Assembly: GCA_016934715.1 (NCBI GenBank)
Contig: JAFGSI010000056.1
Span: 1 to 64,000, forward strand
From: Anaerolineales bacterium
Lineage (GTDB): Bacteria > Chloroflexota > Anaerolineae > Anaerolineales > Villigracilaceae
Direction of reading: 5' to 3'
DNA length: 64,000 nucleotides
Below the pieces are notes generated by a model, which was given only the letters and a program-made list of their open reading frames with translations, searched no databases and was not told where the DNA came from. The position numbers and the translations under genes are program-made. The first letter of the stretch is position 1, and the number at the start of each line of letters is the position of its first letter. This document shows positions 1 through 64,000 of the stretch, one piece after another.

Positions 1-62
1 AGCAACTCCAGGCCGCCTGGAAAGAAGATTATCTTCTCAAGGTCCTCGCAGCTGGAATTTAG
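1..62 (+). CDS. C-terminal end of an unidentified protein (partial)
   Basis: The frame starting at base 3 is open from the window edge and ends at TAG 60-62, giving a 19-residue tail ending LLKVLAAGI. Codons are GC-rich in the third position like the neighbouring genes, so this is probably the true end of an upstream gene. Too little is visible to assign a family. Confidence 0.5.
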   Translation, partial: QLQAAWKEDYLLKVLAAGI

Positions 63-103
63 ATGCGATCACCCTAGGTATGATTTTGGAGAGGACCATT
101 TAA

Positions 104-493
104 GAAGAACCTGCAATCCTGCTCTTCCTTCTGCTGGCCGTCGGGTTCGACCTCTATGCCGGAACCTTGAATGCCGCTGGTTTTGTCCAGCAGACCTGGA
201 CGGTTGGTCAGGCCGAAGGCTTCCGTATCGTTTCTGCGCCGGAGAACAGCAGCGAACGCTGCTTCCATGCTGTCGGGCAATCGCAGTTCGACCTGGACCT
301 GCGCGATCTGTCCCCCGGCGAGCCACTTGGAGACTGGCTGTGCGAACCGCACTGGCAATGGTCGATCGGGGCGGTCGATGTCCCGGATCTGGTTGCACTC
401 CCTGGCTTGATCAACTCCCGCACTCCACTCGTTGGGACCGTAGACCAGTTGCCTTTCATCGACGAGCCCACGCCTTCAGAGTTCCTGCCCTAA
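104..493 (+). other. weak open frame, possible small or decayed gene
   Basis: Bases 63-520 hold no confident gene. The frame from about 104 to the TAA at 491-493 is open and GC-rich at third positions. It begins with a hydrophobic stretch (ILLFLLLAVGF) and continues as an acidic, proline-rich segment of roughly 100 residues. No ATG with a ribosome-binding site starts it; the first usable start is TTG at 167, which would remove the hydrophobic part. A stop lies directly upstream at 101-103. It could be a small secreted protein that lost its start or a gene remnant. No family is recognised. Confidence 0.3.
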
Positions 494-508
494 CCTGGGA
501 TCCTCTGA

Positions 509-514
509 TATACT
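509..514 (+). promoter_or_regulatory. -10 element (TATACT) for the GT4 gene, likely leaderless
   Basis: TATACT lies only 6 bases before the ATG at 521 and no Shine-Dalgarno-like sequence is present. Transcription from this -10 would begin at or very near the start codon, so the mRNA may be leaderless. No good -35 is visible. Confidence 0.4.
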
Positions 515-520
515 TTCTGC

Positions 521-1801
521 ATGTTGCGCGTTGCCATGCTTTCCTACCACACCTGCCCGCTGGCCACGCTGGGCGGCAAGGACACTGGCGGGATGAATGT
601 TTACGTGCGCGACCTGACCACGGCTCTCGGCCGGCTGGGTGTCCACGTAGACGTCTTCACCCGCTCGCAGGACGAACACGTCCCGCATGTGCTGCACGAT
701 CTGGGCTTTGGCAACCGGGTCGTCCATGTGCCCGCCGGTCCTGAATTCCCAATGCCCAAGCGTGAGCTGTCTGAGCACATCCCCGCCTTTGTCGAGGGGA
801 TCAAGACCTTCGCTGCTGAAAAGGGTCTGCAGTATGACCTCATCCACAGCCACTACTGGATGTCGGGCCTGGCGGCCGAAGCCCTCTCGGATACCTGGGG
901 CGGAACCCCGATCCTGCACATGTTCCACACCCTGGGGGAAATGAAGAACCGCGTCGCCCGCTCGGACGAGGAGCGCGAGGGTGCCTACCGCCTGGATGGC
1001 GAACGCCGGGTCTTGCGGCGCGTAGACCGGGTCGTGGCTGCCACGCTGGCTGAGCAGACCCAACTTGAGTGGCTCTACAAGGCTGATCTATCCAAAGTTG
1101 TCATCATCCCCCCTGGAGTTGACACCTGCCATTTTTACCCGATTCCATCCGACGAGGCCAAGGAGTATGTCGGTGCCGATCCACGGCGCTGCCTGCTGCT
1201 CTTCGTCGGACGGATCGAACCGCTCAAGGGCGTCGAGACGCTGATTCGGGCGATGGCCCTGCTGCGGGGGAGAAACGCCTGCCCGCGCCAGTCTGCCAGC
1301 CTGGCGGTCATCGGCGGTGAGCCGAACGCCAGTCCGGAGGTGATGAACGCCGAGATGCGCCGCCTGCAGGAACTGTGCGCCGAAATGGGTATGGATGATG
1401 TGATCCTCTTCCTGGGCAAGCGCGGTCAGGACACCCTGCCGTATTATTACTCGGCTGCCGAGGTGCTGGTCGTCCCGTCGCACTATGAGTCGTTCGGAAT
1501 GGTTGCCCTGGAGGCGATGGCCTGTGGGACGCCGGTGGTCGCCTCGCAGGTTGGCGGATTGGCCTTTCTGGTCCAGGACGGGGTCACCGGCTACACTGTC
1601 CCGGACGGCGATCCGCAGGCGCTTTGTGGACGCTTGATGACCCTGCTGGGCGACGAGGCCCGACGCCGGGAGATGGGGCGCCGGGCGGCCGAGGTGGCGC
1701 GTGAGTACGATTGGGCAAAGATCGCAGAACAGGTCCTGCAGGTGTATGGGGAGTTGGCAGGCGCAGAAATTCGAAGAATTCCATCCCGTCCGCCGCTGTG
1801 A
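521..1801 (+). CDS. GT4-family glycosyltransferase (MshA / sucrose-phosphate-synthase-like)
   Basis: This 426-residue protein has the two Rossmann domains of a GT-B retaining glycosyltransferase. The N-terminal acceptor domain carries the glycine-rich GGKDTGGMNVYV segment typical of the MshA/sucrose synthase branch. The donor domain has LLFVGRIEPLKGVETLI and then ESFGMVALEAMACGTPVV, the E-x7-E nucleotide-sugar binding motif. It probably transfers a hexose from an activated donor to a small or lipid acceptor in the cytoplasm; the exact acceptor cannot be read. The ATG at 521 is chosen because the GT4 fold begins there (RVAMLSYHTCPL), although no ribosome-binding site precedes it. The downstream gene is convergent, so it appears monocistronic. 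Confidence 0.88.
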   Translation: MLRVAMLSYHTCPLATLGGKDTGGMNVYVRDLTTALGRLGVHVDVFTRSQDEHVPHVLHDLGFGNRVVHVPAGPEFPMPKRELSEHIPAFVEGIKTFAAEKGLQYDLIHSHYWMSGLAAEALSDTWGGTPILHMFHTLGEMKNRVARSDEEREGAYRLDGERRVLRRVDRVVAATLAEQTQLEWLYKADLSKVVIIPPGVDTCHFYPIPSDEAKEYVGADPRRCLLLFVGRIEPLKGVETLIRAMALLRGRNACPRQSASLAVIGGEPNASPEVMNAEMRRLQELCAEMGMDDVILFLGKRGQDTLPYYYSAAEVLVVPSHYESFGMVALEAMACGTPVVASQVGGLAFLVQDGVTGYTVPDGDPQALCGRLMTLLGDEARRREMGRRAAEVAREYDWAKIAEQVLQVYGELAGAEIRRIPSRPPL

Positions 1802-1956
1802 TCGATCGCTGGGAATGGGAACGAGACGGAGGCAACGGCCTGGGCACGCGCATCTATCAGCATATCCAGCATCTGTTGCAGGTCGCCTTCGTTTTTGTAG
1901 GAGTAGGAGGCCAGCGCGGGAACGGACGGGGAGTGATGGGAATCTGGGAACGTGGG

Positions 1957-2469
1957 TTATTTTTTGCCGAGGATGTCGATCCAGATTTTGTCGGCCACCT
2001 CCGCGGAGGTCATTCTGGTTGTATCCACCTTGATCCCAATAAATCCTTGTTGGGCAGCCTTTGTTTGGATGCGTTGGAGTTCGACGAATCGGCTCAGTTC
2101 CCAATCGAGGTCGACGCGCTGCCTGTCTCGAATGCGTTTTGCTTGTTCTTCCTGGTCACAGGTTAACCAATACGTATGAATCGATGTATCGAGCGGGCGC
2201 AATCGATCAAGCAAATTTTGCAATGAATTGGGTGTCTCGAAGACATAATTGATCACAAAGTTATGATATCCGTTCTTCTGGTGGAAGCCGACGAGGAGTT
2301 CCAGCGTTCGGTAGAGGTGGTCGATGCGCACATCGTCGTAAATTTCAAATGGATGGACGTTTCCGATATGATCACCGTCGAGATGGACCGCTTTATCGAA
2401 CTTCCAGTGCAATTCCTCGGCTGTACTGGATTTGCCAACGCCCAGGGAACCGTTTATGATGATGATCAT
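1957..2469 (-). CDS. P-loop NTPase / small-molecule kinase-like protein
   Basis: The 170-residue protein starts with a beta strand (MIIIING) and a clear Walker A loop, GSLGVGKSS. It has the size and layout of shikimate kinase or chloramphenicol-phosphotransferase-like kinases: a DGDH acidic motif near residue 33, a later TYWLTCDQEEQAKRIRDR lid-like segment with two Arg, and a C-terminal helix. It probably phosphorylates a small molecule or acts as an AAA-type ATPase; the substrate is unknown. Codon use is visibly more AT-rich than in its neighbours, and the gene stands alone between two gaps, which may mean recent acquisition. No convincing ribosome-binding site is seen. Confidence 0.72.
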   Translation of the reverse strand: MIIIINGSLGVGKSSTAEELHWKFDKAVHLDGDHIGNVHPFEIYDDVRIDHLYRTLELLVGFHQKNGYHNFVINYVFETPNSLQNLLDRLRPLDTSIHTYWLTCDQEEQAKRIRDRQRVDLDWELSRFVELQRIQTKAAQQGFIGIKVDTTRMTSAEVADKIWIDILGKK

Positions 2470-2494
2470 TGCAGGGGCTCTTTGTGCAGGAATT

Positions 2495-2683
2495 TCATGG
2501 GGGAAAAACAGCCAGACGGAGGGGTTCTACGGTGGAACTGGTAAGGCCTGCGTGCAGAGCATGCACTCTGGCGCGGGGCATTCTCGCTGCGGCGCGAGCC
2601 GCTGTCCGTAAGCTGGTGTTGGACGCAGGATCGAGAAGGTGATCTTTGAATTGCTGATGGAGATCCTTTTCGATGTTCTCCAT
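2495..2683 (-). other. possible small ORF in the 2470-2764 gap
   Basis: The gap between the P-loop gene and the NYN gene contains a 62-codon minus-strand frame. Its first 25 residues (MENIEKDLHQQFKDHLL...) look protein-like, but the second half is Arg/Ala-rich low-complexity sequence typical of non-coding frames. A purine-rich GAAGGGAGG lies about 20 bases before the ATG, too far for a normal ribosome-binding site. It may be the start of a broken gene. No family is recognised. Confidence 0.2.
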
Positions 2684-2764
2684 CGCGTGATCCCGCCGTT
2701 CTACCTCCCTTCTGCAACACGATCGCCGCCCGAACCCCCGGTTGGAGGTCCAGGCAGCGGTGGT

Positions 2765-3529
2765 TTATTCCTTTATTTTTACATAAAACAGGGTCGAGCC
2801 GTCGATCTCCTGGGTGCGCATCTGGAAGTAGTCTTTGTAGCTGGCCATCAGGCGGGAGAGTTGGCGGTGACCGTAGGTCCGTGGGTCGAAGCCAGGATCG
2901 AGCTGGGCCAGGGCGTTGCCCATCAGGTCAAGGCGGGCCCAGCCGTCCTCCTGGACGGCCATCTCGTGGGCCTGGCGCAGGATGGTGATCGACTCTGGTT
3001 CCTGCTCCTGTTCGGTCTCTGTCTTCTTGCTGGTCGACTTGCGTTGCGTGCGGACCCGGCTGGCTTTCTTCTCGGCGTCCAGATTCTCTGTGTAGACGAA
3101 CACGTCGCAGGCGTTGACAAACGGCTTGGGGGTCTTCTTGGCCCCGATGCCCATCACGTACACGCCGGTTTCGCGAATGCGGGTTGCCAGGCGGGTGTAG
3201 TCGCTATCTGACGAGACCAGGCAGAAGCCGTCAACCACGCCCGAGTGGAGCAGGTCCATGGCATCGATGATCATCGCGCTGTCGGTGGCATTCTTGCCGA
3301 TCGTGTAGCGGAACTGCTGGATCGGCTGGACGGCGTGGAAGTTGAGCACGTCCTTCCAGGAGTTCATGCTGGATGTGGTCCAGTCGCCGTAGATGCGCCG
3401 GACGGTCACCAGGCCGTACTTGCCGGCTTCGACCAGCATTTGCGGCAGCAGGCTGGATTGGGCGTTGTCGCCGTCGATCAGGATGGCGATCTTGCGACGC
3501 AATAATGTAGGATGTTGTTCATCAGGCAT
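2765..3529 (-). CDS. NYN-domain protein with C-terminal LOTUS/OST-HTH-like region
   Basis: The 254-residue protein opens with IAILIDGDNAQ, the first aspartate motif of NYN (PIN-fold) domains. It continues with RRIYGDW, the NATDSAMIIDAMDLL acidic motif and FCLVSSDSDYTRLATRIRE, so the acidic metal-binding residues of this nuclease-like fold are in place. A Lys/Thr/Glu-rich linker (about 165-185) leads to a C-terminal winged-helix segment with YGHRQLSRLM, typical of the LOTUS/OST-HTH domain found with NYN in many bacteria. RNA binding or cleavage is the family expectation. The ATG at 3529 is chosen because GAAAAGAGAAAG lies just upstream and conserved sequence starts there. It lies 76 bases downstream of the MFS gene on the same strand but has its own -10. 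Confidence 0.85.
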   Translation of the reverse strand: MPDEQHPTLLRRKIAILIDGDNAQSSLLPQMLVEAGKYGLVTVRRIYGDWTTSSMNSWKDVLNFHAVQPIQQFRYTIGKNATDSAMIIDAMDLLHSGVVDGFCLVSSDSDYTRLATRIRETGVYVMGIGAKKTPKPFVNACDVFVYTENLDAEKKASRVRTQRKSTSKKTETEQEQEPESITILRQAHEMAVQEDGWARLDLMGNALAQLDPGFDPRTYGHRQLSRLMASYKDYFQMRTQEIDGSTLFYVKIKE

Positions 3530-3549
3530 GGCTTTCTCTTTTCTGCTTT

Positions 3550-3581
3550 GCCCCTCAAAGGGGCAGTTTTGGTTGATTATA
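3550..3581 (-). promoter_or_regulatory. -10 element and leader hairpin for the NYN gene
   Basis: On the minus strand TATAAT lies at 3581-3576, followed by a perfect 6-bp hairpin, GCCCCT-TTG-AGGGGC (3564-3550), within the predicted 5' leader and about 20 bases before the start codon. A good -35 is not visible. The hairpin lacks a T tract, so it is more likely a leader structure than a terminator. Confidence 0.4.
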
Positions 3582-3605
3582 ACGTGTTTCTTGGCCTGGA
3601 GACGG

Positions 3606-4967
3606 TCAGCGTTCCTTGATCGCTGCCACAACGATTCCCAGAACGGCTACTCCTGCAGCGGTCAGGAGGCCCAGGCTGATTCCACGGAACAGGCCTGCCT
3701 CCACCCCGGAAGCCAGGTGGGTGGTGAAGATCGCCCCGGCCAGGCCGACGCCCAGCACCATCCCGACATTGCGTGCCAGGGCCAAGATGCCCGCAGCGAT
3801 CCCCTGGCGGTGTTTGGGAGCCGAGCCCATCAGCGCCGAGTTGTTGGGCGAAATGAAGATCCCCGTCCCCAGGCCGCAGACAGCCAGCCCGAGGATGACC
3901 ATCCAGAGCGGGCTCTCGGGCCCGAGCTGCGCGAGCAGAACGAGGCCGGTGCTCAGCAGGGCCATGCCAAGCATGCCCGGGATCCGGGAACCGATGCGGT
4001 CGGAGAGCGCCCCACTGATCGGGGCGGCGATGGCCATCACCACCGGCTGGGCGGTCAGTAGCAGGCCGGCCTGGGCCGGGTTGAGTTCGCGTCCCTGAAT
4101 CAAGTAAAAGGGCATCAAGAAGACCAGGCTGTAGAGACAGATGTAATTGAGCACAGCATTGGCGGTCGAGGCGTTGAACAAAGGATGGCGGAACAGGTCC
4201 AGGTCGAGCATCGGGGCGGAGGTTCGCCGCTCGATGTGGATGAAGACCGCAGTCAGCACCAGGGATCCGCCGATCAATCCCAGCACTGGCCAGGAGGTCC
4301 AGCCCCATTCAGCGCCCTTGTTCAGACCGAGCAGCAGGGCTACCAGCCCGGTCAGGAAGGCCAGCGCGCCGGGAATGTCGAATTTCCGGCTTGCCTCGGC
4401 AGGGATGTCTTTGGGGATGAAGGCCAGGCTGAGGGCCAGGGCCAGGATTCCGACCGGGATGTTGATATAGAAGACCATCCGCCAGGAGAATTGGTGGGCC
4501 AGCCAACCGCCCAGCGAAGGGCCGGTGGTCAGGCCCAGGTAAGTCATCATTGCTGAAAGGCCCAGCGCCCTGCCACGCTGTGCAGCCGGGAAGTTGCCGG
4601 TCAGGATGGCGGGGCCGTTGGCGGCCAGTACGGCACCGCCGATCGCTTGCAGGCCGCGGAAGAGGACCAGCGCGCCGGGGGAGGAGGAGAGGCCGCACAG
4701 GGCTGAACTGACCACGAACAGGCCGAAGCCCCAGACGTAGACCGCCCTGTGGCCGCGCAGGTCGCCCAGGCGGCCGAAGGTCAGCAACAGCCCGCTGATC
4801 GCCAGCAGGTAGATCGTCACCACCCACTCAACGGTGGCCACAGTGCTATTAAATGCCGCTCTCACAACAGGCAGGATCGCGTTGATGACGCTGGCGTCCA
4901 GGGCGGTCATGAAGGTCCCGACCCCGACGGCCAGCAGGACCCACCACTTGTGCTCGATGGTTTTCAA
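3606..4967 (-). CDS. MFS drug/proton antiporter, DHA2 (EmrB/QacA) family
   Basis: The 453-residue protein is hydrophobic with about 14 predicted membrane spans. It carries the MFS motif A variant GRLGDLRGHRAVY after helix 2 and the motif C region GPSLGGWLAHQFSWRMVFYINIP in the middle, as in EmrB/QacA exporters. It should export hydrophobic compounds in exchange for protons at the cytoplasmic membrane. The start is a TTG at 4967, supported by GAGGAG 8-11 bases upstream and by the MKTIEHKWW opening. A well-spaced promoter lies upstream (4999-5027). No local regulator of the TetR or MarR type is adjacent; the next gene is a divergent response regulator. Confidence 0.88.
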   Translation of the reverse strand: MKTIEHKWWVLLAVGVGTFMTALDASVINAILPVVRAAFNSTVATVEWVVTIYLLAISGLLLTFGRLGDLRGHRAVYVWGFGLFVVSSALCGLSSSPGALVLFRGLQAIGGAVLAANGPAILTGNFPAAQRGRALGLSAMMTYLGLTTGPSLGGWLAHQFSWRMVFYINIPVGILALALSLAFIPKDIPAEASRKFDIPGALAFLTGLVALLLGLNKGAEWGWTSWPVLGLIGGSLVLTAVFIHIERRTSAPMLDLDLFRHPLFNASTANAVLNYICLYSLVFLMPFYLIQGRELNPAQAGLLLTAQPVVMAIAAPISGALSDRIGSRIPGMLGMALLSTGLVLLAQLGPESPLWMVILGLAVCGLGTGIFISPNNSALMGSAPKHRQGIAAGILALARNVGMVLGVGLAGAIFTTHLASGVEAGLFRGISLGLLTAAGVAVLGIVVAAIKER

Positions 4968-4998
4968 AGTTTGTGCTCCTCGGGGGAAAGATCATGCA

Positions 4999-5027
4999 AA
5001 TATACTCGTACCCTCATGAGGCGTCAA
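4999..5027 (-). promoter_or_regulatory. sigma70-type promoter of the MFS gene
   Basis: On the minus strand a TTGACG -35 (5027-5022) and a TATATT -10 (5004-4999) are separated by 17 bases. The start codon follows 31 bases after the -10. The 4968-5247 gap between divergent genes holds this promoter and that of the response regulator; no gene is seen in it. Confidence 0.6.
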
Positions 5028-5200
5028 GCGGTGAATCCCCCGGGCACAATCGAGGTCGGTCCTCGAGCCGACCCAGGGATAATCCTCATTCGGACGCCGA
5101 TACGCACAGAAATAGGGAATCTGTTCGAACAACAAACTCTCTTCCTCCGGGCCCCGGTGCTCGTCCGTCTCCTGTCCGGTGGCCAGTTCTTTACCAAACC

Positions 5201-5231
5201 TTCACAAATCAGGTCCCGATTTTGTTACAAT
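5201..5231 (+). promoter_or_regulatory. putative promoter of the two-component operon
   Basis: TTCACA (5201-5206) and TACAAT (5226-5231) are separated by 19 bases, longer than ideal, upstream of the response regulator start at 5248. GGAG lies about 8 bases before that ATG. Confidence 0.35.
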
Positions 5232-5247
5232 GAGCCTGGAGATTGTT

Positions 5248-5934
5248 ATGCCGAATGCAAAGATCCTCGTCGTGGACGACGAACCCTCGATCCTGAACCT
5301 GGTTACCTCGTACCTCAAGGCCGATGGCCATGAGATATACACTGCATCTGATGGCAATGCAGCCCTCAAAGCCTACCGTGCCTATCGACCGGACCTGGTG
5401 GTGCTCGATGTCATGCTGCCAGGCATGGATGGGCTGGAAGTGCTGACCGCGCTGCGGCGCGAGTCCGAGGTCTACGTCATCCTGCTGACTGCCCGGACCG
5501 AGGAGGTCGACAAGCTCGTTGGCCTCTCGGTGGGAGCCGACGATTACGTCACCAAGCCGTTCAGCCCGCGCGAGCTGGCGGCGCGCGTCAAGGCCGCCAT
5601 GCGCCGCATCCGGGCCGGGCCGATCGCCGAATCCCAAGCGCGGGTGCTGGCCTTCCGGCGGGTGCGGATTGACCTTGCCGCCCGCACGGTCATGGTCGAA
5701 GAGCAGCCGGTCGCATTGACCGCGATTGAGTTCGACTTGCTGGCCGCACTGGCGGAGAACCGCGGCCGGGTCCTGACTCGTGAGCAACTGCTCGAAAAGG
5801 TCTGGGGCTACGATTACTTCGGCGATACGCGTGTGGTCGATGTTCATCTCGGCCACGTGCGCCGTAAGCTCGGCGTCGAGGTGATCGCCACAGTGCGTGG
5901 GGTGGGATATCGTTTCGAGGATGAACACTCATGA
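5248..5934 (+). CDS. OmpR/PhoB-family response regulator
   Basis: The 228-residue protein has a receiver domain (residues about 4-118) with the acidic pair D10-D11, phospho-acceptor D54 (VVLDVMLPG), Thr in LLTART and Lys in VTKPFSP. It is followed by a winged-helix DNA-binding domain ending DVHLGHVRRKLG...VRGVGYRF. It is a transcription factor activated by the downstream kinase. Two earlier in-frame ATG codons exist, but the ATG at 5248 has GGAG at the right distance and starts the conserved fold. Its end overlaps the kinase start (ATGA), so the two are translationally coupled. Confidence 0.93.
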   Translation: MPNAKILVVDDEPSILNLVTSYLKADGHEIYTASDGNAALKAYRAYRPDLVVLDVMLPGMDGLEVLTALRRESEVYVILLTARTEEVDKLVGLSVGADDYVTKPFSPRELAARVKAAMRRIRAGPIAESQARVLAFRRVRIDLAARTVMVEEQPVALTAIEFDLLAALAENRGRVLTREQLLEKVWGYDYFGDTRVVDVHLGHVRRKLGVEVIATVRGVGYRFEDEHS

Positions 5935-7076
5935 AGAGCATCAACCGTTTGAGCGTACGTCTGTTCCTGTCCAGTCTGGCAGTCATCCTGATCGGATTCT
6001 GCGTTCTTGTGCTGGCGATCCAGCTGTCGCTGCCGCTGACCTACGGGCGGCACCTGGGACTAATGGAGCAGATGATGAGCGGCGAGGCCCCGATGGGCAT
6101 GATGGGTCAGGGGGATGGCCGCCTGGGTTCCGGCCGGGCGGTGGAGCTCTACGATGGCTTTCGGGCGGGTGTCAACGAAGCCCTGGTCTATGCCGTGTTG
6201 ATCTCGGCTGCAGCCGCGATTCTGCTCAGCCTGCTGATCGGAAGCCGGCTGGTGGCCCCGATCCGGGCCATGACCCGGGCCAGCCAGCGTATCAGCGACG
6301 GTCATTACGCCGAGCGGGTCCCGGTGGCGGGCGGGGATGAGCTTGCCCTGTTGGCCCGGAGCTTCAACCGCATGGCGGCCCGCCTGGAGCAAATTGAGGC
6401 CATGCGTCGCCAGTTGATCGGCGACGTTGCCCATGAGCTGCGCACGCCGCTGACGGCGATTAAAGGATCCATGGAAGGGCTGGAGGATGGCATTATCCCT
6501 GCCGAACCGGCGACCTTTCGCCAGATCAGCCAGGAGGCCGAGCGTCTGAGCCGACTGGTTGACGACTTGCAGGAGCTCAGCCGGGTCGAGTCAGGAGCCT
6601 ACTCACTGGACCGGAAGCCGGTCCGCGTGGTCGATCTTGTCGGGACAGCTGTCAGTCGCATCGCCCGCCAGTACGAGGGGAAAGGCGTCACCCTGACCGC
6701 TGACCTGCCAACGGAGCTGCCAGCCGTGATGGTCGATGAAGACCGCATCGGGCAGGTGCTGCTCAACCTGCTGGCGAATGCCCTCCAGCACACGCCCTCT
6801 GGAGGCCAGGTGGTGATCTCCGCCTGTGCCGGGGAAAAGGATGTGGTCGTCTCTGTGTCCGATACCGGGGTGGGGATTGCGGTGGAGCATCTTGAGCATA
6901 TCTTCGACCGGTTCTACCGGGTCGACAAGTCCCGCTCGCGCGCCACCGGCGGCGGGTCGGGGATCGGTTTAACGATCGCCCGGCACCTGGTCGAGGCCCA
7001 CGGCGGAACGATCACCGTCGCGAGTGAAGGTGAAAATCGAGGCAGTCGCTTCGCGGTCAGTTTGCACCGGGGATAG
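5931..7076 (+). CDS. membrane sensor histidine kinase
   Basis: The 381-residue kinase has a first transmembrane helix at about residues 10-35, a short extracytoplasmic loop rich in Met and Gly (EQMMSGEAPMGMMGQ), and a second helix at about 83-103. HAMP follows, then HisKA with phospho-acceptor His168 (DVAHELRTPLTAIKG), then HATPase_c with N (LLANALQH), G1 (DTGVG) and G2 (GGGSGIGL) boxes. The Met-rich loop recalls metal-sensing kinases, but that link is only a guess. It overlaps the response regulator by 4 bases and is its obvious partner. Confidence 0.93.
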   Translation: MKSINRLSVRLFLSSLAVILIGFCVLVLAIQLSLPLTYGRHLGLMEQMMSGEAPMGMMGQGDGRLGSGRAVELYDGFRAGVNEALVYAVLISAAAAILLSLLIGSRLVAPIRAMTRASQRISDGHYAERVPVAGGDELALLARSFNRMAARLEQIEAMRRQLIGDVAHELRTPLTAIKGSMEGLEDGIIPAEPATFRQISQEAERLSRLVDDLQELSRVESGAYSLDRKPVRVVDLVGTAVSRIARQYEGKGVTLTADLPTELPAVMVDEDRIGQVLLNLLANALQHTPSGGQVVISACAGEKDVVVSVSDTGVGIAVEHLEHIFDRFYRVDKSRSRATGGGSGIGLTIARHLVEAHGGTITVASEGENRGSRFAVSLHRG

Positions 7077-7142
7077 TAACAAATCCATTGTAATTCGGGT
7101 TTTGCACTTGTAAAACCCAGGGGAGTATGCGAAAATAAGGTT

Positions 7143-7187
7143 GCCTGCTGTTGGGTGCCCCCCTCACCCAGCAACAGGCTCTCTCTA
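7143..7187 (+). terminator. terminator after the two-component operon
   Basis: Inverted repeat 7143-7157 / 7165-7179 forms a 15-bp stem with one mismatch and one wobble around a short C-rich loop, followed by TCTCTCTATT. It lies between the kinase stop at 7076 and the next gene. Confidence 0.6.
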
Positions 7188-7302
7188 TTGCTCGATGGCT
7201 TCTGATATGGGGCGGTAATATATTTCGAGGCGTCTCCTTGTTATACTTTAGACAAAATGCGAATGGAGATGGCGACCTCAAGCGATCGCAGGCTGAAAAA
7301 CA

Positions 7303-10300
7303 GTGAAAAGAAATCCCGCACCTTCCGCATCAACACTCAACGACGACCAGTTCCGCATCCTGACAGAGACGACCGCCTCCGCACTCTTCATGTTCCAGGG
7401 GACGCGCTTTTGTTATGTTAACCCGGCTACCGAGCGGTTGACCGGTTATCCACGCGCTGAATTGTTGAAGATGAATTTCTACGACCTGTTCCCGGCGGGC
7501 ATGAAAAGATCGATGCGAGAATGGGGCTTGAAGCTGCAGCGCGGCGAGGAGGTGGTCACGCGCGGGGTCTACCCGCTCATCGTCAGGAATGGCGAGGAAT
7601 GCTGGGTGGATTTGAGCATGGGGGTGGTCAACTTCAAAGGTAAACCAGCCGGTCTTGGTACGGCCTTCGACATCTCAGAACGCAAGCGGGTTGAGATTCT
7701 TCAGGATGCCGTCTATCGGATCGCCCAGGCCGCGGATCGGTCAATCAGCCTCGAGGATCTCTTCCCGGCCGTGCACAGGATTATTGCCGAGGTCATGCCG
7801 GCGAAGAATTTTTACATAGCCTTGTACGATCGCGCCGACGACAAGATCACATATCCTTACTATGTTGACGAGTATGACCGGCCAACCAATCAAGCCCGGT
7901 CCGCCAGAGGTCTGACCGGGTACGTATTAAGAACCGGGAAACCGCTTCTGTGCGACTCTGCCACCCATGCTGCCCTCGAACGCGCCGGTGAGATCGAACT
8001 GATCGGTACGCCCTCCCCGATCTGGCTCGGCGTACCGTTGATCATCGATGCCCATGTCATCGGAGCCATGGTGGTGCAGGATTACGAGGATCCGGATGCC
8101 TTCAGCGAGCGCGAGTTGCGCGTTCTGGATTTTGTGTCCTCGCAGGTGGCCATGGCGGTCAACCGCAAACGGGCTGAGGATGTCCTGCGTGAAAATGAGT
8201 CCCGTAATCGCCAGCGAGCTGATGAACTCACGGCTCTCTACGAAACGACCCGCGATGTTGCCACGCAGCGCGATCCCAAGGCCTTGATGCAGGCGATCGT
8301 CGATCGGGCGGCCTCTTTATTAAATTCAGCCGGGGGGTCGATTTATCTGTTCAACGAAGAACGAAACGAAGTTGAGCTGATCGTTGCCCATGGCTTCCAG
8401 GGGTATGTTGGCACCCGCCTGGTTCCCGGGGAAGGCCTGGTTGGCCGGGTCCTGGAAGACCTGGAGCCGATGATCGTCCCAGATTACCGCACCTGGGAAT
8501 TTCGTTCGGCAAAGTTCGACGCCGAATCTGTGACCGCAGTGATGGCCGTTCCGATGCTTTACAGCGGGGAGACGGTCGGGGTACTCTCGGTCAATGAGAT
8601 CGAACGGGACGACGAGACCCCACTGCGCGAATATCGGCAGTCCGATGTCGAGTTGTTGACTTTCTTCGCCGGGGCGGCTGCCAGTGCAGTGCATAACTCG
8701 CGTCTCTTTCAGGAGACCCGGCGGCGCTTGATCGAGCTGGAGGCCCTCTATCAGGCCAGCCTGGCCGCGGCCCAAATCCATAGCCTGAAGGCGGTAGCCC
8801 AGCGGATCGTCGATGCCCTCGACCAGCTGATGCGCTGGCAGGGGTCCATCTGGGTGATCGATATCGAACACCAGTGCCCGACCTTACTGGCCTACGGGGG
8901 CTCAAACTTGACAGGCAAATCCTTGAAGGATGAAATTGCACGCGTGGATAGTTTGTTGACCTCTTTTGATGTGGGAATCGTGGGATTGGTCTGCCAGACC
9001 GGTCAGCCGGTCCGTACAGGTGATGCGCCTTCGAATCCCTATTATCTCGAGATCACCCCCGGGATGCGCTCCGAACTGGCCGTACCGCTTAAGGTGGGCG
9101 GGCGGACGATCGGTTGCATTAATGTGGAAAGTGCAGAACCGGATGCCTTCAGCGAACATGACGAACGGCTGCTGACAACGATTGCCAACCAGGCGGCCAT
9201 CGCCATCGAGAATGCACGCCTGTTCGATGAGGCCCGGCGACGGGCGGTCCGCCAGGCGGCGTTGAATACCATCATCACCGCCTCTACCCGCGCCGGAACG
9301 GGGTTGGACGCTTTGTTGAATATGGCCCTGGAACAGGTACTCCAGGCGCTTGGACTGGACATTGGTGCGCTCTGGCTGGAAGGGACATTGATGGGGGTTC
9401 AGCGGGTGGCTGCTCGCGGCGTGCCTTCCGCCATCAATACGATGATGAACAATGCGGCTGCCAGTGGCCGTTTCATTTTCTCCCGTACGCTTGTCGTCAC
9501 AGACTGGGTTGGCGAGAACCACCAGTTCTCCGAGATGTTCGTTTCTCTCGGAATGCGGTCTGCAGTCATCGTGCCACTGCAGACCGATGGCCGGCGTATC
9601 GGTGGGTTGGCGGTGGCTGCTCCTGAGCCACGTCAGTGGACGGTGGAAGAAACCGCCCTGGTGGAAGCCGTCGGGCGGGAGGTCGGGGCAGCGGTCGAGC
9701 GTGCCCGCCTGTTCGAGGAAACCCAGGATCGGCTCGCCGAACTCGAGGTGATCAACAAGGTTTCGACAGCCTTGCGCCTGGCCCAGTCGCAGGATGAGAT
9801 GCTGACGCCGTTGCTCGATGAGACCCTCGGCACGCTGGGAGTGGAAGCCGGGAGCATCTGGTTGTACGATCCTGCTGACGAGAGGCTCAAGCAGGTCATT
9901 GGAAAGGGCTGGTGTAGCGGGATTGCTCACCTCAAGCTTGAACGCGGCGAGGACATCCCGGGAATGGTCTTTGCCGAAGGAGTTGTCTATTTCACCCGCG
10001 ATCTGCATGAGGATCCATTGACGACTCCGGCAATACGTGAAATTATTCCTCCAGGATGGAGCGTGATGGCAGTTCCGATCCTGGCTGAACAAGAAACGAT
10101 TGGCGTCTTCCTCGTCTCGGCACGGCTGCCGCGCGAACTGAACAGCGGCGATGCCCGCCTGGCCATCACCCTGACCGAGATGGCCGGGAACGCCCTTCAG
10201 CGCATGCGCCTTTACGAGCAGACCGAGGATCACGCCGTTGAACTGGAAGGCCGGGTGGCCGAACGGACAGCCGAACTGATGGACGCTCTTAAAAAAGCCC

Positions 10301-11019
10301 AGGAGGCGGACCGGCTCAAGTCGGAATTCATTGCGAATGTCAACCATGAATTGCGTACACCGTTGACCAACCTGGTGCTTTATCATCAGATGTTGCATTC
10401 CCAGCCGACTGTCAAGACCGAAGAGCGCCTGGATGTCATCGGGCGCGAGCTGCAGCGCCTGCGCACCCTGATCGAGGATCTGCTCAACCTCTCCCGCCTG
10501 GATCTCGGGCAGGTTGCTTTCAATGTCAAGCCACACGATCTCAACCTCCTGGTGCGGACCCTGGTGGATGATCGCCGTTCCTTGGCGGTGGAACGCGGCC
10601 TGGAACTGGTCATCGATCTCGCTCCGACCCTGCCGCCAGTCTGGGTCGACGAGCCGAGGATCATGCAGGCGATTTCCAACCTGTTGACCAATGCCCTCCT
10701 GTACACACAGCCAGGCGGACAGGTCTTCGTATGTTCTGGGCAGGCGACAATGAATCAAGGCGACTGGGTCACCCTGGGAGTGCGCGATACCGGCCCGGGA
10801 ATCAGCGACGAGGACCTGCCGCACCTCTTTGAGCGTTTCTATCGGGGCAAGGCCAGCCTCAAGTCCGGGGCTCCTGGTACCGGGTTGGGGTTGGCGATTG
10901 TCAAGCAGGTCGTCGAGGGGCACTCCGGCCGGATTGAGGTCGGGCAAGGACCAGACGGGCGCGGCTCGGTATTCACCCTCTGGTTACCGGTGAATCAAAA
11001 AGAAGAGACGAAGAAATAA
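7303..11019 (+). CDS. large soluble PAS/multi-GAF sensor histidine kinase
   Basis: The 1238-residue protein has no evident membrane span. A PAS domain (about 15-130, ending ISERKR) is followed by about five GAF-like domains (roughly 145-290, 310-460, 475-630, 640-790 and 810-970) linked by helical LFEETRRRLIEL-type connectors. A coiled coil leads to HisKA with His1015 (FIANVNHELRTPLTNLV) and HATPase_c with LLTNALLY, RDTGPGIS and GTGLGLAI. It should sense small ligands or redox state through the GAF array and phosphorylate an unlinked response regulator, as none is adjacent. The start is a GTG at 7303; upstream ATG codons at 7263 and 7269 are out of frame. No strong ribosome-binding site is seen. 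Confidence 0.9.
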   Translation: MKRNPAPSASTLNDDQFRILTETTASALFMFQGTRFCYVNPATERLTGYPRAELLKMNFYDLFPAGMKRSMREWGLKLQRGEEVVTRGVYPLIVRNGEECWVDLSMGVVNFKGKPAGLGTAFDISERKRVEILQDAVYRIAQAADRSISLEDLFPAVHRIIAEVMPAKNFYIALYDRADDKITYPYYVDEYDRPTNQARSARGLTGYVLRTGKPLLCDSATHAALERAGEIELIGTPSPIWLGVPLIIDAHVIGAMVVQDYEDPDAFSERELRVLDFVSSQVAMAVNRKRAEDVLRENESRNRQRADELTALYETTRDVATQRDPKALMQAIVDRAASLLNSAGGSIYLFNEERNEVELIVAHGFQGYVGTRLVPGEGLVGRVLEDLEPMIVPDYRTWEFRSAKFDAESVTAVMAVPMLYSGETVGVLSVNEIERDDETPLREYRQSDVELLTFFAGAAASAVHNSRLFQETRRRLIELEALYQASLAAAQIHSLKAVAQRIVDALDQLMRWQGSIWVIDIEHQCPTLLAYGGSNLTGKSLKDEIARVDSLLTSFDVGIVGLVCQTGQPVRTGDAPSNPYYLEITPGMRSELAVPLKVGGRTIGCINVESAEPDAFSEHDERLLTTIANQAAIAIENARLFDEARRRAVRQAALNTIITASTRAGTGLDALLNMALEQVLQALGLDIGALWLEGTLMGVQRVAARGVPSAINTMMNNAAASGRFIFSRTLVVTDWVGENHQFSEMFVSLGMRSAVIVPLQTDGRRIGGLAVAAPEPRQWTVEETALVEAVGREVGAAVERARLFEETQDRLAELEVINKVSTALRLAQSQDEMLTPLLDETLGTLGVEAGSIWLYDPADERLKQVIGKGWCSGIAHLKLERGEDIPGMVFAEGVVYFTRDLHEDPLTTPAIREIIPPGWSVMAVPILAEQETIGVFLVSARLPRELNSGDARLAITLTEMAGNALQRMRLYEQTEDHAVELEGRVAERTAELMDALKKAQEADRLKSEFIANVNHELRTPLTNLVLYHQMLHSQPTVKTEERLDVIGRELQRLRTLIEDLLNLSRLDLGQVAFNVKPHDLNLLVRTLVDDRRSLAVERGLELVIDLAPTLPPVWVDEPRIMQAISNLLTNALLYTQPGGQVFVCSGQATMNQGDWVTLGVRDTGPGISDEDLPHLFERFYRGKASLKSGAPGTGLGLAIVKQVVEGHSGRIEVGQGPDGRGSVFTLWLPVNQKEETKK

Positions 11020-11035
11020 CGCCTCTTCTGATCAG

Positions 11036-11108
11036 CGCCCCTGGCGAGATTCGAACTCGCGGCCTCTGGATTCGAAGTCCATCACTCTATCCGCTGAGCT
11101 ACAGGGGC
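11036..11108 (-). tRNA. tRNA-Arg (anticodon TCG)
   Basis: Read on the minus strand, GCCCCTG pairs with CAGGGGC as the acceptor stem. A standard D arm (GCTCAGCGGATAGAGT), a CTTCGAA anticodon loop and a GAGTTCGAATCTC T arm follow. The anticodon TCG reads CGN arginine codons. The 3' CCA is not encoded. Confidence 0.93.
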
Positions 11109-11134
11109 GGGACGATTATACTCGAAATTCAGCC

Positions 11135-11163
11135 TTGCTTCATTCTCGAGCGCATGTTATAAT
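11135..11163 (+). promoter_or_regulatory. promoter of rplS with a 5' hairpin in the leader
   Basis: TTGCTT (11135-11140) and TATAAT (11158-11163) are spaced by 17 bases. The predicted transcript starts at about 11170. A GCGCC-CAAT-GGCGC hairpin (11172-11185) lies right at its 5' end, about 24 bases before the ATG at 11209. Confidence 0.7.
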
Positions 11164-11208
11164 CTCGCCCCGCGCCCAATGGCGCACTCTTTTCGTAAGG
11201 ATAATGAG

Positions 11209-11556
11209 ATGATCGATCTGGATAAAACTTTCAACGCCAATCAAAACACGAACATTCCCAAGCTGGCCCCCGGCGACCAGGTTAGCGTACACGTCCGCAT
11301 CAAGGAAGGCGAGCGTGAGCGCATTCAGGAATTCAAGGGCACCGTGATCCGCCTGCGCAAGGGCGGCAACAATGCCAATTTCACTGTCCGGCGCACCGCA
11401 AGCAATGGCATCGGTGTCGAGCGCACTTTCCTGGTGCATTCACCGCGCATCGATAAGGTCGTTGTCGAACGCCACACACACGTCCGCAGGGCGCAACTGT
11501 ACTTCTTGCGCGGTCGCACGGGCAAGCGCGCCAACCTTAAGCAGAAGTTCGAATAA
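11209..11556 (+). CDS. rplS: 50S ribosomal protein L19
   Basis: This 115-residue protein matches L19: PGDQVSVHVRIKEGERERIQEFKG near the N terminus, then NFTVRRTASNGIGVERTF and HSPRIDKVVV, ending RRAQLYFLRGRTGKRANLKQK. It is a 50S subunit protein near the interface with the 30S subunit. The ATG at 11209 follows AAGG at about -10. An upstream in-frame ATG at 11179 lies in the leader and is not used. The usual trmD or rimM neighbours are absent; the gene stands between tRNA-Arg and an unrelated hydrolase. Confidence 0.97.
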   Translation: MIDLDKTFNANQNTNIPKLAPGDQVSVHVRIKEGERERIQEFKGTVIRLRKGGNNANFTVRRTASNGIGVERTFLVHSPRIDKVVVERHTHVRRAQLYFLRGRTGKRANLKQKFE

Positions 11557-11578
11557 ATCACAATATCGCTTAGAATAG

Positions 11579-11605
11579 AAGGGTGCACACTGGCTGCGCC
11601 CTTTT
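11579..11605 (+). terminator. rplS terminator
   Basis: AAGGGTGCA (11579-11587) pairs with TGCGCCCTT (11595-11603) over 9 bases with one G-T wobble, followed by more T. It sits about 20 bases after the rplS stop. Confidence 0.65.
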
Positions 11606-11623
11606 GTCATATCTGGAATCTCG

Positions 11624-12349
11624 ATGGCGATCCCGATCATTGGCATAACCACCAACCATGTCCTGTCTGAGCACGGGTTACCGGCCGTCCTGCTCCTGCG
11701 GGCCTACGTCAGCGCTGTGGTCCAGGCTGGCGGGGCACCGCTGCTGATCCCTTCCGATCTGCCGGCGGCAGAACGGAAGGCGGTCTTCGAGCGCTTGGAT
11801 GGCGTCCTGTTCTCCGGTGGGGGCGACATCGCCGTCGAACTGGCCGGCGGACAGGAGCATCCGCGCCTCAGCGGCCTCGACCCGGCGCGAGACAACCTCG
11901 AACTGCCCCTGGTCCGGGATGCGGTGGAATCGGGCAAGCCTTTCCTGGGCATCTGCCGCGGTTTCCAGGTGGTCAACGTGGCCCTGGGTGGGAGTTTGTA
12001 CACCCACCTTGGGGACCACAGGCCGGGTACCCTGAAACACGATTACTATCCCGATTGGCGTCGCGACCACCTGGCCCACGAGGTCAGGGTTGAGGCTGGA
12101 TCAAGATTGGCGGAGATCTTGGGAATGACCTCCGGATTGGTCAATAGCCTGCACCATCAAGGTGTTGACCGGATCGCCCCATCCCTTCGTCAGGTCGCCT
12201 TTGCCGATGACGGCCTGGTGGAAGGCCTGGAACTGCCCGACCATCCCTTCGGGCTGGCGGTCCAATGGCATCCCGAATGGCTGACGGAGCGCCAGGAGGC
12301 GCGCAGCCTGTTCCGGGCTTTCGTTGCGGCAGCAGGATTGATGAGGTGA
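11624..12349 (+). CDS. class I glutamine amidotransferase-like peptidase C26 (gamma-glutamyl hydrolase, PuuD-like)
   Basis: The 241-residue protein has the GATase1-like fold of the PuuD/YvdE group: PIIGITTNH start, LFSGGGDI, nucleophile Cys111 in FLGICRGFQVVN, and the catalytic His-Glu in VQWHPEW near the C terminus. Family members cleave gamma-glutamyl amides such as gamma-glutamyl-GABA. The substrate here is unknown because no polyamine genes are adjacent. murI begins 1 base after its stop, so the two are probably cotranscribed, joining two steps of glutamate metabolism. Confidence 0.88.
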   Translation: MAIPIIGITTNHVLSEHGLPAVLLLRAYVSAVVQAGGAPLLIPSDLPAAERKAVFERLDGVLFSGGGDIAVELAGGQEHPRLSGLDPARDNLELPLVRDAVESGKPFLGICRGFQVVNVALGGSLYTHLGDHRPGTLKHDYYPDWRRDHLAHEVRVEAGSRLAEILGMTSGLVNSLHHQGVDRIAPSLRQVAFADDGLVEGLELPDHPFGLAVQWHPEWLTERQEARSLFRAFVAAAGLMR

Positions 12350-12350
12350 T

Positions 12351-13184
12351 GTGACGCCGACTGACAGGACACGCCCAATCGGGATTTTCGACTCCGGGGT
12401 AGGCGGGCTCTCGGTGCTGCGTTCCATTCGAGAGCAAATACCGGCTGAGGAGGTGATCTATTTCGCTGACCAGGACCACGTTCCTTACGGGCCGCGCCCG
12501 CTTGCCCAGGTGCGCCTCTTTTCGGTCGCGGCGACGCGCTTCCTGCTGGGGCAGGGGGCCAGGATGGTTGTTGTGGCCTGCAATACGGCCTCGGCCGCGG
12601 CCCTGCACCACCTGCGGCGGACTTTTCCCGAGACCCCGATCGTAGGCATGGAGCCAGCGGTCAAACCAGCGGCAGAGACCACCCAGACCGGCGTGGTCGG
12701 CGTCCTGGCTACCCCGGCCACTTTCCAGGGCGAACTCTATGCTTCGGTCGTGGAACGCTTCGCCAGCGGGGTGACTCTACTGCAGCATACCTGCCCGGGA
12801 CTGGTCGCACAAATCGAAAGGGGTGAACTGGATACTCCCACCACGCGGACGATCCTGGAGGACGCCCTGCTGCCCATGCTGTCCCGCTGGATTGACACAG
12901 TTGTACTGGGCTGCACCCATTATCCCTTCGTTATCCCACTGATCGAGTCGATCGTCGGTCCGGGAGTGCGGGTCATCGACCCGGCCCCGGCGGTGGCCCG
13001 CCGAGCCCGGCACCTGCTGGAAGAAACCGGATGGCCTGCAGCGAATGCGGGATCCCGAACACTGCGGTTCTATACCAGCGGGGACCCGGAAGCGTTCACC
13101 CAGATTTTGCCGAAATTGTTGGGAGAGTCTGGCCTGGTGGAGCATCTGCGCTGGACGCCCGAGATGGAATTGGTTCCCGCATGA
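12351..13184 (+). CDS. murI: glutamate racemase
   Basis: The 277-residue enzyme makes D-glutamate for peptidoglycan. Both catalytic cysteines are present: Cys77 in VVACNTASA and Cys188 in VLGCTHYP. The opening IGIFDSGVGGLSVLRSI and the YFADQDHVPYG motif are typical. The start is GTG at 12351, with GAGG about 8 bases upstream inside the preceding gene. Its length is normal for the family. Presence of murI supports a peptidoglycan-containing cell. Confidence 0.95.
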   Translation: MTPTDRTRPIGIFDSGVGGLSVLRSIREQIPAEEVIYFADQDHVPYGPRPLAQVRLFSVAATRFLLGQGARMVVVACNTASAAALHHLRRTFPETPIVGMEPAVKPAAETTQTGVVGVLATPATFQGELYASVVERFASGVTLLQHTCPGLVAQIERGELDTPTTRTILEDALLPMLSRWIDTVVLGCTHYPFVIPLIESIVGPGVRVIDPAPAVARRARHLLEETGWPAANAGSRTLRFYTSGDPEAFTQILPKLLGESGLVEHLRWTPEMELVPA

Positions 13185-13196
13185 TCGCTGCTTTTT

Positions 13197-14648
13197 TCAG
13201 CTTCCAGCCGGCGGGCTGACTTCCTGACCGTGCGTGTCGTACAACTGGAATTCCACGCCGGGTTTTGCCGGAACGGAAAAGGTGACCCGAATCACCCCGT
13301 AGTTGGGTTCCCCGACAGTGAAGAACACCTTCTGGCGGCCGATGGTATTTCCCGGAATGGGTGAGTAAAAAAGACGGGAACAGCGGCTGCATTTCTGTTC
13401 GAAGGGTGAGGCGCAGAACTCCCAGATGGGAACGCGGCGGCCCCTGGGTCCGACCTCGGCCCGGACGGCATGGCCGGAGTGCAGATCGCCGGTCAGAATA
13501 TGCAATCCCTCGATACCATTCTCGCCGATGAAGCGCAGCAGCTCGGCCCGTTCAGCGGGGAACCCTGTCCAGCGGTCACCGAGGAGGTCAACCCACATGT
13601 TGAACAGGATCGACGACGAACTGACCAGGAACTTGACCGGATATTTGTCCTTGACGTCCAGGAGCCATTCTTTCAAGATATGCCATTGGCTGGTCCCCAA
13701 CATGTGGTGCTCGCCGTTCCAGCGCCGGACTCGCATGGTGCGTGTGTCCAACACGAAGAAGGCCGCCGCTCCGACTGTGAACGAGTAGGCCAGCGAACCC
13801 GGAGCATGGCGTTCCAGCTCGTACTGGCCGTTGGCATCCAGCCGGGGCGGCAGGGGCATCAACGGGGCGTGCATGCCCTGGTGTTCCCAGTAAGCCTGCA
13901 GGGCGCTCTGGACGCGTGGGCGCAGTAATTGTCGTTCAGCTCGTGGCAGCCCGGCCAGGAAGCGCATGAGCCTGGTGATCAGCGAAAGGTTGGCCGCGAG
14001 GCGTTGAGTGGTGGTCCAGTGCCAGTCGTCCTCAACCTCATGGTCGTCGAGGATCATGTAGGTCGGCAGCACTCTCAGGAGCCGGCGGAGCGGATCGTTC
14101 GACCAGACGTGCTGGTAGACGTTGCGGTAGTCCTCCAGGCTGGTCGCCACCCGGCGGCGCCCATCCCCGAACATCCACAGACCGTTGTATTTCCAGTCGT
14201 CGGGGTAGATCTGATCTCCGAGCAGCATGAGGAAACGCAACGGTTCCAGCCCTTGATGGGTGATGATCGACTCGAAGATCTGGCCGCTCTCCTTACCGGT
14301 CGGCCGAAAACATGAGCCAAAGACGAAGTTGAAATCCTTCTTCTGCCCGGGGAGTGGAAGGGTCAGGAACGAGGGATAGCCTTCCTGAACCGGGGGTACA
14401 ACATTGCGGGTGGTCAGGGCGTAGTAATACTGCGTGGCCGGCCGCAGGCCGCGTACCGGCGCGACCCCGGCATAACCGTCCTGTGGTCGCAGCGGGGCGG
14501 ATCGGGCTGCCAGGCTGGCGTCGCGCAGGTCGCTTCTCCTGCCAATCCAGGCATACAGCCGGCCGCGGCCGGCGGCGCGCCCCCATAAATTGACCCCATT
14601 CTCGGAGAGCCCGCCGAGGATCGGGCCGAGGATGAGCGTGATCGCCAT
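13197..14648 (-). CDS. PhoD-like metallophosphatase / alkaline phosphatase D family
   Basis: The 483-residue protein has an N-terminal fibronectin-like segment with VRGLRPATQYYYAL, then the PhoD metallophosphatase core. Metal ligands are visible in FGSCFRP, LLGDQIYPDDW, LDDHEVEDDWHW and LTGDLHSGHA. Family members hydrolyse phosphodiesters or phosphomonoesters, often outside the cell, but no signal peptide is evident here. GGAAGG precedes the ATG at 14648. The gene ends 13 bases from convergent murI. It is the last gene of the minus-strand series beginning at 20290 and may belong to that operon, with a 68-base gap from the CYTH gene. Confidence 0.85.
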   Translation of the reverse strand: MAITLILGPILGGLSENGVNLWGRAAGRGRLYAWIGRRSDLRDASLAARSAPLRPQDGYAGVAPVRGLRPATQYYYALTTRNVVPPVQEGYPSFLTLPLPGQKKDFNFVFGSCFRPTGKESGQIFESIITHQGLEPLRFLMLLGDQIYPDDWKYNGLWMFGDGRRRVATSLEDYRNVYQHVWSNDPLRRLLRVLPTYMILDDHEVEDDWHWTTTQRLAANLSLITRLMRFLAGLPRAERQLLRPRVQSALQAYWEHQGMHAPLMPLPPRLDANGQYELERHAPGSLAYSFTVGAAAFFVLDTRTMRVRRWNGEHHMLGTSQWHILKEWLLDVKDKYPVKFLVSSSSILFNMWVDLLGDRWTGFPAERAELLRFIGENGIEGLHILTGDLHSGHAVRAEVGPRGRRVPIWEFCASPFEQKCSRCSRLFYSPIPGNTIGRQKVFFTVGEPNYGVIRVTFSVPAKPGVEFQLYDTHGQEVSPPAGS

Positions 14649-14716
14649 GCCAACCTTCCTTCCCGGGAGACTGCTGTCCCGTCACTACAGATAGTACCGC
14701 GGGCCCGGGATGGCTG

Positions 14717-15343
14717 TCAAGCGGAGCTGGAAGAAAAATCAGCAGCTCGGATCCCCAGGTCTGCCGGACCGGTGTCGAGGCCGGCGAAATTCTCGAAGGT
14801 AAGATCGCGGAATGCCAGGCCGCGACGGGCTTTGAGACGATCGTACAGGTCCAGATAGCTGGCACTGATGCGATGCGTCCACTCCAGTTTCAAATTTCGA
14901 GCCGCGGCCCGGATGGCGGCAGGATGGGGGCCTTCGATCTCGACGAAGCTCCCGAAGGGCATCTCGTCCAGGGCAATCTGGGTCTCGCCGAATCGATATT
15001 CGCAACGGTATTTCTCATACAGGATCACGACCTGGTAGCCCAGGCTTTCGAGCAGCGCCCGGGCTTGGGCGAAATCCTCGACCGCGAACTCGATTTCCTG
15101 ACGCGCGCATACCCCGCAACGGAGTTCGCCGGGGCCTTTGTAGGTCAGGCGGATGCGGGTATCGCGGCGCAGGCGCAGAACCCGATGGGCGCGGCAAAGG
15201 CTGCCATCCGGCAGGTCGAAGCGCAGGTTGACCTCCAGGGTGCGTTCCTGCAACAGGGGCGCTCCCTGCGCCTGGAGGTGCGTCTTGACCGCAGCCAGAT
15301 CGTGCACGAAGAACTTGACTTCGATCTCCTCGTGGGTGCTCAT
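14717..15343 (-). CDS. CYTH-domain protein (class IV adenylate cyclase / thiamine triphosphatase-like)
   Basis: The 208-residue protein starts with EEIEVKFFV, the ExExK signature of the CYTH superfamily. It shows alternating charged beta strands (LRLRRDTRIRLTYKGPG, EIEFAVEDF, YEKYRCEYRF, IALDEMPFGSFVEIEGP) that line the triphosphate tunnel. Substrates in the family include inorganic triphosphate, thiamine triphosphate and ATP. Its position in the acyl-CoA carboxylase operon does not reveal the substrate. The start codon overlaps the stop of the biotin carrier gene by 4 bases, so the two are translationally coupled. Confidence 0.85.
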   Translation of the reverse strand: MSTHEEIEVKFFVHDLAAVKTHLQAQGAPLLQERTLEVNLRFDLPDGSLCRAHRVLRLRRDTRIRLTYKGPGELRCGVCARQEIEFAVEDFAQARALLESLGYQVVILYEKYRCEYRFGETQIALDEMPFGSFVEIEGPHPAAIRAAARNLKLEWTHRISASYLDLYDRLKARRGLAFRDLTFENFAGLDTGPADLGIRAADFSSSSA

Positions 15344-15837
15344 GCCAATGTCAGCAAGGTTTGTTTGATCTCGACGCTGTCCCCGCTCTTGATGCGCAGG
15401 CGCGTCACTGTACCGGCACGCGGCGCCTTGAGTTCGTTCTGCATCTTCATCGACTCAAGGACGGCCAGAACCTGCCCTTTTTCGACCTGCAAGCCTTCGC
15501 TGACCGGCACGTCAATGATCAGGCCAGGCATGGGGGCCTTGAGCTGGAATTCGCCACTTTCAGCGACACTGCCCTCGTGCGGCCGGCCGAGGCGTTTCTC
15601 GCGCTCCTCCTCGACCGTGACCTGGTACTGCTGGCCGATCATCAGTACCTGCCAGTCCTTCTCGTTCGGGTAGATGTAGGCTTCGAAGGAACGGCCGTCG
15701 ATGATCAACGAATAGGCTGGCTGGCTGCCGACGGCGACGATATCGACCTCCCGGACCACCTCGCCCAGGCAGATGTGGTGCTCGTCGATGATCTCGACCT
15801 CGTATTCGGTTCCCTCAAGCGTGGCGAAATATCTCAT
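15340..15837 (-). CDS. biotin carboxyl carrier protein of an acyl-CoA carboxylase
   Basis: The 165-residue protein has a variable N-terminal beta domain and a C-terminal biotinyl domain (about residues 98-165). The biotin acceptor is Lys131 in ESMKM, preceded by APMPGLIIDVPV. It carries carboxybiotin between the biotin carboxylase just upstream and the carboxyltransferase at the head of the operon. The ATG at 15837 has GGAGG at about -8, and the gene starts 9 bases after the accC-like gene. Confidence 0.92.
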   Translation of the reverse strand: MRYFATLEGTEYEVEIIDEHHICLGEVVREVDIVAVGSQPAYSLIIDGRSFEAYIYPNEKDWQVLMIGQQYQVTVEEEREKRLGRPHEGSVAESGEFQLKAPMPGLIIDVPVSEGLQVEKGQVLAVLESMKMQNELKAPRAGTVTRLRIKSGDSVEIKQTLLTLA

Positions 15838-15846
15838 TCCGGCCTC

Positions 15847-17361
15847 CTACCCGCGCATCCGTTCCCAACGCCCGAACCACTTCCAGTTGCTGGTGTCGCG
15901 TTCGTTGCGCCGCATCACATGGGTGGTCTCCAGCGCCCGTCGGTGGGCAACCAGAACCGCCATGACGGCTGCGATCTCGGGGAATTTCTCTTTGTCTTTT
16001 TCCATTTCGACGATCGAGTAACGTTCCTCGACGAATCGCGTATCGTACTGCCCGGCCAGAAACCTGTGCGAGTCCATCATCGTTTGGTGAAAGGGGATGT
16101 TGGTATGCACACCGACGATCTTGTACTCCTCCAGGGCGCGCCTCATGCGCAGGATGGCCTGGCCGCGCGTCTCGCCCCAGACGGACAGCTTGGAGATCAT
16201 CGGATCGTAGTAAGGAGTGATTTCAAAATCGGTGTAGACACCTGTATCCACCCGGACCCCGGGACCGGTAGGCGCCAGGATGTGGGTGATCTTCCCGGTC
16301 GAGGGCATGAAGTTGTTGTAAGGATCCTCGGCATTCACCCGCGCCTCGATGGCCGCGCCCCGGCGCTGGATGTCGTCCTGCTGGTAGGCCAGTTGCCGGC
16401 CGCGGGCGATGCGCACCTGTTCGGCGACGATGTCGATGCCGGTGATCATCTCCGTTACCGGGTGCTCGACCTGCAGGCGGGTGTTCATTTCCAGGAAGTA
16501 GAACTGACGATCCTTGTCGACCAGGAACTCGACCGTCCCGGCGTTGACATAGTCCACTGCCCGGGCGGCCTGGACCGCCACCGCGCCCATTTTCTCGCGC
16601 AATTCCTCGTCGTCGCCCACGAAGGGCGATGGGGCCTCCTCGAGTAATTTCTGGTGGCGACGCTGCAGTGAGCACTCGCGCTCACCCAGGTGGATGGCGT
16701 TCCCGTGGGTATCGGCCAGGATCTGGATCTCGATATGACGAGCTCCCTGGACCACCTTTTCCAGGTAGACGTTGCCATCGCCAAAGGACGATTCGGCTTC
16801 ACGCCGGGCCGCGGCGATCAGGGTCGGCATCTCGTCCAGGTGACTGACCTGGCGCATGCCCTTCCCGCCGCCGCCAGCCTGGGCCTTGATCAGCAGGGGA
16901 AACCCGAGTTGTGGGGCGATGGCCAGCAGTTCTTCGTCGCCCAGGTTGCCCCGCCCTTCGGTCCCCGGAACGACGGCCACGCCCGCATTGGCGACGGTGG
17001 CACGCGCCATGGCCTTGTCGCCCATATTGGCGATCGAGTCGGGCTTGGGGCCGATGAAGGTCAGCCCGGCGTCGGCGCAGGCGGCAGCGAAGTCGGCCCG
17101 TTCGGCAAGGAAGCCGTATCCCGGGTGGATGGCGCCCGCGCCGCACTTGCGGGCGATGTCGATGATCTTGTGACTGCGCAGGTAGGACTCGCGCGCCGGG
17201 GCCGGACCGAGCAGGTAGGCCTCGTCCGCGTAGCGGACATGCAGCGATTGGCGGTCTGCCTCGGAGTATACGGCGACCGTCTCGAGCCCCAGTTCACGGC
17301 AAGCCCGGATGATGCGGACAGCGATTTCGCCTCGATTGGCGATCAATACCTTGTTGAACAT
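15847..17361 (-). CDS. accC: biotin carboxylase subunit of acetyl/propionyl-CoA carboxylase
   Basis: The 504-residue ATP-grasp enzyme has the expected order: FNKVLIANRGEIAVRIIRA, GYGFLAERADFA, the ATP-binding AQAGGGGKGMRQV loop, ERECSLQRRHQKLLEEAPSP, EMNTRLQVEHPVTEM and IEARVNAEDP. It carboxylates biotin with bicarbonate and ATP. It lacks fused biotinyl and carboxyltransferase domains, which are encoded separately in the same operon. AGAGGAAG precedes the ATG. The subunit could serve propionyl-CoA as well as acetyl-CoA carboxylation. Confidence 0.93.
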   Translation of the reverse strand: MFNKVLIANRGEIAVRIIRACRELGLETVAVYSEADRQSLHVRYADEAYLLGPAPARESYLRSHKIIDIARKCGAGAIHPGYGFLAERADFAAACADAGLTFIGPKPDSIANMGDKAMARATVANAGVAVVPGTEGRGNLGDEELLAIAPQLGFPLLIKAQAGGGGKGMRQVSHLDEMPTLIAAARREAESSFGDGNVYLEKVVQGARHIEIQILADTHGNAIHLGERECSLQRRHQKLLEEAPSPFVGDDEELREKMGAVAVQAARAVDYVNAGTVEFLVDKDRQFYFLEMNTRLQVEHPVTEMITGIDIVAEQVRIARGRQLAYQQDDIQRRGAAIEARVNAEDPYNNFMPSTGKITHILAPTGPGVRVDTGVYTDFEITPYYDPMISKLSVWGETRGQAILRMRRALEEYKIVGVHTNIPFHQTMMDSHRFLAGQYDTRFVEERYSIVEMEKDKEKFPEIAAVMAVLVAHRRALETTHVMRRNERDTSNWKWFGRWERMRG

Positions 17362-17372
17362 ACTTCCTCTTT

Positions 17373-18029
17373 CTAGAGTTGAGGGATGGTTGTAAGTTGC
17401 TTCTCCCTGCAGATGGCCTGGAAGAAGGCCATCTGCAGGTCGAGGCGCCCATCGAAGATCTGTTTTGCGGTCCGCGTAAACAGCGGATTATCTTTCTTCA
17501 GGCTCTCCAGGTGCGTCACGCGCCTGGAAAGCTTTTCTGCCCATTTGTCAAAATCGTCGATGTCACTGCGGCACCATTGCAGGATGCGATAGGCCCCGAA
17601 ACGGTCGATATTGTCGGAGTCGCTGACGATCTTGGCTTCCAGAGTGTCGGGATTTTTGACATCCACGTGGGTGGCGATCGAATGGCAGATGTTCTCCACC
17701 TGCTGCGGCAAGTAGCCCAGGTCCACAAGCAGCGGACGGGCAACCACTGCCCCGCAGCGCCCGTGGTCGCGGCTGTTTTCCATTTCGTCAAACCAGGCCA
17801 CATCATGGAGCAGGCAGCCGGCGACGGTCAGTTCGAGGTCGGCGCCTTCATCGCGGGCGATCTGCAGGCCGAGCTGGGCGACCCGCAGTGTGTGTTGCCA
17901 GCGGTAGTCGGCATGGATCAGAGCCCGGCCCAGTTCATCCCGATCGGGGCGGCGGCTAAAGGTCTCCTGCAAATGGGACTGGACGAATGCGGCGATGCGC
18001 TGCAGTTGGTCCTTGGGGGGAGAAGTCAT
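17373..18029 (-). CDS. HD-domain phosphohydrolase
   Basis: The 218-residue protein has the metal-binding HD pattern: His in YRWQHTLRVAQL, HD in CLLHDVAWFDE, later His in CHSIATHVDV and Asp in SDSDNIDRFG. The family hydrolyses nucleotides or other phosphate esters. The start at 18029 begins MTSPPKDQLQRI, with a purine-rich stretch upstream, and overlaps the end of the CPBP gene by 4 bases. It lies inside the acyl-CoA carboxylase operon; its role there is unknown. Confidence 0.85.
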   Translation of the reverse strand: MTSPPKDQLQRIAAFVQSHLQETFSRRPDRDELGRALIHADYRWQHTLRVAQLGLQIARDEGADLELTVAGCLLHDVAWFDEMENSRDHGRCGAVVARPLLVDLGYLPQQVENICHSIATHVDVKNPDTLEAKIVSDSDNIDRFGAYRILQWCRSDIDDFDKWAEKLSRRVTHLESLKKDNPLFTRTAKQIFDGRLDLQMAFFQAICREKQLTTIPQL

Positions 18030-18721
18030 TTCTTTTTGCCGGCTTTTTTCTCGGACCAGAAGAGCTCCTTCAGGCGCGCGTCGGCCCCGGTGTAGAGAAA
18101 GATCAGGCCGACGGTGTTGATCACGCCGTGGGTCAGGATCGGGGTCCATAGATTGTAGCCGAACCAGATCAGCAGATTGCCCAGGAACAGGCCCACCAGG
18201 GCCGTGCTCAGGGCACCGCTCCAGCCCTGGTACCAGTGGGCAATGCCGAACAGGATCGAACTCATCAGCAGGACGACCGGCGGGCCGAGCCTGTCTATGT
18301 CCACCAGGCGGATGGTTTCCTTCATCAGGAAACCGCGGAAGATGATCTCCTCGAGAAAGGCGGCCAGCATCCAACCAACCAGGATCCAGGTCGCCAGCAT
18401 GCCGGGGTTGCCACGCAGGTTTTTGAAGAGGCTGTAATCGATCTCTTCCCCGGTGACGCGTTCGGCCAGTGGCTCAAAGAATGTTGCCGAGGCGAAGGCC
18501 AGCAGGAGTCCGGCTCCCAGGCTGATCAGGATCGTTCGCAGCCAGTCGTCGGGGGCGCTGAGGCCCAGGTCGGCGAACGAACGTTTCCCGATCAGAAGCC
18601 ACAGGCCGATGACCACGGCGGCAATGAGTATCCCGATGCCGGGTTGTTTCTTGATGCCAGTGATGAGGATGGCAGCCGAGAGCAGGATGATCGCAGCAAG
18701 AGAGATGAGGGTCGTTTCCAT
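18026..18721 (-). CDS. CPBP-family intramembrane glutamic endopeptidase
   Basis: The 231-residue protein has about eight membrane spans and the CPBP (Abi) motifs: motif 1 FLEEIIFRGFL, motif 2 FGIAHWYQG and motif 3 HGVINT. These carry the catalytic Glu pair, Arg and His residues of the Rce1-like fold. It should cleave membrane-associated peptides or proteins. It lies between the carboxyltransferase gene (18 bases upstream) and the HD gene (4-base overlap), so it belongs to the same operon. A second, divergent CPBP gene is at 28834. Confidence 0.87.
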   Translation of the reverse strand: METTLISLAAIILLSAAILITGIKKQPGIGILIAAVVIGLWLLIGKRSFADLGLSAPDDWLRTILISLGAGLLLAFASATFFEPLAERVTGEEIDYSLFKNLRGNPGMLATWILVGWMLAAFLEEIIFRGFLMKETIRLVDIDRLGPPVVLLMSSILFGIAHWYQGWSGALSTALVGLFLGNLLIWFGYNLWTPILTHGVINTVGLIFLYTGADARLKELFWSEKKAGKKK

Positions 18722-18739
18722 GGGGTGTCCTGTCGTGGA

Positions 18740-20290
18740 TCAGATGGGGATATTTCCGTGCTTCTTGGCCGGGTTGGGATCGCGCTTGTTGCCAAGCATT
18801 TCGAGGGCGTTGATGAGACGGGGACGGGTCTCGCGCGGCTCGATGATGTCGTCCAGATAACCGCGCTGGGCGGCCACATAGGGATTGGCGAATTTCTCGC
18901 GGTATTCGGCCACCAGTTCATTCTTGCGTTTCTGCGGGTCCGTGGCCTGTTCCATTTCCTTGCGCATGATGATGTTGACCGCCCCATCCGGGCCCATCAC
19001 GGCGATCTCGGCGCTTGGCCAGGCCAGGTTGATGTCGCCGCGCAGGTGCTTGCTCGACATGACGATGTAGGCCCCGCCGTAGGCCTTGCGGATGATGACG
19101 GTCAACTTCGGTACGGTCGCTTCGCAATAGGCGTAGAGCAACTTGGCCCCGGCGCGGATGATCCCGTTGTGCTCCTGGTCGGTCCCGGGCATGAAGCCGG
19201 GCACATCGACGAGGGACAGAACCGGGATATTGAAGGCATCGCAGAAGCGGACGAAGCGCCCGGCTTTTTCGCTGGCGGCGATGTCGAGCACGCCGGCCAG
19301 GACCGCCGGCTGGTTGGCGACGATTCCGATCGAGTGCCCGCCCAGGCGGGCGAAGCCGACCACGATGTTCTGAGCATAGGATTCATGGATCTCGAAGAAT
19401 TGCCCATCGTCAACGATCTGCAGGATGACGTCCTTGACGTCGTAGGGCTTGCCCGGATCGTCGGGGATGACCGTGTCGAGTGCCTCACTCATACGCAGCG
19501 GATCGTCGTTGGTGGGGATGAAGGGCGGATCTTCCATGTTGTTTTGCGGCAGGTAGCCCATCAGTTTGCGGATCAGAAAAAAAGTATCTTCTTCATTATC
19601 GGCGGCCACGTGACAGACGCCCGATTTTTCGGCATGCACGCTCGCACCGCCAAGATCCTCGTGGCTGACTTCCTCGCGCGTGACAGTTTTGACCACTTCG
19701 GGGCCGGTGACGAACATGTAAGAGGTGCCACGGGCCATGAAGACGAAGTCGGTCAGGGCGGGCGAATAAACTGCCCCCCCGGCACAGGGGCCGAGAATGG
19801 TCGAGATCTGCGGGATCACACCGGAAGACAGGGTGTTGCGCAGGAAGATGTCCCCGTAGCCTCCCAGGGAGACCACGCCTTCCTGGATGCGCGCCCCGCC
19901 CGAGTCGTTCAGCCCGATGATCGGGGCACCGTTCTTGAGGGCCATGTCCTGGATTTTGACGATCTTCTCGGCGTGGACTTCGCTCAGGCTGCCGCCGAAG
20001 ACGGTGAAATCCTGGGAGTAGACGTAGACCAGCCGGCCGTCAATCGTTCCCCAGCCAGTAACGACGCTGTCGCCGGGGATTTTCTGCTTGTCGAGGTCGA
20101 AGTCGGTCGTGCGGTGGACCACGAAGGCATCAGTCTCGCGGAACGAGCCCTTGTCCAGGAGCAGGTCGATACGCTCGCGGGCGGTCAGCTTGCCTTTTTT
20201 ATGCTGGGATTCGATCCGCTCCGGGCCGCCACCCAGGCGCGTCCTGGCCTTCAGGGCGCGAAGTTTTTCGATCTTCGGATTATCAGTCAT
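18740..20290 (-). CDS. acyl-CoA carboxylase carboxyltransferase (propionyl-CoA carboxylase beta-type)
   Basis: The 516-residue protein has both crotonase-like halves of the carboxyltransferase: [26 protein letters not shown] at the start, [37 protein letters not shown], then [27 protein letters not shown] and [15 protein letters not shown]. It moves the carboxyl group from carboxybiotin to propionyl-CoA or acetyl-CoA. It heads a minus-strand operon that also encodes biotin carboxylase and the biotin carrier. Methylmalonyl-CoA decarboxylase alpha subunits are similar, but those enzymes lack a biotin carboxylase partner. Confidence 0.92.
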
Positions 20291-20336
20291 TTAGCGCTCC
20301 AGTTCTGGAGAAAATGATATCGAACTTGAGAGGCGT

Positions 20337-22379
20337 TCAAGGCACGTATTCATAAAGGGTTCCAGTCCTCGCAGATGCGATTTCGTGGACATGATCGCCA
20401 AAGGTCGATGCGTACGGGATGCTCTCCAGGATCATGTAGGGGGAGCCATAGACATAATCCAGGCCGACTCTGGCGTAGTATCCACTTGCCCGACCATCAC
20501 GGAGATAGCGAAAATATTCATAGCTGTTGATTAACCCGTCCAGGTTCATAATGACGCGGTCCTGGAGAAAATAGCCAACGCCGCCGCCACCTGTCATCCC
20601 GATCATAGACCCCGGTTCGGTGTGTTCTTCAAGAAAAGCGGCTTCCTGCCGGTAAGGGTTGTGTGCCTCCAGGGATGTCGCTATATTACCATAGAGGTGC
20701 CAGAAGAAATGAAAGCCGAGAGTGGAACAGGCGATCCACAGGAACATTTGCGCAGCCAGCTTGCCTCCGGTTGTCGGGGGGATATTGATGATCCCATCCA
20801 GCACTCCAGCGAGCAGGATGACGGCGACCAGCATCTGCGCCACCCAGTACCATTCCTGGTGGGCCACGTAGTAGTTGAGATCATAGTAGAGGAACTGGAG
20901 GATGCAGCCGGTGGCGAGCGGAACGAGCATGCCTGTTCCCAATCCTCGGGAGGTTGCCCTGACGTCGGTTCGGGGGGCCAGGAGCAAGATCGCCAGGCAG
21001 GCTGTGATCACCAGGATTGCTGCCAGTCCACTGGGTGCGCCGAGCGCGTCGAAATAGGAACGTATTGGAAAATAGATCAGCTGACTCAGGGGCGGCCAGA
21101 TGGACACTCCAAAGTCGAGGGCGGATGGCAATGCTGTCACCGGTAGACCGTATACAGTGAATTCCAATTGACCCCACCATTGTTTTATCTGCCCGCTGAC
21201 CGGGGCCAGCGTGCCCGCATAGGCCAGGTTGATGGCCAGGTACCCGATCAGCCCGAGCACAAGCGGCCCCAGAAGGAACAAGGCATTCTTGAGCACTTGG
21301 ATCCATTCGGGTCTGGCCAAATGCGACTCGACCCGTGGGGGCGTGATTCTGCGTTGCAGCAAGATCCGGCCCAGGGCCAGCAGGAGGAAACACGTTACGA
21401 ACTCGAATAGAATGATGGACCGTGGGAAGGCCGGGAGGATGGCGGTTGCTTGCAGAACGATCATCAGGCCGCCCAGCAGGGCGGATCCCGTCAAGGTGGT
21501 CAGCAGCAGGCGCAGGAAGAATGCCTTTCGCGATCCATTAAATTCCAGGATCGCCTGGTCTAATCCCAGGCAGTAGTTCAGGATCGGGCGGAGGCATGCC
21601 GCGGCGAGGAACAGGTAGAAGGCTGCTCGGTGGAGTTCGAAGTTGTAGAAGTTCTGCCCCCAGGTCCCCAGCCGCAGGTAAAAGCTGAGCGCTACGCTGA
21701 TTGCACAGGCCAGGATATCGACAATTACCACGTAACGCAGTTGCCATGGCCGCAGGATCAGCCAGAGTGTCACGCTGGCGACAAGGAAGATATTGTCCAG
21801 CCTGGCGAAAAAAACGAGTGCTGCCATGCTTCCGAGGAGGATCTTTTGCCTGGTGGTCCAGCCCGGTTCCTGTTCCAACCGGATGACCATGGATATGAAT
21901 GCGGACAGCAGGAAAGCATTTAACCCGGCCTCGACCCCATCACGCCCGATGACCATCTGAACCGGCATTGAGAAAATCCAGACCAGTGCTGCGATCTTTC
22001 CAGCCGTTGTTGACACTGCCTGGCTGACCGCGCGGTGGAGAAAGAGGGCTGTCCCGGCGTTGAGCAGGCCGAGCACGACGGTCAGAATGCGAAAAGGCAG
22101 AATGAGATCGTGACGGGCGAAGGCGAAGATCGGTATGCAGATCAGTGCCCACAGGGGATGAAAACCGTTGGTGACCGCGATCCCATCGAAGGTGAATCCA
22201 TGCCCTTCCGCCACATTGCGCGCGACCTGGAAGTAATAGAAAGCATCATCCCGGGAGTAGAATGTGCTGATCAGTGCGCCTTCGGGAAGAAAGGCGCTGA
22301 TGAGGAAAATTGGCATCGCGAGCAGGACGATCATGAACGTGAAGCCCGCCGTTGAGTTCAAGAACTGGAATGGTTTCAT
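20337..22379 (-). CDS. GT39/ArnT-like membrane glycosyltransferase
   Basis: The 680-residue protein has about 12 hydrophobic spans and the GT-C layout: an acidic pair in the first extracytoplasmic loop (YSRDDAFYYFQVARN), then EGHGFTFDG and NGFHPLWAL. A soluble C-terminal part contains EEHTEPGSMIGMTGGGG. GT-C enzymes use polyprenyl-phosphate sugars to glycosylate lipids or proteins outside the membrane. The start MKPFQF at 22379 overlaps the end of the preceding small membrane gene (ATGA), and conserved sequence begins there; the frame stays open far upstream without coding character. Confidence 0.82.
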   Translation of the reverse strand: MKPFQFLNSTAGFTFMIVLLAMPIFLISAFLPEGALISTFYSRDDAFYYFQVARNVAEGHGFTFDGIAVTNGFHPLWALICIPIFAFARHDLILPFRILTVVLGLLNAGTALFLHRAVSQAVSTTAGKIAALVWIFSMPVQMVIGRDGVEAGLNAFLLSAFISMVIRLEQEPGWTTRQKILLGSMAALVFFARLDNIFLVASVTLWLILRPWQLRYVVIVDILACAISVALSFYLRLGTWGQNFYNFELHRAAFYLFLAAACLRPILNYCLGLDQAILEFNGSRKAFFLRLLLTTLTGSALLGGLMIVLQATAILPAFPRSIILFEFVTCFLLLALGRILLQRRITPPRVESHLARPEWIQVLKNALFLLGPLVLGLIGYLAINLAYAGTLAPVSGQIKQWWGQLEFTVYGLPVTALPSALDFGVSIWPPLSQLIYFPIRSYFDALGAPSGLAAILVITACLAILLLAPRTDVRATSRGLGTGMLVPLATGCILQFLYYDLNYYVAHQEWYWVAQMLVAVILLAGVLDGIINIPPTTGGKLAAQMFLWIACSTLGFHFFWHLYGNIATSLEAHNPYRQEAAFLEEHTEPGSMIGMTGGGGVGYFLQDRVIMNLDGLINSYEYFRYLRDGRASGYYARVGLDYVYGSPYMILESIPYASTFGDHVHEIASARTGTLYEYVP

Positions 22380-22834
22380 GGTTCGTTGGCTGTCTGGATG
22401 GCGGCAGGGTCGCTCTGAATACCGCGAAAATAATGCTTTGTGTCTGGACTGAGCAGCCACAAAATGGAGATTGCTGCCAGCATGAGCGTCAGCCCGAGCG
22501 CAAAGGCCCAACCAGGGCGAGGAGCCTGGACAAACAGGCGGTCGAACCAGTACCAGGCGCCATAGCCTGCTGTCGTCCCGCAGGCCGCGTACCAGGCCCA
22601 TGTCTTTCCCCGCCACAATCCCCAGGCGAGTGGCGCCCCGGCGATCAACCAGAATCCTGCGCTGGCGGCGATGTAGAGCGGGCTGACCAGGGCCTCGTAC
22701 TCCACGAGCATGTCCCAGAACAAAATTGCCCGTCCCAGGCGCAGTCCCTGCCACGCCGTGAGAAATAACACGAACAGGGCCAGGGAAGTTACGGAGGCCG
22801 GACGGCGGGCTCGTGAGGAGATGGCAGTTTTCAT
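22376..22834 (-). CDS. small integral membrane protein of unknown function
   Basis: The 152-residue protein has four likely membrane helices (for example LALFVLFLTAWQGL, IAASAGFWLIAGAPLAWGLW, TAGYGAWYWF and ALGLTLMLAAISILWLL) and a short polar C-terminal tail. No catalytic motif is seen. It overlaps both the lipoprotein gene upstream and the GT39 gene downstream by 4 bases. The three are translationally coupled, and it may assist the transferase or lipoprotein. Confidence 0.75.
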   Translation of the reverse strand: MKTAISSRARRPASVTSLALFVLFLTAWQGLRLGRAILFWDMLVEYEALVSPLYIAASAGFWLIAGAPLAWGLWRGKTWAWYAACGTTAGYGAWYWFDRLFVQAPRPGWAFALGLTLMLAAISILWLLSPDTKHYFRGIQSDPAAIQTANEP

Positions 22835-23982
22835 GGGATCGGGACGTCGGCTGGCTTGGCTGGCCGGTCGGCAGTTCCGCCGCAGGTCCATTGCCAGTCG
22901 TTGACCGGGACGTTGCCAATCTCTTGTCCCGGAAGGAGATGGATCGTGCCGGTCGCCTGCCCACAGGAAGGACTGGCCCCGGTATAGGCGGCGGTGACGT
23001 ATTCCACATCCCCGACACCCTGGGCATAGGCGACTACCCAGTAATTGCCCGGAGGCAGGTCGGGCAGCGTGAAGGCGTAGGAATAAGCCTCCCCGGTGGT
23101 GTCGTACTGGTAGGCCCCGGTCTGCTGGTTGATGGCCACCACGACTACCAGGGCATGGACACTGCCGGGGTCGTCGTACAGGTAGGGCGGGGCGCCGGCC
23201 ATCGCGACGAAGCCGGAGATCGCCCCAGGAGTCTGCGAGGTCGGGGCAGGCCTCGTGCTCGGGTCACGCAGCAGCAGGGGCTGGACCCACAGGGCATAAT
23301 TGCTCTCCGGGTCTCCATCGCGATCACGAACGGCCAGGACCAGCTGGACCCTTAGCCCGGCCAGCCCGCTCAGGTCGGCTGCTATCGTGACCGGGCCGTC
23401 GCCGGCCTGGTGGCGCCATTCCCAGGGCCAGATGCCATCGTTGGCGTTGGGGTGGTAGGTTCCATTTTGATCCATGTATTCGAGGGCGAAGGATACGTTA
23501 CAGGGGGCATCGCCTTCGCAAGCGATCGTTGCCTGGAAAATGTCCCCGGCCTGGATGAGGATGGGGGGAAATTCGCCGAAGACGGCACCTTGCGTGGGCA
23601 GGACGGTGATCGCCGGGAGATCGCTGGCGGCGAGGCTTTCGACTCCCGGCTGGTCGAGGAAAGCGTAGAACCCGCCCTGGGGGTCCGATCGGTTGGCCGG
23701 GCAGAGTTCGAACCAGACGAGGCTGTTCCCCCAGCGGGCGGTGCACATGTTGGTGGCAAAATCAAACAGCACCCATGCCGGATCGATGGCTGGAGGGGTG
23801 AACGGTTCCGGCGTGGGCGACAGGGCCGGGGTCAGGGTCGGGATGGGGGTGAAGGTGCTGGTTGGCACGGGCGTGGCCGGTATTTCGGTGGTGGCCGGGA
23901 GACCGCAGGTGGTCAGCAGGAGGCCGAGCAGGCCGGCGCCAAGCAGATTGCGTATAGCCATATACCGGTCTTTGGTATTCAT
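22831..23982 (-). CDS. lipoprotein with Thr/Pro-rich linker, function unknown
   Basis: The 383-residue protein has a lipoprotein signal, LLGLLLTTC, with the lipidated Cys at about residue 26. A linker of Pro, Thr and Ser (TPVPTSTFTPIPTLTPALSPTP) follows, then a beta-rich extracytoplasmic domain. The C-terminal part (AISGFVAMAGAPPYLY ... LPDLPPGNYWVVAYAQG) resembles a carboxypeptidase-regulatory, transthyretin-like fold. GGAGG lies 9 bases before the ATG at 23982. It is the first gene of a coupled trio with a small membrane protein and a GT39 enzyme, suggesting a surface role. Confidence 0.8.
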   Translation of the reverse strand: MNTKDRYMAIRNLLGAGLLGLLLTTCGLPATTEIPATPVPTSTFTPIPTLTPALSPTPEPFTPPAIDPAWVLFDFATNMCTARWGNSLVWFELCPANRSDPQGGFYAFLDQPGVESLAASDLPAITVLPTQGAVFGEFPPILIQAGDIFQATIACEGDAPCNVSFALEYMDQNGTYHPNANDGIWPWEWRHQAGDGPVTIAADLSGLAGLRVQLVLAVRDRDGDPESNYALWVQPLLLRDPSTRPAPTSQTPGAISGFVAMAGAPPYLYDDPGSVHALVVVVAINQQTGAYQYDTTGEAYSYAFTLPDLPPGNYWVVAYAQGVGDVEYVTAAYTGASPSCGQATGTIHLLPGQEIGNVPVNDWQWTCGGTADRPAKPADVPIP

Positions 23983-24308
23983 GATCGCTTTCCTCCGTGA
24001 AATGATGGGCGCGCGGCAGGCACTCCCGGCTTTTCCCGTGAGGGTGAACGCCCCGGAGCGGACGCCGGCTGGCTGGGTGCTCCGGTTGCGGGGATGGGAT
24101 GCGAGCCAACCACAGGGGCCAGGCTGGGTTCGCACGTGTGTCTTGCAGGGTTCGTATCCATTGATGTCAATGTTGCCGTGTAGATCTTCGATCAGGCTGT
24201 AGACAGCCAACCATCGTGACGGGGGAGCCTTCCGTGGGCTTCCAGTTCGGCTGCAAGCTCCCGCCTTCTGGCCGGTCGTGGACAGAACCCTCTTCGGATT
24301 GTGGAGGG
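23983..24308. other. 326-base gap with no convincing gene
   Basis: The gap lies between two minus-strand genes. A minus-strand frame ending at the TGA just upstream of 24192 has a short coding-like stretch (RELAAELEAHGRLP), but it has no start and no recognisable family. I see no terminator with a T tract. The 3' part presumably holds the promoter of the lipoprotein operon, though no good -10 stands out. Confidence 0.4.
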
Positions 24309-27245
24309 TCAGCGGTCGATTTCCAGCAATATGGTTTCCGAGCGAACCGGGGTGTTACCATACGGATCCACCAGCGGCATGTTCGAGGTCGCCTCGGCCG
24401 TGCAGCGGTAACGGCCGGAGGGGTAGTTAAGCTCGACCCGCCCGGCGCTGGTTCCCGGGGTATGGATTGTCAGGGGCGGCAGCACATCTCCAGGCTGGCC
24501 CATGTCGGGCGTGTAGGCCGGGACGGTGGTGAAAACCAGGGCGTCGACGAAGAGGGACATGAAAGCGGTCGCTGGTTCGTCAAAGGGCCGGGTCAGGACC
24601 CAGGAGGCTGGTCCCCCGGCGATCTGGAAGGGTCCGACGCTGACCCAGTTCCACTGGTTATACAGGTCATGCTCCAGATTGGCGAAGGGAAAAGATTGGC
24701 CTCCCAGGCTCAGGTAGGCCGGGGATTGATCCAGGGTGCGCTTGTAGTAGCGTACCCAGACATAGGCCAGGTCCGCATCGGGCAGGGTGATCGTGTAGCT
24801 CACCGAGCCGGCCTGATAAGAGTCCATCAGGAATCCGCTGCCGGTCCAGTCAATGGCGAAATTCGTCTCGGGCCGCCAGCCTGTCTCTGGCAGCGCAGTT
24901 TCCGCCTCCACCCAGACGACCTCATCGATGGCGCGCTCACAGGAGACGACCAGGGTTGCGGCCGTTCCCTGGCTCAGGTTCCAATGTAAGGTACTGCCGG
25001 CTGCCTCCAGATTCAGGTGGACCGGGATGCATGCCGGGTCGGCCAGGGCGACCCGGTCGAGACTGTAGCGGTCGAAATAGGTCCCCTGGCTCCGCCTCGC
25101 GGCAGGGAAACAGGCCTGCAGGGTCGCTGCGATCTGGTCGCGTTCGGTGTTCCAGGTCGGAACATCCCTGTCAAGCAGGATCTCCAGGCGCTCCCATTCT
25201 TCATAGGCATGCAACAGTCCGGGCAGGAGGTCTGCGTGGGGAACATACAGGTAGTGACTGCGAACCTGATCTGGTGAGAGGTGGGTGTACAGGGCGAGTT
25301 CGATGATCTGGTGTTCATCGCTGAGCGTCTCGTGGGTGTTCGGCATGATGGGCAGCAGGAGCAGGGTGCCTTCGCCGGAGGCCTGGCTGACCATCTCGTT
25401 GAGTTCGCGACGTTCCAGACGGACGGTGGCTTCGCCGCCAAGTTTGTTGAAGTAAATGAAAAGATTGATGATTGGCAGCCAGACCAGGAGCGCCACAAAG
25501 ATGGCCGCCGCGACCGGCTTGAGGACTCCCAGGACGCGCCCCAGTTCCTGCCAGAAGAGATACATCCCCAGCGCGACCAGTGCATACACGGCCGGCAGGC
25601 CCGGGTAATAAACCCGCCCGAGCGGAGAGGCAGCCAGGATGGGCACCGGCAGCAGGAAGAGCAGCATCCAGGCCAGAGACCAGGCGGCATAGCGCTGGCG
25701 GAGGGCGAACCAGGCCGCCGTGAAGCCGAGGGCCAGCCAGGGCAGCAGGAAGGCGTTGATGATCGGTCCGGGCCGGACATAGACGAAGTCGGGACGTGAG
25801 CGAACGAACCAGGTCGAAAGCACGTCCTTGAAGTTTTGCACCAGGGTGGTCCAACCTCCCGCCTCCCAGCCCTTCCCGCTGAGGTTGTAGTAACCCCAGC
25901 GGCTGAGGGCGTAGGGGATCAGCAGCGGAAGCGCCAGCAAGGTAGGGAAGAGCAGGGCTGCAAAACAAAGTGCCTTTTCACGGGGAGGGAGTCGTTTTTC
26001 CCTGATCAGGGCGATCATGCCGACCAGCAGCATGACGACCAGCAGCGGCCAGACAGTATCGTAGGTCAGCAGGCCGAGGGCCAGGGCGATCCCGCTCATG
26101 GCGAAAACCTGCCAGCGCCGGGTCCGCAGGGCCAGGGCCAGAAGGCCCAGTGCCAGGATCGGCCAGAGCTTGACGTGACTTTCCACATTGCCCATCCGGC
26201 TGGCGGTGATATCGAAGATCGAGCCGCTGAGCAGGTAGGCGGCCAGAATGGCGGGCATGGTCGGGGCGATCTGGCGCAGCAGCCAGTAGAACAGCAGGGT
26301 AGCCAGGATGCTGACCAGGATGACCTCCAGACGCACGGCGAAGATTCCCGGACCGAGCAGGATGTGGAAGGGCGCCTGCATGTAAAAACTTACCGGCAGC
26401 GCGTCCCGGTGGTATTCGCCGGACTGGTCAGGAATTCCGGCGACCATCAGGTTGACCGCTTCGGCGGTCCACTTGGTCTCATCGCCTTCGATGCCGGCCG
26501 GAATTTCCGGGAAGGCGTACAGGCGGGCATAAGCAGTGATGGCCAGGATCAGGACCAGGAAGACGATCTCCAGCCAGCGCGGCAGGCTGAACTCGCGAGC
26601 CAGGTCGCCGCTCAGGCGCCTGTAAGCGCTCCAGCCCCAGGTGGCGAAACCCGCCAGAGCAAGGATGTACAGGATGGTCCCGTCGGTGATCCACATCAGG
26701 GTTGGGTCGGGGTTGCTGAGTGTCCACTGGGCCAGGCCGGCGGTGGTCAGGGCGGCCGCGAGCAGGCCGACCTCTGCACCCAGGCGTGAGCGCTTGATGG
26801 CTGCCCAGCCCAGGATTGCCAGGCTGACCAGGCTGCCCAGAACGGTGGTCCAGATCCAGGCGAAAGCGTAGTGATGGGTCAGGATTGTCCACAGCCAGCG
26901 GAATCCGTAGAAGGGGCGTCCGGGCTGATCGGGGAGAGTCGGAATCTCGCCGGTCAGGCGGGGTGGGGCGAAGATGAGCAGAAAGATGGTCAATACCAGG
27001 AGGACCGCCAGCAGGCCCAGGGTCCAGGCGTGACGACGCAGGAACCGGCCGAGGCGGACTCGCCTGCTTTCCCCGTCGATCGGCGGCGGGTCGATCCTTG
27101 CCCCGCGTCTGGCCTCCTTCGTAGCGGTGGGCTCGGCGGTGCTCCATTTCGACAACCAGGCGAGCAGCAGCAGAACCCAGCCGGCCAGGAGGGTGAACAG
27201 GAGCAGGGCGGTTGTGGGGATGGGCAAGATGGTCAATATGGACAT
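24309..27245 (-). CDS. large GT39-like membrane glycosyltransferase with C-terminal beta-rich domain
   Basis: The 978-residue protein has two N-terminal helices, more helices around residues 80-250, then a GT39-type core beginning EIPAGIEGDETKWTAEAVNLM with the catalytic-type acidic residue in the first loop, and about ten further spans. From about residue 620 it is soluble. This region first contains a fragment with conserved polar residues (LLLLPIMPNTHETLSDEHQI) and then a beta-rich segment (IDWTGSGFLMDSYQAGSVSYTI, YVWVRYYKR) that looks like a carbohydrate-binding fold. It probably glycosylates a surface polymer or protein. The ATG at 27245 is preferred over the TTG codon immediately before it. 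Confidence 0.8.
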   Translation of the reverse strand: MSILTILPIPTTALLLFTLLAGWVLLLLAWLSKWSTAEPTATKEARRGARIDPPPIDGESRRVRLGRFLRRHAWTLGLLAVLLVLTIFLLIFAPPRLTGEIPTLPDQPGRPFYGFRWLWTILTHHYAFAWIWTTVLGSLVSLAILGWAAIKRSRLGAEVGLLAAALTTAGLAQWTLSNPDPTLMWITDGTILYILALAGFATWGWSAYRRLSGDLAREFSLPRWLEIVFLVLILAITAYARLYAFPEIPAGIEGDETKWTAEAVNLMVAGIPDQSGEYHRDALPVSFYMQAPFHILLGPGIFAVRLEVILVSILATLLFYWLLRQIAPTMPAILAAYLLSGSIFDITASRMGNVESHVKLWPILALGLLALALRTRRWQVFAMSGIALALGLLTYDTVWPLLVVMLLVGMIALIREKRLPPREKALCFAALLFPTLLALPLLIPYALSRWGYYNLSGKGWEAGGWTTLVQNFKDVLSTWFVRSRPDFVYVRPGPIINAFLLPWLALGFTAAWFALRQRYAAWSLAWMLLFLLPVPILAASPLGRVYYPGLPAVYALVALGMYLFWQELGRVLGVLKPVAAAIFVALLVWLPIINLFIYFNKLGGEATVRLERRELNEMVSQASGEGTLLLLPIMPNTHETLSDEHQIIELALYTHLSPDQVRSHYLYVPHADLLPGLLHAYEEWERLEILLDRDVPTWNTERDQIAATLQACFPAARRSQGTYFDRYSLDRVALADPACIPVHLNLEAAGSTLHWNLSQGTAATLVVSCERAIDEVVWVEAETALPETGWRPETNFAIDWTGSGFLMDSYQAGSVSYTITLPDADLAYVWVRYYKRTLDQSPAYLSLGGQSFPFANLEHDLYNQWNWVSVGPFQIAGGPASWVLTRPFDEPATAFMSLFVDALVFTTVPAYTPDMGQPGDVLPPLTIHTPGTSAGRVELNYPSGRYRCTAEATSNMPLVDPYGNTPVRSETILLEIDR

Positions 27246-27268
27246 CAATCACCGTTCCGGTTTGCGCC

Positions 27269-27332
27269 ATTATACTTCCCCTTGTTCGAATCGGGACGGT
27301 CTGCGATCTCGGATTCGGACATCTGCTATAAT
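27269..27332. promoter_or_regulatory. divergent promoter region between two GT39-type genes
   Basis: On the minus strand TATAAT at 27274-27269 lies 23 bases before the start at 27245. On the plus strand TATAAT at 27327-27332 lies 29 bases before the start at 27362. Neither has a strong -35. The two large membrane glycosyltransferases are thus divergently transcribed from a 116-base gap. Confidence 0.5.
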
Positions 27333-27361
27333 AGCCTCTATCTTATCATCAGGGAAGCCCA

Positions 27362-28819
27362 ATGGATCTTCGCCACTGGTTCACCTCCAAAAAATCCTTC
27401 CCACTGCGCATCTTCCTTGTGGCCCTCGTGCTGCGCCTGGTGCCGGTGGGTCTGGCCATAAACCTGGGCATCGGCTTGGACGACATGTTCCAGTACGACA
27501 TGCTGGCGCGCAGCATTGTTGCCGGGGATGGCTTCCGCTGGTATGCCCAGGAGGATCTTGACCTGGTCGAGGGCTACGTCGAATTCGATCTCTCGACAGT
27601 CGATTATGACCCGCGCGGTGTACCGACCTCCTTCCGGCCGCCGCTCTACCCGACCTTTCTGGCCTTGATCTATTTCGTCACCGGAACGGGAGCCAAGCGT
27701 TTTTTCATCGCCCGCCTGGTGCAGACGCTCGTCAGCGCGGCGCTGGTTCCGCTGACCTACGGACTGGCGCAATGTTTCTTCCCCGCCAACGAACGGACGG
27801 CCAGGATCGCTGCCTGGGTCATAGCTGTCTATCCGATGCTGGTGCTTTACCCGCTCTCCCTGGCCACCGAAAACCTGTTCTTCGTGCTCATCCTGGGCGC
27901 TTTGCTGGTCCTGCTCAAGGCGGCTGAAAAGCGTACCTGGAAGTGGTTTGCCCTGGGCGGTCTCCTGCTGGGGCTGGCCGCCCTGACGCGCTCGGTCTCA
28001 CTGGCCCTGGCCGGGCTGGCCGTATTATGGGTGTGGTTCGCCCTTAGAGAGCGCAAGTTTGCCGTGCTGGTCTTTCTGATGGTTACGCTTGTCACACTGC
28101 CCTGGATGGTGCGCAACACGCTCCTGCACGGCCGCCTGACCGGAGTCGAGTCAGCTTTGGGATATGACCTGTATTTAGGCTATCACCCTGCAGGGACGGG
28201 CACCTTCCAATACCCCCAATCCCTTGACCTGATCCCGATGCTTGACGACGGCCTGCGCGACGAGATCGGGCGGGCAAAGACATGGGAGTTCATCCAGGCT
28301 GACCCGGGTCGGGTGCCGTACCTCTTTGTTCGGCGGGCGGGACATTTCTTCGGTCTCGAACGGCGCGTATGGACCTATTTCTATTCCAATAATTTCTTCG
28401 GCTACATTCCTGCACCGCAGCTGTTGACCATCGCCGCGGTCCTGCTCCTGCCGTTCGTGGTTGTCAGCACCTCGGCTTGCTTCGGATTGGCGTTGACCCG
28501 CTGGCGGACCAAGACCTGGCTGCTGGCACTTTTCCTGGTGGGTTACATCACGCCGCACCTGCTGATCATTGCCGAGGATCGCTTCCACTTAACTACCGTC
28601 CCGTTCCTGGCCATTTTGGCCGCGCAGTTCTGGACCGCGGGCAGGGCGGCGGTCCGGCAGCGCTGGACCGGGTCGCCTCTAGGCCGGCTGGCGGTGATCC
28701 TGGCATTGGTGGGCGTGGTGCTCCTGCTGTCGAACTGGGGCCTGGAGCTCTGGCGGGATGCAGATAAGCTGGCTGTGCTGCTGGGCCCGGATGGCAACCA
28801 GATGTACCTGTCGTATTGA
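27362..28819 (+). CDS. GT39-like dolichyl-phosphate-mannose-type membrane glycosyltransferase
   Basis: The 485-residue protein has a first-loop acidic motif, GLDDMFQYDMLARSIV, followed by GDGFRWYAQEDLDLVEGY and SFRPPLYPTFLALIY, the pattern of GT-C PMT/ArnT-like enzymes. Around ten helices follow. It ends soon after a short soluble tail, making it the shortest of the four GT-C proteins here. The ATG follows CAGGGAAG. A CPBP gene starts only 14 bases after its stop and is likely cotranscribed. Confidence 0.82.
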   Translation: MDLRHWFTSKKSFPLRIFLVALVLRLVPVGLAINLGIGLDDMFQYDMLARSIVAGDGFRWYAQEDLDLVEGYVEFDLSTVDYDPRGVPTSFRPPLYPTFLALIYFVTGTGAKRFFIARLVQTLVSAALVPLTYGLAQCFFPANERTARIAAWVIAVYPMLVLYPLSLATENLFFVLILGALLVLLKAAEKRTWKWFALGGLLLGLAALTRSVSLALAGLAVLWVWFALRERKFAVLVFLMVTLVTLPWMVRNTLLHGRLTGVESALGYDLYLGYHPAGTGTFQYPQSLDLIPMLDDGLRDEIGRAKTWEFIQADPGRVPYLFVRRAGHFFGLERRVWTYFYSNNFFGYIPAPQLLTIAAVLLLPFVVVSTSACFGLALTRWRTKTWLLALFLVGYITPHLLIIAEDRFHLTTVPFLAILAAQFWTAGRAAVRQRWTGSPLGRLAVILALVGVVLLLSNWGLELWRDADKLAVLLGPDGNQMYLSY

Positions 28820-28833
28820 ACGGAGAAGAGCAT

Positions 28834-29484
28834 GTGAAGAGATTCCTGGGCTGGGTCTTCGAAACCGGACTGCGCTTCGACTGGAAGGTGGTGACGATCA
28901 CCATTGTCAGCACCTTGCTGCTGATGGTCGACCACTATTTCCGCCTGACGGCAGCCTGGCTGGATGCACCCTGGTGGAAATATGTCGATCGAATGATCCT
29001 GTACTTCGTCATCCCGATGGTTTTCATCATGGTCGTCTTTCGAGACAAGCCGCGGGATTATGGTTTCCGTCTGGGCGATTGGAAGGCGGGCATCGTGCTG
29101 ACGCTGGGTGGAATTGTGCTCATGGCACCGGTCCTGTGGTTCCTGACCCGGGGTGACGGCACGATGAGGGAATACTATGAGCCTTTTGTCTCCTATCTTC
29201 CGGGGAGCACCTTCCTGGACCTGTTCGGCTGGGAGTTCATCTTCCGTGGCTGGATCCTGTTCGGGTATGCCCGTAAGTTCGGGCCCGAGGCGCTCTGGCT
29301 GCAGGCAGTGCCGTTCGCCCTGGCCCACATCGGCAAGCCGGCCGTCGAAACGCTGTCGACCATCTTCGGCGGTTTCGCCTTCGGCTGGGTGGCATACCGG
29401 ACGCGTTCGTTCCTGTACCCGTTCCTGATCCACTGGTTCATCGCCTCGTTCACCATCCTGGTCGCGGCAGGCGTCTTTGGCTGA
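28834..29484 (+). CDS. CPBP-family intramembrane protease
   Basis: The protein is about 216 residues from the GTG at 28834, which has GGAGAAG 5-6 bases upstream; a TTG at 28816 overlaps the previous stop and is less likely. It carries the CPBP motifs in modified form: FGWEFIFRGWILFGYA (first Glu of the usual EE pair replaced by Trp), ALAHIGKP and HWFIAS. The WEFIFRG variant is common in one branch of the family. About six membrane spans are predicted. It lies between a GT39 gene and a GNAT gene in a tight plus-strand run. Confidence 0.8.
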   Translation: MKRFLGWVFETGLRFDWKVVTITIVSTLLLMVDHYFRLTAAWLDAPWWKYVDRMILYFVIPMVFIMVVFRDKPRDYGFRLGDWKAGIVLTLGGIVLMAPVLWFLTRGDGTMREYYEPFVSYLPGSTFLDLFGWEFIFRGWILFGYARKFGPEALWLQAVPFALAHIGKPAVETLSTIFGGFAFGWVAYRTRSFLYPFLIHWFIASFTILVAAGVFG

Positions 29485-29926
29485 TTTCGTGCTGCGCCCG
29501 GCGGGACGGGAAGACTTTCCCTCCATTCGGGCCTTGATCCGGGACACCCGCATCAATCCAACCGGGCTGGACTGGCACCGCTTCGTGGTCGCCGTCACGC
29601 CGTCGGGTGTCCTGCTCGGCTGCGGACAGATCAAACCGCACCGGGATGGCGTGCTGGAATTGGCTTCGCTCGCCGTCCAGCCGCAGGCGCGCGGTCAGGG
29701 GATAGCCCGGGCGATCGTCCTGCATTTGTTGGAGAAGGAACCTTCCCGCCCGTTGTTCCTGACCTGCCGCAGTCGCCTGGGCAGGCTGTACAGGAAATTC
29801 GGATTTACCCCTGTCTCACAGGAACACCTGCCGCCCTATTTCCGCCTTCTCAGTTGGCTGGGAAATCTCTTTAGGGGCATCCTGGACGAACAGAACAGGC
29901 TTTTGATCATGAGGCTGGAAAAATGA
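29477..29926 (+). CDS. GNAT-family N-acetyltransferase
   Basis: The 149-residue protein has the GNAT core: a first strand with LRPAGREDFPSIRALI, substrate strands LLGCGQIKPH and LELASLAVQP, then the acetyl-CoA loop QARGQGIARAIVLHLL and a C-terminal RLYRKFGFTPV. The substrate is unknown. The start is taken as TTG at 29477, overlapping the CPBP stop by 8 bases; a GTG at 29489 is an alternative. It overlaps the following comEA-like gene by 4 bases. Confidence 0.85.
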   Translation: MADFVLRPAGREDFPSIRALIRDTRINPTGLDWHRFVVAVTPSGVLLGCGQIKPHRDGVLELASLAVQPQARGQGIARAIVLHLLEKEPSRPLFLTCRSRLGRLYRKFGFTPVSQEHLPPYFRLLSWLGNLFRGILDEQNRLLIMRLEK

Positions 29927-30456
29927 AACCCAAAACCTTTCTTTCGATGCTCTATGGGATTCTGATCGGCCTGCTGGCTGCGGCGATCATCTGGACGGCG
30001 GCCCGGCCGCCGGTCGGGGAAGCGGTCACGCTCCTGCCGACGCCCACCGAACAGCCGGTGACGGTCTACATTACCGGGGCGGTGGCCACGCCAGGGGTCT
30101 ACAGTCTGCCTCAGGGAAGCCGCATCGTGGATGCGGTCGAGGCGGCAGGCGGATTCGTCGCAGGCGCCGAAGAGGATCGTATCAACCTGGCCTCGGCCCT
30201 GCGCGATGGCATGCAGATCGACGTCCCGGGAGTGCCGGTCACCAGCCGGGTCAGCAGCGAACGGGTCAACATCAACACGGCGACCGTTGATGAACTGGAC
30301 ACTCTGCCGGGGATCGGTCCGACGGCCGCCCAGGGCATCGTCGATTATCGCCAGGAAAACGGTCCCTTCCAGACCATCCTGGATATCCAGAACGTGCCCG
30401 GAGTTGGTCCATCAACCTACGACCGGATCAAGGACTACATCACGATTGGACCATAA
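29923..30456 (+). CDS. ComEA-like DNA-binding protein (SLBB + helix-hairpin-helix)
   Basis: The 177-residue protein has an N-terminal membrane anchor (about 8-26), a proline-rich spacer, an SLBB domain (VYITGAVATPGVYSLPQGSRIVDAVEAAGGF) and a C-terminal pair of HhH motifs (VNINTATVDELDTLPGIGPTAAQGIVDYR and IQNVPGVGPSTYDRIK). This is the ComEA layout for binding double-stranded DNA outside the membrane during natural transformation. The start overlaps the GNAT gene (ATGA). No comEC or pilus genes are in the window, so a role in competence is inferred from the family only. Confidence 0.85.
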   Translation: MKPKTFLSMLYGILIGLLAAAIIWTAARPPVGEAVTLLPTPTEQPVTVYITGAVATPGVYSLPQGSRIVDAVEAAGGFVAGAEEDRINLASALRDGMQIDVPGVPVTSRVSSERVNINTATVDELDTLPGIGPTAAQGIVDYRQENGPFQTILDIQNVPGVGPSTYDRIKDYITIGP

Positions 30457-30459
30457 AAA

Positions 30460-31023
30460 ATGCCCTTCGACCATTTCGATTTTATTGCTGGGCTGTATAA
30501 CCGGGTGGCCGAGTTCGCCGTCACGCCGACCCTGCTGCGTCTGGCGGACCTGCCGGTCGATGGACGGTTGCTGGACGCTGGTGGTGGAACGGGACGTGTC
30601 GCGGCCGCGCTGCGCTCCCTGGCCGGGCAGATTCTCGTTGTCGATCCCTCGCCCGGGATGCTTACGCACGCAGCCGCCAAGGGCCTGACAGCGATCTGCG
30701 CACCGGCCGAACAGTTACCCTTCCCGGAGCGGTCTTTCGACCGGATCATCTTGATGGACACCCTTCACCATGTCCACGATCAGGCCCGGACGGCTGGTGA
30801 ATTGTGGCGCCTGCTGCGGCCGGGCGGGCGGATCGTCATCATCGAGCCTGACATCCACCAGTTTGGAGTCAAGCTTGTTGCGCTCGCTGAGAAACTGCTC
30901 CTGATGCGCAGCCATTTCCTGGCGGGTGATCAGATCGCGGCCCTTTTCGGTCACAGGGGAGCCTCGGTGCTGATCGAAATCGAAAATCATTCCGTGTGGG
31001 TGGTCGTTGAAAATGTCAGTTGA
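30460..31023 (+). CDS. class I SAM-dependent methyltransferase
   Basis: The 187-residue protein has the SAM-binding motif I LLDAGGGTGRVA, motif II ILVVDPSPGML and the post-I DRIILMDTLHHVHD, as in UbiE/COQ5-like methyltransferases (Methyltransf_11 fold). The substrate is unknown. It starts 3 bases after the comEA-like stop and ends the tight plus-strand run that begins at 27362. Confidence 0.85.
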   Translation: MPFDHFDFIAGLYNRVAEFAVTPTLLRLADLPVDGRLLDAGGGTGRVAAALRSLAGQILVVDPSPGMLTHAAAKGLTAICAPAEQLPFPERSFDRIILMDTLHHVHDQARTAGELWRLLRPGGRIVIIEPDIHQFGVKLVALAEKLLLMRSHFLAGDQIAALFGHRGASVLIEIENHSVWVVVENVS

Positions 31024-31077
31024 TTGTAAATTTCTCCTGAAAAGGCCTGTGTTACAATGCCCGTAGGGAGTTGACTG

Positions 31078-31314
31078 ATGACTGACGAAAAGAAGAAAAT
31101 TCACCGGATGGCCACCTGGACGATCACGATCTTTGCAACTGTCTTTTCGGTGGTGATTGCGACATTGTGGTTGATCGTGTATCCGGTCGCAGAGACACCC
31201 CTGCAGGGCATCTTGATCGCAATCGGTTCCGGCTGGCCGATCTATGTATCGGTGGGATTGTTCTGCATTGCGACCTTTATCGCCTACCGACTCTACCTCA
31301 ACCGGAAGAAATAA
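31078..31314 (+). CDS. small two-helix membrane protein
   Basis: The 78-residue protein has a charged N terminus (MTDEKKKIHRMAT), a first helix at about 14-38 and a second at about 46-70, then a basic end (LYLNRKK). No motif is recognised. A TACAAT -10-like site lies about 20 bases upstream (GTTACAATGCCC) and GGGAG precedes the ATG. It could be a small stress or transport accessory protein. Confidence 0.65.
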   Translation: MTDEKKKIHRMATWTITIFATVFSVVIATLWLIVYPVAETPLQGILIAIGSGWPIYVSVGLFCIATFIAYRLYLNRKK

Positions 31315-31321
31315 GTCGAAT

Positions 31322-31736
31322 CTAAAAATCGAACCGGGGCGGCCAGGCCGTGCCGGTTCGATTTGCCTCGCCTGCTGGCGAAATTCTTTCGAGATCAATC
31401 ACCTTTCCAGCCCGCACCTGGGCCTCGAGGATGTCAACCATCCCGGCGAGGATGCCAACACTCCTTTTTTTAGTCCATCCGCAGAAGTCCAGGCAGGTTG
31501 AGCAGACGCTCAGCCGTACGCCCAGGTCTTCCAGCTGTTGGAGCCGCTCCAAGACAGGCGAACCTTCTGTGACCAGCCTGACCCCCTCTGCATAGAAGCA
31601 AATGGCGTAGGGAAGCGGATCGAGCTGGCAGAGCAATGCGAGATATTTTCCGACCAGCCTGGCCTGCAGTTCCGGGGGGATTGCTCCCCATGCCGTTGGA
31701 TGGGATCTGGATGATCGTATCCGGTGCGGCCATCAT
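31322..31736 (-). pseudogene. YedF-like DsrE-family protein, broken by a one-base frameshift
   Basis: Two overlapping minus-strand frames together make one DsrE/YedF domain of about 137 residues. The first reads MMAAPDTIIQIPSNGMGSNPP. The second continues ELQARLVGKYLALLCQ and then LPYAICFYAEGVRLV, EGSPVLERLQQLEDLGV, VCSTCLDFCGW and GILAGMVDILEAQVRAGKVI. The break is in a run of six C (31679-31674 on the minus strand); five C would restore the frame (AAT CCC CCG GAA CTG). Known YedF proteins add an N-terminal SirA-like domain and occur with selenium metabolism; this one has only the DsrE part. Its start overlaps the DUF2007 stop (ATGA), with AGGA upstream. Real decay, slippage or a sequence error cannot be told apart here. 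Confidence 0.75.
31326..31367 (+). terminator. hairpin terminator between convergent genes
   Basis: AAATCGAACCGG (31326-31337) pairs perfectly with CCGGTTCGATTT (31353-31364). It lies just after the small membrane gene and overlaps the coding end of the minus-strand DsrE gene. The T tract on either strand is short. Confidence 0.55.
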
Positions 31737-31960
31737 TCATCCTGGGTATTGGCCAGAAGGTCACGGGCGTCCTGGACCCTCTCCTTGGGGACAAAGATCT
31801 GGATGCGGCCCAACCCGTCGATGGTGACCGGGTAGACCGAGCGACCGACAGCTTCCTGGATCAGTTCCACATCGATGCCGTTGGCCTTCAGGAAACTCTC
31901 AACGACCTCCGCTTCACCGCGTCCCTGGACTTCCATCAATTTTTCCCATTTGAGCGTCAT
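31733..31960 (-). CDS. DUF2007-like small protein
   Basis: The 75-residue protein, MTLKWEKLMEVQGRGEAEVVE and onward, with VESFLKANGIDVELIQEA followed by VTIDGLGRIQIFVPKERVQDARDLL, matches the pattern of DUF2007 (putative signal-transducing proteins that resemble one half of a ferredoxin-like fold). It overlaps both the YwiC-like gene upstream (4 bases) and the DsrE gene downstream (ATGA). The three are translationally coupled. Confidence 0.75.
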   Translation of the reverse strand: MTLKWEKLMEVQGRGEAEVVESFLKANGIDVELIQEAVGRSVYPVTIDGLGRIQIFVPKERVQDARDLLANTQDE

Positions 31961-32778
31961 GCGAGCCTCCAGACCAGAACGAACAGGATCGTAAAGAAGG
32001 TGCTGATCAGCAGTTGGCGCAGTCCGATCTGGGTCGGACTGGCGCCAACGGCTGGGTGGGTGATGCCCCACAGGGTCTCCAGCCACTGCAGCAGGAAGGG
32101 GATGAAGATTAAGCTGGGCAGCAGGCCGAACAAGGCTCCGACCAGTGCCAGGGCAAGGTTGAAGGTGGTGTACAGCAGCGCCCGCCGCCCCAGACGCCAT
32201 TGTTCCGCCCGAGTCGAGAGTCCTGGCAGGACACGCTGCGACAGGCGCAGGTAGGCGTACACGATCGATGCCGCCGACTGGAGCCAGGTCAGCAGCCACA
32301 GGGTCCAACCGGTGGGATCGTAGATCCCGCAGCCGGTCCAGAAGGCTGCCGGGGCTGCCAGGGCCAGCACGCCGGTGGCCAGGATCTCGACCCCTGCCTG
32401 TTTTCGCTCGCTGCGCTGGCTGACCAGGTAGAGATGCCAGGCAAAGACCGGCAATCCCGGGGCCGCCAGGTACAGGACAAATCCATTCCCGCTCCCCACC
32501 AGGCCAGCCAGTGCGGTCAGGCCGATCAAAGCATAGACAGCGATCCAGAAGCTCGCCACGGGCAGGTCCTGCCTCGGGCGCCTTCCCGACCAGGCTTTGA
32601 CAGCTACCGTCACCGGCTGGCGTATCAAGAAGGCGGCCTGGGCGGCTGCGATCAGAAAGGCGGAGCCAGGCCTGAACGAACAACCAGCGAACAGGCCGAT
32701 CAGCAACGGGCTGAGCAGGAAGACCCACGCGCCATGGTCCTGGGGGATGGCGATCCGCCGGTTGAAGTATTTTCTCAT
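31957..32778 (-). CDS. YwiC-like membrane protein
   Basis: The 273-residue protein begins with RRIAIPQDHGAWVFLLSPLLIGL, the conserved QDHGAW opening of YwiC-like proteins. It has about eight membrane spans and a conserved charged helix, LRLSQRVLPGLSTRAEQWRLGRRALLY. The function is unknown, although the family resembles UbiA-type prenyltransferases in layout. It starts 3 bases after the helicase stop and overlaps DUF2007 by 4 bases. Confidence 0.8.
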   Translation of the reverse strand: MRKYFNRRIAIPQDHGAWVFLLSPLLIGLFAGCSFRPGSAFLIAAAQAAFLIRQPVTVAVKAWSGRRPRQDLPVASFWIAVYALIGLTALAGLVGSGNGFVLYLAAPGLPVFAWHLYLVSQRSERKQAGVEILATGVLALAAPAAFWTGCGIYDPTGWTLWLLTWLQSAASIVYAYLRLSQRVLPGLSTRAEQWRLGRRALLYTTFNLALALVGALFGLLPSLIFIPFLLQWLETLWGITHPAVGASPTQIGLRQLLISTFFTILFVLVWRLA

Positions 32779-32781
32779 CCG

Positions 32782-35577
32782 TTAGAGGTTCAGCCACTTG
32801 GCTGCCGAGCGCGGTAGTTCAGCCAGGGAGGCGGCCCTGGATGTGCACTGGGGCAGCGAGTCGAGGAATGCCCGTCCGTAGGATTTGGTCAGCAGACGCC
32901 GGTCGAGGATTGCGACCACTCCCCGGTCGAGCTGGGTGCGGATCAGGCGCCCGAACCCCTGGCGGAAGCGTAGGATGGCCTCCGGAAGGTGATACTCATG
33001 GAAGGGGTCTTCGAAGGTCTCGGCCCTGGCCGCCACCAGCGGGTCTGAAGGGACTGCGAAGGGCAGCTTGACGATCACCAGCACCGAAAGGGCTTCGCCA
33101 GGTACATCCACGCCCTCCCAGAAGGAGCGCGTCCCCAGCAGGACCGCCCGTTCGGAGCTCTTGAAGGTCTCCAGCAGGGCGTTTGGCGAGGCGCCCTCGC
33201 CCTGTTCGTAGACCGTGATGTCGGCCTGGGCCAGCGGGCCGGAGATGCTGCGGGCGGTGCGTTTCAACTGGGCGTAGGAAGTGAACAGGACCAGGGTTCT
33301 CCCGCCGGTTGTCGTGCACAACTGGACCAGGGTTTGTTCGAGCTGATGCTGGTAGTTGGGGGCGTTCGGCTCGGCGATGTCGTTGGCGATATAGAGCAAG
33401 GCAGCACTTTCGTAATCGAAGGGTGAGCCGAGGGCCAGTTCGTCGGCCTCATCGGCGGAGAGTGTCTCGCGCAGGTAGTTGAACTCGTTGTTGGTCGTCA
33501 GGGTGGCGGAGGTCAGGATGACGCAGCGTTTTTCGTGCCACAGATATTTTTCGACCAGCGGGCCAACCCGCACCGGGGCAGCGTTGAGCGCCAGCCGCCC
33601 GCCGTTGGGGCTGACCTCCACCCAGTAGACGTAATCATGGACCGGTTCGAAGATCATGGCGTTGACCATGCTCTCAGCTTCCATCAGCCGTCGCAGGCTG
33701 TTGCCCAGATTCGAGATTGTATCCTCCAGGGCCTCCAGGCCGTCGGCGTACAGATCGGCGGCGCCCTTCTGGATGTCGCCCAGCAGGGCGATCAGCAGGC
33801 GCAGGGTTTCGCCGGCGGCATCCCAGGTGATCTCGACGCTGTCCCATCCTGGCAGGGTGCGGGTAGATGGCAGAATGCGCTCCTGCCAGGCGTACTGGCC
33901 GCCCTGCTGGCCCTCGCGGATGAAGTCAACGAACTCGGATAGGGCCTCGAAGAAACTACGGAACTGGCTCTCCAGCCGCCAGGCCAGGTCGGTGGCACGC
34001 GAGACGTTCTGGTTGAGCACGGCGAAGTCCGATGGGCGGACCTGGTTGTGGGCGGTCGTCAGCAGGTGTCCGAGGACGCCTGCTGACGAACCGCCGATCT
34101 CCTTGATCAGGCGTTCTGTATCGAACTGGGTCAGGCGGAAGGACAGGGCGTCTGTCGTGGCGCTTTCGAGGTGGTGGCCTTCGTCAATGATCAAGTAGTC
34201 GTACTCGGGCAGAACCCGATGCCCGACGGCCACATCCGCCAGCAGCAGGGCGTGGTTGACGATCAGGATGTGGGAGGTCTGGGCGGCCTGACGGGCGCGG
34301 AAGAAAGGGCAGGCGCCCCCGGTCCGTTCCAGGCAGGTGTCGGTGGTGCAGGCGTCGTCCTCGGCCGATATGTGCGTCCAGACTTCGCGTTCGGACGGGC
34401 CGGTCAGGTTGATCTCGGTCCGGTCGCCGCTGGTGTTTTCCAGCAGCCAGACCAGCAGCTTGGCCAGGACGCGCATCTCGTCGCTATTGGTTGGGCCGCG
34501 GCGGCGCAGCAGTTCGAAGCGGCGCGGGCAGAAATAATTGGATCGTCCCTTGAGCACCGAGGCGCGCAGGTCCAGGCCCAGGGCCTCCCGCAGGTCGGGG
34601 ATGTCCTTCTTGATCAACTGGTCCTGCAGGTTGATCGTATTGGTCGAAATGACGACCCGGGTGTTGTTCTGCAGGGCGAAAAGCGCCGCCGGAACGAGGT
34701 AGGCGAACGATTTTCCGACACCGGTCCCGGCCTCGACCAGCAGGTGCTGGCTGTACGACAGGGCATTGGCCACTGCCTTCAGCATGGCAACCTGTTCCGG
34801 ACGGTGTTCATAACTATCGAAATAGGATGAAAACGGTCCGCCGTACTCCAGGACTGAGGCAGCTTCCTCAGCATCGATCGGGAGCGGCTCGTCGGGAACC
34901 TGCAGCGGTGGGACCCTGGGAATGTCGGCCGGGGTGAACAGAGGGCCGGAATCGCGTTGCCGGACCTGTTTGGCTTTGACGCTTTCGCGCGAGCGTGCCC
35001 GCAGCGCCTGCCGGAAGACCCAGGCCCCGTTCCATTCCAACGGTTCGCTGTGGCGGACGATCTCGGCCAGCAGGTCGGGCGGCAGTTCGCGGGCCGTGGT
35101 GTAAAGCCGGTGGAAGACGGCGTGGGTCACGCGGGCATCGTCAAGGGCGCGGTGCGTGGCGGGCAGAGCGATGCCCAACAGTTGGCCCAGGGCTCCCAGG
35201 TTGTACCGGCTGGCTGTCGGTAACAGGACCGAAGCCATCTCGTACGTGTCAATTCGCTCATGAAGCTCGAAAAGCCCGTGTTTGCGGAAGAACGACAGGT
35301 CAAATGGAATGTTGTGCCCGACGATGGGCGAATCGCCGATGAAGGCAGCCAGGTCGTCGAGGACCTCCTGCAGGCGGGGTGCCTGGCGGACCATGGCGTC
35401 CTCGATCCCGGTCAGGCCGGTGATGAACTCGGGGATGTGGCGGCCGGGATTGACCAGGGTGGTCCATTCATCCTCGACCCGGCTGCCATTGAAGCGCCGG
35501 GCGCCGATTTCGATGATCGCATCCGCCTGGGGGTCCAGGCCGGTAGTTTCAATATCCAGGGCGACGAGAGTAGGCAT
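32782..35577 (-). CDS. dinG: DnaQ-type 3'-5' exonuclease fused to DinG-family helicase
   Basis: The 931-residue protein starts with a DEDDh exonuclease (about 1-165: VALDIETTGLDPQADAIIEIG, GHNIPFDLSF, HRALDDARVTHAVF). An XPD-like helicase follows with Walker A VEAGTGVGKSFAYL, four cysteines in the Fe-S region (YFCPRRF, DACTTDTC, GACPFF), the DEGHH box and C-terminal motifs LFTSYAQLKRT, GTRSFWEGVDVPG and RFRQGFGRLIRT. It should unwind 5' tailed or forked DNA in repair. This fusion is common in Firmicutes and Chloroflexota. It is probably in one transcript with the three genes that follow. Confidence 0.92.
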   Translation of the reverse strand: MPTLVALDIETTGLDPQADAIIEIGARRFNGSRVEDEWTTLVNPGRHIPEFITGLTGIEDAMVRQAPRLQEVLDDLAAFIGDSPIVGHNIPFDLSFFRKHGLFELHERIDTYEMASVLLPTASRYNLGALGQLLGIALPATHRALDDARVTHAVFHRLYTTARELPPDLLAEIVRHSEPLEWNGAWVFRQALRARSRESVKAKQVRQRDSGPLFTPADIPRVPPLQVPDEPLPIDAEEAASVLEYGGPFSSYFDSYEHRPEQVAMLKAVANALSYSQHLLVEAGTGVGKSFAYLVPAALFALQNNTRVVISTNTINLQDQLIKKDIPDLREALGLDLRASVLKGRSNYFCPRRFELLRRRGPTNSDEMRVLAKLLVWLLENTSGDRTEINLTGPSEREVWTHISAEDDACTTDTCLERTGGACPFFRARQAAQTSHILIVNHALLLADVAVGHRVLPEYDYLIIDEGHHLESATTDALSFRLTQFDTERLIKEIGGSSAGVLGHLLTTAHNQVRPSDFAVLNQNVSRATDLAWRLESQFRSFFEALSEFVDFIREGQQGGQYAWQERILPSTRTLPGWDSVEITWDAAGETLRLLIALLGDIQKGAADLYADGLEALEDTISNLGNSLRRLMEAESMVNAMIFEPVHDYVYWVEVSPNGGRLALNAAPVRVGPLVEKYLWHEKRCVILTSATLTTNNEFNYLRETLSADEADELALGSPFDYESAALLYIANDIAEPNAPNYQHQLEQTLVQLCTTTGGRTLVLFTSYAQLKRTARSISGPLAQADITVYEQGEGASPNALLETFKSSERAVLLGTRSFWEGVDVPGEALSVLVIVKLPFAVPSDPLVAARAETFEDPFHEYHLPEAILRFRQGFGRLIRTQLDRGVVAILDRRLLTKSYGRAFLDSLPQCTSRAASLAELPRSAAKWLNL

Positions 35578-35637
35578 GGGAGTTAGTGTATCACCAGATT
35601 CGGCATTCCGACCCGGCAGTTCGCCAGAGCGCTGGAT

Positions 35638-36339
35638 CTATTCCTGTGGGAGGGCCTGCTTGACAGCAGCCAGCACGTCAGGGGCGATCGGCCTGCCCTT
35701 GGCCTGCTGGCGAAGGAAGTCCTTCAAATCCTTGATTGGCAGGGCCGGCAGGGGGGGGGCCTCGGGGAGGTCGAGTTCAGCCCGCGGGTTGGTGAAGACC
35801 ATCACGGCCTGCGCTTCGGGGATCACGCTCCCTTCGGGAAGCAGGCGGGTCAGGGATTGGCGTAGCGAGCGGATCTCGGCAGCCGACTCGAGGTCCGGTC
35901 GGCCCAGGCCTTCCTGCCCAAAGATCCGCAGGTAGGACTGCAGAAACCCGCCGCCCTTGACGCGCCAGCGCTTTCTGGCATAGGTCACCTTCCCGACCTG
36001 CGGGTAAGGCATCAGTACCCACAAACCCGCCGGTCCAACGAGCAGGTGGTAGGTCGTGGTCGTGTAGTGGTAGAGGGTGTACTCACGGTCCATGCCCTTG
36101 AGGCCCTTGGTGATTACCTCGTCGGGCCTCGGGCTCTTTCCCCAGCGGTTGCCAAAATACATTCCGATTTGCGAAAGGATCAGCCCGGCCAGCAGCGCGA
36201 CCAGCGAGACGCTGAACAACTCGGGCATCTGGAAGGAAATATACACGCCACCGCCGAGGATGGCCAGGGCGACAATGCTGGTGATCTGCCCGATGCGGGC
36301 GTTGCGTTTGATGAGCTTGGTATTGGTGACGATTTGCAT
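35638..36339 (-). CDS. membrane protein of unknown function (NERD-like core)
   Basis: The 233-residue protein has two membrane helices (about 17-60), then a soluble region with YTLYHYTTTTYHLLVGPAGLWVLMPY that resembles the start of nuclease-related NERD domains. A basic segment and a C-terminal region with PIKDLKDFLRQQ follow. A run of nine C encodes the PP stretch near the C terminus and keeps the frame. The start at 36339 (MQIVTNTKLIKR) has AGGAGTAA upstream, and the plsX stop is 1 base away, so it is cotranscribed with plsX. A catalytic role cannot be claimed. Confidence 0.65.
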   Translation of the reverse strand: MQIVTNTKLIKRNARIGQITSIVALAILGGGVYISFQMPELFSVSLVALLAGLILSQIGMYFGNRWGKSPRPDEVITKGLKGMDREYTLYHYTTTTYHLLVGPAGLWVLMPYPQVGKVTYARKRWRVKGGGFLQSYLRIFGQEGLGRPDLESAAEIRSLRQSLTRLLPEGSVIPEAQAVMVFTNPRAELDLPEAPPLPALPIKDLKDFLRQQAKGRPIAPDVLAAVKQALPQE

Positions 36340-36340
36340 G

Positions 36341-37360
36341 TTACTCCTGTTTGAGGGAACGTTCGATGGCATTGCGCATGGCATAGAGAACCTGCGCCTC
36401 GACGGCTTCTTTGGCGACGCGGACCGCGTTCATGATGGCGATCTCGTCCGACCGCCCGTGGCCGATGAAGACCAGGCCGTTGACGCCCAGCAGCGGGGCG
36501 GCGCCCTGGTCGGAGGGGTCCATCAGCTTTTTCACCGAGCCCATTGCCGGTTTGATCAGCAGGCCGCCGAGCATCGCCAGCGGACCGCCGCGCTGGATGG
36601 CTTGCTTGATCTTGTCAACCAGCAGCTTGGCGACCGCCTCGGAAGATTTCAGAAGGACGTTGCCGGTGAAGCCGTCGGTGACGGCCACGTCCACGACCCC
36701 GCCGATGACCTCTTTGCCTTCGACGTTGCCATAGAAGTTCAGCCCGGCCGCTTCCAGCAGCGGAAAGGCGCCTTTGACCAGTTCGTTGCCCTTGCCGGCC
36801 TCCTCGCCATTGGAGATCAGCCCGACCTTGGGATTCTTCACCCCGCGCACCTTCTCGGCGTAGATCGAGCCCAGGATGCCAAACTGCAGCAGATTCTCGG
36901 GCTTGCAATCGGGGTTGGCGCCGATGTCGATGACCACGCACGAACCGCTGGCAGTTGGAAAGATGGGGGCCAGGCCGGGCCGGTCCACGCCAGGGATGTT
37001 GCCCAGGCGGAAATAGGCCGTCACCGCAGCTGCGCCGGTATTCCCGGCGGTAACGAAGGCGTCGGCCCGCCCGTTCTTGATCAGGTCGATGCCGACCGCC
37101 ATCGTGTTCTGCGAATTCGGTCGCCGGGCCTTGAGCACCAGCTTCATGCCCTTGTCTTCCATGGTCAACATCTCGGGAGCATGAACGATCTCGATCTCCA
37201 GGCCATCGGTTTTTTGTTTTTCCAGGATCGGTTTGATCTGCGCTTCGTCACCTACCAGAATGATGCCCACGCCGTAGTTCCGGGCAGCTCTGACAGCCCC
37301 GATCACATCCGGAGCGGGAAAGTGATCGCTTCCCATGGCGTCCACAACGATTTTGGTCAT
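36341..37360 (-). CDS. plsX: phosphate acyltransferase PlsX
   Basis: The 339-residue protein has the PlsX signature: IVVDAMGSDHFPAPDVIGAV at the start, AFVTAGNTGAAAVTAYFRLG, CVVIDIGANPDCKPENLLQFG, LISNGEEAGKGN and YGNVEGKEV. It makes acyl-phosphate from acyl-ACP for membrane phospholipid synthesis. AGGAGTG precedes the ATG. Other fab or pls genes are not adjacent. It is divergent from tRNA-Leu, and the 82-base gap between them holds the tRNA promoter. Confidence 0.95.
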   Translation of the reverse strand: MTKIVVDAMGSDHFPAPDVIGAVRAARNYGVGIILVGDEAQIKPILEKQKTDGLEIEIVHAPEMLTMEDKGMKLVLKARRPNSQNTMAVGIDLIKNGRADAFVTAGNTGAAAVTAYFRLGNIPGVDRPGLAPIFPTASGSCVVIDIGANPDCKPENLLQFGILGSIYAEKVRGVKNPKVGLISNGEEAGKGNELVKGAFPLLEAAGLNFYGNVEGKEVIGGVVDVAVTDGFTGNVLLKSSEAVAKLLVDKIKQAIQRGGPLAMLGGLLIKPAMGSVKKLMDPSDQGAAPLLGVNGLVFIGHGRSDEIAIMNAVRVAKEAVEAQVLYAMRNAIERSLKQE

Positions 37361-37404
37361 AGGTCACTCCTGAGTTTGATATGCCATTGTACCCGATAGT
37401 CTGC

Positions 37405-37432
37405 TTGACAATGATTTGAAGATGATTATAAT
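37405..37432 (+). promoter_or_regulatory. consensus promoter of tRNA-Leu
   Basis: A perfect TTGACA (37405-37410) and a perfect TATAAT (37427-37432) are separated by 16 bases. The tRNA starts at 37443. This is one of the strongest promoters in the window. Confidence 0.85.
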
Positions 37433-37442
37433 ACGACTGCTT

Positions 37443-37524
37443 GCGCTGGTGCTGGAATTGGCAGACAGGCATGGTTGAGGGCCATGTGCCGCAAGGCGTG
37501 AGGGTTCAAGTCCCTCCCAGCGCA
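37443..37524 (+). tRNA. tRNA-Leu (anticodon GAG)
   Basis: The acceptor stem GCGCTGG pairs with CCAGCGC, followed by discriminator A. The anticodon loop TTGAGGG sits in a CATGG/CCATG stem. A class II variable arm (GTGCCGCAAGGCGT) and a GGGTTCAAGTCCC T arm complete the cloverleaf. CCA is not encoded. Confidence 0.95.
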
Positions 37525-37530
37525 CACAGA

Positions 37531-37571
37531 GAACACACGGGATTTGACGGATCTCCCGTGTGTTCTTGCTT
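37531..37571 (+). terminator. tRNA-Leu terminator
   Basis: GAACACACGGGA (37531-37542) and TCCCGTGTGTTC (37554-37565) form a perfect 12-bp stem 7 bases after the tRNA, followed by TTGCTT. Confidence 0.65.
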
Positions 37572-37592
37572 TCTGGTCTGCGGACAATCGTG

Positions 37593-37598
37593 TATAAT
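37593..37598 (+). promoter_or_regulatory. -10 element for the ABC transporter genes
   Basis: TATAAT lies 82 bases before the binding-protein start. The best -35 candidate, TTCTGG (37571-37576) at 16 bases, is poor. Confidence 0.45.
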
Positions 37599-37679
37599 AC
37601 TTGAGTCCCACCCGTCACGCCGCCGTGGAAGAACCGAGTTCTCTCAAACAAACCCATTTTCTGTATTAAGGAGGAAAGA

Positions 37680-38435
37680 ATGAAACGAACGTTCTGGATC
37701 ATGTTGGCGACTCTGCTAATGCTCAGCATGGCTTTGCCGGGATGCAGCCCGTCAGGCGGTGGCACGATCACCGTGGCCATGGATGCCACCTGGCCTCCCT
37801 TTGAATACGTCGACGAAACCACCCAGGAGATCGTCGGTCTGGACGTCGATCTGATCCGGGCCATCGCCGAGAAGGAAGGCCTGGAGATCGAACTGGTCAA
37901 TGTGCCGTGGGACTCGCTCCTGGCCGGAATGGCGAACTGCCAGTATGATGTTTCCATTTCCGCAATGACGATCACCCCCGAGCGCGCCGAGCAGTTTGCC
38001 TTCTCAGACCCTTATTTTGCGGCCGGACAGATTGTTGTCGTCCAGGCTTCGAACACAACGATCAACGGCAAGGATGACCTGGCCGGCTACACGGTCGGTG
38101 TCCAGCTCGGCACCACCGGCGACATTGAAGCCCAGAACATGCCGGGCGTCACGGTCAAGAACTATGATGACATCGGCCTGGCCTACCAGGACCTGATGAA
38201 TGGCCAGATCGATGCTGTGATCGCCGACAACCCGCTCGCCCTGGGTTACGTTGGGCAGAACCCCGATCTCCTCAAGGCCGTGGGTGAGGTGTTCACCGAT
38301 GAGTATTATGGCATCGCGGTCTGCAAAGAAAACACCGAATTGCTGGCCCAGATCAACCGCGGCCTGGCGGCGGTCAAGGCCGAAGGCTTGATCGATGAAC
38401 TGACCCTGCAGTGGATCGTTGGTGAAGGTCAATAA
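37680..38435 (+). CDS. amino-acid ABC transporter substrate-binding lipoprotein
   Basis: The 251-residue protein has a lipoprotein signal with LPGC (Cys22). It then follows the family 3 solute-binding pattern: ITVAMDATWPPFEYVDETTQEIVGLDVDLIRAI, VNVPWDSLLAGMANCQYD, AMTITPERAEQFAFSDPYF, and ends NRGLAAVKAEGLIDELTLQWI. It captures polar amino acids outside the membrane and hands them to the permease next door. AAGGAGGAAAG precedes the ATG. A strong terminator follows, so it is probably made in excess over the permease. Confidence 0.92.
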   Translation: MKRTFWIMLATLLMLSMALPGCSPSGGGTITVAMDATWPPFEYVDETTQEIVGLDVDLIRAIAEKEGLEIELVNVPWDSLLAGMANCQYDVSISAMTITPERAEQFAFSDPYFAAGQIVVVQASNTTINGKDDLAGYTVGVQLGTTGDIEAQNMPGVTVKNYDDIGLAYQDLMNGQIDAVIADNPLALGYVGQNPDLLKAVGEVFTDEYYGIAVCKENTELLAQINRGLAAVKAEGLIDELTLQWIVGEGQ

Positions 38436-38449
38436 TTTTTAGACCCGCT

Positions 38450-38490
38450 GACTGCGAGGCGCCGCCATTCGGCCGCCTCGCAGTCTTTTT
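38450..38490 (+). terminator. terminator between binding protein and permease genes
   Basis: GACTGCGAGGCG (38450-38461) pairs with CGCCTCGCAGTC (38474-38485) over 12 bp and is followed by TTTTT. Partial read-through would give more binding protein than permease, as in many ABC operons. Confidence 0.8.
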
Positions 38491-38501
38491 GGGAGACGGC
38501 C

Positions 38502-39473
38502 ATGACAGATGAGCAGACCAGAGATAGTGCATTCGTCTCCGATGTGAAACGCCAGGAGCGCAGTTCCGAGTTGCGTTGGCGGATCACGTTCTGGCTTGCC
38601 AGCGGCGCGGCAGCCTTGTTGCTCCTGTTCTCCTTCTTTCCGTCTGAAGAGAGCGTTCTCAAGCTGGTCGGATTGCTTCCGGAAGAAAGTCAGGAGAATG
38701 CCCGTCTGTGGGTGATCGATCACTTCTGGTCGGAGATGACTGCCGATCCGCAGTGTGTGGACAGCGGCGGGCGCTGCGGCCCGGAGATGGAACGGATCTT
38801 CAGCTTTCTCTCGCACCCCTATCCGTCCATGCTCGTGTTCATGCGGGGGGGCATTCGCATCACAGTCCTGGTGACCGTCTCGGCCTTCATTCTGACCCTG
38901 GTCGTCGGTCTGTTTGGCGGCCTCGGACGCCTGTCGAAGTCGAAGATCGTCTTCGGGATCAGCACGTTTTACGTTGAGATCGTGCGCGGCATCCCACTGC
39001 TGGTGCAGTTGATCTGGTGGTATTTTGCCTTTCCGGTCATGATTCAGCGGACCATCTGGCCATCTTACCAGGCCAACCCGGTGGCCATGTCGATCCTCGG
39101 GCTGGTCTTCTGCTACGGGGCGTATATGAGCGAGATCTACCGGGCGGGAATCCAGAGCATTCCCAAGGGCCAGATGGAAGCTGCTCTCAGCCTGGGCATG
39201 TCCCGCTTCCAGGCCTTGCGGCACATCATCGTCCCGCAGGCGATCCGCGTCATCCTGCCGCCGATGGGGAACGAGTTCATAGCCCTGCTCAAGGACTCGT
39301 CGCTGGTCAGCGCGGTGGCGGTCGTCGACCTGACCCGGCGCGGCCGCGAGTACATGGCCGCTCACTTCAACCCGATTGAAGTCTGGGTCCTGGTGGCGAT
39401 TCTTTACCTGATCATGACGATCTTCTCGGCTCGCATCGTTGCGCTGATCGAGCGCAAGACGAGGACCAGCTGA
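38502..39473 (+). CDS. amino-acid ABC transporter permease (HisM-like)
   Basis: The 323-residue protein has an unusual N-terminal extension of about 100 residues, with one hydrophobic helix (40-50) and a Cys-containing loop (DPQCVDSGGRCG). The HisMQ-type permease domain follows (about 115-320), with GGIRITVLVTVSAFILTLVVG and the ATPase-contacting EAALSLGMSRFQALRHIIVPQAIR. No ATP-binding subunit is in the window, so an unlinked ATPase must serve it. GGGAG precedes the ATG. Confidence 0.9.
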   Translation: MTDEQTRDSAFVSDVKRQERSSELRWRITFWLASGAAALLLLFSFFPSEESVLKLVGLLPEESQENARLWVIDHFWSEMTADPQCVDSGGRCGPEMERIFSFLSHPYPSMLVFMRGGIRITVLVTVSAFILTLVVGLFGGLGRLSKSKIVFGISTFYVEIVRGIPLLVQLIWWYFAFPVMIQRTIWPSYQANPVAMSILGLVFCYGAYMSEIYRAGIQSIPKGQMEAALSLGMSRFQALRHIIVPQAIRVILPPMGNEFIALLKDSSLVSAVAVVDLTRRGREYMAAHFNPIEVWVLVAILYLIMTIFSARIVALIERKTRTS

Positions 39474-39476
39474 AGG

Positions 39477-39501
39477 CAAAAAGCGGCGCAAGCCGCTTTT
39501 T
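39477..39501 (+). terminator. terminator after the ABC permease
   Basis: AAAAAGCGGC-GCAA-GCCGCTTTTTT forms a tight tetraloop hairpin (39477-39500) with a T run, 4 bases after the permease stop. It is symmetrical and could also stop transcription from the other strand. Confidence 0.85.
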
Positions 39502-39508
39502 TGTGCTG

Positions 39509-39514
39509 ATATAA
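39509..39514 (+). promoter_or_regulatory. -10 element for the SCP2/AOR/nnr genes
   Basis: TATAAT lies 29 bases before the ATG at 39544, just after the preceding terminator. No clear -35 is present. Confidence 0.45.
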
Positions 39515-39543
39515 TCCGGCCAAATCATTGGATGGAGGATAGC

Positions 39544-39951
39544 ATGGCAGTCCGGTTTCCCGGCCCGGCGTGGCTGGAAAGTTTGCAGGAAAAATTGAAC
39601 GCAGATGAGAAGTATTCCCAGACCGCCAGGAACTGGGAAGGCGACATGGCTGTGGTGATCGAGCCGAGCGGCCCCCTGGTGGAGACGCTGGTGTACTATT
39701 TTGACCTCTGGCATGGCCGGTGCCGTAGCGTGGCAGTCCTGGATGACTCCAGCACGGTGAAAGCGGCCTTCGTGCTCAAGGCGCCCTATGATCACCTGGT
39801 CAAGATACTGAAGGGGGAACTCGATCCGATGACCGCCATGATGACCCGCAAGCTGCAGGTCCAGGGCAACCTGGGCGTGATGATGCGCAACGTGCCGACC
39901 GTGCTCGAATTCGTCCGCTGTGCCAAAGAAAACACTGGCGAAATCCTCTGA
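39544..39951 (+). CDS. SCP2 sterol-transfer-like lipid-binding protein
   Basis: The 135-residue protein follows the SCP2 layout: an N-terminal helix, then strands (DMAVVIEPSGPLVETLVYYF, AAFVLKAPYDHLVKILKGELDPMTAMMTRKLQVQGN) and a C-terminal helix (MMRNVPTVLEFVRCA). The LDPMTAMMTRKLQVQGNLG segment is the typical SCP2 core. It should bind a hydrophobic ligand such as an acyl-CoA. GGAGGA precedes the ATG. It is the first gene of a run with the aldehyde oxidoreductase, starting 12 bases before it, so a role in delivering or buffering the aldehyde or acid product is possible. Confidence 0.85.
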   Translation: MAVRFPGPAWLESLQEKLNADEKYSQTARNWEGDMAVVIEPSGPLVETLVYYFDLWHGRCRSVAVLDDSSTVKAAFVLKAPYDHLVKILKGELDPMTAMMTRKLQVQGNLGVMMRNVPTVLEFVRCAKENTGEIL

Positions 39952-39963
39952 TCAGGGATCTGC

Positions 39964-41784
39964 ATGCAGCCTATCCTGAAAATCGACCTGACCCGAGGTG
40001 AGACGGCCGAAATCAGCGCTCCGCCGGAGTGGGAGCGCCACTACCTGGGCGGCGCTTCACTGGCGGCGCGCCTGCTGTACCCCGAACTCGTCCCGGACCT
40101 CGTCCCCCTGTCGGAGGCTGCCCCGCTGATGATCCTGACCGGGCCTCTGACCGGTACTGCTGGCCCGACCGTCGGGCGCTTCGTTGTCTGCGGGCGTTCG
40201 CCGGCCACCGGGCTGTGGGCTGAGTCCAACTGCGGTGGGTTCTGGGGTCCGGAACTGCGCTTCTGCGGGTACGATGGCCTGTGGCTGACCGGGCGGGCTG
40301 ACCGGCCGGTTTACCTGTGGCTCGCCGATGGCCGGCTCGAGGTTCGCCAGGCGCAGGCTGTCTGGGGGCAGGACACCTACGCGGCCCAGGAGACCATCCG
40401 GACGGAGATCGGCGTTCCGAACGCCCGGGTACTGACCATTGGACCGGCCGGGGAGAACGGTGTTTTGTTCGCTGGGCTGTTTTGCGACCATGGCCGGACA
40501 GCCGGGCGGACCGGCCTGGGAGCGGTCATGGGCGCCAAGAATTTGAAGGCGATCGCCGTCAAAGGGACCGGGAAGATCCCCCTGGCCAGCCCGGAGGCCT
40601 TCGCCTCCCTGCGCGGGACAGCCAATCGAATGCTCAAAGCCGACAACATCGCCCAGGTCACTCACGCCCTTGGGACGGCTGGCGTGGCAGACTACGCCGA
40701 CTACCTCGGCAGCATGCCGAAGAAGTATTACCACCAGGCCACCATGGACGGCGTCGACAAGATTTCCGGCGCAACCATGACGGAGACGATCCTGAAGGGC
40801 TTCAGCACCTGTCACGGTTGTGTGATCGCCTGTGGGCGGGTCGTGGATTTGGGAGACGGGATCCGGCGCAAGGGACCGGAATACGAAACGGCAGTTGGCT
40901 TCGGGCCGAACCTGCTCAACGACGACCTGGCGGAGATCGTTCGCCTGAACGAAATCTGTGACCGGTACGGGATGGATACGATCAGCGCCTCCAATACGAT
41001 CGGGCTGGCCTACCATCTGTATGAGAAGGGCCTCCTGAGTGAAGCGGAGGTTGGGTTTCCACTGGCCTGGGGGGACACGCAGGCTGCCGGCCGGCTGCTC
41101 GACCTGATTGCCCGGCGGGAGGCGATCGGTGCATTCATGGCCGACGGTGCGCGGCGGTTCGGGGCCCATTTTGGGGCTGAGCAGGAAGCGGTCCAGGTCA
41201 ACGGGCTGGAGGTTGCCTACCACGACCCGCGCGGTGTCTCCGGCATGGCGCTGGTCTATGCCACCAGTCCGCGCGGCGCCTGTCACAACAGGTCTGATTA
41301 CTTCTTCGTCGACTGGGGCCAGGCCGAAACCAGCCTGGGGCTGGAGTTCCTAGACAGGTTGGGTGGAGCCGAGAAGGCTGCCAATGTGGCCCGCCACCAG
41401 GACTGGCGGACGGTCTGCGACTCGCTGGTCTTGTGCCTGTTCGGGAACCTCCCGGTGGAAATGGTCGTCGACCTGGTCAACGCAGCCTGCGGTTTTGGTT
41501 TGTCCGTGACCGGCCTGCTGCAGTCCGGCGAGCGGGCCTGGAATTTAAAGCGGGCGATCAACAACCGCCTGGGCCTGACCCAGGTCAATGACCGGCTGCC
41601 CAAGACCCTGCTCGAACCGTATGCCGACGGACCGGCTGCCGGCTACGTCCCGCCACTGGAGGCGATGCTGGCAGCCTATTACGAAGCCCGCGGCTGGGAC
41701 AGGCGAACGGGCCGGCCGGGACGCGAAAAACTGCAGGCTCTTGGTCTCGCGGATGTGGCCGGGGATCTGTGGGAAAGTGGATAG
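39964..41784 (+). CDS. aldehyde ferredoxin oxidoreductase (tungsten/molybdenum pterin enzyme)
   Basis: The 606-residue protein has the AOR signature: ILKIDLTRGETAEI, GTAGPTVGRFVVCGRSP, the ESNCGGFWGPELRFCGYDGLW pterin region, and TGLGAVMGAKNLKAIAVKG. [4Fe-4S] cysteines are Cys283, Cys286 and Cys290 (FSTCHGCVIACGR) and Cys491 (LVLCLFGN). It oxidises aldehydes to acids, passing electrons to ferredoxin, in the cytoplasm. Substrate type within the family cannot be told from sequence alone. It lies between an SCP2 gene and nnr in one orientation. Confidence 0.93.
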   Translation: MQPILKIDLTRGETAEISAPPEWERHYLGGASLAARLLYPELVPDLVPLSEAAPLMILTGPLTGTAGPTVGRFVVCGRSPATGLWAESNCGGFWGPELRFCGYDGLWLTGRADRPVYLWLADGRLEVRQAQAVWGQDTYAAQETIRTEIGVPNARVLTIGPAGENGVLFAGLFCDHGRTAGRTGLGAVMGAKNLKAIAVKGTGKIPLASPEAFASLRGTANRMLKADNIAQVTHALGTAGVADYADYLGSMPKKYYHQATMDGVDKISGATMTETILKGFSTCHGCVIACGRVVDLGDGIRRKGPEYETAVGFGPNLLNDDLAEIVRLNEICDRYGMDTISASNTIGLAYHLYEKGLLSEAEVGFPLAWGDTQAAGRLLDLIARREAIGAFMADGARRFGAHFGAEQEAVQVNGLEVAYHDPRGVSGMALVYATSPRGACHNRSDYFFVDWGQAETSLGLEFLDRLGGAEKAANVARHQDWRTVCDSLVLCLFGNLPVEMVVDLVNAACGFGLSVTGLLQSGERAWNLKRAINNRLGLTQVNDRLPKTLLEPYADGPAAGYVPPLEAMLAAYYEARGWDRRTGRPGREKLQALGLADVAGDLWESG

Positions 41785-41849
41785 TGTTTAGTCCACTAGT
41801 CTGGGCGGAGAAGCAGATTGGGTCGAATTTCTCTACTGGAGGTGCTGCG

Positions 41850-43484
41850 ATGAAACTGGTGACTGTCTCCGAAATGCGCGCCATTGAACAGGAAGCCGAT
41901 GCCAGCGGCCTGACCTACGAGAGGATGATGGAGAATGCCGGACACAGCCTGGCCGGCGAAGTCCTGGAACTTGCCTATTATCAGAACAACGATGACGAGA
42001 TCCAGGTGCTCGGGCTGGTCGGCCCGGGGAATAACGGCGGCGACACGCTGGTTGCGCTGGCCCATCTGGCCGAGAAGGGTTGGATGGTGCGCGCCTACCT
42101 TGTTCGACGCAAGCCGGAAGGGGATGCATTGGTCAGACGTCTGCAGGAGGCGGAAGGTGAGGTCTACCTGGCCGAGACGGACGATGGCTTCCACCAGCTG
42201 ACGGCCTTTCTCGAGTCCGCCGATGTACTCCTGGACGGCGTGCTCGGGACCGGGATCGCGCTGCCTTTGAAGGATGAGGTCGGTCGGGTGCTGGCCTCGG
42301 TCCAGGCGTTCTTGATGGAAATGGACTGGCCGCCGTTTGTGGTTGCCGTGGACTGCCCGTCCGGCGTTGACTGTGATACTGGCGCGTTTGCTCCCGAGAC
42401 GATCCCGGCAGACGCAACCGTGACCATGGCGGCCGTCAAGCATGGCCTGCTGAAACTGCCCGCCTTCGATCTGGTCGGTGAGCTGCGGGTGGTCGGGATC
42501 GGCAGCCTGGAGGCTCTTGGTGCCTGGAAGGCCATTCACAACCAGGTCGCCGACGGCGGGATGGCGGCTGCCCTGTTGCCGCTGCGCCCGACCGATGCCC
42601 ACAAAGGGACTTTCGGCACGGCCCTGATCGCTGCCGGCTCGATCAACTACACCGGCGCGGCCCTGCTGGCCGGCCAGGCTGCCTGCCGAAGTGGGGCGGG
42701 TCTGGTAAGGCTGGCCATCCCGGCACCTCTGCACGCTGCTCTGGCCGGACAGTTCCCCGAAGCGACCTGGGTCCTGTTGCCGCATGAACTAGGCGTGATT
42801 GCCGCCAGCGCGGCCGATGTGCTCAGGAAGAACCTGGAACGGGTCACTGCCCTGTTGGTTGGCCCGGGTTTCGGTTTGGAGGATACGACCGGGGAATTCA
42901 TCGTCAACCTGCTGGCGGGTGGTTCTGGCAGGAAGGGCGCGGCCCGGATCGGCTTTGTGCAAGGCCGCGGGGAACAAAAGGATCAAAACAATGCCGCCCT
43001 GCCGCCACTGGTCTTCGACGCCGACGGGCTGAGACTGCTGGCGAGAATTCCCGATTGGGCGGAACAACTCCCGGCTCCGGCCGTGCTGACCCCGCATCCT
43101 GGCGAGATGGCGGTCCTGACCGGTTTGTCCATCGACGTGATCCAGTCCGACCGCCTGGCTGTCGCGCGAAAGTACGCCGTCGAGTGGGGGCATGTCGTGG
43201 TCCTGAAGGGCGCTTTCACTGTTATCGCCGCCCCGGATGGGCGCACGACCACTATCCCGGTGGCGACTCCAGCCCTGGCGCGCGCCGGCACCGGCGACGT
43301 GCTGGCCGGCCTGATCGTCGGGCTGCGGGCCCAGGGCCTGGATGCCTACGCGGCCGCTGTGGCCGGAGCCTGGATCCACGCCCAGGCCGGCCTGGTCGCT
43401 GCTGACGACCTGGGAAGCCTGGCAGCGGTCCTGGCCGGGGACGTGCTGGAGGCCGTGCCGGACGTGCTGAGCACCCTGGTCTGA
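41850..43484 (+). CDS. nnr: bifunctional NAD(P)H-hydrate epimerase / ADP-dependent dehydratase
   Basis: The 544-residue protein repairs hydrated NADH and NADPH. The N-terminal YjeF_N epimerase domain (about 1-220) has VGPGNNGGDTLVALAHL and VVAVDCPSGVDCDTG. The C-terminal ribokinase-like dehydratase has HKGTFGTALIAAGS, GPGFGLEDT, VLTPHPGEMAVLTG, VVLKGAFTVI and ARAGTGDVLAGLIVG. The ATG at 41850 has TGGAGG at about -8; upstream in-frame codons are not conserved. The gene follows AOR by 65 bases and may share its transcript. Confidence 0.95.
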   Translation: MKLVTVSEMRAIEQEADASGLTYERMMENAGHSLAGEVLELAYYQNNDDEIQVLGLVGPGNNGGDTLVALAHLAEKGWMVRAYLVRRKPEGDALVRRLQEAEGEVYLAETDDGFHQLTAFLESADVLLDGVLGTGIALPLKDEVGRVLASVQAFLMEMDWPPFVVAVDCPSGVDCDTGAFAPETIPADATVTMAAVKHGLLKLPAFDLVGELRVVGIGSLEALGAWKAIHNQVADGGMAAALLPLRPTDAHKGTFGTALIAAGSINYTGAALLAGQAACRSGAGLVRLAIPAPLHAALAGQFPEATWVLLPHELGVIAASAADVLRKNLERVTALLVGPGFGLEDTTGEFIVNLLAGGSGRKGAARIGFVQGRGEQKDQNNAALPPLVFDADGLRLLARIPDWAEQLPAPAVLTPHPGEMAVLTGLSIDVIQSDRLAVARKYAVEWGHVVVLKGAFTVIAAPDGRTTTIPVATPALARAGTGDVLAGLIVGLRAQGLDAYAAAVAGAWIHAQAGLVAADDLGSLAAVLAGDVLEAVPDVLSTLV

Positions 43485-43504
43485 AAAGCAGAAGAGGATA
43501 ACAT

Positions 43505-43535
43505 AAAGGAGCCTGCAAATCAGGCTCCTTTATTA
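43505..43535. terminator. bidirectional terminator between nnr and the SPFH gene
   Basis: AAAGGAGCCTG (43505-43515) and CAGGCTCCTTT (43521-43531) form a perfect 11-bp stem with a CAAAT loop. A and T tracts lie on both sides, fitting two convergent genes. Confidence 0.85.
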
Positions 43536-43552
43536 TTTGGCTTGGATCTGCT

Positions 43553-44599
43553 TCAGCCCTTGAGGAATTCTTCCAGAGCCCCCTTGCTGATGCGGTAAGC
43601 GTTGCCGAGTTTCTTGGCTTTGAGGGAGCCGTCCTTGATGGCGGCCAGCACGTCTTCCTCGGAAACCTTCAGGAAGCCGGCAGCATCGGAGGGGGTCATC
43701 ACGTCGGGCATGGCACCCGCGGCAGCGCCACCGGCGGCGGCTTGCGGCTGCTGGACGGCACCCGAGGTGGCCTGCTGCATCAGGTTGCCGATTCCCATCC
43801 CGGCGCCGATACCGGCCGTCAGGCCCGCACCGCCGCTGGGATTCTGGGCTGCGTCGCGCATCGCGTCGGCTGCCTGCAGCTGCGTGTAGGTGGCCATGTC
43901 GAGCATGCCCATCGCCCGCAGTTCCTCGGCCGATTTATCGGATGGCTTGAGGTTGCCAACGTAGAAAGACTTGATCGTGAAGCCGATGGCGTTGAAATCC
44001 TCCTCGGCCAGCGAGCGAACATAACCGCCGAGCTCAATGGTATTGCCCAGCATCTCGGGCACAGCCATCTTGGCGCCCCACTCGTTGAGTGTGTCCTGCA
44101 GCTTGGAGAGCAGGATCGTGCGCAGGCGCTCTTCGATGGCATCGATGCGGTAGGAGGCCGTCTTGCCGACAATCTGGATCACCAGTTGCTGCGGATCCTT
44201 GACCTGGAAGGAGTAGGTCCCAAAACCTTGCAGGAGCGCTACGCCCAGGCCCATGCCGGGGTTGCGGACCAGGATCGGCTGTGGGGTGCCCCACTTGCGG
44301 TCGGCGAATTCCTTCATCGCGATGAAGTAGACTTCGGCTGGGAAGGGGGTCCGATCATTGAAGGCCTTGCCGACCAGGTCGATCAGCTTGGGGATGTTGG
44401 CAGTGGCAATCACGTGCCTCCCGGGGCCGAAGGTATCGAGTGCCTGGCCGTCGCGGAAGAAGATTGCCGATTGGCCGTCACGGACGATGACGTTCGAGCC
44501 GATCCGGTAATCGCCGATCGACGAGTCATCCGGGAAGCGGTGGACGATCTCGTTCGCCATTTCATTGGCATATTCGATGACATCAAAGATTCTGGCCAT
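43553..44599 (-). CDS. SPFH-domain protein with C-terminal excisionase-like HTH
   Basis: The 348-residue protein belongs to the YdjI/virion-core-protein-like SPFH family: RFPDDSSIGDYRIGSNVIVRDGQSAIFFRDGQ, TFGPGRHVIATANIP, then DRKWGTPQPILVRNPGMGLG. A helical region with Ala/Gly/Gln low complexity follows (about 240-295). Unusually, residues 299-347 form an HTH_17-like unit, MTPSDAAGFLKVSEEDVLAAI followed by GSLKAKKLGNAYRISKGALEEFL, in place of the zinc ribbon that often ends such proteins. SPFH proteins assemble on membranes; what the HTH binds is unknown. GGAGAGAG precedes the ATG, and a good promoter lies upstream. Confidence 0.85.
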   Translation of the reverse strand: MARIFDVIEYANEMANEIVHRFPDDSSIGDYRIGSNVIVRDGQSAIFFRDGQALDTFGPGRHVIATANIPKLIDLVGKAFNDRTPFPAEVYFIAMKEFADRKWGTPQPILVRNPGMGLGVALLQGFGTYSFQVKDPQQLVIQIVGKTASYRIDAIEERLRTILLSKLQDTLNEWGAKMAVPEMLGNTIELGGYVRSLAEEDFNAIGFTIKSFYVGNLKPSDKSAEELRAMGMLDMATYTQLQAADAMRDAAQNPSGGAGLTAGIGAGMGIGNLMQQATSGAVQQPQAAAGGAAAGAMPDVMTPSDAAGFLKVSEEDVLAAIKDGSLKAKKLGNAYRISKGALEEFLKG

Positions 44600-44639
44600 A
44601 CATCTCTCTCCTTTGAAAGTTCATACAATAGACGGTTTC

Positions 44640-44671
44640 ATTATAGCCGAAGGACAAGTTTGAGACAAGTT
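44640..44671 (-). promoter_or_regulatory. promoter of the SPFH gene with tandem repeats at the -35
   Basis: On the minus strand TTGTCT (44668-44663) and TATAAT (44645-44640) are separated by 17 bases. Two direct copies of GACAAGTT (44653-44660 and 44664-44671, plus strand), spaced by one helical turn (11 bases), overlap the -35 and spacer, as a transcription factor site would. Confidence 0.5.
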
Positions 44672-44710
44672 GTTTTCCAGATAAATATACGTCGATCGGG
44701 GTGAAAAGTA

Positions 44711-45040
44711 TTAGCCCTCCACCCGGCGGGCTCCACAGGCCGGACAGAAAAGGGCATCCGGTGTGTGGCCGCGCCGGCATTTCGGGCAGACGCGCGACAG
44801 GGTTGACAGGTCATTGATCGCATTCCAGATCCTGGGACGAGATTCTCCTGCGTCATTTCGCCGATCACGTCGGGTACCAGGGCAGGCCCACCGCTCATCT
44901 GCCGGCCGGTGCGGTGCTGGCGATCGCTGAAACGGGCGGCCTACTGGTCAGCCAGGGCCGCGGCCCGGGGCCGTCGCGCAACAACCGTGGGGTGGATGAG
45001 GTTTTCTCAGAGCGGGATGCAGTTCGACCCGGATTGGGTC
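44711..45040. other. gene debris: zinc-ribbon tail and an orphan coding-like frame
   Basis: The stretch between the SPFH and xdhC genes has no intact gene. On the minus strand, from about 44815 to the TAA at 44713-44711, a frame encodes a double-CxxC zinc ribbon (CPKCRRGHTPDALFCPACG) with no start codon in frame. On the plus strand, from about 44826, a frame with strong GC third-position bias encodes DEILLRHFADHVGYQG and LPAGAVLAIAETGGLLV, without a start, and runs into the antisense of xdhC. Both look like remnants. No family is recognised for the second. Confidence 0.4.
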
Positions 45041-45043
45041 CCA

Positions 45044-45838
45044 CTATCTCGGCTTTCGCATCGGATCTCCCGACCCGCTGCCGCGGACCATGAGCACTTC
45101 TGCCAGGATGCTGACGGCGATCTCCTCGGGGGTCTCGGCGCCGATCCCCAGCCCGATCGGCGACCGGACGTGCTTCAGGCGTTCGTCCGAGATGCCCTGG
45201 TCGTTGAGTTCCTTCACCGTGGTGGTCCAGCGGCGGCGCGAGCCGATCACACCGATGTAGGCCGCCCGGGTTTCGAGCAGGGCGGGCAGCCCGGCAGCGT
45301 CCACGTTCGAGCCGCGCGTGGTCAGAACCAGGAATGTCCGGGGTGTGATCTCCAGTTGCTGGGGCAGTTCGGCCATCGTGCAGTTGTAGAATTCGTCCCC
45401 ATCGGGATTGGTCTCGGGGGTGCAGAACTCGGGCCGGTCGTCTGAAACGACGACCCGGAAGCCGAGCCATTTGGCCAGGTGGGCCACGGCCTTGCCGACA
45501 TGGCCGCCGCCGATCACGACCAGGGTTGCGGGGGGCAGGATCGGTTCCACGAACACCTCCACCTGACCGCCGCAGACCCCCACGTCGCCGCGGGACGGGT
45601 CGGCCATGTTGTAGGTCAGCAGGCGCGGCTGGCCGTCCTGCAGGGCTTCCAGCGCCTCCTGGCGGACGCGGTTCTCGAGCTCGCCGCCGCCGACCGTTCC
45701 CAGGATGTGCCCGTCAGGGTAGAGCAGCATCTTGCTGGTCGAGTGACGCGGAGTCGAGCCGCTGGTCTTGACGACGGTGCACAGGGCGGCCGGTTGGCCC
45801 TTCTTCTCGAGTTCGATGAGCGCCTGATAGATACTCAT
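45044..45838 (-). CDS. xdhC: XdhC-family molybdenum-enzyme maturation protein
   Basis: The 264-residue protein has the N-terminal XdhC/CoxI domain (PAALCTVVKTSGSTPRHSTSKMLLYPDGHILGTVGGGELE) and a C-terminal Rossmann domain (TLVVIGGGHVGKAVAHLAKWLGF ... YIGVIGSRRRW ... SPIGLGIGAETPEEIAVSILAEVL). It binds and sulfurates the molybdenum cofactor before insertion into xanthine-dehydrogenase-type enzymes. Its likely client is the fused dehydrogenase at 49216-52191, about 4 kb away. A TATAAT lies only 9 bases before the ATG, so the leader is very short. Confidence 0.9.
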   Translation of the reverse strand: MSIYQALIELEKKGQPAALCTVVKTSGSTPRHSTSKMLLYPDGHILGTVGGGELENRVRQEALEALQDGQPRLLTYNMADPSRGDVGVCGGQVEVFVEPILPPATLVVIGGGHVGKAVAHLAKWLGFRVVVSDDRPEFCTPETNPDGDEFYNCTMAELPQQLEITPRTFLVLTTRGSNVDAAGLPALLETRAAYIGVIGSRRRWTTTVKELNDQGISDERLKHVRSPIGLGIGAETPEEIAVSILAEVLMVRGSGSGDPMRKPR

Positions 45839-45847
45839 TGTGCCTCA

Positions 45848-45871
45848 ATTATATCCCAGGCATGGTACAAT
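45848..45871. promoter_or_regulatory. divergent -10 elements between xdhC and a GT39 gene
   Basis: On the minus strand TATAAT (45853-45848) serves xdhC. On the plus strand TACAAT (45866-45871) lies 30 bases before the GT39 start. The two promoters overlap in a 63-base gap, so they may compete. Confidence 0.4.
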
Positions 45872-45901
45872 CCGCCCCAAATTGGTGCGGGAGGCAAAGG
45901 G

Positions 45902-47530
45902 ATGACGCAAGCCGAGAAACACAATCATTCAAGTTTGGCGGTCCTGCTGGCGATCCTGGCCGTGGGCCTGCTGGCTGTCACTGCCGGGGACATCGGACTG
46001 ACCTGGGACGAGCCGGCCTACATCGCAGCCGCGGAGTCCTATAGCGAGTGGTTCGGGGATCTGTTCACCCGGCCAGGATACGCCCTCCAGCCGGAGATCA
46101 TCTACCGCCAGTGGGCAGCGAACCACGAGCATCCACCGCTGGACAAGGTCTGGTCCGGGGCAGCCTGGTCCCTGAGCCGGGGTCTGTTCGATGACCTGAC
46201 CGCCCACCGCCTGGGCAACATCCTGCTGGTTGGCCTGCTGGTCGGGCTGCTCTACTTCTGGATGGCAGATGCGTACGGCCGGCCGGCCGGTCTGTTCGCG
46301 GTGGCTGCCTTGCTGTCCATGCCGCGCTTTTTCTTCCACGCCCATCTATCCGCACTGGACGTGCCGGCGGCGGTCTCGGTCTTCGCGGTCACGTTTGTCT
46401 TCTGGCGGACGCTGGAGCGCAGGCAGTGGTGGTGGGGACTGCTGCTCGGGCTGGCCTGGGGGCTGGCCCTGGCGGTCAAGATCAACGCCGTTTTCGTGCC
46501 CGTGGCAATGGGGCTGTGGCTGCTGGCCTTCCATCGACGCTGGAAGGCGATCCTGCGTTTGATCCTGATGGGACTGACTGCAATCCCGGTGTTCATTGCC
46601 ACCTGGCCGTGGCTGTACAGTGCCACCCTGACCCGGCTCTGGGACTACATTCTTTTCGTCACTGTCAATCATTGGCCGATCGGCCAGTGGTATTTTGGGC
46701 GCTGGTACATGCCTCCCCCCTGGCATTTCGCTTTCGTCATGCTCTGGGCGGTCGTCCCGCTGACGGTGTTCCTGCTGGCCGTCGGGGGAGCGATCCGCTC
46801 CGGGCGCGGCAGGCACGATGGCGGTCTTGGCTGGCTGCTGGTTCTAAGTGCCCTGATCCCGCTGCTGGCGCTGGCGATCGGACAGAGCATGATCTACGAC
46901 AACGACCGCTTGTTGATGGCGGCCTTCCCGTTTGTGGCCGCCCTGTCCGGGGTCGGGTTCGCAGGACTGCTGGCCGGGCTGCGCAGGCTGTTCGCGCGGT
47001 GGAACCGTCCGGGCCTTCTGGCGCCGGTCGGGGTAGCTCTGGGCCTGCTGCTGCTGCTCCCGCAGACCTTGACCATGGTGGGAATGTACCCGCACCTGCT
47101 GTCCTATTACTCCGAGGGAGTCGGTGGCCTGCCCGGGGCGGCGGCCATGAACCTCGAGACGACCTACTGGTGCGAGTCCTATGAAGCCGCCTTCGAATAC
47201 ATCAACGAACATGCCGCCCCCTATGACCGGGTCTGGGCCGAGCCGTGGAGCCACGACGTGCTGATCTATTACCAGGAGCACGGCCGGCTGCGGGAGGATC
47301 TGGTCATTCTCATTCCCCAGCCAGACATTGTGAGCGTTTTTGGGTCAGGGGCCGGACGGATCCTGCCAGGTACATACCGGGAGGCCGGCTGGTTGATCTT
47401 CCAGTATCGCCAGACTCAATATGGTGTCTTCCGGGAGAATTACGAGGTCCTGACCTACCTCCAGACCCTGGAGCCGGTCCAGCGGGTCGAGTATCAGGGT
47501 GTGCCGATCATGGAGTTGTATCAGCCCTGA
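45902..47530 (+). CDS. GT39-like membrane glycosyltransferase
   Basis: The 542-residue protein has a first helix (14-33), the acidic loop GLTWDEPAYIAAAESYSEW, then NHEHPPLDKVWSGAAW (a His-rich GT-C loop) and about eleven further helices. A soluble tail of about 110 residues carries EYINEHAAPYDRVWAEPW. It should use a polyprenyl-linked sugar. The ATG at 45902 is chosen because GGGAGGCAAAGGG lies directly upstream; the frame is open much further, antisense to xdhC, without coding character. Confidence 0.82.
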   Translation: MTQAEKHNHSSLAVLLAILAVGLLAVTAGDIGLTWDEPAYIAAAESYSEWFGDLFTRPGYALQPEIIYRQWAANHEHPPLDKVWSGAAWSLSRGLFDDLTAHRLGNILLVGLLVGLLYFWMADAYGRPAGLFAVAALLSMPRFFFHAHLSALDVPAAVSVFAVTFVFWRTLERRQWWWGLLLGLAWGLALAVKINAVFVPVAMGLWLLAFHRRWKAILRLILMGLTAIPVFIATWPWLYSATLTRLWDYILFVTVNHWPIGQWYFGRWYMPPPWHFAFVMLWAVVPLTVFLLAVGGAIRSGRGRHDGGLGWLLVLSALIPLLALAIGQSMIYDNDRLLMAAFPFVAALSGVGFAGLLAGLRRLFARWNRPGLLAPVGVALGLLLLLPQTLTMVGMYPHLLSYYSEGVGGLPGAAAMNLETTYWCESYEAAFEYINEHAAPYDRVWAEPWSHDVLIYYQEHGRLREDLVILIPQPDIVSVFGSGAGRILPGTYREAGWLIFQYRQTQYGVFRENYEVLTYLQTLEPVQRVEYQGVPIMELYQP

Positions 47531-47559
47531 TCGCATCATCGGTTGGGGCAACTCGGGGT

Positions 47560-48906
47560 TCAGCTTTCCAATAATCCCAATACCACGGGCAGCAATTGCT
47601 TCTTCCTGGACACCACCCCCTCTGCCAGGCGGGTGCCGTCCGGCTGAGGCGGGTAGGGCAGGTCGGAGAGTTCAGGCGGCTCGTCGGTCAGCAGCAGGCG
47701 GCTGGACGAGCCGACCACATCGGTGACCATCAGCATGGCGAAATCGAGCGCGCGCTTGTCACGCAGGGCGGTCAGGGCCTGGTTCAGATCAGGCAGGTGT
47801 TTGCCCAGCTGGACCAGGTCAGTGACCTCGGCCTGGGCGATGGCGAAGCGGTAGCCGCCGGCCTCGTACAGCTTCAGGTCGGTGCTGACCACTTCTGCCG
47901 GGTCGCGCGCCGACAGCCCGGTGCTGGCGCCCAGTATCTGGTGGCCATATGAATCGACCGTCTCGCCGGCCAGGGGGCTGCCGCGAGCGAAGGCCCAGCG
48001 CCCAAGGCGTTCAGCGGCTTTCTGGTCCCGTGCAGTGGTGGTCGGCGAGGTCAGGATGAGCGTATCCGCAAGCAGGCCCGCGAGCAGTATCCCGGCCAGC
48101 GGTGGTGGCGCAGCAAGCCCGGCCTCCTCGACCTGCTCGGAGACCAGCGTGCTGGTGCTCCCGACGATGTCGACCGTGAACTTGATCGGCACGTGGGTGG
48201 ACGGGTTCCCCAGGCGGTGGTGGTCGAGGATCTCGAGCAGTTCGGCCTCATCGAGGTTGGCGATCGCCTGGCGCGGCTCATTGTGATCCACCAGGATGAC
48301 CTTCAGGCGCGGCGGGTTGAGCAGGTCGCGCTGGCGGCAGACGCCGACGTAGAGGCCTTTCTCGTCAACGACGAAGAAATCGTCACCCTCCTCGCGCAAG
48401 ATGCGGTTGAGCGAGTCGCGGATTCGACTGCTGGCAGCGAACTTGGGAATCTCGGTGTTGCAGGCTTCCCGGCATGGAATGTTGAGGATCTCGACCAGGC
48501 GCAGGTCCTGGTGTTGTGGCCTGGGACCGACAAGCTGGTTCACCAGACGGAACAGGCTCGTCCCGGTGACCAGTCCGCAGGGCGTGCCGTCTTCGCTGAC
48601 TACCGGGGCGATGCCCCAGGTGCGTGCGGCGATCGCCCAGGCCTCGCGCAAGGGGGCGTCTGGCAGGGTGGTGTCCAGACGGCGGGTGACCGCCTCGAAC
48701 CGCGGCGAAGCGTCGTTGAGCAGGGGGGGGGCTTCCAGCTCCACTTTTGCCAGGACCCAGGCCGTTTGCGGGTTGACCGCCCCGGCCCTGGCCGCGATCG
48801 TATCCGCACCATCGCGCTCCCGCAGCAGCCAGGCATAACCCATCGCTGCGGCGATGGTGTCGGTGTCGGGATTGACGTGTCCAATGACGTAGATCTGATC
48901 AGTCAT
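47560..48906 (-). CDS. ppaC: manganese-dependent inorganic pyrophosphatase (family II) with CBS domains
   Basis: The 448-residue protein has the DHH fold: YVIGHVNPDTDTIAAAMGYAWLL at the N terminus, then a CBS pair (about 70-205, with TLPDAPLREAWAIAARTWGIAPVV), then VILVDHNE, EILDHHRLGN with the DHH motif, GILLAGLLADTLILTSPTTTARD, and the DHHA2 end with VTDVVGSSSRLLL and SRKKQLLPVV. It hydrolyses pyrophosphate in the cytoplasm; CBS insertions in this family respond to adenine nucleotides. The start at 48906 (MTDQIYVIGHV) is preferred over codons further upstream. Confidence 0.92.
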   Translation of the reverse strand: MTDQIYVIGHVNPDTDTIAAAMGYAWLLRERDGADTIAARAGAVNPQTAWVLAKVELEAPPLLNDASPRFEAVTRRLDTTLPDAPLREAWAIAARTWGIAPVVSEDGTPCGLVTGTSLFRLVNQLVGPRPQHQDLRLVEILNIPCREACNTEIPKFAASSRIRDSLNRILREEGDDFFVVDEKGLYVGVCRQRDLLNPPRLKVILVDHNEPRQAIANLDEAELLEILDHHRLGNPSTHVPIKFTVDIVGSTSTLVSEQVEEAGLAAPPPLAGILLAGLLADTLILTSPTTTARDQKAAERLGRWAFARGSPLAGETVDSYGHQILGASTGLSARDPAEVVSTDLKLYEAGGYRFAIAQAEVTDLVQLGKHLPDLNQALTALRDKRALDFAMLMVTDVVGSSSRLLLTDEPPELSDLPYPPQPDGTRLAEGVVSRKKQLLPVVLGLLES

Positions 48907-48976
48907 CCTGGCCCTCTCTATGGCCTCCATCCTGATTATAAAGCCTCAGGAAGGCTGCGCCGATAGCAGGAGCGAA

Positions 48977-49149
48977 TCATCTGCCCGAAGCGCACTTGTT
49001 ATCTTCGAACGCTGCCGCGCTGGTCTTGGCAGGGCGGTATGCTCTTTCGGAACGGAGAGCGACCCATCCATCCACAACTGCGACGATGTGGGCCGCAAGC
49101 GAGATGGCTTTTCCGTTCAGACCCTGTGGAGTGCCGCTGCCGCCCACTT
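48977..49149 (-). pseudogene. remnant of an HD-GYP phosphodiesterase domain
   Basis: The 48907-49215 gap holds no intact gene. Its minus strand reads GGSGTPQGLNGKAISLAAHI, then VAVVDGWVALRSERAYRPA, and stops at TGA (48979-48977). This matches the conserved C-terminal half of HD-GYP domains (GSGYPxGLxGxxIPLxAR, VVDVWDALxSDRPYR). The WDAL aspartate is replaced by Val (WVAL), no HD or HHE residues remain upstream, and no start exists. It is a decayed cyclic-di-GMP phosphodiesterase fragment. Confidence 0.7.
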
Positions 49150-49215
49150 TACGACTACCAGGACGCCGCGCGAGATGGAGAGCGACCAGGGTGGGAAGGA
49201 GGTACCCTGGCGGAT

Positions 49216-52191
49216 CTACCCTTTCCCTTTCAGGGAACGCCAGATTTTTTCGGGCGTGACCGGGTTGGCGTCGATGTTCACTCCGACCGCGTCCAGAACG
49301 GCGTTCCCGACTGCTGGGGCGACCCCATCCATCGGGATCTCGGCCACGGCCTTGGCACCAAAAGGATGGCTCGGCTCGTAGGTCTCGACGAAGATTGTCT
49401 CCAGGATGGGCATCTCGTTGGCGCGGAAGATGTGGTAGTCTGAAAAGTCACGCTCGCGAGCCCTGCCCTTTTCATCGTAGAGCATTTCCTCGCAGACGGC
49501 ATAGCCGAGGGCCTGGGTCATGCCGCCCTCGATCTGGCCGGAGGCGGTCAGCGGGTTGATGATCACCCCTCCGTCGACGGCCATCACCAGCCGGTCGACC
49601 GTCAGCGCGCCGGTCTCGGTGTCGACGGTCACTTCAGCGAACTGGGCGGCGAACGGCGGAGGCGAGGAGGGCGAGACATGGGAGGCTACGCCCATGATCT
49701 GTTCCTGGTCGTTGCGGTGCAGACTGTCAAGCGCAATTTCGCTCAGCGGGATGGACTGGCCGTCGGGCGTGATTGCCTGCTTATTGAACAGGCGCAGCGA
49801 CTGGGGGTCTGATCGTCCCAGGAGTCTGGCGGCCCGGATCTTGATCCGTTCTGCCACGCTCTCGGCTGCCCTGACCACGGCAGTGCCGGAGATGTAGGTC
49901 GTGGACGAGGCGTAGGCGCCCTTGTCGAAGGGGGTGAAGTCGGTATCCGATGAGTAGACCAGGATATCCTCGGTCGGGACGCCGAGCACCTCGGCAGCCA
50001 TCTGGGCCAGGACGGTGTCCGAGCCGGTTCCCAGGTCCGTGGCACCGACCAGCAGGTTGAAAGATCCGTCGTCGTTCATCTTGATCGAGGCTCCACCCAT
50101 ATCGAGGTAGGGGATCGCCGTTCCCTGCATGACCAGGGCGACGCCGATGCCCTTGCGATAGGGAGAGGCAGGTTTCGCCCCGTTATGCCATTCGGGGCTG
50201 CCGTATTTTTCGTCCCACCCGATGGCTGCCTTCCCCTGGGCCACGCACTGTTCCAGCCCAACGGTGTGGATGATCTCGGGACGCGGCTCGCGACCTTCGT
50301 TCCAGGCGGTGCTGAAGGGATGGTACTCGCCCGGATGGATGGCATTCTTCAGGCGGAAGGCGAGCGGGTCGAGGCCCAGGGCGCGGGCGATCTTCTCCAT
50401 GTGGCGCTCGACCGCCCAGTAACCCTGGGGGACGCCGTAGCCACGAAAAGCCCCCGATGGTGGGGTGTTGGTGTAGACGATGTCAGCGTGGAAGCGAATG
50501 TTTGGTGTTTTGCGGTAATCGCCGTTGCCGACATAGAGCGCCATCGCCTTGTGGCCAGTGTTGCCGGTCACGGTCAGGGCATGGCAACCGTAGGCGCCAG
50601 TGTCGCTCAAGACCTTCATCTCGTTGGCGGTCAGGGTCCCATCGCGCTTGACCCCGGTCTTCATCCAGATCTTCATCGGGTGGCGCGAACGGGCGGCGAT
50701 GAATTCTTCCTCACGGCTGTACTCGTAGATGACCGGGCGTCCGGTGGCGATGGTCAGGTGGGCGGCGACATCCTCGATCAAGACCTCCTGCTTACCGCCG
50801 AACCCACCGCCGATGCGCGGTTTGATCACGCGGATGCGCTTGATCGGCAGACCCAAGACCGGGGCTAGCTGCCGCCGGGCGTGGAACGGGACCTGGGTGC
50901 TGGTACGGATCACCAGACGGTCGTCCTCGTCCCAGTAGGTCACGCATACGTGTGGCTCAATGTGGGCCTGCTGGACCTTGGGAACCTCGTAGATGCCTTC
51001 GAAGATCTCGTCGGCTTCGGCGAAACCCTTCTCGATCTCTCCGATATCGATCCGGATCTCGGCGGCCAGGTTCTTCGCCGGGGCGCAATCGGCGAAGGGG
51101 ACGTACTCGGGCTCGTCATGGATGACCGGGGCTCCATCCTTCATCGCCTCATCCGGCCGGAGGATCGCCGGCAGGATCTCAAATTCGGCCTCGATCAGTG
51201 TGAGTGCCTGGGCGGCGATCTCGGGCGTTTCAGCGGCTACGAAGGCCACCCGGTCACCGACGAAACGCACCTTGTTGTCCAGCGAGAATGAGTCCAGCGG
51301 GCCGGGGATCGGGTCCGACTGACCGGCTGTCGAGTAGACCACTCGAGGAATGTCCCTCCAGGTCAACACGGCGGCCACACCCGGCAGGGCGCGTGCCCTG
51401 GTCGTGTCGATCTTTTTAATGCGGGCGTGGGCATGCGGAGAATGCAGGACCCTGGCGTGCAGCAGGCCGCGCATTTCGAAGTCGGCGGAAAAGGCAGGCT
51501 TGCCCTGGGCCAGTTTGACCGCATCCAGCTTGGGCTCGGATCTGCCCACCACCTGGTAGGGCCTGGGCTCCTGGGCGACAAGTACTCTGGGCGCGATCTG
51601 GGTCAAGATTTCCGGACTGGTTGAGGGGGGTTCCTCTCGCTCGGGGAAGAGCTCTTCTCTCGAGAGCCATCCGGCATCTTGCGTCCCCTCGATCGGCGCG
51701 ACGATTTCACCGCGCAGGACCGCTGCGGCCCGCAGGATGGCTTGGACCGGCTTGGTGTAGCCCGTGCAGCGGCAGAGCACGCCTGCAATTGCGGTCCGGA
51801 CCTCGGATTCGCTGGGATTCGGATTCTGGTCGAGCAGGGCTCTGGCGGCCAGGATCTGGGCCGGGGTGCAGTAACCGCACTGGATCGCACCGGTTTCGAT
51901 GAAGGCCTTCTGGAGCGGATGCAGGCCCCCGGTCTTCTTCCAGCCCTGCTCAGGGTGTTCGCCGAGACCCTCAATGGTCACGATCGGATGATCCTCGGCC
52001 TGGGCTGCCAGCATGACCCCGGCATTGACCGGTCGCCCGTCGAGCAGGACGGTGTCCGCACCACTCAACCCCTGTTCATCGCCGAATTTCACACCCTGGA
52101 AGCCCAATCTTCGCAGGGCGGAAAGCAGGGTCTCGGAGGGGCCAGAATCAATCTCATGTGCCTGGGCATTGATCTTCAGGTGGAGACGCAT
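49216..52191 (-). CDS. fused iron-sulfur / molybdopterin dehydrogenase (XDH family, XdhD-like)
   Basis: The 991-residue protein fuses a 2Fe-2S part (1-155) to the molybdopterin-binding part. In the plant-type cluster site all four Cys positions are changed: D38, S43, D46 and G58. The second cluster is intact: C105-C108 (QCGYCTPAQI) and C140-C142 (LCRCTGY). The Moco part has GRSEPKLDAVKLAQGKPAFSAD, RVLHSPHAHARI, PRIGGGFGGKQ, GAFRGYGVPQGYWAVE and a C-terminal GAKAVAEI with the catalytic-type Glu. It probably hydroxylates a purine or other heteroaromatic. The FAD subunit is at 57040-57810 and XdhC at 45044. The start at 52191 is where homology begins. Confidence 0.88.
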   Translation of the reverse strand: MRLHLKINAQAHEIDSGPSETLLSALRRLGFQGVKFGDEQGLSGADTVLLDGRPVNAGVMLAAQAEDHPIVTIEGLGEHPEQGWKKTGGLHPLQKAFIETGAIQCGYCTPAQILAARALLDQNPNPSESEVRTAIAGVLCRCTGYTKPVQAILRAAAVLRGEIVAPIEGTQDAGWLSREELFPEREEPPSTSPEILTQIAPRVLVAQEPRPYQVVGRSEPKLDAVKLAQGKPAFSADFEMRGLLHARVLHSPHAHARIKKIDTTRARALPGVAAVLTWRDIPRVVYSTAGQSDPIPGPLDSFSLDNKVRFVGDRVAFVAAETPEIAAQALTLIEAEFEILPAILRPDEAMKDGAPVIHDEPEYVPFADCAPAKNLAAEIRIDIGEIEKGFAEADEIFEGIYEVPKVQQAHIEPHVCVTYWDEDDRLVIRTSTQVPFHARRQLAPVLGLPIKRIRVIKPRIGGGFGGKQEVLIEDVAAHLTIATGRPVIYEYSREEEFIAARSRHPMKIWMKTGVKRDGTLTANEMKVLSDTGAYGCHALTVTGNTGHKAMALYVGNGDYRKTPNIRFHADIVYTNTPPSGAFRGYGVPQGYWAVERHMEKIARALGLDPLAFRLKNAIHPGEYHPFSTAWNEGREPRPEIIHTVGLEQCVAQGKAAIGWDEKYGSPEWHNGAKPASPYRKGIGVALVMQGTAIPYLDMGGASIKMNDDGSFNLLVGATDLGTGSDTVLAQMAAEVLGVPTEDILVYSSDTDFTPFDKGAYASSTTYISGTAVVRAAESVAERIKIRAARLLGRSDPQSLRLFNKQAITPDGQSIPLSEIALDSLHRNDQEQIMGVASHVSPSSPPPFAAQFAEVTVDTETGALTVDRLVMAVDGGVIINPLTASGQIEGGMTQALGYAVCEEMLYDEKGRARERDFSDYHIFRANEMPILETIFVETYEPSHPFGAKAVAEIPMDGVAPAVGNAVLDAVGVNIDANPVTPEKIWRSLKGKG

Positions 52192-52210
52192 GCGGACCTT
52201 CCTTTCGTGC

Positions 52211-53827
52211 CTATTCCCAATCGGGTTGGGTGAGCGAGGCGTCCTTGTCCAATTCGACCTTCCAGAGGGCATTATTGACATCCTCAACGCTTTCCCAGTG
52301 GATCTCGTGCGAGGCGAGCAATTCGTCGATCCGGTTGGTCAGGTCAGCGCATACGTCCTCCGAGATGCTGCGCTCGGAGAACAGTTCGGTGACCACGTTG
52401 CGCTGGTGGCGTAGGAATTCGCGCCAGGCCGAGTCGAGCTCCTCGGCTTCGACCTGCGGATTCATCTGCAGCACGCTCTGGACCGAGTCGGTCAGGCCCT
52501 TGATGTAAGGGTTGAGCGCATCGGAGATGATCCCCCAGACGTGGCTGGAGATCATGCCTCGGGAATGGATGCGTTTGAGGTGGGCGTAGCCGGAACTGGT
52601 GGCAGCCGTGCGGGCCCGGCGCAGGTCATAATCCTCGCGGCCCTGTTCGAAGGGGGAGATTCCCAGCCGGCGCAGCAGCCCGCTCATCGTTGTACCCTGG
52701 AACAAAAGGGTGAAGATCACCAGCCCAAAGACCATCGCCTGGAGCTGGGGGCTGTAGGTGCTGCCGAGCTGCGAGGTCAGACCAAGGGCCAGGGCCAGCG
52801 AGATGGCTCCGCGCAGCCCGCCCCAAAAGAGCACGTGTTTCCACTTCAGAGGAATGACGTTCGAGCGGGGGAACAGTCCATAGACGATCAGCAGCCGCGC
52901 CAGCAGGGCGGCCAGAATGCCCCACAGGATCGCCTGCCAGTTGGCGACCAGCAGCGGCACATTGATCACCAGGCCGATCAACAGGAAGACGAACGAGTTC
53001 GTTAAAAAGGATATGAACTCCCAGAAGTTGAACACCACGATGCGGGTGGTTGGCGACATGCCGCGCGGGCCAATGTTGCCGTTGATCAGGCCGGCGGTCA
53101 CCACGGCCAATACCCCGCTGACATGCAGCGATTCGGCGACCACGTAGGCCCCGTAGGCCAACACGAACGTCAGCGCGGTTTCGATCAGGTAGTCGTCGAT
53201 GCGGGAGATCAGCAGCGAAGCCAGCCAGCCGAGCAGCAGGCCGATGATCACCCCCAAACCGGCGATGCGCAGGAAATTTGCCAGGCCGCTGATGATGCTG
53301 AAACTGCCGGAATCGACCATGCTGATGGCGAGGCCGAAGAGCACGATCGCCGTCCCGTCGTTGAACAGGCTCTCTCCCTCGATCAGAAGCTGCAGGCGCT
53401 TGGGGACGCCCAGCGTACGGAACAGGGAGATCACCGCTATCGGATCGGTGGCCGAGATCATGGCCCCGAACAGGATGGCGTAGGCGAAGGGCAGCCCGGT
53501 GCCGAGCGTAACCACACCGCCGACCAGGAACGTGGTGACCAGCACCCCGGCGACGGCCAGGGTCAGGATTGGAACGACATTACGGCGCAGGTCCTGGAAG
53601 GAAAGGTGGAAGGCCGCCTCGAAGATCAGAGGTGGAACGAAGATGCCCAGGATCAGGTCCGGGTTGACGTCGAAGTGGAATTCCTGGTACAGGAAGGCCA
53701 GCAGGATTCCAACCGTGACCAGCCCCACGGTATAGGGCATATGCAGGCGACGGGCCAGGATGCCCACGATGGTGGCGAGCAGTAACAATCCAACCGCGAT
53801 CTCTTCGATCAGGAAGATATCAAGCAT
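52211..53827 (-). CDS. Na+/H+ antiporter, CPA1 family
   Basis: The 538-residue protein has about 12 membrane helices with the CPA1 motifs ISATDPIAVISLFRTLGVPKR, IEGESLFNDGTAIVLFG and WGGLRGAISLALAL. A soluble C-terminal tail of about 120 residues is rich in charged helices. It should exchange protons for sodium or other cations. The ATG at 53827 overlaps the end of the phosphodiesterase gene; a GTG at 53848 and a TTG at 53860 lie upstream in frame. No ribosome-binding site decides between them. Confidence 0.88.
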   Translation of the reverse strand: MLDIFLIEEIAVGLLLLATIVGILARRLHMPYTVGLVTVGILLAFLYQEFHFDVNPDLILGIFVPPLIFEAAFHLSFQDLRRNVVPILTLAVAGVLVTTFLVGGVVTLGTGLPFAYAILFGAMISATDPIAVISLFRTLGVPKRLQLLIEGESLFNDGTAIVLFGLAISMVDSGSFSIISGLANFLRIAGLGVIIGLLLGWLASLLISRIDDYLIETALTFVLAYGAYVVAESLHVSGVLAVVTAGLINGNIGPRGMSPTTRIVVFNFWEFISFLTNSFVFLLIGLVINVPLLVANWQAILWGILAALLARLLIVYGLFPRSNVIPLKWKHVLFWGGLRGAISLALALGLTSQLGSTYSPQLQAMVFGLVIFTLLFQGTTMSGLLRRLGISPFEQGREDYDLRRARTAATSSGYAHLKRIHSRGMISSHVWGIISDALNPYIKGLTDSVQSVLQMNPQVEAEELDSAWREFLRHQRNVVTELFSERSISEDVCADLTNRIDELLASHEIHWESVEDVNNALWKVELDKDASLTQPDWE

Positions 53828-55487
53828 GTTCGCGTTGGTCTGCTTCACGAGCGGGTGCAACGAGGCGGGCGATCAAGGCCCCGACACCGGTCAGGAGGAT
53901 GCCGAATGTGGCGACGACAATCGCCTGCGCCAGCGACAACAATGCCAGGTAGACGGTATAGAACTCGGGTAGGGATTGGGTAATCAAGGCGCCATTGATC
54001 GCGAAACTGAGCAGGACGGGCAATGCCAGAAGATAGAGGGTCATCCAGACATAGGCTAGGGAGGCCTGCGCAGCCCGGCGCGGGGTTTGTTTGAAGATGC
54101 CCAGCCCGAACATGGGCACCAGCCAGCCGAACACCAGTGCCAGGCTGGCTGTCGCGACAGTGAAAGCGAAGAACCATTCCAGGCTGTCGATGGAGGCCAG
54201 GGAATAGGTGCGACCTTCGAGAACGGCATAGCGCAGGTTGAAGAGCAGCGTATACAGGATTGCTCCGCCGGCAAACCAGAGCACCTGGATATTCTTGCGC
54301 CTGACGATGATGGTGATCGGCAGGAGGCTCAGGCAGAGTGCCAGCGGGAATCGCCAGATACGGGCGCGGGCCTGGATGGCATTCCGGGCCTGGTCCATGG
54401 CGGCCCCGGCCAGTGTCACTGGTTCGGCCTGCCCGGCAAAGACAGGTTGCCCGAGGGCGGCTTCGTAGGCCTGGGCCAGGTCGGCTTGCTGCGCAGCCAG
54501 GCTGGAGCGGAGGCCAGTTTCCTGCGCAGTGGAGATTACCAGCATGTCTGTCAATGGGCGGCCCTGGCTGGTGGCGGGGATGTTGGTGCCCAGCAGGACG
54601 GCGACCGTTGGAGCGACATCCACCATGTCGATGTCGGGGTAAGTCCCGGGTCGGACCCCGACCCCGAGCATCACGAATGGCTCGATCAGGGTGACCTGCT
54701 CCGGGCCGCCATGACCGCCACGGTCGATCTGCCCGTGGTCGGAGAGTACGATCAGGGTGTCCTGCTCAAGGTCCAGGGTGGCGACGATCTCGGACAGCAG
54801 GGCGTCGGCGCGCCCGGCGGCAGCGTTCCAGTTGGGATCGCGCGGCCCGCCTTCATGGTGACCGGCGTAGTCAACCTGGTCGAGGTGGATCAGGACCAGT
54901 TGGAAATCCCCGCTCTGCAGCCAGGGCAGGGCGGTGTCGACCACCTCCCGGTCGGCGGCGGCATCTTCGTCGGGGGTGTAGAAGCCGGCATTCACAGCGC
55001 TGTCGGACAGCATGCCCTCGAACCAGGTATACCCCGAGACGGCGGTCCGCAGTCCCCTGCGCCCGGCGGCGGCGAAGAAATCATCCTGGGTAAAGGCCCG
55101 GACACTGTCATTGTCGGGTGGGTTGAAGAGCTGGCCGTCGTTGATCTCCGGCCAGGCGCCGGTCAAGATCGTCGTCCAGCCGGGAGCGGAGAAGGATGGC
55201 GGCCGACTGTGCATGGTCGCCGAGGCGCCCCGGTCGCGCAGGTCGGTGAGTGTGGGCATGACCTCTGAATCGAGCGAAGTGTCGAGCCGCAGGGCATCGA
55301 TCAGGACGATGACCAACCGGGAGGTGAGTGGTTCGCCGAGCGCTTCGCCAGGTGCAGGTGGATCGTTTGCCAGAGGGGAGCGGTAGGATTGGCCCGAGTC
55401 GAGCAGGCCGATCGCCCAGAAGGCGGCGCCGGCGGCGAGGGCCAGGCAGCCCAGGATGCCGAGGAGGAGCGGGTTCAGACGTTTCAC
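53820..55487 (-). CDS. membrane-bound type I phosphodiesterase / alkaline phosphatase superfamily
   Basis: The 555-residue protein has an N-terminal anchor (about 6-26) and an extracytoplasmic alkaline-phosphatase-like domain: LVIVLIDALRLDTSLDSEVMPTL, nucleophile region SFSAPGWTTILTG, HLDQVDYAGHHEGGP and VLSDHGQIDRGGHGG, which supply the two-metal ligands. Four to five C-terminal membrane helices follow (from about 370). It is probably a lipid- or nucleotide-type phosphodiesterase acting at the outer face. It overlaps both neighbours (ATGA with the methyltransferase; 8 bases with the antiporter), so the three genes are coupled. Confidence 0.82.
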   Translation of the reverse strand: MKRLNPLLLGILGCLALAAGAAFWAIGLLDSGQSYRSPLANDPPAPGEALGEPLTSRLVIVLIDALRLDTSLDSEVMPTLTDLRDRGASATMHSRPPSFSAPGWTTILTGAWPEINDGQLFNPPDNDSVRAFTQDDFFAAAGRRGLRTAVSGYTWFEGMLSDSAVNAGFYTPDEDAAADREVVDTALPWLQSGDFQLVLIHLDQVDYAGHHEGGPRDPNWNAAAGRADALLSEIVATLDLEQDTLIVLSDHGQIDRGGHGGPEQVTLIEPFVMLGVGVRPGTYPDIDMVDVAPTVAVLLGTNIPATSQGRPLTDMLVISTAQETGLRSSLAAQQADLAQAYEAALGQPVFAGQAEPVTLAGAAMDQARNAIQARARIWRFPLALCLSLLPITIIVRRKNIQVLWFAGGAILYTLLFNLRYAVLEGRTYSLASIDSLEWFFAFTVATASLALVFGWLVPMFGLGIFKQTPRRAAQASLAYVWMTLYLLALPVLLSFAINGALITQSLPEFYTVYLALLSLAQAIVVATFGILLTGVGALIARLVAPAREADQREHA

Positions 55488-56572
55488 GTTGTTTCTCCGG
55501 ATTCAAGTCTGGAACGAAGGATTTCGCGTAGCCTGTCAACGGGAGTTCTCTCGCCATTGAGTTCCTCGAACAGCCACAGGTCCCAGCCGTTGGCGGGTGC
55601 GCCGCCCAGCAAGTCCCGGGCAACGTTGTGGATCGAGCCGCTCATCTCGCCGCAGCGGATGCGCCCATCGGCCTGGATCGAGGCTGTCTGGCCACCGTGG
55701 GCGAAGGTCAGGGACTGGCCGGGCTGCAGCAGGCCGGCCTCGAGCAGCGCGCCAAAGGGAACTCGCGGGCGCTTGCGGCGGTCGGGCAGGCTGACTGTAT
55801 CGGCCGGGGCCGGGGTGACGGCGGCGATGCGTTCGTTGGCGATCCGGACGTATGCCGGGTCCTTTTCGATGCCGATGTAATGACGGCCGAGTTTCTTGGC
55901 GACTGCGCCGGTCGTGCCGGTGCCGAAGAACGGGTCGAGGACCACATCGCCGGGATTGGTGGAAGACAACAGGACCCGGTAGAGCAGGGCTTCGGGCTTC
56001 TGCGTGGCGTGGGCCCTGGCACCGTCCACTTTGATGCGTTCCTTTCCGGTGCACAGCGGCAGGGTCCAGTCGGAACGCATCTGCAGATCGTCGTTGAGGG
56101 CCTTCATGGCATGGTGGTTGAAGGTGTACCTGGCACCCTTCTTTTTCTGGGCCCAGATCAATGTTTCATGCGCGTTGGTGAAACGGACGCCGCGGAAGTT
56201 GGGCATCGGATTGGTCTTGATATAGATCACGTCGTTCAGAATCCAATATCCCAGATCCTGCAGGATCGCGCCGACGCGGTAGATGTTGTGGTAGGTCCCG
56301 ATCACCCATAAGGTCCCGCTCTCTCGCAGCACCCTCCGGCAGCCGGCGAGCCAGGCTCGGGTAAAGGCATCGTATTCGGCGAAGCTGCCGAATTTATCCC
56401 AGTCGTCCTCCACGGCGTTGACACGCGAGTTGTTCGGCCGCCACAGTACCTGTGAGAGCTGCAGGTTGTAGGGCGGGTCGGCGAAGACCACATCGACCGA
56501 GGCCTCGGGGAGCTGGGCGAGGACCTCAAGGCTGTCGCCAGGGAGAATGGAGTCAAGCGCCAGGGTAGTCAC
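55484..56572 (-). CDS. CcrM-like solitary DNA adenine-N6 methyltransferase
   Basis: The 362-residue protein has beta-class order: catalytic DPPYNLQL first (about residue 31), later the SAM motif DPFFGTGTTGAVAKKLGRHYIGIE. It matches CcrM/M.HinfI closely in WVIGTYHNIYRVGAILQDLG, NPMPNFRGVRF, NAHETLIWA, LQMRSDWTLPLCTGKERI and HATQKPEALLYRV. A C-terminal RAMA-like segment follows (VPFGALLEAGLLQPGQSL, SGSIHNVARDLLG). By family it would methylate GANTC. No restriction endonuclease is adjacent. The start is taken as GTG at 56572, since homology begins there; no ribosome-binding site is evident. Confidence 0.88.
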   Translation of the reverse strand: MTTLALDSILPGDSLEVLAQLPEASVDVVFADPPYNLQLSQVLWRPNNSRVNAVEDDWDKFGSFAEYDAFTRAWLAGCRRVLRESGTLWVIGTYHNIYRVGAILQDLGYWILNDVIYIKTNPMPNFRGVRFTNAHETLIWAQKKKGARYTFNHHAMKALNDDLQMRSDWTLPLCTGKERIKVDGARAHATQKPEALLYRVLLSSTNPGDVVLDPFFGTGTTGAVAKKLGRHYIGIEKDPAYVRIANERIAAVTPAPADTVSLPDRRKRPRVPFGALLEAGLLQPGQSLTFAHGGQTASIQADGRIRCGEMSGSIHNVARDLLGGAPANGWDLWLFEELNGERTPVDRLREILRSRLESGETT

Positions 56573-56612
56573 GGATTGACACAGTGGAACATGGATGAGG
56601 TTTGATGCGCAT

Positions 56613-57038
56613 TCAGTGTACACCTCTTTGGCTGTGCAGATGCGACCACCATCCAGTGGTCGGACGGCAACCCTCCGGCGTGCGGTACGCTTCCCCTGGC
56701 AGGTCCGCTGGACGCTGCTTGCCCAGAGCAATGATTTCAGGATGTTCCCGGGAACGCTCATCTGCCCAGGCCAGGATTCCGGGCAAGAGTTGGGTTTCCA
56801 TAGCGGAACGGCAGACCAGATCCAAAGGATGGAAAGGGAACTGGAACATGGCCCAGACGAGCAGGCATCCAGTCTCACCACTCCACCGGTGGCCGTTTGC
56901 AGGATCATCCAGCGCCCAGGTACCGCGCTGGTAGGGGAGGTCGGCGGCCGGGAGTGGTTTCTCGCGATATTCCCAGGGGAGCACTTTCACTGAGTGCAGG
57001 TCGTTTTCTCCGGGAACCGCGTGCTGCTGGGTTCTCAT
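56613..57038 (-). CDS. GNAT-like protein, possibly truncated
   Basis: The 141-residue frame starts 1 base after the FAD-subunit gene, with AAAGGA about 11 bases before its ATG, so it is positioned like a real coupled gene. The middle (WALDDPANGHRW, MFQFPFHPLDLVC, LLPGILAWADERSREHPEIIALGK) and the end (TTGWWSHLHSQR) resemble strands and helices of two-domain GNAT acyltransferases. The Q/R-x-x-G-x-G/A acetyl-CoA loop is missing. It could be a degenerate GNAT gene. The family call is tentative. Confidence 0.45.
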   Translation of the reverse strand: MRTQQHAVPGENDLHSVKVLPWEYREKPLPAADLPYQRGTWALDDPANGHRWSGETGCLLVWAMFQFPFHPLDLVCRSAMETQLLPGILAWADERSREHPEIIALGKQRPADLPGEAYRTPEGCRPTTGWWSHLHSQRGVH

Positions 57039-57039
57039 G

Positions 57040-57810
57040 TCAGGCTATTCCTTTAAGGCACCGCTTCGCCAGAATCGCGGCGACTTCGCGGCGGTATTCT
57101 GCGGAAGCCCACTCGTCAGTGGCCTCGTGGGCGGCATTGCGGGCGGCGGCCTCGGCCCCGGTTCCCGAGGAGCCGTCCATCGCCAGGGACGGGCTGGCTC
57201 CCCAGCCGCCCAGTACCAGGCGTGTCCGTCCGGCGGTCCACTGCGCCAGGGCGGCGCAGATGATCGGCCGGTCGGCGGGGGTGCGGGCGACCATCTCGAA
57301 GGCCAGTTTGACATTCAAGGGAATATCGATCCGGGTGATGAGTCTTCTCTGCAACTGCTCGTCACGCAAGGGCAGGATGTCGCCCAGACCGAGGACAGTG
57401 GACTGCGGAACGTCAGCGGTCTCCTGTCCACCCACCACGGTCACTCTCGCATCCAGGGCCAGCATGGCGGTCGCAAAGGGCGAGCGGCCGTCGCAGGCCA
57501 CCAGAGCGCCTGCAACCGTGCCCATATTGCGCAGGTTGAGCGGGGCCTCCAGGTCGAGGGCTGTTTTCAAGGCCATGGGCGTATGCTCCGATTCGAGCAG
57601 GGACTGCAGCCTTGCGGTGGAACCAATTTGCAGGACGTTGCCGGCTTTATGGATCCTGTCCAGCCCGAGGTTTTGCAGGTCGATGACGGCGTAGGATCGT
57701 TCGGTTGGTTGGTTGAGCACCGTCCCGCCGCCGAGCGGATAGGTCTCCTCCCGGACGAGCAGGCGCAGGGCTTCTTCCAGGCTCTGTGGACGATGGTATT
57801 CCGTGATCAT
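57040..57810 (-). CDS. FAD-binding subunit of a molybdopterin dehydrogenase (XdhB/CoxM-like)
   Basis: The 256-residue protein matches the FAD_binding_5 domain followed by CO_deh_flav_C: YHRPQSLEEALRLL, the FAD-binding LGGGTVL loop, RNMGTVAGALVACDGRSPFATAML and a C-terminal alpha-beta domain. Some usual FAD-contact residues (the GGT-DL and TIGGN patterns) are weakened, but the family is clear. It should take electrons from the fused Fe-S/Moco protein encoded 5 kb downstream in the same orientation. It heads the minus-strand array 57810-49216. Confidence 0.85.
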   Translation of the reverse strand: MITEYHRPQSLEEALRLLVREETYPLGGGTVLNQPTERSYAVIDLQNLGLDRIHKAGNVLQIGSTARLQSLLESEHTPMALKTALDLEAPLNLRNMGTVAGALVACDGRSPFATAMLALDARVTVVGGQETADVPQSTVLGLGDILPLRDEQLQRRLITRIDIPLNVKLAFEMVARTPADRPIICAALAQWTAGRTRLVLGGWGASPSLAMDGSSGTGAEAAARNAAHEATDEWASAEYRREVAAILAKRCLKGIA

Positions 57811-57833
57811 GGCACGCTCCCTTTGCTGTCTTT

Positions 57834-57942
57834 ATTATACATTCATCTGACTCGGGCGGGGAGTTGTCCGACAAACTGATCCTGCCTGTGGTTGATTTTT
57901 GGCCGATCGGGATACAGTATAATGGATCGACAGTCGGTCGAT
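57834..57942. promoter_or_regulatory. divergent promoters of the XDH-type array and the GH3 gene, with an operator-like palindrome
   Basis: On the minus strand TATAAT (57839-57834) precedes the FAD-subunit start at 57810. On the plus strand TATAAT (57918-57923) lies 42 bases before the GH3 start. A perfect dyad ATCGAC-AGTCG-GTCGAT (57926-57942) covers the predicted GH3 transcription start and resembles a repressor site. Confidence 0.5.
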
Positions 57943-57965
57943 TATCCTCTTCCAGGAAGGGAACC

Positions 57966-59897
57966 ATGCCAATCATCATTCTGTCTGTCCTTCTGATCTT
58001 TGCGGTGGTTTTGTATGCTCTGTTCGCGTTCAGACCGCAGCAGGAAACACGCCGCAACCTGGGTTTGCTCGGCCCGGAAGCGCCGCGACTCAAGGACAAA
58101 GATGGAATCTTCCGTGATTTGAACAAGAACGGCGTCCTGGATCCATACGAGGATCCGCGCCGCCCGGTTGATGAACGGGTTGAGGACCTGCTGGCTCGGA
58201 TGAACCTCGAGGAGAAAGCCGGCCTGATGTTCCATACCATGATCGGCATGAACAAGGACGGGACGCTGGCTGAAAAGATTGGCCGCATCAGCCCAGTCCG
58301 GACCTCGGAGGTGATTGCCGGGAAGCTGATGAACCATTTCAATATCATGGAAACCGGGGCACCACGGCAGGTGGCCGAGTGGAACAACCGCCTGCAGAAA
58401 CTGGCGGAACGGACCCGCCTGGGCATCCCGGTGACGATCTCGACCGACCCGCGGCACGCCTTCTCGACCAATCTGGGCGCCAACTTCGCGGCGGGCTACT
58501 TCTCGCAGTGGCCCGAGCCCACCGGTCTGGCCGCCACTCGCGACGAGGAGCTGGTCCGTCAGTTCGGTGACATCGCCCGCCAGGAGTACCTGGCTGTCGG
58601 CATCCGTGTCGCACTGCACCCGATGGCCGACCTGGCCACCGAGCCGCGCTGGGCGCGTGTCAACGGCACCTTTGGCGAAGATGCCGATCTGGCTGCGCGG
58701 ATGGCTGCGGCCTACGTGCTCGGATTTCAGGGTGGGAAACTTGGCCCGCACAGCGTGGCCTGTATGACAAAGCACTTTCCCGGTGGCGGCCCGCAGAAGG
58801 ACGGCGAGGACCCGCACTTCAATTACGGCAAGGAACAGGTCTACCCGGGGGAGAATTTCGATTACCACCTCAAACCTTTTGAGGCTGCTTTGTCCGCCAA
58901 CACTTCCCAGATCATGCCCTATTACGGCATGCCAGTGGGCACCCCGTTCGAGGAAAAGGGCTTTGGCTTCAACCGGTCGGTGATCACCGGCTTGCTGCGT
59001 GAGAAGTATGGCTTCGATGGTATCGTCTGCACCGACTGGATGCTTCTGACCGGCCTGACGCTTTTGGGACGCGAGATTATTTACCCCAAGGCATGGGGTG
59101 TTGAAAACCTGACGCCTGCCGAACGGGCCCGGCTGGCCCTTGAGGCGGACGTCGACCAGTTCGGCGGGGAGATGTGCCCCGAGATCATCGTCGAGCTGGT
59201 CCGCAGCGGGCAGGTCGCGGAGGCGCGCATCGATCGCTCGGTCCGCCGGCTGCTGCGCGAGAAATTCGTCCTGGGTTTGTTCGATGATCCCTACCTTGAT
59301 CCGGATGCCGCCGAGAAGATCGTCGGCAAAGCGGAATTCAAAGCGGCTGGTGAACTGGCCCAGCGCAAGTCGATCGTCCTGCTTAAGAACGGGACGCAGG
59401 CGACATCTGAGATCCTGCCGCTGCAGGGGCGGCCAAAGCTCTACGTCGAGAATCTCGATCCGGATATTGCCGGACGCTACGGCGAGGTGGTGACGGATCC
59501 GGCCCAGGCTGACTTTGCGATCCTGCGCCTGCAGACTCCCTTCGAAGCGCGCAAAGGGTTTCTGGAGCTCTATTTCCACGCCGGTGATCTTGATTTCAAG
59601 GGCGAGGAAAAGGAGCGCATCTTGAGGCTGCTTGACAGGATCCCGACGATCGTCGACATCTACCTTGAGCGGCCGGCGGTGATCCCGGAGATCGCCGCGC
59701 GTGCCGCGGCCCTGTTGGGAAACTTCGGCGCCAATGACACTGCCCTGCTGGACATTGTCTTTGGGCGCTTCCAGCCGGTTGGCAAGTTGCCGTTCGAGTT
59801 GCCAGCCTCGATGGATGCTGTCCGGGCACAGAAGGAAGATCTGCCCTACGATTCTGAAAATCCAATCTTTCCCTTCGGACATGGCCTGACCTATTAG
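57966..59897 (+). CDS. glycoside hydrolase family 3 protein, membrane anchored
   Basis: The 643-residue protein has an N-terminal membrane anchor (about 3-22). An EF-hand-like loop (KDGIFRDLNKNGVLDPYEDP) follows, then the GH3 catalytic domain with ARMNLEEKAGLMFHT, RLGIPVTISTDPRH, CMTKHFPGGG and the nucleophile Asp357 in GIVCTDW. The second alpha-beta domain has LAQRKSIVLLKN. It ends FPFGHGLTY with no fibronectin domain. It likely cleaves beta-linked oligosaccharides outside the membrane. CCAGGAAGGGAACC precedes the ATG. No sugar transporter or regulator gene is adjacent. Confidence 0.9.
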   Translation: MPIIILSVLLIFAVVLYALFAFRPQQETRRNLGLLGPEAPRLKDKDGIFRDLNKNGVLDPYEDPRRPVDERVEDLLARMNLEEKAGLMFHTMIGMNKDGTLAEKIGRISPVRTSEVIAGKLMNHFNIMETGAPRQVAEWNNRLQKLAERTRLGIPVTISTDPRHAFSTNLGANFAAGYFSQWPEPTGLAATRDEELVRQFGDIARQEYLAVGIRVALHPMADLATEPRWARVNGTFGEDADLAARMAAAYVLGFQGGKLGPHSVACMTKHFPGGGPQKDGEDPHFNYGKEQVYPGENFDYHLKPFEAALSANTSQIMPYYGMPVGTPFEEKGFGFNRSVITGLLREKYGFDGIVCTDWMLLTGLTLLGREIIYPKAWGVENLTPAERARLALEADVDQFGGEMCPEIIVELVRSGQVAEARIDRSVRRLLREKFVLGLFDDPYLDPDAAEKIVGKAEFKAAGELAQRKSIVLLKNGTQATSEILPLQGRPKLYVENLDPDIAGRYGEVVTDPAQADFAILRLQTPFEARKGFLELYFHAGDLDFKGEEKERILRLLDRIPTIVDIYLERPAVIPEIAARAAALLGNFGANDTALLDIVFGRFQPVGKLPFELPASMDAVRAQKEDLPYDSENPIFPFGHGLTY

Positions 59898-60294
59898 CGC
59901 AGGATCTGCTTCGAATCATACATATGATTATGCCCTGTCATGAAGCTGGAGATTGTTCGTATTTCTTTTGATAATCGGAAGTATTGGCAAGGCAACCGAA
60001 GAACTCGGTGTTTCCCGGGATACGTCGCGGGGAGGACGAAGCCTCGATGATCTTGGCCAGCGTGCCCTTGGCTGCGACATTTGCGGTCTGGTGGTTGCCC
60101 GGGGCCTGGTTGCGGTTCTGAATCTGGAGCAGCTGCTCTGTGAAGCGGAAGAAAAAGCGGTGCGAATTCCGTGGGAAACCACGCCTGTCAGGAGGGTGTT
60201 CGGTTGGAGTACCTGCCAACCCTTGCAAAAACAGGCATCACACTGCAATCAGCCCTTGTGAAGATCGGCAAGAATTTTGGAGAACGGAGCCGTT
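59898..60294. other. 397-base gap, no gene recognised
   Basis: The gap before pheA contains frames of about 100 codons on both strands, but none has a ribosome-binding site or a recognisable motif, and their composition is mixed. A short plus frame from the ATG at 59940 opens MKLEIVRISFDNRKYWQGN but lacks a run of Phe codons, so I do not call it a pheA leader peptide. No terminator with a T tract is visible after the GH3 gene. Confidence 0.4.
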
Positions 60295-61110
60295 ATGAGA
60301 GTCGCGTTCCAGGGTGAAGCAGGAGCCTTCTCCGAGGAGGCCTGCCAGCAGCTCCTGGGTCCGGTCGAGACCCAGGCATGCGAGTCGTTTGACGACGTCT
60401 TCGAGGCGGTGGCCTCCGGGGATTGCGAGCGGGGTCTGATCCCGATCGAGAACTCGCTGGCTGGCAGCATTCATCAGAATTATGACCTGCTGCTGCGGCA
60501 CGACCTGTATATCGTCGGTGAGACTTTCCTGCGAGTTCGCCACTGCCTGATCGGTTTCCCGGGTGTGGCTGTGGAGCAGGTTCGCAAAGTCATCAGCCAT
60601 CCGCAGGCCCTGGGCCAGTGCGCCGCCTCGCTGCGTGCCCTGGGGGTCAAGACGGAGGCGGTCTACGATACGGCCGGGAGCGTCAAGCTGCTCAAGCAGT
60701 CTGGCGAGCGGGTGTTGGCGGCGGTCGCCTCGCGGCGAGCGGCAGAAATCTATGGGATGCAGATTCTTCGGGAAGGAATCGAAGATAACCCAGAAAACTT
60801 CACCCGCTTTCTGGCGATCTCCCGACAGTCAATCGCTCCCGGGGCCGAAGCCAAGACGACGATCGTCTTCACGTTAAAGAACACCCCGGGAGCGCTTTTC
60901 AAGGCCCTGTCGGTGTTCGCCCTGCGCGAGATCGACCTGACCAAGATCGAGTCCCGGCCGCTGCCGGGCAAGACCTGGGATTATCTGTTTTACGTCGACT
61001 TCATCGGTGCACTGCAGGAGGAGACCATCCGCCGGGCGCTGGATCATCTCGGCGAGTACGCTCCGCTGCTGCGTATCCTGGGGACGTACCCGCGGGCGAT
61101 CCTTGTCTGA
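60295..61110 (+). CDS. pheA: prephenate dehydratase
   Basis: The 271-residue enzyme converts prephenate to phenylpyruvate for phenylalanine synthesis. The catalytic domain (1-180) has RVAFQGEAGAFSEEA, IPIENSLAGSIHQNYDLL and the catalytic Thr-Arg-Phe in NFTRFLAIS. The C-terminal ACT domain (from about 190) has IVFTLKNTPGALFKAL and LTKIESRPLPGK, where phenylalanine binds for feedback control. There is no fused chorismate mutase. CGGAG precedes the ATG at 60295. It is followed by the ilv leader with its own promoter. Confidence 0.94.
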   Translation: MRVAFQGEAGAFSEEACQQLLGPVETQACESFDDVFEAVASGDCERGLIPIENSLAGSIHQNYDLLLRHDLYIVGETFLRVRHCLIGFPGVAVEQVRKVISHPQALGQCAASLRALGVKTEAVYDTAGSVKLLKQSGERVLAAVASRRAAEIYGMQILREGIEDNPENFTRFLAISRQSIAPGAEAKTTIVFTLKNTPGALFKALSVFALREIDLTKIESRPLPGKTWDYLFYVDFIGALQEETIRRALDHLGEYAPLLRILGTYPRAILV

Positions 61111-61138
61111 CGGAGTTGTCTAAACATCAAATTTACCC

Positions 61139-61166
61139 TTGACAACGCAGAGAATGTGCATATAAT
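61139..61166 (+). promoter_or_regulatory. consensus promoter of the ilvD-ilvB transcript
   Basis: A perfect TTGACA (61139-61144) and a perfect TATAAT (61161-61166) are separated by 16 bases. The predicted start is near 61173, about 200 bases before ilvD, leaving a long leader. Confidence 0.85.
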
Positions 61167-61187
61167 ACGGCGAAATACCTGCTGCTT

Positions 61188-61286
61188 ATGAATACTCTTT
61201 CCTTGCTCCTGGTTGTTATTTTGATTGAGGTCCTAATCCTTAAGGACCTATTCCAGGTTGGGAAGGCCGGAGTGCGAGCCAGGTAG
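61188..61286 (+). CDS. branched-chain amino acid leader peptide (attenuator)
   Basis: A 32-codon frame (ATG 61188, TAG 61284-61286) begins MNTLSLLLVVILIEVLIL. Thirteen of residues 4-18 are Leu, Val or Ile, and residues 6-13 run LLLVVILI without a break. The start lies about 15 bases from the predicted transcription start, so translation begins on a very short leader with no clear ribosome-binding site. The peptide precedes a strong hairpin and then ilvD, the exact arrangement of an ilv attenuator. Ribosome stalling on these codons when branched-chain aminoacyl-tRNAs are scarce would favour read-through. Function is inferred from layout. Confidence 0.8.
   Translation: MNTLSLLLVVILIEVLILKDLFQVGKAGVRAR
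61228..61262 (+). promoter_or_regulatory. attenuator pause hairpin and antiterminator segment
   Basis: AGGTCCT (61228-61234) pairs with AGGACCT (61243-61249), a 7-bp hairpin inside the Leu/Ile codons. Just after it, AGGTTGGG (61255-61262) is an exact complement of CCCAACCT (61321-61328), which forms part of the 5' arm and loop of the terminator. Pairing of these two segments would prevent the terminator. The alternative structures were found by eye and not folded by energy. Confidence 0.55.
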
Positions 61287-61311
61287 AATAAGAATACCAG
61301 GTCAACGAACA

Positions 61312-61347
61312 GGAGAGCCGCCCAACCTAGGGCGGCTCTCCTTGTCT
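61312..61347 (+). terminator. ilv attenuator terminator hairpin
   Basis: GGAGAGCCGCCC (61312-61323) pairs perfectly with GGGCGGCTCTCC (61330-61341) around an AACCTA loop, followed by TTGTCT. It lies 25 bases after the leader stop and 31 bases before ilvD. The T tract is weak, but the 12-bp GC stem is strong. Confidence 0.75.
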
Positions 61348-61372
61348 ATACAAGCCTGGAGAGAAGAGAGCC

Positions 61373-63046
61373 ATGCGTTCCGACACGATCAAGAAAGGTT
61401 ATCAGAAGGCCCCGCACCGTGCCCTGCTGCGCGCCACCGGCGTGCGGGAGGAGGACATGGGAAAGCCCTTCGTAGCAATTGTCAACTCGTACATCGATAT
61501 CATCCCGGGCCATGTTCACCTGCAGGAGTTCGGCCGGATTGTGAAGCAGGCCGTGCGGGCCGCCGGGGGGGTGCCCTTCGAGTTCAACACCATCGGGGTC
61601 GACGATGGCATTGCCATGGGGCACGCCGGGATGAAGTTCTCCCTCCCGTCACGCGAGCTGATTGCCGACAGCGTTGAGACCATGGTCCAGGCGCACCAGT
61701 TTGACGGCATGGTGTGTATCCCCAATTGTGACAAGATCGTACCAGGCATGTTGATGGCGGCACTGCGCGTCAATATCCCGGCGATTTTCGTCTCCGGCGG
61801 ACCGATGGCAGCCGGGCGCATGCCCGACGGGGAAGTGGTTGACCTGATCACCGTCTTCGAAGGGGTCGGGGCCTATTCGGCTGGCAAAATAGACGAACAG
61901 CGCCTGACCGACCTCGAGCGCCACGCCTGCCCCTCCTGCGGTTCTTGCTCGGGGATGTTTACCGCCAACAGCATGAACTGCCTGATGGAAGCCCTCGGCA
62001 TGGCCCTGCCGTACAACGGGACGGCCCTGGCCCGCAGCGAGCAACGCGAAGCCCTGGCCCGCCAGGCCGGAGCCCGGATCCTCGCCCTGATTGCCAGCGA
62101 TCTCAAGCCGCGCGAGATCGTTACTGCTGAGGCGATTGACGATGCCTTTGCCCTGGACATGGCCATGGGCGGCTCGACCAATACCGTTCTGCACACCCTG
62201 GCTCTGGCCCAGGAGGCCGGGGTAGAGTATCCGCTTGAGCGGATCAACGCGGTGGCCGACCGCGTGGCCCACATCTGCAAGGTCTCGCCGTCGGGAAAGT
62301 GGCACGTCGAGGATGTCCACCGCGCGGGGGGCGTCCCGGCCATCCTGAACGAGGTTCAGCGCGGAAATGGGAGGCTGCACCTCGACCGGCCGACAGCCAG
62401 TGGTTCGACGCTGGGCGAGGCGATCGCCGGGGCAGAGATCCTGGACGACGAGGTCATCCGACGGGTTGAGAATGCTTATTCCAGCCGCGGCGGGTTGTCG
62501 GTCCTGTTCGGCAATCTGGCTCCGGGCGGGGCAGTGATCAAGACTGCCGGAGTGGGCCAGGTGATGCGCAGGTTCGCCGGCCCGGCCCGCGTCTACGAAT
62601 CCCAGGATGAAGCCCTGGCGGGCATCCTGGCCGGACAGGTCCAGCCCGGGGAGGTTGTTGTCATCCGCTACGAGGGGCCCAAGGGCGGTCCCGGGATGCA
62701 GGAGATGCTCAGTCCGACCAGTGCCATCATGGGCCAGGGACTGGGCGACAAGGTGGCTTTGATCACCGACGGGCGTTTCAGTGGCGGGACGCGCGGCGCC
62801 TGCATCGGGCATGTTTCGCCGGAGGCAGCCGCGCGCGGTCCGATCGCTGCCCTGCAGGCTGGGGACGTGATCGAGATCGACCTGGAAGCCCGCAGTTTGA
62901 ATGTCCGCCTGGAGCCCGCCGAGATCCAGGAACGTCTGGCAGCCCTGCCGCCGTTCCGGTCCCTGGTCACCAGCAAGTGGCTGCAGCGCTATGCCCATTT
63001 CGTCACCTCGGCCGACACCGGGGCTGTGCTGTCGATGGAGTTCTGA
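61373..63046 (+). CDS. ilvD: dihydroxy-acid dehydratase
   Basis: The 557-residue Fe-S enzyme dehydrates dihydroxy-acids in isoleucine and valine synthesis. Cluster cysteines are in [14 protein letters not shown] and [19 protein letters not shown]. Other family motifs are [27 protein letters not shown] and [37 protein letters not shown] precedes the ATG. It is the first structural gene after the leader and lies 25 bases before ilvB. Confidence 0.96.
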
Positions 63047-63071
63047 TCAGGGTCGCCAAGGAGGAAGATTT

Positions 63072-64000
63072 ATGAAACGTACTGGTGCACAAATTGTCTG
63101 GGAATGCCTGCAGCGCGAGGGCGTGGACGTGGTCTTTGGCTACCCAGGTGGGGCCAACCTGCCGATCTATGATGCGATGCGCGACTTTTCGATCCACCAT
63201 GTGCTTGGGCGCCACGAACAAGGCGTCACACACATGGCCGATGGATATGCGCGTGCCAACGGCAGGGTCGGGGTGGCAATGGCGACCTCCGGTCCGGGGG
63301 CGACCAACATGATCACCGGCATTGCCACTGCCAGTATGGACTCGTCGCCGATTGTCTGTATCACAGGCCAGGTGGCCAGTAAGTACATTGGCTACGATGC
63401 TTTCCAGGAGACGGACGTAACCGGCATTTCCCTGCCGATCACCAAACACAATTTCCTGGCGATGCAGGTTGAAGAGATCATGCCCGCGATCCGGCAGGCG
63501 TTCTACATTGCCCGCTCGGGCCGCCCCGGCCCGGTGCTGGTCGACATCTGCAAGGATGCCCAGCAGGCGGTGATCGAGGACTGGCAGTACGATGAGAGCC
63601 CGATTCGCCTGCCAGGCTACCGCCCGGATCTGGCGCCGGTCCCGGAGAAGATTCGCTCAGCGGCCGAGATGATCAATGCCGCCAAACGCCCGGTAATCCT
63701 GGCCGGACGCGGGGTCCTGTTGAGCGGGGCGACTGACCTGCTGCGCCAGTTCGCCGAGAAGGCCCAGGTCCCGGTTGCGCTGACCCTGCTGGGGATCGGC
63801 GCCATGCCGGCCAGTCATCCGCTCAACATGGGCATGATGGGGATGCACGGCGAATCATGGGTCAACCAGGCGATTCAGAACGCCGACCTGCTGTTGGCCT
63901 TTGGGATGCGCTTCGATGATCGGGTGACTGGCAATGTCGAGACCTATGCAGTCAACGCCCGCAAGATCCACATCGACATCGATCCGGCTGAACTGAACAA
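63072..64000 (+). CDS. ilvB: acetolactate synthase large subunit (partial, runs off the window)
   Basis: The first 309 residues are visible. They include the TPP-dependent enzyme N-terminal domain (VFGYPGGANLPIYDAMR, the activating Glu in GRHEQGVTHMADGYARANG, ATSGPGATNMITGIATA) and the central domain (RPVILAGRGVLLSGA, AFGMRFDDRVTGN, IHIDIDPAEL). It condenses pyruvate to acetolactate or with 2-oxobutyrate. AAGGAGGAAG precedes the ATG at 63072. The regulatory subunit ilvN would be expected beyond the window edge. Confidence 0.96.
   Translation, partial: MKRTGAQIVWECLQREGVDVVFGYPGGANLPIYDAMRDFSIHHVLGRHEQGVTHMADGYARANGRVGVAMATSGPGATNMITGIATASMDSSPIVCITGQVASKYIGYDAFQETDVTGISLPITKHNFLAMQVEEIMPAIRQAFYIARSGRPGPVLVDICKDAQQAVIEDWQYDESPIRLPGYRPDLAPVPEKIRSAAEMINAAKRPVILAGRGVLLSGATDLLRQFAEKAQVPVALTLLGIGAMPASHPLNMGMMGMHGESWVNQAIQNADLLLAFGMRFDDRVTGNVETYAVNARKIHIDIDPAELN

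Follow-up and report, generated by a model that had tools for sequence, protein, structure and literature searches.

A putative ribosome-mediated attenuator upstream of the ilvD gene series in an Anaerolineales bacterium, with candidate arginine and threonine/methionine counterparts in Chloroflexota

What lies upstream of ilvD at this locus? The window, by which we mean the whole 64,000-nucleotide stretch of DNA analysed here, carries near its end, on the forward strand, ilvD (dihydroxy-acid dehydratase; 61373-63046; NCBIfam TIGR00110 at 813 bits against a cut-off of 618) and ilvB (acetolactate synthase large subunit; 63072-64000, running past the window). The same-strand series reads ilvD-ilvB-ilvN-methyltransferase-ilvC-leuA and is followed by a PEP carboxykinase gene; from ilvN onward it lies beyond the window. 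A prephenate dehydratase gene ends just 5' of the ilvD leader. Within the leader, whose features are all on the forward strand, the sigma-70-type promoter TTGACA-16-TATAAT (61139-61166) matches the consensus at 12 of 12 positions. It is the sole site listed between 60600 and 64000 at a threshold of 9/12 (shuffles average 0.6), and its 16-nt spacer is retained in the closest relatives. The leader peptide ORF, MNTLSLLLVVILIEVLILKDLFQVGKAGVRAR (61188-61286), comprises 32 codons and a stop codon, with no Shine-Dalgarno sequence seen. Its codons 4 to 18 (61197-61241) read L S L L L V V I L I E V L I L and form the putative control-codon run; CTG makes up 58% of the Leu codons in 33 mechanically chosen ORFs of the window versus one of eight in the leader.

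An inner hairpin with 7-bp arms (61228-61249) sits within the control codons. It is compensated among relatives, for example GGTTCTCGTTCTTGAGAACC (L005) and GGTTCTTATTATTAAGAACC (L015) versus GGTCCTTATTATTAAGGACC (L011), and it is probably a pause hairpin or a spacer. In the minimum-energy fold a long imperfect hairpin (61193-61274) sequesters the antiterminator strand and would thus act as an anti-antiterminator. Complementarity and covariation define the two antiterminator strands: the 5' strand is AGGTTGGG plus GGC (61255-61267), and the 3' strand, in the terminator 5' arm and loop, is GCC plus CCCAACCT (61317-61328). A second short helix joins 61265-61267 with 61317-61319, and the whole duplex has a predicted energy of -19.4 kcal/mol. 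The intrinsic terminator is a stem-loop of 13 bp with a 6-nt loop (61311-61342), and its U-tract, TTGTCTATAC (61342-61349), is weak, with five T in eight. Together with that of L024 this tract is the poorest among the 29 attenuators compared below, 27 of which have at least six T in eight, and a terminator scan of the window sequence does not list the ilvD terminator for the region.

Most of this anatomy had been pointed out in a preliminary description of the same DNA, and the promoter, the 32-codon Leu/Val/Ile frame, the inner hairpin and the exact complementarity of AGGTTGGG (61255-61262) with CCCAACCT (61321-61328) are all present as described. A perfect terminator stem does precede ilvD, but it is one base pair longer than the 12 bp given for it at 61312-61341. 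The fold of 61170-61372, which the same description had put forward as a check, is more stable than that of shuffled sequences (-78.7 versus -59.5 ± 5 kcal/mol; z = -3.83; 0 of 200 as good).

We propose that a classical ribosome-mediated transcription attenuator controls the ilvD-ilvB-ilvN-(methyltransferase)-ilvC-leuA series, which would form an operon. We consider this very probable in view of the computed anatomy, its conservation and covariation, and of how the codon run lies relative to the zone in which modelled ribosome stalling is effective. Transcription would start about 7 nt after 61166 and yield an almost leaderless RNA, on which a ribosome would start to translate the leader ORF. 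A shortage of charged Leu, Ile or Val tRNA would make this ribosome stall at 61197-61241, where it would cover the 5' arm of the long hairpin and leave 61255-61267 free to pair with 61317-61328. The antiterminator so formed would block the terminator, and the genes would be transcribed. With the tRNAs charged, the ribosome would continue to the stop codon at 61284-61286 and the long hairpin would recapture the antiterminator strand; the stem at 61311-61342 would then form, and transcription would end at about 61345-61350.

How well do ribosome positions account for such a switch? We calculated partition functions for RNA that extends as far as the terminator loop while masking the ribosome footprint codon by codon, a thermodynamic model only. 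For the window's element the antiterminator probability is 0.40 when the RNA is ribosome-free. It rises to 0.70-0.98 when the ribosome stands on the Leu/Val/Ile run and is 0.89 at Lys19, but falls to 0.00-0.06 from Asp20 on, with a value of 0.01 at the stop codon; high scores are also seen at N-terminal positions that precede the codon run. Across the 29 elements, mean probabilities of 0.75-0.92 result when the ribosome stalls 5-20 codons before the antiterminator strand, and Leu, Ile and Val codons account for 322 of the 503 stall positions with a probability of at least 0.5 versus 156 of the 446 others. The mean probability is 0.44 without a ribosome (above 0.5 in 14 elements) and 0.47 with the ribosome at the stop codon, and the repressed state is therefore not uniformly explained by equilibrium folding. 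Thus, the model yields a clear 'off' state for the window's element and a less clear one across 29 relatives, and elements that antiterminate at the stop codon require an explanation by kinetics or ribosome release.

Leader and terminator were also compared across relatives. The set of 29 attenuators includes L019, L020 and L021 and leaves out L013b, in which the script found no terminator. Scoring the duplex of each leader with the terminator 5' arm and loop gave -20.2 kcal/mol for own pairs versus -15.4 ± 0.5 kcal/mol for permuted pairs, with 0 of 100,000 permutations as good; for 36 distinct sequences, mostly close relatives, the values are -19.7 versus -18.3 kcal/mol, again with 0 of 100,000 as good, and since the rows are related these p-values are optimistic. 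The segments paired in the preliminary description thus covary. The pair table covers 24 of the 29 elements, as five lack an anchor, and one of the 24, L010b, is out of register. In this table helix position -1 is GC in 14, GU in three, UA in three, AU in two (one of them L010b) and CG in one. The terminator stem does not explain this covariation because the 3' partner lies in the window's terminator loop. Dinucleotide shuffles are as good in at most 6 of 200 cases for 21 of the 29 duplexes and in at least 9 of 200 for the other eight, which include the window's (18), L029 (34) and L034 (69). Similarly, when partners are swapped among the 29 elements the own partner ranks 1st to 7th for 25 of them, and 12th for L017, 15th for L033, 21st for L013a and 25th for L041b. 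A mutually exclusive, covarying antiterminator is found over the set, not in every element singly, and the case for the window's antiterminator rests on conservation and covariation, its own duplex alone being unexceptional.

Conservation was assessed at three depths. In a first search of 41 genomes of relatives ilvD was present in 27, and a homologous leader with a Leu/Val/Ile run was read at 19 of 19 loci with an ilvD of 70% identity or more along almost the whole gene. We then used a covariance model, R2, which was built from a five-sequence seed and extended to 26 sequences (L019, L020 and L021 are outside these 26) and whose structure comprises the inner hairpin and the terminator only. 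Among 152 genomes of the family, R2 matches occur in 104 and ilvD in 107; both are present in 102, and in 101 of these the element lies directly 5' of ilvD. The preliminary description had named the loss of the codon run or of the complementary pairs from relatives that keep ilvD as contrary evidence; what we find is that 102 of the 107 keep the element. The other five (G013, G097, G103, G104 and G105) have only a divergent ilvD of 44-45% identity, and in G013 the contig stops 52 nt upstream of the ilvD match. By place, 109 of the 123 R2 matches in the family are located 17-376 nt upstream of ilvD. The remaining 14 comprise two cut by contig ends (in G113, the 102nd genome, and one in G127), two before ilvE (G066 and G065), two before argG (G148 and G121), one before lysC (G112) and seven that we judged by eye to be chance matches (G143, G117, G149, G129, G011:C66, G155 and G073).

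Several arrangements stand apart. In seven genomes (G003, G047, G059, G066, G121, G139 and G157) ilvD is divergent, at 41-43% identity, and the attenuator is still upstream, possibly a case of gene replacement under one leader. Two tandem attenuators precede ilvD in G005, G011, G024, G082, G095, G107, G109 and G110, and also at L041, where the second leader has a Shine-Dalgarno-like sequence (AGAAGGA), as perhaps does L010. The genomes G001 and G002, of the window's own genus, have neither an ilvD match nor an element match, and they are possibly branched-chain amino acid auxotrophs.

Across a sample of 400 genomes of the phylum, R2 matches 46 and finds no match in 354. Nineteen of the 46 belong to the family and 27 lie outside it (five in the rest of the order, 13 in the rest of the class and nine in the rest of the phylum). 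Outside the order, 19 loci were read from the 22 matches, and in all 19 the element precedes ilvB or ilvD. Of the five order-level loci outside the family, three are before ilvD and two before a LivJ-type gene (L174 in G488 and L175 in G322). In these last two the element precedes a gene for a LivJ-like substrate-binding protein, not a biosynthetic gene; a domain test on L174 identifies the periplasmic-binding-protein gene as Peripla_BP_6, and no ilvD, ilvB or ilvE occurs within 1.5 kb downstream at either locus. Short ORFs rich in Ile, Leu and Val also precede ilvD at L035, L042, L043, L046 and L052, from Ignavibacteriae, CSSED10-310, Bacteroidetes, Neomarinimicrobiota and an unlabelled bacterium. 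A terminator is present at L052, which also matches the model weakly (E = 0.006); at L035, L042, L043 and L046, from other phyla, no clear terminator was found.

The ilv version may have an additional effect on translation. The terminator 3' arm (61334-61340) can pair with the ilvD ribosome-binding site (61358-61372), and the corresponding pairing is seen in L004, L008, L053, L116 and L134, for example between GGCTCTCTTTT and AAAAGAGAGCC in L053. Own partners outscored permuted partners in two sets: 135 of 100,000 permutations were as good for 36 distinct sequences (from 42 of 58 loci that could be parsed) and 490 of 100,000 for 22 sequences (22 of the 29 elements, excluding tandem first copies, L024, L028 and L029), with a mean gain of about 1 kcal/mol and with related rows in the sets. 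When released, the terminator 3' arm may thus mask the ilvD ribosome-binding site.

The weak R2 matches before argG and before the aspartokinase gene lysC pointed to leaders of other amino acid specificity. For argG, a match was obtained in 40 of the 61 relatives of G148 and 30 loci were fetched; the window's genome was added, and L198, L206 and L209 were dropped (6, 80 and 135 nt upstream, below 177 nt). By script, with a leader defined by at least three of the named residues in eight codons, an Arg-rich leader and a terminator precede argG in 25 of the 28 loci. Of those missed, L201 and L204 both have an Arg leader on reading, and L207 is cut by the contig. For lysC, a match was obtained in 47 of the 61 relatives of G112 and 30 loci were fetched; with the window's genome added and L233 dropped (85 nt upstream), the script finds a Thr/Met leader and a terminator before lysC in 28 of 30 loci, and L239 and L242 have no leader before lysC. 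The argG attenuator loci (most of L183-L212) extend beyond the family to other families in the same order; those of lysC are most of L213-L241. Downstream of lysC in G126 lies a SAM riboswitch at gathering score (L215:4132-4254). The window's genome carries MFPTCLPRARRPKPTTRQGRMGFRASVRCF before argG (L243, G000:C1) and MFTCRMTTATTMMTQIPLGRLCMGRER before lysC (L244, G000:C42), with predicted antiterminator duplexes of -24.1 and -21.1 kcal/mol, respectively.

In the ribosome-position model, Thr and Met codons make up 180 of the 415 stall positions that give antitermination in lysC leaders versus 30 of the 348 others, and Arg codons 77 of 326 versus 62 of 419 in argG leaders, a modest enrichment; since the leaders were selected by the residue criterion, these counts hold within leaders so chosen. 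At the stop codon the mean antiterminator probability is 0.33 for argG and 0.46 for lysC. For the window genome's own two elements it is 0.62 and 0.85, respectively, and this preference speaks against a simple equilibrium 'off' state. The argG element is a candidate arginine attenuator and the newest part of the finding: to our knowledge no other transcription attenuator that senses arginine and acts on a bacterial arginine biosynthesis gene is known, which would make it the first, and a search of the literature by title returned no description of a bacterial argG leader peptide. Elsewhere in the window's genome (L294 and L295, G000:C74) lie two short, near-leaderless ORFs whose Phe/T-rich ends lead directly into a terminator. 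This precedes genes for an Amidohydro_1 protein, which we take to be dihydroorotase, and a Xan_ur_permease, an arrangement resembling pyrBI-type (UTP-sensing) attenuation.

How do these leaders begin? Among the 18 ilv leaders with a promoter of 11-12/12, the distance from the -10 box to the start codon is 11-23 nt in 17. The window's peptide had been called nearly leaderless in the preliminary description, and the term suits these 17 and fails for L034, where the distance is 41 nt. A Shine-Dalgarno-like sequence is found in three of 26 first ilv leaders. Spacing was also scored for 27 argG and 27 lysC leaders. With promoters of at least 10/12, the -10 box lies 8-14 nt from the ATG in 21 of 21 argG leaders and 8-13 nt in 24 of 25 lysC leaders; the one lysC outlier is that of the window's genome, which was scored on the wrong hexamers and starts 8 nt after TATATT. 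No Shine-Dalgarno-like sequence was found in any of the 27 argG or 27 lysC leaders. Given the short distances and this absence, the argG and lysC leaders are probably leaderless.

Could the short ORF, or the RNA around it, serve another purpose? The ORF might encode a functional small hydrophobic membrane peptide that the terminator merely separates from ilvD, and LSLLLVVILIEVLIL does resemble a transmembrane helix within a hydrophobic run that is conserved. However, the same layout encodes Arg-rich runs before argG and Thr/Met-rich runs before lysC, and the leader covaries with the terminator loop, which makes this reading very improbable. A leader that binds tRNA or a metabolite (a T-box or riboswitch) might instead control the terminator and leave the ORF incidental; the accessible text of PMC2965389 reports that T-boxes and leader peptides swap before the same genes across bacteria. 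Yet the leader matches no Rfam leader family, the T-box model included, at gathering score in the window and ten related loci. The only match at that score in the window is a tRNA (11036-11108), the single match in the related loci is the SAM riboswitch of L215, away from the leader, and a permissive Rfam scan gave sub-threshold hits only, for example Phe_leader at 20.2 bits versus 55. Given the lack of an Rfam leader match in the window and these ten loci, we regard this second reading as exceedingly unlikely and reject it, as we do the membrane peptide.

A third reading accepts attenuation as real and lets the nascent peptide sense by arrest, in place of codon-level stalling on uncharged tRNA. 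The argG leader PRTRRPKPTS is nearly letter-for-letter constant in most g9 genomes read, and one other family has RRARRPQPTS, a constancy beyond the needs of codon sensing alone. Against this, L, I and V interchange in the ilv leaders, as codon sensing predicts, and constraints on the RNA may also fix residues; we think an arrest peptide very unlikely here. Ribosome stalling on the control codons, the mechanism that the preliminary description had put forward, is supported by conservation, by covariation of the antiterminator and by the modelled ribosome positions.

Ribosome-mediated attenuation of amino acid genes is known mostly from Proteobacteria and Actinobacteria and from some Firmicutes. 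Canestrari et al. (2020) reportedly described mycobacterial leaderless poly-Cys short ORFs as amino-acid-responsive attenuators, which concern cysteine and another phylum, and a 2010 comparative survey by Lopatovskaya et al. (doi 10.1134/S0026893310010164) could contain earlier Chloroflexi predictions. Among the papers listed from the literature searched, most subscription papers lying outside its scope, we found no description of attenuators or leader peptides in Chloroflexota, in keeping with the earlier remark that few examples are known from this lineage. The accessible text of PMC2965389 gives Proteobacteria and Actinobacteria as the groups in which leader peptide systems had been demonstrated prior to its hisS case in Firmicutes, and its main text does not mention Chloroflexi; the accessible text of PMC4833913 refers to Chloroflexi only to note that the group has too few genomes.

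Several known systems resemble the ilvD leader, as far as the accessible text of each source goes. In Mycobacterium tuberculosis ilvB1NC, an actinobacterial system with a 166-nt leader and transcript mapping, a uORF with 'LVVI' codons precedes the branched-chain operon; a ribosome at the stop codon masks about 26 nt and the terminator forms, and a stalled ribosome leads to the antiterminator (PMC13236596). Unlike it, the series studied here has ilvD first, a near-leaderless start and, in some genomes, tandem copies. Likewise, the ilv leader of Corynebacterium glutamicum ilvBNC, in another phylum, has a terminator, an antiterminator and an anti-antiterminator, a three-hairpin attenuator tested by mutation (PMC11857589). 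Actinobacterial ilvB/trp/leuS attenuators also place a predicted leader peptide and a terminator upstream of ilvB; they too belong to another phylum, and the abstract names no argG or lysC members (PMC1262725). For arginine, pausing at consecutive Arg codons of the short ORF orf34 of Salmonella speF senses the amino acid; its target is ornithine decarboxylase, and the effect is exerted by way of Rho, RNase G and translation (PMC6386406), whereas the argG element has an intrinsic terminator upstream of a gene for arginine biosynthesis. Thus, the kind of attenuation is known, and the RNA family and its Arg and Thr/Met members in Chloroflexota appear to be undescribed in the literature searched.

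Finally, we give roughly even odds to a broader proposal, that leaderless or near-leaderless leaders make up an attenuation regulon in Chloroflexota, with Leu/Ile/Val, Thr/Met (lysC) and Arg (argG) versions, the Leu/Ile/Val targets being ilvD, ilvB, ilvE and, in two genomes, the LivJ-like binding protein. A conserved Chloroflexota set with minimal 5' UTRs and with Arg and Thr/Met versions suggests a mechanism that is more ancient than thought or evolves more readily. The finding would provide regulon annotation for a largely uncultured phylum together with a candidate new RNA family. The tandem copies, the divergent ilvD genes under the same leader and the placement before ilvE and a transport gene could serve as natural replicates for the evolution of the switch, and leaderless initiation becomes testable as a coupling device.
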